Shown: positions 1-35,410 of the stretch, in pieces
How positions within the stretch are numbered: position 1 is the first letter of the stretch
How the letters are laid out: each line of letters begins with the position of its first letter
Assembly: GCA_019114985.1 (NCBI GenBank)
Contig: DXEM01000040.1
Coordinates: forward strand, 1 to 35,410
Length of the DNA stretch: 35,410 nucleotides
Direction of reading: 5' to 3'
Origin: Candidatus Anaerostipes excrementavium
GTDB lineage: Bacteria; Bacillota; Clostridia; Lachnospirales; Lachnospiraceae
Program-made: the position numbers and the translations under genes
Notes under the pieces: model-generated
What the model was told of the DNA's origin: nothing
The model's database searches: none
What the model saw: the letters and a program-made list of their open reading frames with translations, nothing else

Positions 1-110
1 GGCTGTAATGTTACAGCCGCAACATTCGGCTGGTCACCGAAGATCATAGATCCGGACTGCAGGATCCCTTTGGCAAAATCGCCATGTGTAGCAAGAATAA
101 TTCCTACCAT
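1..110 (-). CDS. PTS EIIA component, mannose family (partial, N-terminus only)
   Basis: Only the first 36 codons are present; the gene runs off the left edge. The protein begins [20 protein letters not shown], which matches the start of mannose-family EIIA proteins (EIIA-Man fold). His9 in ATHGD is the residue that accepts phosphate from HPr in that family. The domain would be cytoplasmic and pass phosphate to a EIIB partner, presumably encoded further left. The start at 110 is preceded by an AAGGAGG ribosome site at about 121-127. The gene follows the LicT-type antiterminator on the same strand, so its sugar-dependent expression is probably set by the RAT/terminator in between. Which sugar is carried cannot be told. 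Confidence 0.85.
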
Positions 111-211
111 TTTTCATATTCCTCCTTTTCTAAAAATATTAAGCTATTTATATGTTCACAGAGGCGGTCTCTCCTCTGCCTGAAAGAACTTATAAAAGAT
201 CTTTCAAATAC

Positions 212-378
212 AAAAAAACCTGATTTGACCATATCATCTCCTCGGTTTCGCCTCTCCCTTTGACATCGCTTCAAAAGAAATGCTTAACAGCATTCCCAAT
301 ACCAGCTAAAAGCCGGCAGACTCCGTCTGAAAGGAAACGCGCAGTTCATCCCCGGGGGATCCAACGCTCAAATCAAGT
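212..378 (-). terminator. Putative long-range terminator controlled by the RAT before the PTS gene
   Basis: On the minus strand the segment ACTTGATTTGA (368-378), overlapping the 3' end of the RAT, is complementary with one G-U to TCAAATCAGGT (218-228), which is followed directly by seven Ts (212-218). The roughly 140 nt between the arms hold local hairpins: ATCCCC/GGGGAT near 348-360, CAGAC/GTCTG at 317-329 and AATGCT/AGCATT at 281-296. The RAT overlap and U-tract fit a LicT-controlled terminator, but the arm separation is unusually long. The rest of the 316-bp gap contains one more hairpin (CAGAGG/CCTCTG, about 161-180) and no ORF. Confidence 0.45.
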
Positions 379-404
379 TTAGCCTGCATTACCAGTAACA
401 ATCC
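374..404 (-). promoter_or_regulatory. RAT (ribonucleic antiterminator) site, copy 1, upstream of PTS genes
   Basis: The minus strand reads GGATTGTTACTGGTAATGCA followed by GGCTAAAC, matching the RAT consensus of BglG/LicT antiterminators (GGATTGTTACTG..GCAGGC). The first 25 bases are identical to the copy upstream of licT. Its 3' end overlaps the 5' arm of the proposed terminator, so binding of the LicT CAT domain should block termination and allow transcription into the EIIA gene. Confidence 0.85.
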
Positions 405-426
405 TGATATATTCAAATATAAACTT

Positions 427-1260
427 TTATTTCTTTGTAGTGACTCTCTTCACATGCACCGTAAGGTACATCATCTCTTCATCCGTCACATCATGATTGC
501 ATGTATCTTTAATATAAGCCTTAATTTTCTCAACACAGTCAATACAATCCTGATACTTATTCCGGATAATATCCTGGAATTCCGTATCATCGCTCTCTAC
601 CTCTTTTCCGGCAAAGATCCGCTGTGCAAAAAATTTCAAATGCGTAATGAATCTTTCGTAGAAAACAGAATCCTTATTAATCTGATCTCCAAAACATTCA
701 TCAACAATCTCTAAAATGTGATCCACAAGTTTTGTCATCGATACCATCTCTGTCATATCCAGATCCAACTCGGCATTCACAATATGAAGCGCAATAAATG
801 CAGCTTCATCCTGAGGCAATGTTACCCCGAGCTTTTTCTCAATCATTCCAATGGCTGCTTTGCCGATGATATATTCCTGATAATAAAACTTCTTAATTTC
901 CCACAAAAATGGATTCTGAAAGGGAACTCCAAGCTGTACACGCTCAATCGCAAAATTAATATGATCCGTCAAGGAAATATAAATATTGTCATTAATATTC
1001 TTCTGCAGACGATCCTTTGCGTATTGAATAATCTCATTGCATACTTTCAAACGCTCAATCGGGATATTAGCCGCCATTTCCTGAAACCGATGAAGCATAC
1101 CGTGATCTTTCATAATATAAGTCTTCTCGACCTTCTTTGCTTCGATCACATCGCCAATCCGCTTCTGGAAACCAAGTCCTTTTCCCATTAGCACAACTTC
1201 TCGATGGCTGTCATCTCTTGAAACTACAATATTATTATTGATAACTTTTGTAATTTTCAC
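427..1260 (-). CDS. licT: LicT/BglG-family transcriptional antiterminator
   Basis: RNA-binding antiterminator that lets polymerase read through sugar-controlled terminators. Numbered from an upstream GTG at 1269, the protein has a CAT RNA-binding domain (about 1-60, with KVINNNIV) and two PTS regulation domains, PRD1 (about 65-170) and PRD2 (about 175-280). All four PRD histidines phosphorylated in this family are present: H103, H162, H210 and H272. I place the start at the GTG at 1260, giving MKITKVINNN as in family members, with GGGGTGG about 5 nt upstream; GTG 1269 has a poorer ribosome site. A RAT/terminator precedes the gene and another follows it, implying autoregulation plus control of the downstream mannose-family PTS gene. 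Family members mostly control beta-glucoside PTS genes, so the pairing here is less common. Confidence 0.93.
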   Translation of the reverse strand: MKITKVINNNIVVSRDDSHREVVLMGKGLGFQKRIGDVIEAKKVEKTYIMKDHGMLHRFQEMAANIPIERLKVCNEIIQYAKDRLQKNINDNIYISLTDHINFAIERVQLGVPFQNPFLWEIKKFYYQEYIIGKAAIGMIEKKLGVTLPQDEAAFIALHIVNAELDLDMTEMVSMTKLVDHILEIVDECFGDQINKDSVFYERFITHLKFFAQRIFAGKEVESDDTEFQDIIRNKYQDCIDCVEKIKAYIKDTCNHDVTDEEMMYLTVHVKRVTTKK

Positions 1261-1304
1261 AGCATCCACCCCATGCCTAAGATTTTAAAGACAGAAAACA
1301 GCAT

Positions 1305-1359
1305 AAAAAATAGACCTTGCCCATAGAGTTCTCTTTCCCAAAATCTCTTAGCTGGTCTA
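1305..1359 (-). terminator. RAT-overlapping terminator in the licT leader
   Basis: On the minus strand TAGACC (1354-1359), shared with the RAT 3' end, pairs with GGTCTA (1311-1316), followed by a run of six Ts (1305-1310). The loop of about 37 nt contains a short inner AGAG/CTCT stem. The overlap with the RAT is the normal layout for LicT-type antitermination and implies autocontrol of licT. Confidence 0.65.
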
Positions 1360-1382
1360 GCCTGCATTACCAGTAACAATCC
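1354..1382 (-). promoter_or_regulatory. RAT site, copy 2, in the licT leader
   Basis: The minus strand carries the same 25-base RAT core as copy 1 (GGATTGTTACTGGTAATGCA then GGCTA), here running into TAGACC, the 5' arm of the terminator. It lies about 22 bp downstream of the licT promoter -10 box, inside the transcribed leader. Confidence 0.87.
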
Positions 1383-1411
1383 ACCTGTTGTCCCCTCTTA
1401 ACTTGTATTTA

Positions 1412-1440
1412 ATTCTAATAGATACAATTTTCTTTGTCAA
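1412..1440 (-). promoter_or_regulatory. Sigma-A promoter of licT
   Basis: TTGACA (1435-1440), 17-bp spacer, TAGAAT (1412-1417) on the minus strand. The predicted transcription start near 1405 lies just upstream of RAT copy 2, so the whole RAT/terminator is transcribed. Confidence 0.85.
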
Positions 1441-1517
1441 GAAGTTTTTAGATTTTGTTTATTGTTTTTTTAGATTTATATACCACATTTCGTCGTGGTT
1501 TTCAGGCCCCTGCCTGA

Positions 1518-2303
1518 TCATCCCAGCGCCACATCTAATATCATCATAATGACAAACCCTGCGGCAAAGCCTATTGTCCCCAAATTCGAATGTTCTCCCT
1601 GGGATGATTCCGGAATTAATTCTTCTACTACGACAAAAATCATTGCGCCAGCTGCAAAAGATAACAAATATGGCAGCGCCGGCATTAATCTTGACGCGAA
1701 CAAAATCATCAAAAAGGCTCCGATCGGTTCTACGACACCTGACAATACGCCGTATAAAAAGGCTTTCCATTTTCCTATTCCGGATCCGATCAAAGGCATG
1801 GAAATGATTGCTCCCTCAGGAAAATTCTGAATCGCAATTCCCACGGACAAGGCCATTGCGCCTGCAATCGAAATCTCCATATTTCCTGCCACTGCTCCCG
1901 CATATACAACGCCCACCGCCATACCTTCCGGAATATTATGCATTGTTACTGCAAGAACCAGCATTGTAGATTTTGCAAGAGATTTCCTCGGTTTCTCCGG
2001 TCCTTCCGGCTCCTCTTGGTCTAGATGCAGATGGGGGACACAGTGATCCATTAGAAGTAAAAAGAGAATTCCAGCCAAAAAACCTGCCGCTGCCGGTATA
2101 AATGCAAGTTTCCCCATTCCTTCTGACATTTCCATTGCCGGAATCAGCAAAGACCAGACAGATGCCGCTACCATAACTCCGGAAGCAAATCCTAACAAAA
2201 GTTTTTGAGTCAGCGAGTTTATCTCTCCTTTTAAAAAGAAAACCCCTGCAGCACCTGCGGCCGTTCCCAAAAACGGCACCATAATTCCCATAAAAATATT
2301 CAT
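1518..2303 (-). CDS. ZIP family metal transporter (ZupT/GufA type)
   Basis: Membrane carrier for zinc or other divalent metals (261 residues, about eight membrane spans). The ZIP metal-site motifs are clear: HNIPEG at 122-127 in the fourth core helix and NFPEG at 160-164 in the fifth, with EELIPES near 227-233 in a late helix. A charged cytoplasmic loop at about 88-108 contains HLHLDQEE, the histidine-bearing loop usual in this family. Start ATG 2303 has GAGGTAG upstream. It is monocistronic behind its own promoter and divergent from the YihY-like gene. After the stop there is only a weak ACCAC/GTGGT hairpin. Metal specificity cannot be read from sequence; Zn, Fe or Mn are possible. Confidence 0.9.
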   Translation of the reverse strand: MNIFMGIMVPFLGTAAGAAGVFFLKGEINSLTQKLLLGFASGVMVAASVWSLLIPAMEMSEGMGKLAFIPAAAGFLAGILFLLLMDHCVPHLHLDQEEPEGPEKPRKSLAKSTMLVLAVTMHNIPEGMAVGVVYAGAVAGNMEISIAGAMALSVGIAIQNFPEGAIISMPLIGSGIGKWKAFLYGVLSGVVEPIGAFLMILFASRLMPALPYLLSFAAGAMIFVVVEELIPESSQGEHSNLGTIGFAAGFVIMMILDVALG

Positions 2304-2352
2304 ATTTTCTACCTCGCTTTGCGATTATTTTTTGATTTTTCGGTAATATATT

Positions 2353-2381
2353 ATTATATATGCTTACTACCCGAATATCAA
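2353..2381 (-). promoter_or_regulatory. Sigma-A promoter of the ZIP transporter
   Basis: TTGATA (2376-2381), 17-bp spacer, TATAAT (2353-2358) on the minus strand, about 50 bp before the ATG. No clear metal-regulator operator was recognised in the region. Confidence 0.75.
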
Positions 2382-2401
2382 TCCTCCAATGCTTCCAAAA
2401 C

Positions 2402-2430
2402 TTGTATATTTTTACCGATTATGCTAATAT
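2402..2430 (+). promoter_or_regulatory. Sigma-A promoter of the YihY-family gene
   Basis: TTGTAT (2402-2407), 17-bp spacer, TAATAT (2425-2430) on the plus strand, about 41 bp before the ATG at 2472. It is divergent from the ZIP promoter and they share a 168-bp intergenic region. Confidence 0.6.
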
Positions 2431-2471
2431 GAAAACGCAGTCGTTCCTATCAACATAAAGGGGTATCTACT

Positions 2472-3311
2472 ATGCTAAAAATGATTTCTATGATTGGATC
2501 TATTATTGAAAAAGCGCAGAAAGATCATATCACCGCTTTTTCCGCTCAGGCAGCTTTCTTTACTGTTTTATCATTTTTTCCGTTTTTGATCGTTGTGCTT
2601 AGCCTGATGCGTTTTTTCCCGATCACGCCCCAGGATATGATCAATCTGGTGGAAACTTATCTGCCGGAGCAATACAGCGGAGCCGTTATACCGATCATCC
2701 ATTCGCTGAATGGGAAACTGACGACCACCTATATGTCCCTCACGATTTTGACCTTATTATGGTCTGCTTCCAAGGGTATTTTGTCCATGATGACCGGATT
2801 AAATACGATTCATGAAATTGAAGAAAAGAGGAACTATTTTGTACTGCGTTTTATCTCCAGTATTTATATCGGTCTGGTAGCAGTTGCTGTCCTTTTAGGC
2901 ATGATTTTGCTGCTCTTTGGGAATTCCCTTCTGATGCAGCTTTATCGTTTTCAGCCGGTATTGGAAAATCAGCATGTCGTATTTGCAGTGATTCGTTTTC
3001 TCATTGCGTTTTTTGTATTTATGATCGTATTTATTATTATGTTCCGGTTCCTGCCAAGCGATAATTTTAAGACGAAACAGGTTCTCCCCGGCGCTTTGCT
3101 TGCGTCCCTTGGATGGATTATTTTATCTTTCCTCTTTTCCATGTATTTCGATAATTTTTCGATTTACAATATCATGTACGGAGGACTTACCAGTATTCTT
3201 TTAACACTCTTGTGGCTTTATTTTTGTATGATGATCCTTTTTATCGGAGCGGAGATCAATCAATATTTCCTAAGTCCGAAAAGCAAGAAAAAATATTTAA
3301 GCAAGCAATAA
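2472..3311 (+). CDS. YihY/BrkB family integral membrane protein
   Basis: A 279-residue polytopic inner-membrane protein. It has a conserved N-terminal stretch (ITAFSAQAAFFTVLSFFPFL, about 19-38) typical of the YihY/BrkB family, followed by about six hydrophobic segments and a basic C-terminal tail. Family members were once annotated as ribonuclease BN or virulence factor BrkB; the biochemical role is unsettled. AAAGGGG at 2457-2463 is the ribosome site. It is a single-gene unit ended by a strong hairpin terminator shared with the convergent pfp gene. Family assignment is firm, function is not. Confidence 0.88.
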   Translation: MLKMISMIGSIIEKAQKDHITAFSAQAAFFTVLSFFPFLIVVLSLMRFFPITPQDMINLVETYLPEQYSGAVIPIIHSLNGKLTTTYMSLTILTLLWSASKGILSMMTGLNTIHEIEEKRNYFVLRFISSIYIGLVAVAVLLGMILLLFGNSLLMQLYRFQPVLENQHVVFAVIRFLIAFFVFMIVFIIMFRFLPSDNFKTKQVLPGALLASLGWIILSFLFSMYFDNFSIYNIMYGGLTSILLTLLWLYFCMMILFIGAEINQYFLSPKSKKKYLSKQ

Positions 3312-3349
3312 AAAATGCAGGATGGAACTTCTCTTCATCCTGCATTTTT
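3312..3349. terminator. Bidirectional terminator between the YihY-family gene and pfp
   Basis: AAAATGCAGGATG (3312-3324) pairs with CATCCTGCATTTT (3336-3348), with Ts following on the plus strand and a matching A-run giving Ts on the minus strand. It lies between the convergent stops at 3311 and 3363. Confidence 0.9.
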
Positions 3350-3362
3350 CATTTCAGCTATT

Positions 3363-4583
3363 TTATAAAATAAAATGTTTTGGTACGCCGTTTTCATATG
3401 GAATTTTTACTTCTCCCTGGATCAGCGGCGTAAGATATTCCATCAGCTCTTCTTTAATATCCTTTCCATCTTCTGTGATCCATTCCAACGGAACGGTTTT
3501 CTCATAATTGGCAATTTTATCAAGATCCGCTAATTTGATCTTTACCTGATATGGATGATTGGAAATCCGTTCAATCACAGACATCTTTCCGCTCTCTCCC
3601 CGAACAGCACTGATTGCGGCAAACGCTCCCAGGTTCCTGGATTCCATAATGTCCGTTTCGCTTAACATATATCCTGCACAGCGCTGAAGAACATTCAATT
3701 CGACCGAACGCACTTTGCATCCGATTTTTTCCCCTACCAGACCTTCCAAATATTTTCCGATGCCGGAAAGATATTTATGTCCAAATGCATCTTCTTTCCC
3801 GGATTTTGTCTCTTCTCCGACATAATGACCTTGTGCGTCTTTAACGCCTTCGCTGACTGCTATGATAATATTATTCTCTTTTTTCAACGCTTCCCTGACG
3901 TCACTTAAGAAACGCTCTTCATCAAAAACCTTCTCACACAGATAGATCAGCTGGGGAATTCTTCTTTGTTCTGTTCTTGCCAAAGCCGCGCTGGCTGTCA
4001 GCCATCCTGCGTTTCTTCCCATGACTTCCACGATCGTGACAGAAGGAACATCATAGACAAAGCTATCGCAGCCAATCTCTGTGAAAGCTGTCGCAATAAA
4101 CTTTGCGGCAGATCCAAATCCCGGACAATGATCCGTCTCTCCCAAGTCGTTATCGATCGTCTTTGGAGCTCCCATGACCTTAATATCGTCGATTCCATGT
4201 TCTTTGCAGTATTCGGATAACTTATGCACTGTATCCATGGAATCATTTCCGCCTGTATAGATGAAATATCCGATCTGATTCTTCCTTAAGACTTTGATGA
4301 TCTTCTCAAATTCCGCTGCATTTTCCTTCGGATCTTTTAATTTCCATCTGCAGGATCCTAATGCCGCAGCAGGGGTCACAGCAAGCAAATTCCTTTTTTC
4401 TTTTGATTCAAAGATCTCATCTAACATTACAAAATTCTCATTCAGAACTCCCTTGATTCCATGCAGGGCTCCGTAGACATGGCCTACTTCCTTACTCTCT
4501 AATCCTGCATCGATGACTCCGGTAATCGTAGCGTTAATTGCCGCGGAAGGGCCGCCTGACTGAGCAACCAATAAATTCTTCAT
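3363..4583 (-). CDS. pfp: Pyrophosphate-dependent 6-phosphofructokinase
   Basis: Reversible fructose 6-phosphate/fructose 1,6-bisphosphate conversion using pyrophosphate, in the cytoplasm. The 406-residue protein shows the PFK fold motifs in order: SGGPSAAINA (9-18), GGNDS (111-115), PKTIDND (140-146) and MGRNAGW (188-194). ATP-dependent enzymes have GGDGS and PGTIDND; the Asp at position 114 and Lys at 141 are the replacements that mark pyrophosphate users. This should allow both glycolytic and gluconeogenic flux. Start ATG 4583 has AGGAGG upstream. It is convergent with the YihY-family gene and appears to have its own promoter, 3' to the araM homologue on the same strand. Confidence 0.93.
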   Translation of the reverse strand: MKNLLVAQSGGPSAAINATITGVIDAGLESKEVGHVYGALHGIKGVLNENFVMLDEIFESKEKRNLLAVTPAAALGSCRWKLKDPKENAAEFEKIIKVLRKNQIGYFIYTGGNDSMDTVHKLSEYCKEHGIDDIKVMGAPKTIDNDLGETDHCPGFGSAAKFIATAFTEIGCDSFVYDVPSVTIVEVMGRNAGWLTASAALARTEQRRIPQLIYLCEKVFDEERFLSDVREALKKENNIIIAVSEGVKDAQGHYVGEETKSGKEDAFGHKYLSGIGKYLEGLVGEKIGCKVRSVELNVLQRCAGYMLSETDIMESRNLGAFAAISAVRGESGKMSVIERISNHPYQVKIKLADLDKIANYEKTVPLEWITEDGKDIKEELMEYLTPLIQGEVKIPYENGVPKHFIL

Positions 4584-4611
4584 ATATACCTCCTTGCGTA
4601 TCTGCTAAATA

Positions 4612-4654
4612 CTTTTATCAATTATACTACATTTTGTCAAGTTGTTCTGAACAA
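4612..4654 (-). promoter_or_regulatory. Probable pfp promoter with adjacent palindrome
   Basis: TTGACA (4635-4640) with a 17-bp spacer to TAAAAG (4612-4617) is the best-spaced sigma-A pair. A perfect TATAAT at 4621-4626 is too close to that -35 box to pair with it, so the exact -10 is open. Just upstream is the palindrome TTGTTC-T-GAACAA (4642-4654), placed like an operator; its regulator is unknown. Confidence 0.45.
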
Positions 4655-4691
4655 TTGAGTGAAATGCTGCGCAAAATCTCTGGCGCATCCT

Positions 4692-5870
4692 TTAACCGTA
4701 AATACGCTCTGTCAGACGATCTGCAATCTCCCGGATCTTTCCTTTTTCCACTGCCAGCGCTAAAATGCTATAGCGGTCACGCACCTGATACCCCTCTATA
4801 ATACTTCGATGGAACAAATCTTTTCCGATTCCGATTTCTTTTGGATCAACAGGCGCATGAACACGGCGCAGCAATTCCTCACATATCTCTCGTTTTGGAG
4901 CCTCTTTTGCCACATCTTCAGGGATATATTCCTTCATCTGATCAAAAATATCCGCAATGATCGGAGTTGCAATTCCGACTTTGATTCCATGCAGTTCCGG
5001 AAATCTTCCCTGCGCAATAAAATCCATTTCCCAGTAATGGCTCAGCATATGTTCTGCCCCTGACGCCGGGCGTGAAATGCCCAGCAGTCCCATGGCAACT
5101 CCTGTTAAATTAAGCGCTTCAATCAGATACAAAACTGCATCATCTTCTCTTTTTGCAAGGCCGTCTGCATGATCAAGTACTTTTTGCAGCGCTCTTTGCA
5201 CTAAGGTCACGCAAGTCTGACAATAGTACTCTCCCCGTAATTGCTTTGCGAGACTCCAATCAGCCAAGGCTGTTAATTTTCCAAGCACATCTCCGAATCC
5301 AGCCTGGATCATTCGCTCCGGCGCCTGTCTCATCACATCCGTATCTCCTAAGACCCCGTACGGCAAAGCCGCAGGAAAGGAAATCTTTTTGCCTTCCAGG
5401 ATCAGCGGCGCCCCATCCGCTACATAGCCATCCATAGAAGGAGCAGTACATACGATCACGTATGGCACTCCGGTTCTGGAAGAAATATATTTTACCGTAT
5501 CATTGATACTTCCGGATCCTACCCCGATCAAAAGTTTCGTTTCCTTTTCCATGTGAAGCAAAACTTTTCCGACAATGCTTTCATCCGGAATCAGAATCTG
5601 ATCTTTAGAATCAAACATCAGGCTTTTTACGGAAAATCCATCCTCCTCCAGATATTCCAAAACTCGTTTCCCCGCCGCTTGAAATGTATTTTGATCGCTG
5701 ACCATTAAAATCGGCCCCTCTCGAAACGGCTGTGCAATCTCGGTAATTTGATGCAAAACTCCTTTTCCCATTACCAGCTTTTGAATGTTCATTTTATGAT
5801 GTCGTCCACAGCTGCAGTCAAAATCCGCCAGTCCCATCTCTCCGACGGAAGTTTTTAAAATTTCGTCCAT
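4692..5870 (-). CDS. araM: sn-glycerol-1-phosphate dehydrogenase (AraM/EgsA family)
   Basis: NAD(P)H-dependent dehydrogenase related to iron-containing alcohol dehydrogenases; family members reduce dihydroxyacetone phosphate to sn-glycerol 1-phosphate. The 392-residue protein has the AraM N-terminal CSCGRHH (19-25), the nucleotide-binding GVGSGSIND (116-124), TAPSMDGYVADG (142-153) and likely metal ligands D194 (GFGDVLGK), H274 (GAEHMLSH) and H294 (LHGIKVG). Start ATG 5870 has GGAGGG upstream, 14 nt after the rpiB stop, so the two form an operon behind the rpiB promoter. The association with an RpiB-type isomerase and a SorC regulator suggests polyol or sugar-phosphate catabolism rather than lipid synthesis. 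A different polyol phosphate substrate is possible. Confidence 0.87.
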   Translation of the reverse strand: MDEILKTSVGEMGLADFDCSCGRHHKMNIQKLVMGKGVLHQITEIAQPFREGPILMVSDQNTFQAAGKRVLEYLEEDGFSVKSLMFDSKDQILIPDESIVGKVLLHMEKETKLLIGVGSGSINDTVKYISSRTGVPYVIVCTAPSMDGYVADGAPLILEGKKISFPAALPYGVLGDTDVMRQAPERMIQAGFGDVLGKLTALADWSLAKQLRGEYYCQTCVTLVQRALQKVLDHADGLAKREDDAVLYLIEALNLTGVAMGLLGISRPASGAEHMLSHYWEMDFIAQGRFPELHGIKVGIATPIIADIFDQMKEYIPEDVAKEAPKREICEELLRRVHAPVDPKEIGIGKDLFHRSIIEGYQVRDRYSILALAVEKGKIREIADRLTERIYG

Positions 5871-5884
5871 CCTATCCCTCCGTC

Positions 5885-6334
5885 CTATTTTGCAAACTCT
5901 TTTTCATAATACATAATCCGCTCTACTTTCGGTGTAGAAGGACCATCTTGAAATGTCAGTCCCATCCAAAGATCTAACAGATAAACCGCCAGCTGCGGCG
6001 CAACGATCCTGGCTCCCATACACATGACATTGGCATTGTTGCTTAAAATAGATCGTTCTGCAGAAAAAGGATCATGGCAGACAGCGGCGCGTATGCCGGA
6101 TATTTTATTTGCCGTCATCGCCATCCCAATCCCCGTTCCGCAGACCAGGATTCCTCTGTCACATTCTCCATTCGCCACTCTTTCACAGGTCTTTGCGGCA
6201 ATATCCGGATACAAAACAACTTCCCCTGCCCCGGCTCCGTTGTCAATCACTTCATGACCTGCCGCTTCCAAATGCTTTCTTATGATCATTTTTAATTCAT
6301 ATGCAGCTTCATCGCATCCTAAAGAAATTCTCAT
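5885..6334 (-). CDS. rpiB: RpiB/LacA/LacB family sugar-phosphate isomerase
   Basis: Cytoplasmic aldose-ketose phosphate isomerase, 149 residues, the usual family length. The active-site motif CGTGIGM (65-71) carries the catalytic Cys65 of RpiB. NNANVMCMGAR and a C-terminal helix with family residues follow. The N-terminal motif, usually GCDH or GSDH, reads GCDE here (Asp8-Glu9), so the conserved His is replaced. That raises the chance of a substrate other than ribose 5-phosphate, such as a tetrose phosphate handled by other RpiB relatives. Ribosome site AGGAGG precedes ATG 6334. It is the first gene of the rpiB-araM operon, preceded by a SorC-type operator and promoter. Confidence 0.85.
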   Translation of the reverse strand: MRISLGCDEAAYELKMIIRKHLEAAGHEVIDNGAGAGEVVLYPDIAAKTCERVANGECDRGILVCGTGIGMAMTANKISGIRAAVCHDPFSAERSILSNNANVMCMGARIVAPQLAVYLLDLWMGLTFQDGPSTPKVERIMYYEKEFAK

Positions 6335-6376
6335 AGCGTTCCTCCTAACGTTGCATGTTGTTCTCTTGATGCTTCT

Positions 6377-6405
6377 ATCTTAACCGGGCATATAGTCATA
6401 TTCAA
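6377..6405 (-). promoter_or_regulatory. Promoter of the rpiB-araM operon
   Basis: TTGAAT (6400-6405), 17-bp spacer, TAAGAT (6377-6382) on the minus strand. The operator palindrome ends 11 bp upstream of the -35 box, nearly the same geometry as at the regulator gene. A TATAAT at about 6409-6414 has no good -35 partner and is less likely. Confidence 0.5.
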
Positions 6406-6416
6406 TTATTATAATA

Positions 6417-6432
6417 GGACATTTGTTTAAAT
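6417..6432. promoter_or_regulatory. SorC-type operator, rpiB copy
   Basis: GGACATTTGTTTAAAT shares 14 consecutive bases (ACATTTGTTTAAAT) with the site in front of the regulator gene. Here the palindrome ACATTT-GTTT-AAATGT is imperfect, reading AAATTC on the right. It sits immediately upstream of the -35 box, the position expected for an activator. Confidence 0.6.
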
Positions 6433-6449
6433 TCTTTTTCGCACTCTCC

Positions 6450-7448
6450 CTATGTGTCCATTTGTTTTTCATCATCGGAGGCAATCATCGCTTTCGCACA
6501 GGCAATATCTGTAATCAGCGTATTAATTACATTCGCCCGAATCGCTCCCTTGACTGCATCTGCCTTCTTGCTTCCTCCGGTAATGCCGATTCTGATCTCA
6601 ATCTTTTCCAGCTGCTCCTGCTCAATTCCTACAACTCTCTCATTAAATTTGCGAAACGGATCCATGTTTCCGTGAATATCATAAAATCTTAATGCAGATT
6701 CTCCCACTGCTCCCTGATCCAAATATCTTTTCAACGTTTTCGCATCTAGATATCGCTCATAAAATATGCCCGTTTCTCCTGCTTTTGGAACTCCGATCCC
6801 CAGCAAAGCGATTCTTAACCGATTCAAGTAGCGGTAAATATATCGAATCGTCTCCTCATTTAAGAAAACATCCTTCACTTTCTTGGAAGAAAATACTGCG
6901 GGCGCCAAAAACTGTACATAGTCTCCGCCAAATTTCTCCGCGAATTCCACAGCAATCCGGTTGGACTGAACGTCCATACGATTCGTTCTTTTTTGGGACA
7001 TTCCCCCATACATCGGCACAAACACCAGATTCTTTCGATCAAAATCATACTGTGTCTCCACCTGAGTAATCGAATGCAGGGTTCTTCCCATGCTGACTCC
7101 CACATAATCTCCATCTCTTAAAATTTCTGTGAGATAAGTAAATGCCGCTTCGCACAATTTCTCCTGCTGTGCCTGAAACGAATCCAAAGGATCGCTGTCC
7201 ACAACAATGACTTCTTTCAAATGATATTTTTCCTGCAAAATCTGCTGCAGCTGTCCATAATGAAATGCGAAAGGATTGTGTATCTTAATCTCTACAATTC
7301 CTTTTTGCCGTCCGAGTTCCAGCATTCTGGAAACACTGGTTCTTGACAATCCCAAAATCCTGCAGATATCCATCTGCGTTTTACGCTCTTCGTAATACAA
7401 ATAGCAACATTTATAAATCAGACGTACGTCATCAATAATCTTTTTCAT
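6450..7448 (-). CDS. SorC/DeoR-type sugar-binding transcriptional regulator
   Basis: A 332-residue regulator with an N-terminal helix-turn-helix (about residues 20-50: QMDICRILGLSRTSVSRMLE) and a SorC-type sugar-phosphate-binding domain (about 60-320) containing GVSMGRTLHSI. Proteins of this family bind phosphorylated sugars and act as activators or repressors of nearby catabolic operons. Start ATG 7448 has AAGGAGG. The gene precedes rpiB-araM on the same strand but has its own promoter, and palindromic operators lie upstream of both, which points to autoregulation and control of rpiB-araM. The aminopeptidase gene is divergent and shares the 179-bp intergenic region. The effector is unknown. 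Confidence 0.88.
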   Translation of the reverse strand: MKKIIDDVRLIYKCCYLYYEERKTQMDICRILGLSRTSVSRMLELGRQKGIVEIKIHNPFAFHYGQLQQILQEKYHLKEVIVVDSDPLDSFQAQQEKLCEAAFTYLTEILRDGDYVGVSMGRTLHSITQVETQYDFDRKNLVFVPMYGGMSQKRTNRMDVQSNRIAVEFAEKFGGDYVQFLAPAVFSSKKVKDVFLNEETIRYIYRYLNRLRIALLGIGVPKAGETGIFYERYLDAKTLKRYLDQGAVGESALRFYDIHGNMDPFRKFNERVVGIEQEQLEKIEIRIGITGGSKKADAVKGAIRANVINTLITDIACAKAMIASDDEKQMDT

Positions 7449-7475
7449 CTGCTGCCTCCTTCCTTTGATTTTTTC

Positions 7476-7504
7476 ATTTTATCACCAAATGCTTTTATCC
7501 TCAA
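7476..7504 (-). promoter_or_regulatory. Promoter of the SorC-family regulator
   Basis: TTGAGG (7499-7504), 17-bp spacer, TAAAAT (7476-7481) on the minus strand. The perfect operator palindrome lies just upstream of the -35 box. Confidence 0.65.
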
Positions 7505-7514
7505 CTCATCTACA

Positions 7515-7532
7515 GAACATTTGTTTAAATGT
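7515..7532. promoter_or_regulatory. SorC-type operator, regulator copy
   Basis: The perfect palindrome ACATTT-GTTT-AAATGT (7517-7532) shares a 14-base core with the rpiB site. It is 10-12 bp upstream of the regulator's -35 box and about 14 bp upstream of the -35 of the divergent pepP promoter, so it could affect both. Confidence 0.62.
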
Positions 7533-7546
7533 GTATTTTAATTTTC

Positions 7547-7575
7547 TGGACGTAGATTACCAATTCATGTATACT
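7547..7575 (+). promoter_or_regulatory. Promoter of the aminopeptidase P gene
   Basis: TGGACG (7547-7552), 17-bp spacer, TATACT (7570-7575), followed by a 52-bp leader with AGGGAGG before ATG 7628. Confidence 0.6.
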
Positions 7576-7627
7576 GATTATGAAGCTATGAAATAGCTGA
7601 TAACAAAACGAAAAAGGGAGGTTTCAA

Positions 7628-9397
7628 ATGAAAACAAATTTATCAGAATTGCAGGCATCATTGAATGAAGACGGCATCGCATATTATTTAATTCCTACTG
7701 CGGATCCGCATCAATCTGAATATATAGACGATTCTTTTAAATTCAGAGAATATATTTCCGGTTTCACCGGTTCCGCAGGGACTCTTGTTGTATCCCCTAA
7801 AAGCTGCTGGCTCTGGACCGATGGCCGGTATTATACACAGGCAGAAGAACAAATCGATACTTCCCACATCCAGCTTATGAAACAAGGCACCGACGGGGTG
7901 CCGACAGTGTTAGAGTTTCTGGATGAACATTTGGAACCGGAACAAATCATCGGAACCAACGGCAAATACATCTCCGAAGATTATGGGAAGAAAATTTCCC
8001 GCATTGCCAAAAAACACAAAGCAGTTTTTCGGGCGAACATGCATTACGTGGAAAAGCTGTGGATCAACCGTCCGTCCACGACGAAAAATCCTATCTATAT
8101 CCATGACATTTCATATGCCGGAGAGACCATTGATGAGAAAATCTCCAAAATTCGTGCAGTCATGGAACAGGCAGGGGCTCAAAGTTATTTCTTATCCGCG
8201 CTCCCTGATATTGCCTGGCTGTTTAATTTAAGAGGGGATGATATCAAATGTACGCCTGTTTTTTATGGATATGCCTGGATAACAGAAGAAAAAATATACC
8301 TTTTCATCCATGAAAATTGCTTAAGCGCTACTGCAATTCCTTACCTGAAAGAACATCAGGTTATCGTCATGAATTATGAAGAAATTGTTCCTTTCCTTGA
8401 GAAACAGCGGGGCACAGTCATGTTGGATTCCAGATCGACCAACTATCTTCATGGACAAACTTTATTCAAATGTAAAATTATGGATCAGCCAAATCCGACA
8501 GAATCTTTGAAAGCTGTTAAAAACGAAACGGAAATCGCAAATCTTAAAAAATATCATCTTTATGATGGAATCGCGATGACAAAATTTATCTATTGGCTAA
8601 AAACGCAAATTGGTCAGATTCCTATGACAGAGAGATCAGTAAGTCAGCGTTTGGAAGAAGAACGGCAAAAACAGCCGGATTATATGGGGCTGAGTTTCGA
8701 TACCATCTGCGCGTACAAAGAACACGCTGCTATGATGCACTATCAGTCTGATGAGGAGTCCGATGTTCCATTGGAACCAGAGGGCATGCTTCTGATTGAT
8801 TCCGGAGCTCAATATTACGGTGCGACTACAGATGTAACCAGAACCTTTATTCTGGGCCCGATCTCTGAAGAAGAGAAAAAGCACTATACCTTAGTCTGCA
8901 AATCCATGCTGCTCTTGGCGGATGCTAAATTCTTAGCCGGCTGCCGAGGAAGCAATCTGGATATTATTGCCCGGGAACCTCTCTGGGCAGAAGGTATCGA
9001 TTATCGCTGCGGTACCGGTCACGGAGTCGGTTATTTTCTCGGTGTCCACGAAGGCCCAAATGCCTTTCGGTGGAGAAGCAATCCGGAATCTTTGGACGCA
9101 GTCCTAAGACCGGGCATGGTCACGACCGATGAGCCTGGAGTCTATCTTCCGGGAAAATACGGTATCCGTACAGAAAACATGCTGCTATGCAAAGAGCAGC
9201 GCCAAAATGAGTACGGTTCTTTCCTGGAATTCGAACCATTGACTTTAGTCCCTATTGATCTGGACGGTATTGATTTTACTTTGCTGAATGAAAAGGAGAA
9301 ACAGCTTCTGTCCGAATACCAGCAATTGGTATATGACAGGATTTCACCACATTTGACACAAGACGAATCCGCCTGGCTTTTCGAGCAGCTTTGCTGA
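7628..9397 (+). CDS. pepP: Xaa-Pro aminopeptidase (aminopeptidase P, M24B family)
   Basis: Cytoplasmic dimetal peptidase removing an N-terminal residue that precedes proline. The 589-residue form has three parts: two creatinase-like N-terminal domains (about 1-300), the pita-bread M24 catalytic domain (about 305-525) and a C-terminal extension (about 530-589), as in the longer eukaryote-like aminopeptidase P. The five metal ligands are visible: D391 (LLIDSGA), D402 (TTDVTRT), H465 (GTGHGVG), E502 (TDEPGVY) and E516 (GIRTEN). AGGGAGG precedes the ATG. It is a single gene, divergent from the SorC regulator. The hairpin downstream has its T-run on the other strand, so its own terminator is unclear. 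Confidence 0.94.
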   Translation: MKTNLSELQASLNEDGIAYYLIPTADPHQSEYIDDSFKFREYISGFTGSAGTLVVSPKSCWLWTDGRYYTQAEEQIDTSHIQLMKQGTDGVPTVLEFLDEHLEPEQIIGTNGKYISEDYGKKISRIAKKHKAVFRANMHYVEKLWINRPSTTKNPIYIHDISYAGETIDEKISKIRAVMEQAGAQSYFLSALPDIAWLFNLRGDDIKCTPVFYGYAWITEEKIYLFIHENCLSATAIPYLKEHQVIVMNYEEIVPFLEKQRGTVMLDSRSTNYLHGQTLFKCKIMDQPNPTESLKAVKNETEIANLKKYHLYDGIAMTKFIYWLKTQIGQIPMTERSVSQRLEEERQKQPDYMGLSFDTICAYKEHAAMMHYQSDEESDVPLEPEGMLLIDSGAQYYGATTDVTRTFILGPISEEEKKHYTLVCKSMLLLADAKFLAGCRGSNLDIIAREPLWAEGIDYRCGTGHGVGYFLGVHEGPNAFRWRSNPESLDAVLRPGMVTTDEPGVYLPGKYGIRTENMLLCKEQRQNEYGSFLEFEPLTLVPIDLDGIDFTLLNEKEKQLLSEYQQLVYDRISPHLTQDESAWLFEQLC

Positions 9398-9436
9398 TAA
9401 TTGAATTCAAGCAGGATTGAAGTTTCCTAATGACAC

Positions 9437-9481
9437 AAAAAAACGCCGGAAGATATCAATGATTCTTATCCTCCGGCGTTA
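9437..9481 (-). terminator. Terminator of the binding-protein gene
   Basis: On the minus strand TAACGCCGGA (9472-9481) pairs with TCCGGCGTT (9442-9450), followed by seven Ts (9437-9443). The T-run is only on this strand, so it primarily ends the 9512-10339 gene. Confidence 0.85.
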
Positions 9482-9511
9482 ACTCTACCTCTGTCTTACT
9501 TATAAAGCAAT

Positions 9512-10339
9512 CTATTCTTTTGTACCCAGCCAATCTTCTTTGATCTCCTGGTAATCCCCTTCGGTATTCAATACCTGCAGCGCCACATTGAACTGATCCA
9601 AATATTTAAAATCTTTCGGGAACATAATTCCATAATTACTTTCCTCAGAATTCAGTTCCTCGCTCAGCGCTTCGATCTTGGTGTCTTCATGATGCTGTAA
9701 ATAATATTCCACCCCTGTAGTGTCATATAATGTTACATCAATCTTACCTGCCTCCAAATCTTTAAATACATCGGACATGGAATTGTAATACTTGATCGTA
9801 TTCCCTTCCTTCATGTAGCTCTCAACATATTGAGCATTGGACGTTCCTTTTTCCACACCAATCTTCTTTCCTGTGATGTCCTTACGATCTTCAATTCCGG
9901 AATCTTGATTCACCGCCATGGAAATCGTATTCTCAAAATAAGAATCGGTAAACAGAAAATCTTTCTGACGAGCATCTGTAATCGATATTCCGGCAATTGC
10001 GAAATCCAATTCCTTGTTCTTAATCTTCTTCTCAATGTCTTTCATAGGCAATGGTTCCATCTCATAATCAAAACCAAGGTAATTGCTGATCTTCTTTAAA
10101 ATATCGATATCAAAACCGGTAATCTCTTTTTTATCTTCATCGTAAAATGAAAACGGAGCCATCTCTTCTGACACGCCGACTTTCAGCTTCATTCCTTTCA
10201 TCGTTCCCTTTACCTTAGCCGCTTCCACGACCTGGGATTTCTCCGTCTGTGTATCTTCCTGCTTCTGCCATGGCAGATTGCATCCTCCGAGACATAGTGC
10301 AAAAGCAATCATGAATATTGAAGTTAATATTTTTTTCAT
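9512..10339 (-). CDS. Amino-acid-type ABC transporter substrate-binding lipoprotein (orphan)
   Basis: A 275-residue SBP_bac_3-type periplasmic-binding-fold protein anchored as a lipoprotein. The signal peptide ends in the lipobox LGGC with Cys20 as the lipidated residue. A polar linker is followed by the two-lobed domain from about residue 50, including the family stretch PFSFYDEDKKEITGFDIDIL. Such proteins deliver polar amino acids to an ABC permease, but no permease or ATPase gene is adjacent, so it must work with a transporter encoded elsewhere or act as a sensor. It has its own consensus promoter and terminator. It is not a MetQ-type protein, so it is not an obvious partner of metNI in this window. 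Confidence 0.88.
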   Translation of the reverse strand: MKKILTSIFMIAFALCLGGCNLPWQKQEDTQTEKSQVVEAAKVKGTMKGMKLKVGVSEEMAPFSFYDEDKKEITGFDIDILKKISNYLGFDYEMEPLPMKDIEKKIKNKELDFAIAGISITDARQKDFLFTDSYFENTISMAVNQDSGIEDRKDITGKKIGVEKGTSNAQYVESYMKEGNTIKYYNSMSDVFKDLEAGKIDVTLYDTTGVEYYLQHHEDTKIEALSEELNSEESNYGIMFPKDFKYLDQFNVALQVLNTEGDYQEIKEDWLGTKE

Positions 10340-10373
10340 AAGAAATCTCCTTTGTTATTCTTTTGCTTTGTTT

Positions 10374-10402
10374 ATCATATCACCGAAAAATATAGAAGTC
10401 AA
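10374..10402 (-). promoter_or_regulatory. Sigma-A promoter of the binding-protein gene
   Basis: TTGACT (10397-10402), 17-bp spacer, TATGAT (10374-10379) on the minus strand, 35 bp before the ATG. Confidence 0.8.
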
Positions 10403-10436
10403 TTTTCCTGGCAATTTTTTCAACGTATAAAGGCGG

Positions 10437-10478
10437 CTCCATTGGTAAATGATTTTACTAGAACGATTTACAATGGAG
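10437..10478 (+). promoter_or_regulatory. Inverted repeat covering the sigG Shine-Dalgarno
   Basis: CTCCATTGGTAAAT (10437-10450) and ATTTACAATGGAG (10466-10478) are inverted repeats with one bulged G and a 15-nt loop. The right arm overlaps the Shine-Dalgarno GGAGGAG (10475-10481) of sigG, so a transcript containing both arms would hide its ribosome site. Against this, a sigma-F-like GTATA (10425-10429) followed 14 nt later by GGTAAAT would start transcription inside the repeat and exclude the left arm; in that case the repeat could only act in DNA. The true start decides. Confidence 0.55.
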
Positions 10479-10488
10479 GAGCGAAATT

Positions 10489-11265
10489 ATGGCACTGAAC
10501 AAAGTTGAAATATGCGGCGTAAACACTTCGACTCTGCCGCTTCTTAGCAACGAAGAAAAAGAACGATTATTTGAAAGAATCGAACAGGGAGACCAGGAAG
10601 CCAGAGAACAGTACATCAAGGGTAATTTAAGACTGGTATTAAGCGTTATCCAGCGTTTTTCCGGAAGCAGCGAAAATGCGGACGACCTATTTCAAGTCGG
10701 ATGCATTGGCTTAATGAAGGCCATTGACAACTTTGATCGGAGCCTGAATGTAAAATTTTCTACCTACGCAGTCCCGATGATCATCGGCGAGGTCAAACGT
10801 TATCTTCGAGACAACAACGCCATGCGGGTCAGCCGTTCTTTGCGTGACATCGCTTACAAAGCCATCAACGCCAAAGAAAAACTCACTAAAAAGTTTAACA
10901 AGGAACCGTCATTGGAAGCAATTTCGGAGGAAATCGGCATAAAGAAAGAAGATGTTCTATTTGCGCTTGACGCCATCGCCACACCGCTTTCCCTTTATGA
11001 ACCGGTCTACCAGGACGGCGGAGATGCTCTCTATCTGATGGACCAAGTAAAGGATAAGAAAAACAAAGAAGATCTTTGGGTCGAATCGATCTCTCTCAAA
11101 GAAGCAATGGATCGGCTGCCGGAACGGGAATACAATATCATCCGACTTCGTTTCTTTGAAGGAAAGACCCAGACGGAAGTTGCCGATGAAATCAGTATCT
11201 CCCAAGCACAGGTAAGCCGTTTGGAAAAAAATGCATTGAAACATATGAAAAACTATCTGGACTAG
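10489..11265 (+). CDS. sigG: RNA polymerase sporulation sigma factor SigG
   Basis: Late forespore sigma factor, 258 residues. The N-terminus VEICGVNTSTLPLL is the sigma-G signature bound by anti-sigma factors. Region 2 (about 40-110, with DDLFQVGCIGLMKAIDNFD), region 3 (about 115-190) and region 4 with its helix-turn-helix (about 200-255, ending QAQVSRLEKNALKHMKNYL) are complete. It directs transcription of SASP and germination genes in the engulfed forespore; the SASP gene at 19042 is a likely target. It is not next to sigE or spoIIGA here, unlike the Bacillus layout. An inverted repeat overlies its ribosome site. A hairpin terminator follows the stop. Confidence 0.96.
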   Translation: MALNKVEICGVNTSTLPLLSNEEKERLFERIEQGDQEAREQYIKGNLRLVLSVIQRFSGSSENADDLFQVGCIGLMKAIDNFDRSLNVKFSTYAVPMIIGEVKRYLRDNNAMRVSRSLRDIAYKAINAKEKLTKKFNKEPSLEAISEEIGIKKEDVLFALDAIATPLSLYEPVYQDGGDALYLMDQVKDKKNKEDLWVESISLKEAMDRLPEREYNIIRLRFFEGKTQTEVADEISISQAQVSRLEKNALKHMKNYLD

Positions 11266-11268
11266 CAA

Positions 11269-11300
11269 AAAGGAACCTGCAGTTAAAGTCAGGTTCCTTT
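11269..11300. terminator. Bidirectional terminator between sigG and corA
   Basis: AAAGGAACCTG (11269-11279) pairs with CAGGTTCCTTT (11290-11300) followed by CTTTTG. It lies between the convergent stops of sigG and the CorA gene. Confidence 0.88.
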
Positions 11301-11309
11301 CTTTTGTAT

Positions 11310-12257
11310 TTACAACAAATTCTTTTTCTTCAAGATATAAACCGCGATCAGACACACAAGCACGGAAAACGCTGCTATGATCCAAAATCCATAAGCGCTT
11401 TGGGCAAACGGCATTCCGGATAGTTTTACATTCATCCCATACAGACCGGAAATCATGGTTGGAAGTTCTACAATAATCGTGACAGCAGCTAAAAACTTCA
11501 TGACCTGGTTCAGATTGTTGTCAATAATCGATCCAAATAACGACATCGTACTTCTTAAAATATTGTGATAGATGTAGGTCATCTCCATCGCCTGCTTGTT
11601 CTCGATGATAACGTCTTCCAGCAGTTCCTGATCTTCTTCATAATGCCGCAGTCCGATATGCTTCCTTAACTTCTCCAACACTACTTCATTGGATTTCAGC
11701 GCTGTTGTGAAATAGACCAGACATTTTTCCAAATCATAAAGCTGGATCAAATCACTGTTCTTTGAGGTTTCATGAAGCAGCTCTTCGATCTGATTCGCTC
11801 TCTGATCAATAATTCTTAAGTAATGCAGGAACAAAGATGCATTATTGTACAAGATCTGATAAACAAATCTCGTTTTCATGTAAGTGTAAAATCCCGGTAC
11901 AAGTCCGTCTACGAACTGTTTTAGGATATTGGTCTCCTCCAGACAAACCGTAAATACAATCTTTCTTGTAATAAAAATTCCCAAAGGAATCGTCTCGTAC
12001 CATTTCTTTTCATTCTCTTCTTCTACGACCGGAATATTAACCAAAATCATCGTATAATTTTCTTCATTTTCCAGACGAGAACGCTCTTCTGGATCCAGCG
12101 CAGACTTCAAATCATCCAGATCGATCTGATAATCTTCCGAAATATGTACCAGCTCATCCATGGTAGGGTTTGTCAGCATAACCCAGGATTCCCGCTCAAT
12201 CTCTTTTATTTCCTGAAAACGATTCTCGTTCTCATAGGATTTAAAAATCCGAACCAT
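11310..12257 (-). CDS. corA: CorA family magnesium/divalent cation transporter
   Basis: Pentameric inner-membrane channel-type transporter for Mg2+ (or Co2+/Ni2+). The 315-residue protein has a large acidic cytoplasmic N-terminal domain (about 1-240), a long helix, and two C-terminal membrane spans. The CorA signature GMN is at 274-276 in SGLYGMN at the end of the first span, and the protein ends with the usual basic tail KKKNLL. AGGAGGAG precedes ATG 12257. It has its own promoter and shares a bidirectional terminator with sigG. The ion preference cannot be told from sequence. Confidence 0.92.
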   Translation of the reverse strand: MVRIFKSYENENRFQEIKEIERESWVMLTNPTMDELVHISEDYQIDLDDLKSALDPEERSRLENEENYTMILVNIPVVEEENEKKWYETIPLGIFITRKIVFTVCLEETNILKQFVDGLVPGFYTYMKTRFVYQILYNNASLFLHYLRIIDQRANQIEELLHETSKNSDLIQLYDLEKCLVYFTTALKSNEVVLEKLRKHIGLRHYEEDQELLEDVIIENKQAMEMTYIYHNILRSTMSLFGSIIDNNLNQVMKFLAAVTIIVELPTMISGLYGMNVKLSGMPFAQSAYGFWIIAAFSVLVCLIAVYILKKKNLL

Positions 12258-12287
12258 CCGTTCTCCTCCTTTTTCATCGTCTTAACC

Positions 12288-12316
12288 AGTATACCGTATC
12301 CAAGGCACCTCGTCCA
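12288..12316 (-). promoter_or_regulatory. Promoter of corA
   Basis: TGGACG (12311-12316), 17-bp spacer, TATACT (12288-12293) on the minus strand. No magnesium riboswitch was recognised in the short leader. Confidence 0.6.
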
Positions 12317-12350
12317 GACCTAAGAAAGAGTCAGATCTACAAATCATAAT

Positions 12351-13316
12351 CTATTCAAACGGATATTTCATACCCCACTGTGTCTTTACACTGGTGAGAA
12401 TATCCATAACGTCCTTTGTCACTTCCTGACAGTCATCTTTATAATCTCCGGCAATGGAGCCTTCCATTGCTTCTACTTCGTATTGGAGCGCATCCTCTGT
12501 CTTTCCTGCTTCCACCGTTTCTACTTTGCCTGTCTCCGTATCGGTGATCGTTGCCTTACATGCTCTCGGATATTCATAGACTTCTATATATCCCTTATCT
12601 CCGGTCACAACGCCTCGTTTCGGCTGCTTTGCACGCAGCGTCAGACACATCACGGCCATCTCTCCTTTTGTATTCTTCAGGATAATTCCTGACTGCTCAT
12701 CTGCTCCGGTCTCCAAATATTCTGCCGTCGTCAGAACGGTGTTCGGAGCTTCGCTTAAAAATGTACGTGCAAAAGACGTCGCATAAACACCGATGTCCAA
12801 CAGAGCACCTCCTGCTGCTTCCAGCGCAAAAAATCGATTGGTGGAATCATATCCCTTATTGCTTCCGAAGTTCACCTGAATCATCTTCACCTTGCCAATC
12901 GCTCCTTCTGCAATTTTCTCTTTCAGCGCTTTATACAGCGGCATATGAGAGATTGTCATTGCTTCACGAACGACAACGCCTTTTTCCCTGGCAAGCTCCA
13001 TAACTTCACGAAGCTGTCCTGCATTTACTGTGATTGCTTTTTCACACAATACATGTTTTCCGGCTGCTACAGCTTTCATCATGTTATCGTAGTGCATGCT
13101 GTGAGGCGTGGCAATATAGATTACATCAATCTTATCATCCTGAAGCATGTCTTCATACGCTGCATAAACGTGCTCCACCTGATATTTTTCCGCAAACTTC
13201 TCCGCCTTCTCCAAAGTTCGATTGCTGACTCCGTATATTTTCCGCCCCATTTTCTGAAATGTCTCTGCCATCTCATTGGCAATCGTTCCGCATCCTAAAA
13301 TACCCCATGTACTCAT
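12351..13316 (-). CDS. Gfo/Idh/MocA family NAD(P)-dependent oxidoreductase
   Basis: A 321-residue two-domain dehydrogenase. The N-terminal Rossmann fold has GILGCGTIA (5-13), IATPHSMHYD (68-77) and the catalytic-site pair EK (92-93, in CEKAI; the family usually has EKP). The C-terminal sheet domain includes GGALLDIGVYA (169-179), where Asp174 and the following region normally line the active site. Relatives oxidise sugars, inositols or trans-dihydrodiols. AGGAGG precedes ATG 13316. The gene lies 14 nt after the rpiA-like stop, so the two are one operon, suggesting a sugar-related substrate. The exact substrate cannot be deduced. Confidence 0.88.
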   Translation of the reverse strand: MSTWGILGCGTIANEMAETFQKMGRKIYGVSNRTLEKAEKFAEKYQVEHVYAAYEDMLQDDKIDVIYIATPHSMHYDNMMKAVAAGKHVLCEKAITVNAGQLREVMELAREKGVVVREAMTISHMPLYKALKEKIAEGAIGKVKMIQVNFGSNKGYDSTNRFFALEAAGGALLDIGVYATSFARTFLSEAPNTVLTTAEYLETGADEQSGIILKNTKGEMAVMCLTLRAKQPKRGVVTGDKGYIEVYEYPRACKATITDTETGKVETVEAGKTEDALQYEVEAMEGSIAGDYKDDCQEVTKDVMDILTSVKTQWGMKYPFE

Positions 13317-13330
13317 TCTTTTTCCTCCTG

Positions 13331-13951
13331 CTATTTCTCTATGATCCTTATACCATTTGTTCCTGCAACAATCGCTTTTGTCGCCACATGATAAAAAAGA
13401 GATGTCTCAATGACTCCCGTTATCATCTTCAGTTCCTGATCCAGCCAAGAAAGATCCGGCTTTTCTTCAAACAAGGTCTCCAGTAAACACTCATTTCTCT
13501 TTTTGACCGTACCTCCCATGGCTTGTACTTTCTTCGCCACATATCCATATGCCTCCGGAACGATCTCAAGAACGATCGATATATCATATCCTAATTTCTC
13601 CGCTGCTTTCGTCTCATCCGCTAAAAGCACATAATCTTTGGCCATCCTTGCAATGACCTTCTCCAGCGTATGAATTCCTCCGGCGCTTTTGTAAGCATTC
13701 AAATCCTCATCCAACCGGTCACATCCATCAAATGCAATCTCTACCTCTGATACGTTTGCTGTCTCTTCCAATGTAAGCCCTAATTGGAGGCAAATCTCTC
13801 TTGTCTGTTCTGACGGAGTTACGACCGTAACCGCTTTCCCTGCTTCTTTTATATTTTCCGCAAGATAGCGAATCGTCTCTCCCCCTCCTAATCCGATGAT
13901 TCCATGTTCCGGCACAAGTTTCAAGGCTTCCCTTGCACATAAACGTTTCAA
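13331..13951 (-). CDS. rpiA: Ribose-5-phosphate isomerase A (divergent)
   Basis: Interconverts ribose 5-phosphate and ribulose 5-phosphate in the pentose phosphate pathway. The 206-residue protein keeps the RpiA order of motifs: phosphate loop GLGGGET (20-26), FDGCDRLD (74-81, normally FDGADEID), NAYKSAGG (85-92, with the catalytic-type Lys88), LEKVIA (96-101), ADETK (111-115) and the C-terminal VAGTNGI. The two acidic residues Asp75 and Asp78 remain, but several positions differ from classical RpiA and the protein is somewhat short. The start is a TTG at 13951, supported by GGAGG 6-8 nt upstream; no in-frame ATG is nearby. First gene of an operon with the Gfo-type oxidoreductase. Together with RpiB, two unrelated isomerase types occur in this window. 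Confidence 0.85.
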   Translation of the reverse strand: MKRLCAREALKLVPEHGIIGLGGGETIRYLAENIKEAGKAVTVVTPSEQTREICLQLGLTLEETANVSEVEIAFDGCDRLDEDLNAYKSAGGIHTLEKVIARMAKDYVLLADETKAAEKLGYDISIVLEIVPEAYGYVAKKVQAMGGTVKKRNECLLETLFEEKPDLSWLDQELKMITGVIETSLFYHVATKAIVAGTNGIRIIEK

Positions 13952-13993
13952 ATGGTTCCTCCTTCCAATTCATAAAATATATTTTCATTTATT

Positions 13994-14021
13994 ATTTTAT
14001 CACGAAATTATATTTTGTCAA
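13994..14021 (-). promoter_or_regulatory. Promoter of the rpiA-oxidoreductase operon
   Basis: TTGACA (14016-14021), 16-bp spacer, TAAAAT (13994-13999) on the minus strand, about 43 bp before the TTG start. Confidence 0.72.
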
Positions 14022-14028
14022 TACTCCG

Positions 14029-14057
14029 TTGCTTTTTCTACTGATTCATATTAAAAT
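14029..14057 (+). promoter_or_regulatory. Promoter of the Asp-rich membrane protein gene
   Basis: TTGCTT (14029-14034), 17-bp spacer, TAAAAT (14052-14057) on the plus strand. It is back to back with the rpiA promoter, eight bases apart. Confidence 0.6.
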
Positions 14058-14087
14058 GAAATCAGAAAAAACGAAAGGGGTCTTTCT

Positions 14088-14402
14088 ATGAGAAAAAAAT
14101 TTAAAACCTTATGCAAGCTGCTCACTGCTCTCATCACGATCGGAGGAATTCTCTACATTGCCAGAGACCAGATCAAGGCCATCTTTGATAAGATCAAAGA
14201 ACTGACCGGAAAAGAAGATACGGAAGATGATGATTTTGACGATGACATCTTTGACGACGATGATATCTTCGATGACGATGACATTTTCCCAGAATCATCC
14301 AAAGACGACCGCGATTACGTTTCCATCCATATCAACGGAGATGATGCGGACGATATTGCACCAGAGGATGACGCTTCTGCAGACACAGAAAAAGAAGAAT
14401 AA
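14088..14402 (+). CDS. Small membrane-anchored protein with Asp-rich repeats (unknown function)
   Basis: A 104-residue protein that I do not recognise. It starts with a basic segment MRKKFKTLCK and one hydrophobic helix (about 8-26), then a short amphipathic stretch with KIKELTGK, then a highly acidic tail. The tail contains tandem units DDDIF, DDDDIF, DDDDIF (about 48-67) and more acidic runs up to the end. The polyaspartate tail could bind divalent cations or simply be disordered. AAAGGGG lies 7 nt before the ATG, and promoter and terminator frame it as a single gene. The repeat DNA is built of GATGAC-like codons, so unit number may vary between strains. Confidence 0.75.
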   Translation: MRKKFKTLCKLLTALITIGGILYIARDQIKAIFDKIKELTGKEDTEDDDFDDDIFDDDDIFDDDDIFPESSKDDRDYVSIHINGDDADDIAPEDDASADTEKEE

Positions 14403-14425
14403 ATGTATCCTTTTTGCTCAATAAA

Positions 14426-14463
14426 AATGGGAAGGTCCTATGTGTTCACTGGACTTTCCCATT
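14426..14463. terminator. Bidirectional terminator between the Asp-rich protein gene and hslO
   Basis: AATGGGAAGGTCC (14426-14438) pairs with GGACTTTCCCATT (14451-14463, one mismatch), with a T-run on the plus strand and A-run-derived Ts on the minus strand. Confidence 0.88.
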
Positions 14464-14490
14464 TTTTCTTCTGTTATTGATCTTTTTTCT

Positions 14491-15372
14491 TTATCTTGCC
14501 GCCTGCGCAAGCATTTCTTTCAATTCATCGACCGTATATTCATAGCTGGTATTGCAGAAATGACAATTTACCTGGATTGGCTTTCCATCATCAATCATGG
14601 ATTGAATCTCCTCTTTTCCAACACTGATCACAGCCCTTTTTACCCGTTCCTTTGAACAATTGCAGGAAAACTTCGTCGGCATGGTTCCGTATATTTTCAT
14701 TCCCAGATCTCCAAGCAAAAGCTCCATCATCTCTTCCGGTGTATGTCCGTCTTCCAGACAGGAAGTAACAGAGCGAAACTCTGCAATCTTCTTTTCCAGC
14801 GCACTGATCGTCTCCTCTGATGCAAACGGCATCAGCTGAATGATAAATCCGCCTGCATGGCGCACTGTATTATCTTTGTTCATCAAAACGCCCAGAGCAA
14901 CGGATGTTGGAATCTGCTCACTGGCGGCGAAATAGTATGTGAGATCCTCCGCGATTTCTCCGGAAACCAAATGGGTCTGTCCGGAATATGGTTCTTTTAA
15001 TCCAATATCTTTTATCACTGTCAGTACACCCAGATCGACTGCCTTTCCCACATCTAATTTTCCTTCTTTGCTCGGCGGCAGCATAACATCCGGATGATTC
15101 ACATATCCTTTCACATTCGCTTTGGAATCCGCCGTGACTGTCAGCCCGCCGATCGGACCGCTGCACTGAATCTGAAGGGTCAGCACATCACTGTCATTTT
15201 TGCACATGCTTCCCATCATCGCTCCTGCCGTCAGCAAACGTCCCAGAGCTGCGGTAGCTACCGGGCTGGTATTATGCCTTTGTCTTGCTTCCTCTGCCAC
15301 ATCTTTTGTATATGCCGCAAAAAAACGAATTTCATCATTTGCGGCTGTTCCTCTTACTATATAATCTTTCAT
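14491..15372 (-). CDS. hslO: Hsp33 redox-regulated chaperone
   Basis: Cytoplasmic holdase activated by oxidation. The 293-residue protein has the Hsp33 core (about 1-230, with GGLTVTADSKANVKGYVNHP in the sheet region) and the C-terminal zinc redox switch, with CxC at 237/239 (FSCNCSKERV) and CxxC at 270/273 (NCHFC). The four cysteines bind zinc when reduced and form disulfides under oxidative stress in known members. AAAGGAA precedes ATG 15372. It is the last gene in the thiF-thiE-cls-methyltransferase-hslO run, 45 nt after the methyltransferase stop. A strong terminator lies downstream. Confidence 0.95.
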   Translation of the reverse strand: MKDYIVRGTAANDEIRFFAAYTKDVAEEARQRHNTSPVATAALGRLLTAGAMMGSMCKNDSDVLTLQIQCSGPIGGLTVTADSKANVKGYVNHPDVMLPPSKEGKLDVGKAVDLGVLTVIKDIGLKEPYSGQTHLVSGEIAEDLTYYFAASEQIPTSVALGVLMNKDNTVRHAGGFIIQLMPFASEETISALEKKIAEFRSVTSCLEDGHTPEEMMELLLGDLGMKIYGTMPTKFSCNCSKERVKRAVISVGKEEIQSMIDDGKPIQVNCHFCNTSYEYTVDELKEMLAQAAR

Positions 15373-15417
15373 TTTATTTCCTTTCTCTTACTTGCATCTC
15401 TGCGTCCCGTCTGTTTC

Positions 15418-16152
15418 TTACCACGCAATATAACCGATCCGCTGGCTTTCTTCTGCCGGTTCCTCCAAACTCTCCGCATCCAATGCACAGACTTTTTCAA
15501 AGCCTGCCCGATACAGCAAATCTCTGACTTCCTCTATCTCATAGGCTTTCTGAAAATGATCTTCTTCAAATTTGTCATATGTTCCTTCCGGATTCCGAAG
15601 GAACAGGCTGATCTGATATTCGTTGATCCGTTCTTCCTCATCGTAGAAATTATCCCAGATAAAACTTGCATCTTCCCGATCTTCGGCAAATGTATTCTGC
15701 GCTAAAAGATGTTCATATTTGTACCTGGAATTCATATCAAAGAAAAAGACTCCTTCCGGTTTCAAATATTTTCTTACCCGGCGAAAAGTTTCCAGCAGAT
15801 CTTCCTCTTCCAAAAGATAATTCATACAGTCACAAACACTGATGGCTGCATCGACTTTTCCCGGAAGTTCCAGTTCCGTCATATCCTGATACACATAAAG
15901 GATCGGATCTTCTGTCTTGCTTCTTGCAATCTCCAACATATCCAGAGAGTTATCGACAGCCGTCAGCTCATAACCTTTTGCCGCCAGTCTCCTGGTCATC
16001 TTCCCGGTCCCGCATCCAAGCTCCAAAATGCTTCCGTTTTGCGGAACATGATAACGAGAAAAAATTTTTAAAATATGATCACACCACAGATCGTAAGGCG
16101 TCTGATCCATAAATTCGTCGTAAACTCTTGCGAAATTCTCATAACTTCCCAT
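15418..16152 (-). CDS. Class I SAM-dependent methyltransferase (substrate unknown)
   Basis: A 244-residue methyltransferase. Motif I LELGCGTGKM (43-52) binds S-adenosylmethionine, the acidic residue after beta-2 is in TAVDNS, and the motif II/III region VDAAISVCDCMNYL and the helix with YLKPEGVFFFDMNS are typical of the Methyltransf_25-like fold. Residues after about 140 form an acidic insert and cap that probably select the substrate. TAGGAGG precedes ATG 16152, 11 nt after the cls stop, so it is translationally close to cls. Small molecules, lipids or proteins are all possible targets. Confidence 0.86.
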   Translation of the reverse strand: MGSYENFARVYDEFMDQTPYDLWCDHILKIFSRYHVPQNGSILELGCGTGKMTRRLAAKGYELTAVDNSLDMLEIARSKTEDPILYVYQDMTELELPGKVDAAISVCDCMNYLLEEEDLLETFRRVRKYLKPEGVFFFDMNSRYKYEHLLAQNTFAEDREDASFIWDNFYDEEERINEYQISLFLRNPEGTYDKFEEDHFQKAYEIEEVRDLLYRAGFEKVCALDAESLEEPAEESQRIGYIAW

Positions 16153-16163
16153 TGCTCATCCTC

Positions 16164-17726
16164 CTATAAAAGCGGCGCCAGAATCCTTAGCATGCTCTGT
16201 GCAAGCCTTTTTGGCAATGTTCCCGCACACATCTCTTTTGTAATCAGCTGGCTTTGCTCAAAGGTCTCAAACATATCCTCTTTCAATTGAGGGATGACTT
16301 CTGTTTGGTACATAAAGACTCCGTTTTCAAAATGAAGATAAAGACTTCGAAAATCCATATTGATCGTCCCTACTGTCGCAATCTTATCATCACATAAGAA
16401 ACATTTTGCATGGATAAATCCCGGTGTATATTGATAAATCTTGATTCCTGCCTCCACCAGCTGCCGATAATAAGACTGGGTCAGCAAAAAGACGGCTTTC
16501 TTATCCGGTATCGCCGGAGTGACGATCCGCACATCCACGCCTCGTTTTGATGCCAGACACAGCGCCGTAATCATTTCATTATCAATAATCAAATATGGCG
16601 TATACATATACACATAGTGAACAGAAGAATTAATAATATTTAAATATACGTTTTCTCCCACAGTCTCCCGATCCAAAGGGTTATCTGCATATGGCTGGAC
16701 ATAACCCTTGCCCGGAAAATCCGCTTTATGGTGCTTATGAGGAAGAAATGCCCCAAAGCCTTCATCCGTCTTGCGGATAGCATTCCATACCTGCAGAAAC
16801 ATTACAGTAAAATTCCAGACAGCATCTCCGGTGACCTGAAGTCCGGCATCCTTCCAATAACCAAAACGTTCGATTCGATTGATATATTCGTCCGCCAGAT
16901 TCAATCCTCCCGTATAGGCCGTATGTCCATCTACGACAACGACTTTTCTATGATCTCTGTTATTCCATGCAGTGGAAATCAAAGGCTTGATCGGATTGAA
17001 CGCCACCGCCATGATACCGTACTTCTCTAATTCTTTGTAATATTTATATGGGAGCTGATCTACACATCCCACATCGTCATACATAAAACGGACTTCCACT
17101 CCGTCATTGACCCGGTCTTTCAAAATCTCCAGAATCGTATCCCACATATATCCCTGAGACACAATAAAGAATTCCATAAAAATATAGTGTTTGGCGCTTC
17201 GAAGAGATTGAAGCAGATCATCAAACATCGCTTCCCCGGAAGCGTAATACTTTGTATTAGAATTCTGATAAATCGGATATCCTCCATATTGATCAATATA
17301 TACTGCCTGGCTTGCAGCCTGAGGATTTTCCCGTTTCAGATTCTCAATCACATGATATTCCTGTCCGAGAAGAAACTCTGTCTCGGAAATCGACTCTTCC
17401 AGCCGGAGCCTTAGATCTCTGGCCGGCTGTTTGTCTCCCAATACCAGATACATCAGTCCGCCAAAAAGAGGGAAAATCAGAATCGGTATTGTCCAGGCTA
17501 GCTTATAGGCGGGATTCTCTTCCTTATTCACAAGATAGATTACAACGACCAGACTGAACAATTCCAAAAGCATCTGAACGAGTTTATAGTTCTCCCCGAT
17601 GACTGTTACCATATAGGTCATCCATACGACCTGAATCAAAATCAAAAGAACAACGATAACCAGCCGTCTCTGCAGAAATTTTAAAGTTTTTGATATAATT
17701 TTTGCCAGATTTTTTGTTACTTTCAT
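16164..17726 (-). CDS. cls: Cardiolipin synthase (phospholipase D family)
   Basis: Membrane enzyme joining phosphatidylglycerol molecules into cardiolipin. The 520-residue protein (from ATG 17726) has two N-terminal membrane helices (about 20-65), a PLDc_N region up to about 100, and two HKD phosphodiesterase motifs: H259-x-K261 (DHRKVVVVDGHTAYTGGLN) and H439-x-K441 (IHAKCFLCDDKIATVGTIN). I chose ATG 17726 because AAGGAGA lies 5-8 nt upstream; a longer in-frame start at 17780 would overlap thiE and lacks a ribosome site. It lies 26 nt after thiE and appears co-transcribed with it and with the methyltransferase gene. Confidence 0.93.
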   Translation of the reverse strand: MKVTKNLAKIISKTLKFLQRRLVIVVLLILIQVVWMTYMVTVIGENYKLVQMLLELFSLVVVIYLVNKEENPAYKLAWTIPILIFPLFGGLMYLVLGDKQPARDLRLRLEESISETEFLLGQEYHVIENLKRENPQAASQAVYIDQYGGYPIYQNSNTKYYASGEAMFDDLLQSLRSAKHYIFMEFFIVSQGYMWDTILEILKDRVNDGVEVRFMYDDVGCVDQLPYKYYKELEKYGIMAVAFNPIKPLISTAWNNRDHRKVVVVDGHTAYTGGLNLADEYINRIERFGYWKDAGLQVTGDAVWNFTVMFLQVWNAIRKTDEGFGAFLPHKHHKADFPGKGYVQPYADNPLDRETVGENVYLNIINSSVHYVYMYTPYLIIDNEMITALCLASKRGVDVRIVTPAIPDKKAVFLLTQSYYRQLVEAGIKIYQYTPGFIHAKCFLCDDKIATVGTINMDFRSLYLHFENGVFMYQTEVIPQLKEDMFETFEQSQLITKEMCAGTLPKRLAQSMLRILAPLL

Positions 17727-17752
17727 ACTTTCTCCTTTATGTATGCCCCTTA

Positions 17753-18310
17753 TCATAGCATAAATTCTGACATCATACAAACCCCTGCTGCTCCTGCGTC
17801 CAGCACTTCCCGGTAATTATTTTCGTGTATTCCTCCGATTCCATAGACAGGAAGATCCGAAGCTTCTAAGACTTCTCTTAAAAATCCAAGTCCTCTGGGT
17901 TTTAGACCTTTTTTACAGTCTGTCCGATAAATGTGTCCGGCAAACACAAAATCTGCGCCCAGTTCTTTCGCCGTCCTTGCTTCCTCCGGTTTATGAATCG
18001 ATGTGCTTACGGACTCAAAATCACTTAAATTCCCCGCTTCCTTTAAAAATACCGGATACGGCAGATGAATACGGGAAACTCCCAGATTCCTTGCCGCCCC
18101 GACAAAATTATGCAGCGTCAGGACCGCCTGATTCCTGCGGCAGATTTCAAGACACTGCCCTGCTAACTTTTCATATTCTTCCTCTGTCAAATCCTTTTCT
18201 CGAAGAACAATCGTCTGAAAGTCTCTTTTCGCAAGATCTTCCATCACTTCAAGAAAAGGCCTGGTACATAATTTTCTATTTGTAATTGCGATGATCTGTT
18301 TCTCATCCAT
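17753..18310 (-). CDS. thiE: ThiE/TenI-family thiamine phosphate synthase-like protein
   Basis: A 185-residue TIM-barrel protein of the ThiE/TenI family; ThiE joins hydroxymethylpyrimidine pyrophosphate to thiazole phosphate, while TenI is a thiazole tautomerase. Visible motifs: an N-terminal AITNRKLC strand, TLHNFVGAARNLGVSRIHLP (about 84-103), STSIHKPEEA and the phosphate site GIGGI followed by GAAGVCMMS near the C-terminus. It is shorter than typical ThiE (about 210), and the stretch corresponding to the usual HLGQ-D reads IHLPYP, so catalytic competence as ThiE is uncertain and a TenI-like role is an alternative. It follows thiF with a 6-nt gap. No TPP riboswitch precedes the pair. Confidence 0.78.
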   Translation of the reverse strand: MDEKQIIAITNRKLCTRPFLEVMEDLAKRDFQTIVLREKDLTEEEYEKLAGQCLEICRRNQAVLTLHNFVGAARNLGVSRIHLPYPVFLKEAGNLSDFESVSTSIHKPEEARTAKELGADFVFAGHIYRTDCKKGLKPRGLGFLREVLEASDLPVYGIGGIHENNYREVLDAGAAGVCMMSEFML

Positions 18311-18316
18311 GATCTT

Positions 18317-18949
18317 CTATCCTTCCGTTTCTCCTAATATCAGCCGTACCGCCATATTCGCCTCATGCCCCGCGCAGACCGCCACTCTGGCTGCGGTCAG
18401 GGATTCTTCCTTTGATACTTCATGGGTTTCATCCCCGCAAAGATAAAAACGCTCCATCACTTTCCTGGTCTGCACAAGATTAGCGCTGTAACTTCCCGCC
18501 ATACCGCTTCCTGAAATCACGACAGATTCCGGCATCTCTTCCAGCACTGCATGCACGAGCATTGCTTTTTCTTCTGCCCGATCAAAGGCCTCGCAGACAA
18601 TCGGATATCTGCCGAATATCTCTGCTGCATTGTCTTTTGTTACTTTCCCCTGGAAAAATTCCAGCTCAATCCATGGATTTACCTGACGAATCAGCTGTTC
18701 CATTGCTTCTGTCTTAGCCATTCCGATCTGGTCCATAGTATAAGCCTGCCGATTCAGGTTGGAGATATCCACATGATCAAAGTCTGCCAGCAGCATCTTT
18801 CGGATGCCGGTCCTGGCAAGCATTAACGCGATATTGGATCCCAGTCCGCCCAGTCCCGCAATCGCCACACGGCCTTCCTTCAGACGATCTCGAACCTTCG
18901 CTGTCTGCCGCTCTTCCAGCGCTTTTTCAAACTGTTCTTTCGTTATCAT
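18317..18949 (-). CDS. thiF: ThiF-type sulfur carrier adenylyltransferase
   Basis: An E1-like enzyme that adenylates the C-terminal glycine of the sulfur carrier ThiS for thiazole synthesis. The 210-residue protein has the ATP-binding GLGGLGSNIA (32-41), ADFDHVDISNLNRQAY (55-70, with Asp56 or 58 and Arg67 at nucleotide-binding positions) and VCEAFDRAE. It lacks the C-terminal zinc CxxC pairs of Escherichia coli ThiF, which is normal for the short clostridial form. AAGGAGCAGG precedes ATG 18949. First gene of the thiF-thiE-cls-methyltransferase-hslO run. ThiS, ThiG and ThiH are not in the window. A -10-like TATAAT lies about 35 bp upstream with only a poor -35. Confidence 0.87.
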   Translation of the reverse strand: MITKEQFEKALEERQTAKVRDRLKEGRVAIAGLGGLGSNIALMLARTGIRKMLLADFDHVDISNLNRQAYTMDQIGMAKTEAMEQLIRQVNPWIELEFFQGKVTKDNAAEIFGRYPIVCEAFDRAEEKAMLVHAVLEEMPESVVISGSGMAGSYSANLVQTRKVMERFYLCGDETHEVSKEESLTAARVAVCAGHEANMAVRLILGETEG

Positions 18950-19004
18950 GTCCTGCTCCTTTCCGCTGTTATGCTATTATAGCAGGAATCTTTCCAAAGG
19001 GAAA

Positions 19005-19034
19005 GCCGGATATGCGATCTCTCCCATATCCGGC
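19005..19034 (-). terminator. Hairpin terminator after the SASP gene
   Basis: GCCGGATATG pairs perfectly with CATATCCGGC (19005-19014 / 19025-19034), followed on the minus strand by TTTCCCTTT. The T-tract is interrupted, so termination may be partial and some transcription could reach thiF. Confidence 0.65.
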
Positions 19035-19041
19035 CTGCTGT

Positions 19042-19236
19042 TTATCTTTCGTTGTTCTTCATCTTCTTATTCATGATCCCGCCGATTCTCCCGGTCTCAC
19101 TTGCCGATAATGACTTCCATCCGTCTTTCATCAGACGATCGGCCAGTCCTAATTCTGTGGCGGTCTCAAACTTCAATCGTTCATTTTCATCCATCTCGTC
19201 GAACGACTTCTCTGTAAAATCTTTTTCCTTTGCCAT
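19042..19236 (-). CDS. Alpha/beta-type small acid-soluble spore protein
   Basis: A 64-residue DNA-binding protein that coats and protects spore DNA. The family pattern is present: LKFETATELGL (about 21-31), which contains the GPR protease site between Glu and Thr, then WKSLSASETGRIGGIMNKKM (40-59) matching the second conserved block (LT..E.G.IGG.M.K). The N-terminal 20 residues are acidic. AGAAAGGGTG precedes the ATG. A sigma-G-like promoter lies upstream, so expression should occur in the forespore and depend on the sigG gene at 10489. Confidence 0.88.
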   Translation of the reverse strand: MAKEKDFTEKSFDEMDENERLKFETATELGLADRLMKDGWKSLSASETGRIGGIMNKKMKNNER

Positions 19237-19283
19237 ATCTTACACCCTTTCTTCATTCATGCTAGAACAATAGTTACCGTCCT

Positions 19284-19312
19284 TAGCATTCCCAAAAAGG
19301 GCCTATCCATTC
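19284..19312 (-). promoter_or_regulatory. Sigma-G-like promoter of the SASP gene
   Basis: GAATG (19308-19312), 17-bp spacer, AATGCTA (19284-19290) on the minus strand resemble the sigma-G consensus known from Bacillus (GHATR, about 18, CATWMTA; five of seven at -10). Start would be near 19277. The -35 box lies inside the last codons of the upstream 55-residue ORF. Confidence 0.5.
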
Positions 19313-19470
19313 ACTTGTTGGATGATAATCGTTCCGTGATTGCTTTCCTTTACCTGAAGTTTATCTTTAATCACGGAAAGGTTGGATGTACCTGCAATCA
19401 AAGTTGCTGCTAATGCAAACTGAAGGCTCTTCTTCATTAATTCTTCCACGGTTAAATGACTCTGTTCCAT
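19303..19470 (-). CDS. Unrecognised 55-residue small protein
   Basis: A short ORF that I do not recognise: an N-terminal acidic helix (MEQSHLTVEELMKKSLQ), a mildly hydrophobic segment ALAATLIAGTSNLSVI (19-34), then a polar and beta-prone tail ending TIIIQQVNG. The ribosome site AAAGGAGTG lies 10-12 nt before ATG 19470. It sits between addA and the SASP gene on the same strand, and the SASP promoter -35 overlaps its 3' end. CATACAAT at about 19545-19552 upstream resembles a sigma-E -10 box, but its -35 is poor. Being next to a spore gene hints at a sporulation role, which is inference only. Confidence 0.6.
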   Translation of the reverse strand: MEQSHLTVEELMKKSLQFALAATLIAGTSNLSVIKDKLQVKESNHGTIIIQQVNG

Positions 19471-19566
19471 GTAGGTATCACTCCTTTCTGATGATTCTAT
19501 CTTACCAGAAAGTTGTGACTTGTGTATGTTTTCTTCCTTAAAATTGTATGAGGAATTGTTAAATCT

Positions 19567-22500
19567 TTATAAAACGATGGCTCTTTTTTGATAAACCGAG
19601 TAAATATAACATTCTTTGACATTTTTCCCTGTCATTTGTTCCAGCGCTTTTCGATAATAATCGAGCTGGGTCTGATAGCGCTCAAAGAAAGTCCGAGTCC
19701 CTTCCTGCGAAATCCGATCTGTCTTATAATCTACCAGAACAAGCCCATCCTCTTCCTCAAAATACAAGTCAATGATTCCCTGCACCACGACATAAGAATC
19801 ACTGTCAGGAGCATCTGCCATCTCAGAAAACGGAACTCCCATGACAAATTGTTTTTCCTTGGAAACCTTTTGATTTTGCGCTGCTTTTTGGATCCTCTTT
19901 CCAAGATCCGACTGCAAAAAAGCCAGAATATTTTTGCGCCGGATGACCGGATCATATGCAGCATCGATTGCTCCTTGCTCCACCCACTGATGAATCTTTT
20001 CATCCAGATCTCTGTATGTGTAGTTTTGAGACATATCCAATAACTCAAAAACTTTATGAATCGCAGTTCCCCTGGATACTGCCGAAACCTTTTCTTGCCC
20101 GCTGATAAATTTCGGAATTCTCGGTTCTTCCTCAAAAGGTGAAAGCATCGGCTCTTCCTGTCTGCTTTCTGCTGCCTGGCTCATCCGCTTGATCTCGGAA
20201 ACAGAGTATTTCAGCTGTCCTTTCGTCTCTGCCAAATTGGCATACTGATAAGAAAATTCTTTCCAAAGTTCCTTGACTTTATCCTCTTCTCTGCTTTTTT
20301 CCAATTTTGAGAAAAAGATCTGCCGTTCCAGCGAAACATCAATTTCTTCTTTTTCCTGCAGCCATGCAAGATCTTCCAAACCATACAGCTGTAAATGAAA
20401 ATGTTCCTTTGGCACATGAGGAAGAGCCTGCGCCAGCCATTCATAGTAGGAACCAGCCTCCAACAGACCAATATAAGAAGGATGTCTGTTTTCTTCCCAT
20501 GGAATTTCCCCTTTTTTTATGCCGGTCAGGAATAATTTTTCTTTTGCTCTGGTCATCGCCACATAAAGTACACGCAGTTCTTCTCCCAAAGCCTCTTTCC
20601 TCATCTGGCGCCGAATCAAACTTTTCGTCAGCGTTGCGCTTCTTGTTCTGTGAACCGGATCAATCAGATCTGCTCCTATAAAATAATCCGGATGGAAAAT
20701 CAGACTTCCGTTGCTGTCCATCAAATTAAATCTTTTATGGATATTGGACACGAAAACAATCGGATATTCCAGACCTTTGCTCTTATGAATACTGGAAATA
20801 TGCACCAGATTCTGATCTTCTCCCAGCACATTTGCCTCCCCGAAGTCCATTTCGTATTCTTTGCATTGTTCAATAAAACGTACAAAATGGAACAGCCCTT
20901 TTACCTGACGGTTTTCAAAGGCCTTTGCCTGCTCCACCAGCATTAAAATATTTCCCTGCCGCTTTTTCCCCTGGGGCATGGACCCGGCATAGTGAAAATA
21001 GCCGCTCTCATCCAAGGCCATCCATAAAAGCTCATGCAGCGGCAGAAACGTCTTTGCCTCTCTTAAACGCCTTAAAAAATCCAGCGCCTTGCCGGCCTTC
21101 TCCATCTCTTCTTCCATCTGCATCAAACAATCATATAAATGCTCTTTTTTTCCTTTGGCTTTCAGCCACCCTAATTCTTCCTCATCCATTCCGATGATTG
21201 GGGAACGCAGCACTGCCGCCAGATCAATGTCCAAATAAATATTATCCACCGCTGATAAAAGACTAAGCAGCGTTCGAATCTCTACCGTGTCAAAATATCC
21301 CTTTTGACTGCTGCAAAAGGCCGGAATTCCCGCATCCATCAGCTCTTTTTGAAAAATCTCCCCGTTCCCCTTCATGGAACGAAGCAAAATCACAATATCA
21401 CGATATTCGGCTTTTCTTAACTTTTTCTTGCCATCCTCATCTTCCCCCATAATCATCAGAGGTTCCGGTCCGTCTACGATCTCATGGATTTTTCTTGCCG
21501 CCATTCTCGCTTCCAGAACCAATTGATCCTCCTCCGACTGCTTGGCTTCCTCCTGATCGATCAACAGAATCTCGGAAGTCATATCGCTTTTTTCCAGAAA
21601 TTCCATCGTCGGAACTAACGCGACGTCTTCCGTATATTCAATATTCCCCAAAGAGGCATGCATAATCTCATAAAAAACATCATTTACAAAATCAAGCACT
21701 TCTCTGCGGCTTCGAAAGTTATTGCGAAGCTCAATCAGCTGACTGTGTTCGTCCATATGCTGATAATCCTCATATTTCTCTAAAAACAGCTCCGGACGCG
21801 CCAGACGAAAGCTATAAATACTTTGTTTTACATCTCCCACCATAAACATATTATGGCCGCCGTTTGCCTTCTGGGATACGCTTTTCAGAATCGCATCCTG
21901 GATAAAGTTGCTGTCCTGATATTCATCGATATAGATTTCCTCGAAATCATCTGCTTTTTCCAAAGCAATCCGGCTGGGCACAGGCTGTCCGTCTTCTTCA
22001 AAATGGTCGATTAGAAGTCTTAAAGCAAAATGTTCCATATCATCATAATCCATGACATTTTCCCGGATCTTTCTTGCCGAATACCGTTCCATAAATTCCT
22101 CTGTCAATGTAATCAAGGCATCTAACGGCCGATGAATGATCTTCATTTCCCGAAGGAGTTCTCCCAATCTGCGATAAAAATAAGCTCCCTGCATTTCCTG
22201 TACCAGTTTATACGCCCGCGTCCTGAGATCCTTGCATCTTTCCTGAAGTCTCTCATCGATCACATCCGCCTTTTTCTTTCGTCCGCTTAACCGCGGCTTT
22301 GCAAAAGATTCAAATCTCCGGCAGCATTCCCCAAAAGAAGGCGCCTTTGCAAGATTGCCTATAATTTCTTCATCTTTCTTTAACTGTTTGAGATAGAAAT
22401 AGGGGCCGCCTTCCATCGAAGCCGTCATAACAGCGTCCTGAATCATCTGAAGGGCGCTTTTTAACACGATGCCGGCATCTTTCCAAATGGTCTGAATAAA

Positions 22501-23127
22501 AGAAGATTTTTCAAGATCTTCCCCGGTTTTTACATTTAGATTCTCTCGGGCATCCGAAAGCCACTGCTCGGGCCGGACATGGCTTCTGGCTTTCTGGTAC
22601 AGGCTCATCACATATTGTCCGAGGATCTGATCGTTTCTCCCTGGAGAATAAGATTCTACCAGCTCAATAAATCCAGGATCCCGTTTTTCGTAAGCTTCTT
22701 CCAGGATCTCATCCAGCACTTCTTCTCTCATCACAGAAAGCTGTCCTTCCTCCCCCGGTGTAATATTCGGATCAATACCGAGAACATAGAAATAATCTCG
22801 AATCAGATTCATACAAAAACTATGGATCGTCGTAATCTGCGCCTTATGGATCAGAGACAACTGACGGACAAAATGATGGTTCCCCGGATTTTCCTGTACT
22901 TTCCGATCCAAAGCGGCTTCAATTCTTTCCCGCATTTCTCCTGCTGCTGCTTTCGTATAAGTCACAACGAGAAGACGATCCACGTCCAAAGGATGTTCTT
23001 CGTCTGTGATCTTTTGTATGATGCGTTCCACCAATACCGCTGTTTTTCCGGATCCTGCGGCAGCAGAAACAAGGATATCCGCATCTCTTTGATCAATGAC
23101 CTTTTGCTGTTCTTTCGTCCAAGGCAT
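19567..23127 (-). CDS. addA: AddA, helicase-nuclease subunit A
   Basis: ATP-dependent 3'-5' helicase and nuclease subunit of the AddAB double-strand-break resection complex, the Firmicute counterpart of RecBCD. The 1186-residue protein starts WTKEQQKVI (Q motif), Walker A SAAAGSGKTA (21-30), motif Ia YTKAAAGEMRERI (57-69) and Walker B/motif II DEYQDSN (401-407). The RecB-type nuclease domain is at the C-terminus with RGTAIHK near 1045 and DYKTD at 1133-1137. Start ATG 23127 has GGAGGAGGG upstream and lies inside addB, a 35-nt overlap typical of translational coupling. No third gene (sbcCD) follows. Confidence 0.96.
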   Translation of the reverse strand: MPWTKEQQKVIDQRDADILVSAAAGSGKTAVLVERIIQKITDEEHPLDVDRLLVVTYTKAAAGEMRERIEAALDRKVQENPGNHHFVRQLSLIHKAQITTIHSFCMNLIRDYFYVLGIDPNITPGEEGQLSVMREEVLDEILEEAYEKRDPGFIELVESYSPGRNDQILGQYVMSLYQKARSHVRPEQWLSDARENLNVKTGEDLEKSSFIQTIWKDAGIVLKSALQMIQDAVMTASMEGGPYFYLKQLKKDEEIIGNLAKAPSFGECCRRFESFAKPRLSGRKKKADVIDERLQERCKDLRTRAYKLVQEMQGAYFYRRLGELLREMKIIHRPLDALITLTEEFMERYSARKIRENVMDYDDMEHFALRLLIDHFEEDGQPVPSRIALEKADDFEEIYIDEYQDSNFIQDAILKSVSQKANGGHNMFMVGDVKQSIYSFRLARPELFLEKYEDYQHMDEHSQLIELRNNFRSRREVLDFVNDVFYEIMHASLGNIEYTEDVALVPTMEFLEKSDMTSEILLIDQEEAKQSEEDQLVLEARMAARKIHEIVDGPEPLMIMGEDEDGKKKLRKAEYRDIVILLRSMKGNGEIFQKELMDAGIPAFCSSQKGYFDTVEIRTLLSLLSAVDNIYLDIDLAAVLRSPIIGMDEEELGWLKAKGKKEHLYDCLMQMEEEMEKAGKALDFLRRLREAKTFLPLHELLWMALDESGYFHYAGSMPQGKKRQGNILMLVEQAKAFENRQVKGLFHFVRFIEQCKEYEMDFGEANVLGEDQNLVHISSIHKSKGLEYPIVFVSNIHKRFNLMDSNGSLIFHPDYFIGADLIDPVHRTRSATLTKSLIRRQMRKEALGEELRVLYVAMTRAKEKLFLTGIKKGEIPWEENRHPSYIGLLEAGSYYEWLAQALPHVPKEHFHLQLYGLEDLAWLQEKEEIDVSLERQIFFSKLEKSREEDKVKELWKEFSYQYANLAETKGQLKYSVSEIKRMSQAAESRQEEPMLSPFEEEPRIPKFISGQEKVSAVSRGTAIHKVFELLDMSQNYTYRDLDEKIHQWVEQGAIDAAYDPVIRRKNILAFLQSDLGKRIQKAAQNQKVSKEKQFVMGVPFSEMADAPDSDSYVVVQGIIDLYFEEEDGLVLVDYKTDRISQEGTRTFFERYQTQLDYYRKALEQMTGKNVKECYIYSVYQKRAIVL

Positions 23128-26100
23128 GTTTTCCCTCCTCCAATGACATTTTCTTTATTCGATTCACCGGATCGACTCCTTCCTCATAAGCACAGACATG
23201 GCGAAAACTGCAGTATTTGCAAGGCATCATTCCCTGATATTCATAAGGTCGGATGGAAATATCGCCCTTGATCAAAGCATTGCCCAGCTCCTGCATTTTC
23301 TCTTCTACCATAGTCCCAAGTTTCAGCATCTGATTAGTATCTAAAATCGAAGACTGTTTGTGATAGCCGGTCTTTGTCTTTCGCACAGGCAGGGAAAGAT
23401 ATCCTTCTTGTCCCGCATGCTCCATCTTGGAAATCAGATCAAAATCCTCATTTGCTACGCCGCTCATTTTCATAGAACGCAGAAGTTCTGTCTCCGGCTC
23501 TTTTCCATCTTCGGCATCCACCATAGGATCATTCATATGAAAGTAGAACATTCCAGCCGGAAGAACTCTTTTTTGGCTCTTTTTTTCATACAATTCCAGC
23601 ATTGCATTCATATAAATGATTAACTGCATCTGAAGGCCATGAAATATTTTGGCAAAATCAAAGGTCACATTTCCCGATTTGTAATCGATGATCTTAATAT
23701 ATTTATTTTCTTCGTCTTCTGTTCCATCCATACGGTCCACAACTCCGGAAAAGACCATTTCTTTGCCGTCATCCAAAGCAAACCGCATAGAGTTTAATTG
23801 ATCTTTCTCAGAAAAGGCAATCTCGTATTCTTCCGGTGTAAAATCCCCTCTTCGGATATATTGTTCCATCGCCCAGACGGCGCGCCTGGAAATCCGTTTC
23901 ATACGATCCATAAGATAATGGTTTCGGCTGCTGCTGTCGAGAATCTCCTGCTGTGCTCCGGAGACTGCCTCTTCCACAACCTGATCTACAAAAGAATTTC
24001 TGGCCTCATCATCGGCAAATTTCCAATCGGTCTTTTTCCCTACCAGTTCCATCGTTTTGTGGAAGACCTGCCCCATATCCATCGGAAGGATCTTATGCTC
24101 GAGGCGCTCTTTTAATCTGAGCCCATACTGCATGAAATGAGAAAAGGCGCAGCCAGCGAAGCTCTCCATTCTGGTCACACTTCCTCCAAGCACATCTCCG
24201 TAGAGACTCTTTATAAGTTCCTGACTGATGGGTTTTGCCTGATTAATGTAGAATTTGGCGTTCAAACATTCATCCAGCGGCCGCCAGCTTTTCAGCGCAT
24301 AGATAAGCGCCGAAAGCTCATGAAACTCTTTCTCCCCCAGCTCTTCCTCTTCCATCAGCGCAACAGCACGATCTGCTGCTGCCTCCGGCGTAAAGCCAAA
24401 GATTCCTGCGCCTTCTTCTTCATAAACTTTCAAATTTGGGAAAAGCGTTCTGATACGGTCCAAAAAATAAGACGGCTGGTGGCTTTCTCCCGAAGCCGTC
24501 ATGGTACTGTAGGAAAGATACAGCCGATCTGTCGGCTTTGCAGCCGCAAGATACAAATAAAACTGCTCCATATACGCCTCTGTTTTTGCCGTAGGCGCCA
24601 TCACGATCCCCTTTTCTTTGAGCATCTCTTTCTGGGAGTCACTTAGCACCGCACCTTTTTGCTTCTGTTTCGGAATCGCATCATCGTTGACCCCAGCAAA
24701 AAAGAGGATTTTGACCCCTTCCGTTCTCGTACGCTCCATATCTCCAATCAGAACCTGATCAAGGCTTGGAGGGATCACTCCCATGGTCATCTCTTCCATT
24801 CCCGTCTCCAAAACATTGACAAAATCATCATAGGAGAGCCGCTCTTCTCCCAGGATCTCTGCCATCTGCTCCATCAGATCCAAGACCTGATCATACACTT
24901 TCTCATAGGTTTTCGCCTGCGCCAGATCCCCTTCCTCTTCAAACTTTTTCCGGTAAGCTTCCATCTTTTCTCTGATTTCCAGACGCTCTAAAAACTCATA
25001 TAAACAAGTCAGCTTGGCAAGCACATTGCTTCCTCGTTTCTTTAATCCTTCTTTTAGCGGACGGATCTCCTCCATGAATCGCAGGCGGCATTGTTCGATC
25101 TGTTTCATTTCTTCTTCTGAAAAGAGATCCGATGCAAACGGACGCTCCCATCTGGCATATCCTCGAATTCCTAAAGCTGTCACATAATTTTCCAGCAAGT
25201 CCGCCTCTCCCTGTTCTAAACAAGAGAACCCGGACTTCAAATAGCGAAATACCATATCAAACGAAAAATCTGCCTGAATCATTTTCAGCGCCGCCAGAAT
25301 CGTCTCAATACAAGGGTTATTTTTCAATTTTCGGTTGGCATCCACAAAATACGGGATATGAAAATCCCGGAAACTTCGTTCCAATTCCCCCTCATAGCTT
25401 TCCAAATCCGCCGTTAATACGACAATATTTTTGTACAAATACCCTTTTTTCCGTACCAGCGTCTCAATCTGGCCGGCAATCATCCGGCTTTCCATTCTTG
25501 GATTCATCACTTGGGAAATCTGCAGATCCTCGCATTTTCCCTCCCATCTGCCGCATGGGTATCGAAACAAATTCCTCTCCAGGTGCCGCAGTTCCTTGGA
25601 TCCTGAAGCATCCGGACGGCAAATAATATCCGGATCTATCCGAATTCCCATCTCTTTTGCATCTAAGATCAGCATCCTGCGTTCCCGCTTCGGCATGGCA
25701 AACAGCTCGTATTCCCGATATTCTCTGTAAATCGAACTCTCATCTGCCGTCAAGGTCACATAGACTTGTTTCCCGATCTTTAGCAGCTTCTTTATGACTT
25801 TTCTCTGGATCGGTGTGAAACCGGTAAACCCATCCAAATAAAATACTGCATCCCGAAGCTTTCCGGAATCCTCGATCTTATCTGCCAGCACATCCAGCAG
25901 CTGCTCTGAAATCAGATAACGGCCTTCGATATATGCCTCAAATTCATCCATTACGAGCAAAATATCATCCATCTTTGCTCTAAGTCCCGGATGTTCCATA
26001 TTCCCGGCTGCCTCTTCCAAATCTTCTTTGGAAATATCATATTGATACATTTCCGCAAAAAAAGACTTCAGTTCTTCGATAAAACCGGATTTTTTCATAC

Positions 26101-26434
26101 TAGGGCCAAAAATCTTTAATTTCTTTTTATTTTTCTCCATGACTTTCCGAATTACCATGGATTTTCCTTCATCTTCCAACAGATCTTCGGGAACATAAGA
26201 CAATTCTTCAAAAATACGATATGCCAGACGAAAGAATCCGACCACGTCGATATTCATCGTGCCATGGTTCGGATGACGAGCTACCAATTCCCTCTGCGCA
26301 TTTAAAGTAGACTGATCCGGCACCAGAAGGAAAAATTCCTGTTTTGGATGTTCCATGGATTCCCGGATGATTCTTTCATACACACAAGAAGTCTTTCCGG
26401 ATCTTGCCGGTCCTAAAATAAATTGTAATCCCAT
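23093..26434 (-). CDS. addB: AddB, helicase-nuclease subunit B
   Basis: Partner of AddA in end resection for recombination repair; its nuclease cuts the 5'-ended strand. The 1113-residue protein has a Walker A GPARSGKTS (8-16), a helicase-like fold with Chi-scanning role in known members, and a C-terminal PD-(D/E)XK nuclease with H792, D917 and K919 (IIDYKSG). The four cysteines of the AddB iron-sulfur staple are present: C762, then C1072, C1075 and C1081 (CKYCSFRHVC). AAGGAGAAA precedes ATG 26434. A -10-like TATACT lies at 26459-26464 without a good -35. First gene of the addBA operon. Confidence 0.95.
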   Translation of the reverse strand: MGLQFILGPARSGKTSCVYERIIRESMEHPKQEFFLLVPDQSTLNAQRELVARHPNHGTMNIDVVGFFRLAYRIFEELSYVPEDLLEDEGKSMVIRKVMEKNKKKLKIFGPSMKKSGFIEELKSFFAEMYQYDISKEDLEEAAGNMEHPGLRAKMDDILLVMDEFEAYIEGRYLISEQLLDVLADKIEDSGKLRDAVFYLDGFTGFTPIQRKVIKKLLKIGKQVYVTLTADESSIYREYREYELFAMPKRERRMLILDAKEMGIRIDPDIICRPDASGSKELRHLERNLFRYPCGRWEGKCEDLQISQVMNPRMESRMIAGQIETLVRKKGYLYKNIVVLTADLESYEGELERSFRDFHIPYFVDANRKLKNNPCIETILAALKMIQADFSFDMVFRYLKSGFSCLEQGEADLLENYVTALGIRGYARWERPFASDLFSEEEMKQIEQCRLRFMEEIRPLKEGLKKRGSNVLAKLTCLYEFLERLEIREKMEAYRKKFEEEGDLAQAKTYEKVYDQVLDLMEQMAEILGEERLSYDDFVNVLETGMEEMTMGVIPPSLDQVLIGDMERTRTEGVKILFFAGVNDDAIPKQKQKGAVLSDSQKEMLKEKGIVMAPTAKTEAYMEQFYLYLAAAKPTDRLYLSYSTMTASGESHQPSYFLDRIRTLFPNLKVYEEEGAGIFGFTPEAAADRAVALMEEEELGEKEFHELSALIYALKSWRPLDECLNAKFYINQAKPISQELIKSLYGDVLGGSVTRMESFAGCAFSHFMQYGLRLKERLEHKILPMDMGQVFHKTMELVGKKTDWKFADDEARNSFVDQVVEEAVSGAQQEILDSSSRNHYLMDRMKRISRRAVWAMEQYIRRGDFTPEEYEIAFSEKDQLNSMRFALDDGKEMVFSGVVDRMDGTEDEENKYIKIIDYKSGNVTFDFAKIFHGLQMQLIIYMNAMLELYEKKSQKRVLPAGMFYFHMNDPMVDAEDGKEPETELLRSMKMSGVANEDFDLISKMEHAGQEGYLSLPVRKTKTGYHKQSSILDTNQMLKLGTMVEEKMQELGNALIKGDISIRPYEYQGMMPCKYCSFRHVCAYEEGVDPVNRIKKMSLEEGKHALDERTAKGH

Positions 26435-26567
26435 AATCTCATTTTCTCCTTACAGCATAGTATACCTCACCGGACAAACAAATTCCATCCAATGCTTTCT
26501 GAAATTTTTTGGAATATCCATAGATTTTTTCTCATATACTAAAATAGAATCTTTTTGGGAGGAAATT

Positions 26568-26999
26568 ATGTCATCTAAAACGAAAATTGTCGTATTCAAG
26601 GCCAAAGAACTCATTTACACCGGTATTTTTATCCTGCTTGGAATCTTACTGATCCTTTTATTAATTTTTATGTTCGCTCCGTCGAAAGATACGAAGAAAT
26701 CGGCCCAGACATCCGGCTACATAGATGGATCCTATTCTTCTCCTCTGACCCTTGGAGAGAATGAATTAGAGATGCAGGTAACGGTAAAGAACGGAAAACC
26801 TCAGTCCGCGGCTTTGAAACATTTAGATAAAACAGTCAAAACCATGTATCCCCTGGTAGAATCTTCTCTAAAGGAAATCAACAAGCAGCTTCCGAAGGTA
26901 AAAAACATCGATGATATTGAATTCGACGATCAAAGTCAGTATACCAGCACCATCTTAAAACAGGCGATGAAAAACGCTTTAAAAAAGGCGCAGGAATAA
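26568..26999 (+). CDS. Membrane-anchored protein with FMN-binding-like repeat domain (unknown function)
   Basis: A 143-residue protein with a short basic N-terminus, one strong membrane helix (about 17-38, IFILLGILLILLLIFMF), a polar linker and an extracellular domain. The domain begins YIDGSYSSPLTLGENELEMQ and continues VTVKNGKPQSA, which recalls the small beta-rich FMN_bind or cell-surface modules (xYxDGxYxG...VxVxxGKI), but no cofactor-attachment motif is visible. A C-terminal part has SQYTSTILKQAMKNALKKAQE. I chose ATG 26568 because GGGAGG lies 6-8 nt upstream; a longer in-frame ORF to 26355 would overlap addB and has no ribosome site. Divergent from addB. Similar proteins are common in Lachnospiraceae, from memory. 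Confidence 0.75.
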   Translation: MSSKTKIVVFKAKELIYTGIFILLGILLILLLIFMFAPSKDTKKSAQTSGYIDGSYSSPLTLGENELEMQVTVKNGKPQSAALKHLDKTVKTMYPLVESSLKEINKQLPKVKNIDDIEFDDQSQYTSTILKQAMKNALKKAQE

Positions 27000-27010
27000 G
27001 CCGAAAAGAA

Positions 27011-27038
27011 AAAACGGCGCAGCCATATGCGCCGTTTT
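27011..27038. terminator. Bidirectional terminator between the membrane protein gene and the P-type ATPase
   Basis: AAAACGGCGCA (27011-27021) pairs with TGCGCCGTTTT (27028-27038), with A/T runs on both sides. It separates the convergent stops at 26999 and 27050. Confidence 0.9.
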
Positions 27039-27049
27039 CATCTTTTTCG

Positions 27050-29128
27050 TTATGATACAAGCAAATCTTCCATGCTTCTTAAACTAATTGCCAGAGTCGA
27101 CATGTTATGAAACAATGCTGACGTCGTTGGCTGGATCGCTCCTCCGACTCCAAGCAGGATCAGCATCGCATTGATTCCAACGATCATTCGATAATTCTTA
27201 TGAATCCGCTTCATCAGCAGATTGCTGATTTTCTTTAAAGTCACGATTTCATATAAGCTGTCTGCGCCAATTGTCACATCTGCGATCTCTCTGGCAATTT
27301 CTGCACCGTCGCTGACCGCAATCCCAACATCCGCAGCTGAAAGCGCCGGAGAATCATTGACTCCGTCCCCAATCATAATGACTTTCCTGCCCTTGCGTTT
27401 TTCCTCTTCTACAAAATTCGCTTTATCTTCCGGAAGCACCTCTGAATCATATTCATCGACGCCTACCCGATCCGCAATGGATCTGGCGGTTCTCTCGCTG
27501 TCTCCGGTCATCATGACAACTTTCCGAATCCCAAGCTTTTTCAGATCCTGAATGACATCTGCCGCTTCCGTTCTCAGTGGATCCTCGATACAGATAACCG
27601 CAGCCAGTATATTTTCAATGGCCAAGTATAAATGAGAATGCTCTGGTTTTAACTGATCGAACGTCTCCTGCATACCTTCCGGAATCTGACAGCCTTCATC
27701 CTCGAACACAAAATGATAACTTCCAATCACAGCTTTTTTCTGATCAATGGTCGTAGAAATTCCATGTGCGACAATGTATTCCACCTTGGAATGATTTTCT
27801 TCATGTACCAGATGTTTCTTTTTGGCTGCATCGACCACTGCTTTGGCCATGGAATGCGGAAAATGCTCTTCCATGCAAGCCGCAATCCGCAGCAGTTCAT
27901 CTTCCTCCTCGCCGTTAAATGAGATAACGTCTACAACGGTTGGTCTTGCTTTTGTTAAGGTTCCCGTTTTGTCAAAAACAATCACATCCGCCTCTGCCAC
28001 TGCTTCCAGAAATTTTCCGCCTTTGACTGTGATATCATAAAGACTTGCTTCTCGAATCGCCGATAACACAGAGATCGGCATCGCAAGTTTTAAGGCACAA
28101 GAAAAATCCACCATTAGGACGGACAGTGCTTTTGTTATATTTCTTGTCAAAAGGTAGGTAAGACCGGTTCCCGCCAAAGTAACCGGAACAAGCCGATCTG
28201 CAAGATGAGCAGCCTTTCCTTCCATCGAAGACTTCAATTTCTCTGATTCTTCGATCATCGCCGTGATTTTCTCGAATTTGGTAGAACCTCCGATTTCTTT
28301 GACACATACCGTAAGTTCTCCTTCTTCCACCACGGTTCCCGCATAAACATATCCGTCTTTCGTTTTCCGAACCGGAACCGATTCTCCGGTCAAAGAAGAC
28401 TGATTCACCATGCCTTCCCCCTGCGTCACAATTCCATCAAAAGGAATGACATTTCCCATATGAACAACGACCTGATCATCTTTTTGAATCTCTGAAGAAG
28501 ATACCAAAATCTGCTGCTCATCTTTTAACAGCCACACTTTCTTTACATTCAGTGACATGCTCCTTGCCAGATCATCCACCGATTTCTTATGGGTCCACTC
28601 TTCCAGGATTTCTCCAATCCCAAGAAGGAACATGACAGAGCTTGCGGAATTCATATCGCCTCGAAAGACGGACATGCCAATCGCTGTCGCATCCAGTACC
28701 GGAACTTCCAATTTCCCTGCTGCTAACACTTTTGCCCCCTGCTTCAGATATTTCACTGATTTTACTGCTGTAATGGCAGCCCGAAGCGGGTAAGGGAAAA
28801 ATATTCTGCTTCCCGTCCAGCGAATAATATGCATCATCAGCTTCTGTCGATAAGATTCATTTAATTCTCTTCCTGAATTCTGAAGGAAAGATTCCGGAGC
28901 TTTTACGCGTTCATAAGAAAATTGCCGCAGCAGCTGTATGATTTTCTCTCTGCCGCACTGATAAGATATTGTGACATCCTGCGTCTGCTGCCTTACTTTC
29001 GCCTGGAGAATGGATGCTTGGCTTATCAGATAATAATATAACGTATCCGCTTCACGACAGGTCATACGTCCCTGTATTACGTGTATGCGGATACGTCCTT
29101 CAATTTCATGTTTTATTATGAACTTCAT
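27050..29128 (-). CDS. P1B-type heavy-metal ATPase with SCA transmembrane motif
   Basis: ATP-driven transition-metal exporter, 692 residues. The N-terminal domain (about 1-75) has H-x2-EGRIRIHV as in HMA_2-like domains and no CxxC. It is followed by membrane helices, the actuator TGES (247-250), the phosphorylation site DKTGT (Asp386), a modified HP motif HFPHS (422-426) and the hinge GDGVNDSPA. The metal-site helix reads DFSCALKLAMP (341-351), so the usual CPC/CPH is replaced by S-C-A (S343, C344, A345). Relatives with this form are grouped near mycobacterial CtpC (Mn/Zn proposed), so manganese, zinc or iron are more likely than copper. Last gene of a three-gene unit, 3 nt after the DUF6110-like gene. 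Confidence 0.88.
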   Translation of the reverse strand: MKFIIKHEIEGRIRIHVIQGRMTCREADTLYYYLISQASILQAKVRQQTQDVTISYQCGREKIIQLLRQFSYERVKAPESFLQNSGRELNESYRQKLMMHIIRWTGSRIFFPYPLRAAITAVKSVKYLKQGAKVLAAGKLEVPVLDATAIGMSVFRGDMNSASSVMFLLGIGEILEEWTHKKSVDDLARSMSLNVKKVWLLKDEQQILVSSSEIQKDDQVVVHMGNVIPFDGIVTQGEGMVNQSSLTGESVPVRKTKDGYVYAGTVVEEGELTVCVKEIGGSTKFEKITAMIEESEKLKSSMEGKAAHLADRLVPVTLAGTGLTYLLTRNITKALSVLMVDFSCALKLAMPISVLSAIREASLYDITVKGGKFLEAVAEADVIVFDKTGTLTKARPTVVDVISFNGEEEDELLRIAACMEEHFPHSMAKAVVDAAKKKHLVHEENHSKVEYIVAHGISTTIDQKKAVIGSYHFVFEDEGCQIPEGMQETFDQLKPEHSHLYLAIENILAAVICIEDPLRTEAADVIQDLKKLGIRKVVMMTGDSERTARSIADRVGVDEYDSEVLPEDKANFVEEEKRKGRKVIMIGDGVNDSPALSAADVGIAVSDGAEIAREIADVTIGADSLYEIVTLKKISNLLMKRIHKNYRMIVGINAMLILLGVGGAIQPTTSALFHNMSTLAISLRSMEDLLVS

Positions 29129-29131
29129 ACC

Positions 29132-29431
29132 CTATTGCGCCGTACCTTCTTCTTCAAATACGTTTTCTGAAGCTTCCTCTTCATACACCGTATCTTCTGC
29201 TCTTTTCTCATTGATCTGCTGTGCTTCCGCATAAATATCTTCTGCGTTCTCCTGAACCGCTGTGGCTGTCTTCATAACACAGTCTTTTGCGCGCAGAGCC
29301 GCTGCTGTACAATTGGTGTATACCTTCTTCGCATCTTTGCTCGCAAGAATCTTAATGCCTGCGGTTCCAAACAACACTCCCGCCGCAAAGATTCCTCCTA
29401 ATTTTAAGTTCTTTTTCTCAAAAATATCCAT
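29132..29431 (-). CDS. DUF6110-like small membrane protein
   Basis: A 99-residue protein with a glycine-rich hydrophobic segment (about 10-28, KLGGIFAAGVLFGTAGIKIL), then KDAKKVYTNCTAAALRAKDC, a helical stretch, and an acidic tail with repeated Glu. It resembles proteins that I recall as DUF6110 and that commonly precede P1B ATPases in Clostridia. Its function is unknown; an accessory or regulatory role for the ATPase is plausible. GGAGGC precedes ATG 29431. It is between the microprotein and the ATPase with small gaps, so all three share the promoter upstream of the microprotein. Confidence 0.75.
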   Translation of the reverse strand: MDIFEKKNLKLGGIFAAGVLFGTAGIKILASKDAKKVYTNCTAAALRAKDCVMKTATAVQENAEDIYAEAQQINEKRAEDTVYEEEASENVFEEEGTAQ

Positions 29432-29452
29432 TGTTTTTCTGCCTCCGTTCTT

Positions 29453-29533
29453 CTATTGATGTTCGTATCCGGTATAGACGGTCATGATCAAACAAATGAC
29501 CATCGCCCATGCCCAAAATTTATGTTTTTTCAT
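29453..29533 (-). CDS. 26-residue membrane microprotein (DUF6219-like)
   Basis: A very short ORF: MKKHKFWAWAMVICLIMTVY then TGYEHQ and a TAG stop. A basic head, one membrane-spanning segment rich in Trp/Met/Ile, and a short polar tail. AGGAGG at the normal distance before ATG 29533, an extended -10 promoter upstream, and a gap of about 20 nt to the DUF6110-like gene all support translation. It recalls tiny proteins listed as DUF6219 (from memory). It probably belongs to the metal-ATPase unit, perhaps as a small partner peptide; that is inference. Confidence 0.65.
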   Translation of the reverse strand: MKKHKFWAWAMVICLIMTVYTGYEHQ

Positions 29534-29581
29534 GCTTTTTCCTCCTGTCTTTGAAAAAAACATTCGATTTGATACTTTTCC

Positions 29582-29590
29582 ATTATATCA
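29582..29590 (-). promoter_or_regulatory. Extended -10 promoter of the microprotein-DUF6110-ATPase unit
   Basis: TATAAT (29582-29587) preceded by TGA, forming an extended -10 on the minus strand. No good -35 hexamer sits at 17 bp, as expected for extended -10 promoters. It lies about 48 bp before the microprotein ATG, directly after the lon hairpin. Confidence 0.55.
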
Positions 29591-29593
29591 CAA

Positions 29594-29640
29594 TTGCCCC
29601 TTGCCTTATCGAGAAAAACTCTCAATAAAACAAGGGGCAA
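29594..29640 (-). terminator. Long hairpin after lon
   Basis: TTGCCCCTTG pairs with CAAGGGGCAA (29631-29640 and 29594-29603 in minus-strand order), with a further inner TTATTGAGAG/CTCGATAA stem. It follows the lon stop by 5 bp. There is no T-run after it, so it may be a weak terminator or an mRNA-stabilising structure. Confidence 0.5.
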
Positions 29641-29645
29641 ACGCT

Positions 29646-31913
29646 CTATTTTAATACCTTTTTCAATACTTCATCCACCGTTTTTACCGGCAGAATTTTT
29701 AATTTTTCTTTTACTTCATCTGCCACTTCATCCAGGTCATCTACATTCTCCGCCGGAATCAGAACTTTCGATATACCGGCTCTCTGTGCAGCCATTAACT
29801 TCTCCGGAAGACCCCCGATCGGCATGACTTTCCCTCGAAGGGATACTTCTCCGGTCATCGCATATTCCGGAGATACCGCTTTATTTGTCACCAGAGACGC
29901 AATCGCCGTCGTAAGGGTAATTCCCGCGGATGGACCATCTTTTGGAACTGCTCCTGCCGGTACATGCACATGCAGGTCATTTTTTTCAAACATCTCTGCT
30001 TTTTCCGGATATCTGGCTTTCACCAACGTAACAGCAATCTGCACGGACTCTTTCATAACGTCTCCCAACTGTCCCGTTACCTGTATCTTTCCGGAACCTT
30101 TCGTAAACATTGTCTCGATAAACAGGATTTCTCCTCCTGCCTGGGTCCAAGCCAATCCCGTCACGATTCCCGGCTGTTTTTCTTCCAAGATATTGTCATG
30201 ATGTATCGGTTTCTGATCTAAAAATTCCTGCAGCCGTCTTGGGCTTACCGTAAGGCTCTTTTGCTCTCCTTTTACCAGCTTAACCGCCGCATATCTGCAC
30301 AGCGTATCCAACTGTTTCTTTAAGCCTCTGACACCGGATTCCATTGTATAATCGCTGATCACCTTTTCGATCGCTTCATCGGTCACTTTCAGATTCTGTC
30401 CTTTGATTCCCATGGCCTTCATCGCTTTGGGCAGCAAATGCTTCCTGGCAATCTGGAACTTCTCTACCGCCGTGTATCCCGGAAATTGAATGACTTCCAT
30501 ACGATTCAACAGAGGTTCCGGTATTGTATCCATAGAGTTTGCCGTACAAACGAACAATACATCCGACAAATCATACGGAACATTCATATAATGATCGGTA
30601 AACGTATTATTTTGCTCCGGATCTAAAACTTCCAGAAGCGCGCTGGCCGGATCCCCGCTGAAATCTTTGGACAATTTGTCCACTTCATCCAGCACCATGA
30701 CCGGATTTGAGGCGCCGCATCGCCGCATGCCGTCCATAATCCGTCCAGGCATAGCTCCAACATAGGTTCTTCGATGTCCCCGGATCTCTGCTTCGTCCCG
30801 GACACCTCCCAGACTAACCCGGACATATTTTCGATGCAGGGCATCGGCAATGCTTTGTCCAATACTTGTCTTTCCTGTTCCCGGTGCTCCGACAAACAAT
30901 AAAATGGAACCTGACTGCTTCTTATTAAGCGCCATAACCGCCAGCTGCTGAATAATCCTTCGCTTTACCTTTTTCAATCCATAATGTTCTTTATCCAGTA
31001 CCTGTTCTGCTTCTTCCAAATCGACATCTGTCAGTTCTTCCTTTTCCCAGGATAATCCTGTCACAAAATCCAGATAATCATAAAGCATGCCATATTCATG
31101 GCTGTCTTTTCCTTCCTGCTTCATTCGATTCAGGATCTTATCGGCCTCTTTCCTCGCCGTTTCATTCATCCCGGATTCCTTGATCTTATTCTCAAACTTG
31201 CGAATATCGGAAACATTTTCCGGATGCATCTCATCTAACTGGCGCTGGAGAAAATCGATCTGTTTCTTAATCGCATCTTCCCGGTAAACTTTCTCGTGGC
31301 TTTCCACCTGCTCGTTTTCCGCTTCCTGACCGACCCTGGTGATTTCCATGAACTCATAGACTGCCCGTTCCATCAAATCTGTACGCACGGAAATCTGATC
31401 TTCCGCCAGAATCTCATATTTCTCCTCGCTTGTCAGACTCAAATATCCTGCCAAGGAGGAAACCGTTTCCTCCATACTCTTCCAATGAAGGATATAACCC
31501 CGCGCCATGATTCCCCACTGGAATCCCTGCACGAATTTCAGCAAAGAATCTCTCAGTTTCCCATAGCGTTCTTTTCGCTCCTCAGGGCTTAGATCTTCCA
31601 TATCTTCCCGAAGCGTTATAGAAGCGTGGATCCCTGTATCATCCACTTCAGCCTGCATGATATTCACTCGATCTGTGGTACGCACACTGATTGTTCCATT
31701 GTCGTCACTTGATAAAAATTTTCCACGGACTCCAATCGGATAAAAATCATCCGCTGTGATTTCTACTCGTTCCTTATCTTCTTTAAGTATCAAAAATAAT
31801 ACTTCGTCATCTTTCTTGGCATCTTCTATATGTAATTCCTGAAATACATCGCTTTTAAAATAATAGACGATGTCAGGCAAAATGATCATATCATATACTG
31901 GTATCGTAATCAT
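29646..31913 (-). CDS. lon: ATP-dependent protease Lon
   Basis: Hexameric AAA+ serine protease degrading damaged and short-lived proteins. The 755-residue protein has a LonA-type N-domain (about 1-190), coiled-coil linker (about 195-265), AAA+ module with Walker A GAPGTGKT (342-349) and Walker B VMVLDEVDK, and the C-terminal protease domain with the Ser-Lys dyad S662 (PKDGPSAG) and K705 (GLPEKLMAA), 43 residues apart as in Escherichia coli Lon. GGAGGG precedes ATG 31913. A perfect CIRCE operator sits between promoter and gene, so HrcA heat-shock control is expected. It is monocistronic. Confidence 0.96.
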   Translation of the reverse strand: MITIPVYDMIILPDIVYYFKSDVFQELHIEDAKKDDEVLFLILKEDKERVEITADDFYPIGVRGKFLSSDDNGTISVRTTDRVNIMQAEVDDTGIHASITLREDMEDLSPEERKERYGKLRDSLLKFVQGFQWGIMARGYILHWKSMEETVSSLAGYLSLTSEEKYEILAEDQISVRTDLMERAVYEFMEITRVGQEAENEQVESHEKVYREDAIKKQIDFLQRQLDEMHPENVSDIRKFENKIKESGMNETARKEADKILNRMKQEGKDSHEYGMLYDYLDFVTGLSWEKEELTDVDLEEAEQVLDKEHYGLKKVKRRIIQQLAVMALNKKQSGSILLFVGAPGTGKTSIGQSIADALHRKYVRVSLGGVRDEAEIRGHRRTYVGAMPGRIMDGMRRCGASNPVMVLDEVDKLSKDFSGDPASALLEVLDPEQNNTFTDHYMNVPYDLSDVLFVCTANSMDTIPEPLLNRMEVIQFPGYTAVEKFQIARKHLLPKAMKAMGIKGQNLKVTDEAIEKVISDYTMESGVRGLKKQLDTLCRYAAVKLVKGEQKSLTVSPRRLQEFLDQKPIHHDNILEEKQPGIVTGLAWTQAGGEILFIETMFTKGSGKIQVTGQLGDVMKESVQIAVTLVKARYPEKAEMFEKNDLHVHVPAGAVPKDGPSAGITLTTAIASLVTNKAVSPEYAMTGEVSLRGKVMPIGGLPEKLMAAQRAGISKVLIPAENVDDLDEVADEVKEKLKILPVKTVDEVLKKVLK

Positions 31914-31937
31914 AGAGATCCCTCCTTTGTAATATTG

Positions 31938-31964
31938 TTAGCACTCTTACTTGATGAGTGCTAA
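31938..31964. promoter_or_regulatory. CIRCE operator (HrcA site) of lon
   Basis: TTAGCACTC (31938-31946), nine-base spacer, GAGTGCTAA (31956-31964): an exact match to the CIRCE inverted repeat bound by HrcA. It lies 9-10 bp downstream of the lon -10 box, covering the start site and the leader, where HrcA repression works. Confidence 0.95.
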
Positions 31965-31973
31965 TTCAAGGTA

Positions 31974-32002
31974 AGAATAACACACTTTTTTTCATTTGTA
32001 AA
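31974..32002 (-). promoter_or_regulatory. Sigma-A promoter of lon
   Basis: TTTACA (31997-32002), 17-bp spacer, TATTCT (31974-31979) on the minus strand. The start is predicted near 31967, immediately upstream of CIRCE. Confidence 0.78.
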
Positions 32003-32003
32003 G

Positions 32004-32062
32004 AAAAAGGTCCTGTTTTCCTGGATTTTCCGGGGTATCCCCGGTCTTCCTGAAAACAGAAC
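32004..32062 (-). terminator. Terminator of the acidic lipoprotein gene
   Basis: On the minus strand GGTTCTGTTTTCAGGA pairs with CAGGAAAACAGGACC around an inner CCGGGG/CCCCGG stem, followed by TTTTTCTTT. The tract abuts the lon -35 box, so termination and lon initiation are closely packed. Confidence 0.8.
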
Positions 32063-32072
32063 CTATTGGCTC

Positions 32073-32558
32073 TTATTTTTTATATTCTTCTATTTTATTC
32101 GTGTCTTTATTCTTTTGATAAATCTTTCCGGTATCTTTGTCTACATAATAATCTCCGTATTTCTTTCCGGAATCATCTTTCGTATCGTAGACTTCAAAAT
32201 AATATCCTTCGGATCCATCCTGATATTCTGTCGTATCTTCTGTCTTATTACGTACTTCATACCGGCCGTCTTCTTCATCGTTGCCCAGCTGATTCAGCAG
32301 ATAATCATGGGCATCGCCGTAATTATCGAAACCATTGGCAATATCATCAACTGCGTCTTCTGCTCCGTCGATGATATCATCCGCTGCATCTCCCACGTCA
32401 TCTGCGACGCTGTCCTTATCGGTGGATGAACGATCTGTTTCTGTGTTCTCCGTGGCCGAAGTATCGTCGCCGTTGTTATTGGAACAACCGGTAAAGATCA
32501 TGGATGTTCCGAAAACCACAGCCAGTGCCATACATAATGTCCATAATGTCTTTTTCAT
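32073..32558 (-). CDS. Small acidic lipoprotein (unknown function)
   Basis: A 161-residue secreted lipoprotein. The signal peptide has the lipobox FTGC with Cys25 lipidated. A Ser/Thr/Asp-rich linker (26-50) is followed by a repetitive acidic helix (about 52-78, DDVGDAADDIIDGAEDAVDD), then a C-terminal part with YYFEVYDTKDDSGKKYGDYY and VDKDTGKIYQ that looks like a small beta domain. I do not recognise a family with certainty; PepSY-like folds share such endings. AAAGGAG precedes ATG 32558. It sits between metI and lon on the same strand, with a hairpin terminator after it and no clear promoter before it. Confidence 0.75.
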   Translation of the reverse strand: MKKTLWTLCMALAVVFGTSMIFTGCSNNNGDDTSATENTETDRSSTDKDSVADDVGDAADDIIDGAEDAVDDIANGFDNYGDAHDYLLNQLGNDEEDGRYEVRNKTEDTTEYQDGSEGYYFEVYDTKDDSGKKYGDYYVDKDTGKIYQKNKDTNKIEEYKK

Positions 32559-32677
32559 GTGAACTCTCCTTTTCTTCTCAACTTTTTATACACCTATTGT
32601 CTCCAAAGAAAAGGAATTTATGAGCAATTCAAAAAAATTTTTCAAGAACAACTGCCGGTTTTCTCAAACACAGCTTT

Positions 32678-33340
32678 TTATTTTCTTGTGAGCGCCATGG
32701 CGATCTTATCTCCGATCCACTGTCCTAATTGTACGATGATAATCAGCACAACGACCGTTACCAGCAATACGCCGGTCTGATAACGGTTATATCCATACAT
32801 GATCGCAAGGTTACCGATTCCGCCGCCGCCGACAGCTCCTGCCATGGCAGAATATCCAATGATGCTGACAAACGTCACGGTAAGGGCACGAACCAAGGCC
32901 GGCATAGCCTCCACAAACAAAACCTTACGAATAATCAGGAAGGTTCCTGCTCCGGCTGCCACCGCGGCTTCAATCACTCCTTTGTCAACCTCACTAAATG
33001 CATTCTCCACCAGTCGGGCAAAAAAAGCAATGGATGCGATAGATAAAGATACGGATGCTGCAAGAGCTCCAATGGAAGTTCCTACGAGAATCCTTGTTAC
33101 CGGTATCAATACAATAATTAAAATAATAAACGGCATAGAACGGATAATATTCACAATCGTACCTGCAATCCCGTTAATGATCCGATTACGATAAAACAGG
33201 GGATTGGACGTTAAATGAAGTACCAATCCAAGCAAAGTTCCAATCACCGCTGCCGCTGCCATAGAGATAAACACCATCTCAAACGTCTCAAAAGACGCCT
33301 GGGCAAATTCTGACCGGATAATCTCAAGAGTTTCGTTCAT
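32678..33340 (-). CDS. metI: Methionine ABC transporter permease MetI
   Basis: Five-span permease of the methionine importer, 220 residues. The MetI sequence RNRIINGIAGTIVNIIRSMP (51-70) and the EAA-type coupling loop VIEAAVAAGAGTFLIIRKVL (about 121-140) are present, followed by GYSAMAGAVGGGGIGNLAI. It starts one nucleotide after the metN stop, with GGAGGAAAG inside the end of metN, so the two are translationally coupled. The binding protein MetQ that normally completes the operon is not found downstream; the next gene encodes an unrelated acidic lipoprotein. Confidence 0.93.
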   Translation of the reverse strand: MNETLEIIRSEFAQASFETFEMVFISMAAAAVIGTLLGLVLHLTSNPLFYRNRIINGIAGTIVNIIRSMPFIILIIVLIPVTRILVGTSIGALAASVSLSIASIAFFARLVENAFSEVDKGVIEAAVAAGAGTFLIIRKVLFVEAMPALVRALTVTFVSIIGYSAMAGAVGGGGIGNLAIMYGYNRYQTGVLLVTVVVLIIIVQLGQWIGDKIAMALTRK

Positions 33341-33341
33341 C

Positions 33342-34352
33342 TTACTTTCCTCCTAACTTTTCCATCTTATAGACATTTTTTTCAATATAAACCAAAGCCT
33401 TCTTTCTCTCCGACTCTTCACCTCTCAGCATAACAATCAGCACGCCGAATGGTTTGTCATGAATGTAATCCACTTTTCCGCTGATGATATCCATTGTAAT
33501 ATCATAATTTTTGGAAGCCATGCTGATGACCGGATCATAAGAATCATCGCCGGTATAGCTAAGCCGCAAAAGTTCTTCATCGTTTCCTACCTTAAGCGCT
33601 TCCGGAACAGAAACATTCAAAACTCTCTCTACCAGACTCTTGGCAATTGGTTCCCTCGGCTCTGTAAATGCCGTATAAATATCAGATACTTCCTTTATTT
33701 CCCCTTGTTCCATAAAAGCAATGCGATCAAACAATTTCTTAGCAACTTCCATCTCATGGGTTATAAAGACAATCGTAATCTTTGTTTTCTGATTAATCTC
33801 TTTCAGCAGTTCTACAATCTCTTCTGTATTTTCCACATCCAGAGCTGATGTAGCTTCATCACAAAGCAGAATTTCCGGATGATTGGCCAATGCTCTTGCA
33901 ATCGCCACCCGCTGTTTCTGTCCACCGCTTAAATTCGCCGGATAGGCATCCGCTTTTTCCGGCAGATGGACAAGATCCAGCAATTCTTTAACCCTTTCCG
34001 GGATCTTATCTTTCGGATATTTATTCGCATAGAGGGAAAATGCTACATTTTCCGCAATAGTAGAACCACTGATCAAATTGAAATGCTGAAAGATCATTCC
34101 CATATTCAGGCGGACCTTTCTTAATTCCTTGCGGTTTAACTTTGTGATATCCTGGCCGTCAATCAGAACCTGACCTCTTGTCGGCTGCTGCAGCATGTTA
34201 ATGACCCGAACCAGCGTACTTTTTCCTGCGCCGCTTGGACCAACGATTCCAAAAATCTCTCCTTTTTGGATCGTCAGATCCGCATTCTTCACTGCTTGAA
34301 ATCTCTGGCTTCCCTGTCCGAATTCTACATCGATATTCTTTAATTCAATCAC
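33342..34352 (-). CDS. metN: Methionine ABC transporter ATP-binding protein MetN
   Basis: ATPase subunit of the D/L-methionine importer, 336 residues from GTG 34352. Walker A GPSGAGKS (38-45), signature LSGGQKQRVAIARAL, Walker B ILLCDEATSALD and a C-terminal NIL domain (about 260-336) that in known members binds methionine for trans-inhibition. I chose GTG 34352 (MIELKNIDVEF) because that is the family N-terminus and AAAGGAT lies upstream; a longer in-frame reading to 34529 merely translates the tRNA-like sequence. An intrinsic terminator ends 33 nt before the start, leaving no room for a new promoter, so expression probably depends on read-through from 34557-34585. No SAM riboswitch or T-box was recognised. 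Confidence 0.92.
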   Translation of the reverse strand: MIELKNIDVEFGQGSQRFQAVKNADLTIQKGEIFGIVGPSGAGKSTLVRVINMLQQPTRGQVLIDGQDITKLNRKELRKVRLNMGMIFQHFNLISGSTIAENVAFSLYANKYPKDKIPERVKELLDLVHLPEKADAYPANLSGGQKQRVAIARALANHPEILLCDEATSALDVENTEEIVELLKEINQKTKITIVFITHEMEVAKKLFDRIAFMEQGEIKEVSDIYTAFTEPREPIAKSLVERVLNVSVPEALKVGNDEELLRLSYTGDDSYDPVISMASKNYDITMDIISGKVDYIHDKPFGVLIVMLRGEESERKKALVYIEKNVYKMEKLGGK

Positions 34353-34385
34353 CGTTCTTCTATCCTTTCTCCATCGTCTAATATG

Positions 34386-34427
34386 AAAAAAAGCCATAAT
34401 ACCGATGCCTATGATCAGTACCACAGC
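34386..34427 (-). terminator. Intrinsic terminator between the tRNA-like element and metN
   Basis: On the minus strand GCTGTGGTACTGAT (34414-34427) pairs over 14 bp, including several G-U, with ATCGGTATTATGGC (34393-34406) around a 7-nt loop, followed by seven Ts (34386-34392). Its position suggests either a tRNA-unit terminator or a metN attenuator. Confidence 0.7.
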
Positions 34428-34434
34428 CTTTCTA

Positions 34435-34479
34435 ATGAGCGTGCGGGGATTCGAACCCCGGACAACTTGATTAAAAGTC
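34435..34479. repeat. Direct repeat copy 1 (tRNA-Lys 3' half)
   Basis: Forty-five bases identical to 35366-35410, from the anticodon loop to just past the 3' end of a tRNA-Lys on the minus strand. Beyond position 34479 comparison is impossible because the window ends in copy 2. Copies are 931 bp apart and enclose the PBECR-type gene and the hairpin RNA. Such 3'-half duplications are typical att sites of integrases using tRNA genes. Confidence 0.85.
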
Positions 34480-34508
34480 AAAAGACTTAATGCCGTTGTA
34501 CGCCTATA
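34436..34508 (-). pseudogene. tRNA-Lys(UUU)-like element with degenerate 5' half
   Basis: The minus strand shows a perfect T arm (CGGGG-TTCGAAT-CCCCG), a 5-nt variable loop, an anticodon arm with loop CTTTTAA (anticodon UUU) and the acceptor 3' arm CACGCTC plus discriminator A. The 5' half is wrong: the acceptor partner should read GAGCGTG but the sequence is AGGCGTA with mismatches at both ends, and the D region (ACAACGGCATTAAGTC) cannot make a normal D stem. I call it a tRNA remnant or tRNA-like leader. A perfect promoter lies upstream and a terminator downstream. Confidence 0.6.
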
Positions 34509-34556
34509 AAATAAGCCATTTCCCCACAAAAGTGGAATAAAAATGGAACTTCCTGT

Positions 34557-34585
34557 ATTATATAAGACGTATAAATCTTTGTCAA
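34557..34585 (-). promoter_or_regulatory. Consensus sigma-A promoter upstream of the tRNA-like element and metNI
   Basis: TTGACA (34580-34585), 17-bp spacer, TATAAT (34557-34562): a perfect match to consensus on the minus strand. The transcript would start near 34550 and first form a CCATTT/AAATGG hairpin (about 34515-34545), then the tRNA-like sequence, then the terminator before metN. It is the only good promoter seen for metNI. Confidence 0.85.
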
Positions 34586-34653
34586 TAAGAAAATCCTAAA
34601 AACACCACCGGGGATTTTTGAATAGCGCAGCTAAAATCACTGCAATCATAAAA

Positions 34654-34755
34654 GCAGAAAGATATTCGGTGGGTGTGCCCCTTCCCACATTTCTTTTGAC
34701 CCAAAGGGTGTGTAGCAGCACAATCTCTACTTCAAATATCTCTCTGCTTATTGTA
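34654..34755 (-). ncRNA. Unrecognised structured RNA (long hairpin)
   Basis: The arms GCAGAGAGATATT (34735-34747) and AATATCTTTCTGC (34654-34666) form a 13-bp stem with one G-U, closing an irregular region of about 68 nt with GC-rich blocks (ACACACCC, GGGGCACACCCACC). A consensus promoter ends just upstream, placing the 5' end near 34755. No ORF is present. It does not match 6S, SRP, RNase P, tmRNA, SAM, TPP or T-box signatures that I know, although the shape (closing stem, large internal loop) is loosely 6S-like. The 3' end is unclear; an AAAATCC/GGATTTT stem lies near 34590-34615. Confidence 0.45.
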
Positions 34756-34760
34756 TTTAT

Positions 34761-34789
34761 ATTATAGCGTTTTTATCCCTTTTTGTAAA
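34761..34789 (-). promoter_or_regulatory. Promoter of the structured RNA
   Basis: TTTACA (34784-34789), 17-bp spacer, TATAAT (34761-34766) on the minus strand. The -35 box lies in the last codons of the PBECR-type gene. Confidence 0.75.
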
Positions 34790-35183
34790 GAACGCTATCT
34801 TTTCCAATTAAACCGCTGTTTTTTTCAACCATTTTTCTTAAGTTACGTTCTCTAATTCTATAAAACGTCATTACAGAGTTTTTTAATCCTTCTTCATCTG
34901 TCTCAAGAGCAACTCTTACCACAACATTCAAATTCGTATTAGGTAGCTTTCTTATCATAAAAACAGTTCCCTCATTTTTCCCATCCTTGATTATAATATC
35001 TGGATCACGAACTGTTTCTGCTCCATATTTGATGAATAATTCATAGTCTTCCGGGTGTCTTACCTTTATATGCTCTTCTCGTTCATTTGTTACAATTATC
35101 TCATCTGTTTGAATTTTCCCAAATTCTTTCTCTATAATCATAACCTCTTTTTTTATCTTGGCCAAAAAGCGTATCTTATTCAA
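34773..35183 (-). CDS. PBECR-type (phage Barnase-EndoU-ColicinE5/D-RelE-like) nuclease domain protein
   Basis: A 136-residue stand-alone protein. From about residue 15 it shows the pattern FGKIQTDEIIVTNEREEHIK, RHPEDYELFIKYG, DPDIIIKDGKNEGTVFMIRK and LNVVVRVALETDEEG, which I match to PBECR2-like domains: predicted RNases of the Barnase/EndoU/colicin E5-D/RelE fold found in phage and mobile-element proteins. His19 of the EEHIK...H pattern and later Arg residues are candidate catalytic positions; this is inferred. The start is TTG 35183, supported by GAGGGGG 5 nt upstream and by a promoter whose -10 box excludes longer starts; ATG 35141 is a weaker alternative. The gene is AT-rich relative to neighbours and lies between tRNA-Lys repeats, suggesting acquisition by transfer. 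Confidence 0.7.
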   Translation of the reverse strand: MNKIRFLAKIKKEVMIIEKEFGKIQTDEIIVTNEREEHIKVRHPEDYELFIKYGAETVRDPDIIIKDGKNEGTVFMIRKLPNTNLNVVVRVALETDEEGLKNSVMTFYRIRERNLRKMVEKNSGLIGKDSVLYKKG

Positions 35184-35214
35184 TTCCGCCCCCTCTTTCG
35201 CATCAGATAAATTA

Positions 35215-35242
35215 ATTATATCAAAATTAAAATCTTTTGCAA
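35215..35242 (-). promoter_or_regulatory. Promoter of the PBECR-type gene
   Basis: TTGCAA (35237-35242), 16-bp spacer, TATAAT (35215-35220) on the minus strand, about 32 bp before the TTG start codon. Confidence 0.7.
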
Positions 35243-35323
35243 CTATTTGAGAACAAAAAAAGGGAATATTTGTAACAAAAAAAATTAGAACTATGAGATG
35301 CCGGAAACCCGCATAAATACAAG

Positions 35324-35361
35324 AAAAACGCTGCTTCCGGTATCTTCCAGAAGACAGCGTT
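35324..35361 (-). terminator. Terminator after the tRNA-Lys at the window edge
   Basis: On the minus strand AACGCTG with inner CTTC pairs with GAAG and CAGCGTT (35327-35337 / 35350-35361), followed by TTTTTC. It lies five bases after the tRNA 3' end and probably ends that tRNA unit. Confidence 0.75.
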
Positions 35362-35365
35362 TCCG

Positions 35366-35410
35366 ATGAGCGTGCGGGGATTCGAACCCCGGACAACTTG
35401 ATTAAAAGTC
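35366..35410. repeat. Direct repeat copy 2 (tRNA-Lys 3' half)
   Basis: Identical to 34435-34479 over all 45 visible bases; the repeat may continue beyond the window. Confidence 0.85.
35367..35410 (-). tRNA. tRNA-Lys(UUU), partial (3' half)
   Basis: The visible part on the minus strand is the anticodon loop CTTTTAA, anticodon 3' stem, variable loop, T arm with TTCGAAT and acceptor 3' arm CACGCTC with discriminator A; CCA is not encoded. The 5' half lies beyond the window edge. A terminator directly follows, so this is probably the functional copy from which the remnant at 34436 derives. Confidence 0.7.

Follow-up and report, generated by a model that had tools for sequence, protein, structure and literature searches.

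A conserved pair of PBECR-type nuclease gene and skipping-rope RNA, a probable toxin-antitoxin module, in an insertion at a tRNA-Lys 3' end of Candidatus Anaerostipes excrementavium

Within the 35,410-nucleotide stretch of DNA analyzed here (the window, which is the whole of contig DXEM01000040.1, referred to as C33, of assembly GCA_019114985.1), we found a PBECR nuclease gene followed by a skipping-rope RNA, and the two form a conserved unit. The nature of this pair is probably that of a toxin with its RNA antidote. Judged by sequence, the insert that carries the pair would most likely be a type III-like toxin-antitoxin module, comprising a BECR-fold RNase as the toxin and a pseudoknotted RNA as the antitoxin in reversed gene order. 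For this module, we infer toxicity, RNA cleavage, an excess of the RNA, RNA-protein binding, and toxin release.

The unit lies on the minus strand of an 886-base insert with a GC content of 34.0%, and the nuclease gene itself reaches 31.9%, compared to 42.7% for the window, in agreement with the AT-rich nuclease gene that a preceding sequence-only reading of this DNA had described. The gene (34773-35183) encodes 136 amino acids and, as inspected by eye, appears to start with a TTG codon at 35183, preceded by the ribosome-binding site GAGGGGG; a histidine of the protein, H38, is conserved. The structured RNA that had likewise been noticed was identified by an Rfam search as skipping-rope RNA (RF02924; 34661-34740; 60.4 bits compared to a gathering score of 36.7), with an outer stem extending a few pairs beyond these coordinates. 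The same reading had assigned a separate promoter to each of the two, and a promoter scan indeed placed promoter-like sites on the minus strand just before the nuclease gene (TTGCAA-16-TATAAT with TG before the -10 box, 35215-35242) and before the RNA (TTTACA-17-TATAAT, scoring 11/12, 34761-34789), with the -35 box of the latter inside the last nuclease codons. In total, 8 promoter-like sites, some of them overlapping, were found in the region 34380-35410, compared to 3.4 +/- 1.6 expected. A perfect TTGACA-17-TATAAT site is additionally located on the minus strand at 34557-34585, in the stretch that separates the RNA from the orphan tRNA half described below, and is directed towards metN. Furthermore, the same genome carries a second unit on contig C10, where a PBECR2 protein gene followed by a skipping-rope RNA adjoins a tRNA-Lys(CUU) gene.

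The designation of the protein as a PBECR-type nuclease, made before any database search, was confirmed by its match to the Pfam family PBECR2 (PF18810; 38.2 bits, cut-off 27.1), and 37 relatives were found in named genomes. Likewise, 9 of 10 scanned proteins from RNA loci proved to be PBECR-type, matching best as PBECR3 (PF18812, up to 97.9 bits) or PBECR2, with a lowest pairwise identity of 8% in an alignment of 27 nucleases. A fold search of the AlphaFold model of the nuclease (pLDDT 82.2) against the PDB returned no match at E <= 0.001, and the RNase fold is therefore based on the Pfam profiles, according to which the protein would be a BECR-fold RNase. A PDB profile search with the nuclease yielded only S4P (E 0.94), Pfam and NCBIfam held no ToxN, CptN, or TenpN match for the window protein and its relatives, PADLOC gave a single weak match, to AbiC (E 0.0037), for the four proteins submitted, and a viral contig scan with the nuclease of locus L029 found no relative. 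In 3 cases, the domain forms the tail of a longer protein and is followed by the RNA: in a Phage_min_cap2 protein (L025, RNA 41 nt after), in a Phage_Mu_F protein (L050, RNA 31 nt after), and, with a domain of the window type, in a fecal phage record that was found via its RNA (L209).

The cleanest count of the association comes from PF18812, since this profile was presumably made without regard to the RNA. Among 200 genomes of the family, 17 of its 19 matches over the cut-off had RF02924 within a few hundred bases. One exception, in G177, is a different protein of 195 amino acids, and the other, in G084 (L129), is a full-length standalone nuclease without detectable RNA; the 4 matches below the cut-off comprise 3 with RNA (G014, G128, and G013) and 1 without (G135). 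Searches with an alignment of nucleases (A2) and with the window nuclease gave similar numbers, although these counts are not fully independent, as A2 was built from RNA-adjacent nucleases and the RNA model R1, applied to the relatives of the window nuclease, from the 58 RNAs. Across 398 genomes of the phylum, 20 of 22 matches (2 of which are pieces of one G506 gene) were located beside the RNA, including 1 in G535 whose RNA was detected by the permissive search alone; the exceptions are a match with an internal stop and the RNA approximately 1.8 kb away (G569, 5e-9) and a match without RNA (G537, 6e-5). In the 200 family genomes, A2 returned 37 rows: 26 of the 27 with E <= 1e-20 had the RNA, the exception again being G084, and 3 of the 10 weaker rows lacked it (2 in G048, 1 in G160). 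Finally, when the window nuclease was compared to one genome each of 84,980 species, 33 of 37 loci had the RNA shortly downstream in the same orientation. The remaining 4 correspond to a contig that ends less than 100 bases from the gene (L190), a broken gene (L195), and 2 matches of 24 residues (L204 and L205).

Plasmids and phages carry the unit as well, with the RNA beside the nuclease in all 17 testable records. These were drawn from 26 distinct records, 14 of which were fetched and 4 evaluated by blastn; 8 plasmid records stand outside the count, as does Javan254, whose record ends at the gene. By Rfam search, the RNA was found in 13 of 13 records, 12 of them over the gathering score and 1, from Azospirillum, below it (30.9 bits), and blastn positions placed an identical RNA beside the nuclease in 4 more Streptococcus phage records. 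Plasmids with the unit include pTA1060 of B. subtilis and records from Fusobacterium, Treponema, Planococcus, Priestia, Brevibacillus, Sporosarcina, Macrococcus, and B. velezensis, while the phages include Streptococcus phage phiJH1301-1. Lereclus and Arantes (1992) reportedly described a locus for plasmid stability, spbA, on pHT1030, and Streptococcus phage members of the present family are annotated as spbA, a likeness by annotation name alone. In both pTA1060 and the B. velezensis plasmid, the skipping-rope RNA is adjoined by the Rfam Bacillus-plasmid RNA (RF01691; L160:2017-2072 and L215:1716-1771).

Viewed from the side of the RNA, the association is looser. A PBECR-type reading frame was found in 38 of 58 RNA loci, 36 times on the same strand and upstream of the RNA (2 fragmentary frames overlap its start) and twice on the opposite strand, both in G473. 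Several of these 38 frames are nuclease fragments or bear stop codons (e.g., L026, L031, L040, L049, and L066), with the RNA over the gathering score. No nuclease was found in the other 20 loci, including 2 in which the contig starts too close to judge (L056 and L058). Hence, a nuclease without the RNA is rare and the RNA without a nuclease is common, as expected of a toxin and its antitoxin.

The skipping-rope RNA was reportedly first described by Weinberg et al. in 2017. Our literature search, which covered titles, abstracts, and passages of works other than this original description, found no link between the RNA and a nuclease. RF02924 was detected in 36 of the 200 family genomes and in 28 of the 398 phylum genomes, compared to 0 of 14 control genomes in each survey; the 2 surveys amount to 82 distinct matches, and sequences were taken for 58 loci. 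The folding energy of the RNA region in the window is low on both strands (z -4.68 plus, -4.62 minus), so the strand cannot be told by energy alone. Relatives within the RF02924 set show covarying stems and a loop-loop pseudoknot: the loop of stem 2 can pair with that of stem 4, with a mean complementarity score of 10.9 for cognate compared to 7.2 for non-cognate loops (0 of 20,000 permutations, which ignore relatedness). At least nine different pairing sequences form this helix across the family, and in nine well-aligned relatives picked from the 58, 100% of cells were paired and 3 of 6 pairs were changed on both sides. The RNA of the window (L065) retains the pairing of UGUGCU with GGCACA. 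The loop-loop pairing was set aside as a new discovery, since a figure legend in the Rfam 14 paper already depicts a pseudoknot for this RNA (PMC7779021); our data are thus probably a confirmation. Tandem skipping-rope RNAs were observed as well (L203:5625-5846, L175:4407-4629, and in G190, G013, and G198, the latter with three copies), recalling type III antitoxin arrays.

An improbable alternative to an antitoxin is that the RNA acts in cis as a 3' element of the nuclease mRNA, affecting its stability, termination, or translation. The RNA does lie mostly on the same strand, up to 86 nt past the nuclease stop codon, and the outer stem together with T-runs could terminate transcription in several copies. 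However, the RNA is located on the strand opposite to the nuclease in pTA1060, the B. velezensis and Planococcus plasmids, and G473 (as well as in Azospirillum, with a match below the cut-off), and promoter-like sites precede it. Of the 58 loci, 23 have a site of at least 10/12 ahead of the RNA and 35 do not, with a mean best score of 9.2 compared to 7.8 in shuffled sequence; in L169, the -35 box TTTACA lies within the last nuclease codons as in the window (by eye). Moreover, a cis-acting element is at odds with the 20 loci in which no nuclease was found and with phages that have the RNA alone. The latter are the Enterocloster phages CB457P2 and CB473P1 (RF02924 at 65.5 bits) and the streptococcal satellite phage Javan99 (68.1 bits), none of which has a nuclease match at E <= 1 in its whole record. 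The solitary RNA in the approximately 100 kb Enterocloster sewage phages without PBECR match (L206:2994-3073 and L208:2994-3073) is a possible decoy. Based on the promoter-like site, the opposite strand in some loci, and the solitary copies, the skipping-rope RNA appears to behave as an independent gene.

Plasmid stability loci often employ antisense RNAs, and this favors the idea that the RNA base-pairs with the toxin mRNA as a type I/VIII-like regulator, a reading to which we nevertheless assign very little probability. Across 27 pairs, cognate duplexes of the RNA with the start region of the mRNA were no better than permuted ones (-22.9 compared to -23.4 kcal/mol; 3872 of 5000 permutations did equally well), and duplexes with the coding sequence fared likewise (3503 of 5000). 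An antisense mode was therefore not supported. Distances between the RNAs are correlated with those between the proteins (Mantel r 0.83, 0 of 5000 permutations, 27 pairs), but linkage alone yields co-inheritance, so this is no proof of an interaction, and the Mantel and pairing permutations ignore relatedness. Taken together, the pseudoknot, the lack of preferential mRNA pairing, and the asymmetric occurrence fit a protein-neutralizing RNA, as in type III systems and AbiF/RCd22.

The proposed toxin-antitoxin module resembles the type III systems ToxIN, CptIN, and TenpIN in combining a small RNase-like protein with a pseudoknotted RNA gene, the latter known here from its structure. It differs in that the toxin is unmatched by ToxN or CptN models and in the arrangement of the RNA, which follows the toxin, has a promoter-like site of its own, and normally consists of one copy of approximately 80-100 nt, though tandem in some loci. 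Type III antitoxins, by contrast, are described in a passage of PMC5086642 as short RNA repeats and a terminator placed before the toxin. One locus holds a CptIN-type toxin gene (L011:1602-2090, minus; NF047359, 155 bits; PDB 4RMO, E 7e-21) directly before a skipping-rope RNA (1501-1583). This CptN was rejected as the partner of the RNA: since a leader-like region and a terminator belong to the toxin gene itself (by eye), it is taken to be a neighbor. For AbiF/RCd22 of C. difficile, passages of PMC12373285 describe how an RNA neighboring the gene of an RNase-like protein turned out to be an antitoxin that binds protein; the likeness lies in an RNA motif adjoining an RNase-like protein, whereas there the toxin is HEPN-like and the RNA, with two motifs, is placed before the gene. 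The MuF-type polyvalent phage proteins (Iyer et al., 2017) share the Pfam domain PBECR, and 2 units described here are C-terminal domains of minor capsid and Mu F proteins. However, most of our units are standalone, and two passages of PMC5512222 mention no RNA partner for the polyvalent proteins.

As for its mechanism, the PBECR2 protein would belong to the barnase/EndoU/colicin/RelE group and act as a small RNase toxin, while a separate promoter at the 3' end of the toxin gene would supply the skipping-rope RNA in excess. The RNA would fold into a pseudoknotted particle that binds the toxin protein and blocks it, and the toxin could be set free once RNA synthesis falls, either because the element is lost or because a phage shuts off host transcription. 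The unit is carried on plasmids, phages, and chromosomes, and here in an insertion at the 3' end of a tRNA-Lys gene. If true, the proposed mechanism would provide a function for an RNA family that had none, and would extend RNA-neutralized toxins by a second fold and an inverted order of the genes. More tentatively, skipping-rope RNAs may widely serve as antitoxins against BECR-fold RNases. These would include toxins that are fused to phage head proteins (minor capsid, MuF) and could enter the cell together with the phage, and the solitary copies of the RNA in bacteria and nuclease-free phages could be decoys or immunity RNAs against such toxins. This could explain how phages with PBECR-tailed head proteins spare their lysogens.

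The insert is bracketed by a direct repeat, the copies of which (34435-34479 and 35366-35410) are 931 bases apart and, as had been noted from the letters, identical over 45 of 45 bases. The last 131 bases of the window are identical to the first 131 bases of contig C9 (C9:1-131), and extension across this junction completed the right-hand copy (35366-35410, minus strand) to an intact, 76-nt tRNA-Lys(UUU), followed by tRNA-Gln(CUG) and a T-box leader, which substantiates the earlier identification of the repeats as the 3' half of this tRNA. In the comparison with C9, the identical block measures 47 bases and spans the tRNA from the anticodon stem, 5' strand included, through its 3' end. ARAGORN called no tRNA gene in the window, and the left copy (34435-34481, minus strand) is thus an orphan half, while the right copy is the 3' half of an intact gene. 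Directly after the intact tRNA-Lys and inside the insert, a sequence scan found a hairpin resembling an intrinsic terminator (35334-35353, minus strand).

Evidence for the origin of this arrangement comes from 11 genomes of the genus, including the present one, that were queried with metN and the orphan half; metN loci whose fetched flanks contained no tRNA (L068, L070, and L072-L075) were left out of the site comparison. In 2 of the 11 genomes (G604 and G605), one intact tRNA-Lys(UUU) and tRNA-Gln(CUG) come immediately after metN, corresponding to the empty site for which a comparison of relatives had been suggested. Furthermore, the orphan half together with the tRNA-Lys terminator region next to it (34385-34434, minus strand; 34385-34479 in total) aligns with intact tRNA-Lys genes over their 3' end and terminator (89% in G596, 91% in G597), suggesting that it is the original 3' end, now displaced. 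Given the single intact tRNA-Lys after metN in G604 and G605, the window carries an insertion of approximately 0.9 kb at a tRNA 3' end. As in tRNA-integrated genomic islands, there is an intact tRNA at one end, a repeated 3' half at the far end, and an empty site in relatives, but the insert differs from such islands in its size of approximately 0.9 kb and in lacking an integrase: in its 886 bases, only the nuclease and the RNA were identified and no integrase was recognized, as stated previously for this stretch of less than 1 kb.

While the insertion footprint proposed by the sequence-only reading is thus backed by the empty site, the duplication of an attachment site is not the only possible source of the repeat. 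It could instead be the decayed second tRNA-Lys of a tandem Gln/Lys array that the cassette fell into, a rather unlikely origin that concerns the repeat only and is compatible with the toxin-antitoxin reading. Tandem tRNA-Gln/tRNA-Lys arrays do occur in G596 and G602, where they are followed by a terminator, a metQ-like gene (by eye), and then metN, and at a contig end in G597. On the other hand, the identity block starts in the anticodon stem and reaches the tRNA 3' end, as is usual for tRNA-targeting integrases; the window retains neither a 5' half nor a second tRNA-Gln; and G604 and G605 show a single pair within the fetched stretch.

Flanking repeats were uncommon elsewhere. Exact repeats of at least 13 bases were found around the nuclease relatives in only 1 of the 30 loci tested (of 37), and direct repeats were therefore rejected as a general signature of a mobile element. 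The single case, L169 from Mediterraneibacter glycyrrhizinilyticus, has a perfect 58-base direct repeat around the nuclease-RNA unit (L169:3792-3849 and 4581-4638), which corresponds to a tRNA-Leu terminator. The repeat-flanked insertions that the window and L169 show at tRNA 3' regions, as well as the constant pairing of the nuclease with a structured RNA, would suit a ribonucleoprotein enzyme or a mobile element whose nuclease is guided or activated by the RNA. We regard this as improbable, since nothing resembling a variable guide was noticed, the loops that vary pairing with each other instead, and since solitary RNAs, which are common, would be unexplained for a guide without its enzyme. 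Moreover, the ends of the insert are unlike between the window and L169, and thus define no transposon ends.

A functional link between the nuclease and the tRNA-like sequence, which had been considered conceivable, was not supported: the constant partner of the nuclease is the skipping-rope RNA, irrespective of where the unit is inserted. A tRNA gene was detected in just 9 of 95 loci (58 RNA loci and 37 nuclease loci, for which up to 1.5 and 4 kb of flanking sequence were included; the tRNA-Lys of the window, cut by the contig end, is excluded from this count). The tRNA was therefore rejected as a partner or target of the nuclease and would be its insertion site at most. For the unit on C10, no second copy of the 3' part of tRNA-Lys(CUU) was found within 3 mismatches. 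A tRNA gene lies shortly upstream of the unit and on the same strand in the window, on C10 (tRNA-Lys(CUU)), in L169, and in L173, which hints at an insertion preference in this clade. The C10 unit is also surrounded by an imperfect direct repeat (L004:879-931 and 1603-1656).
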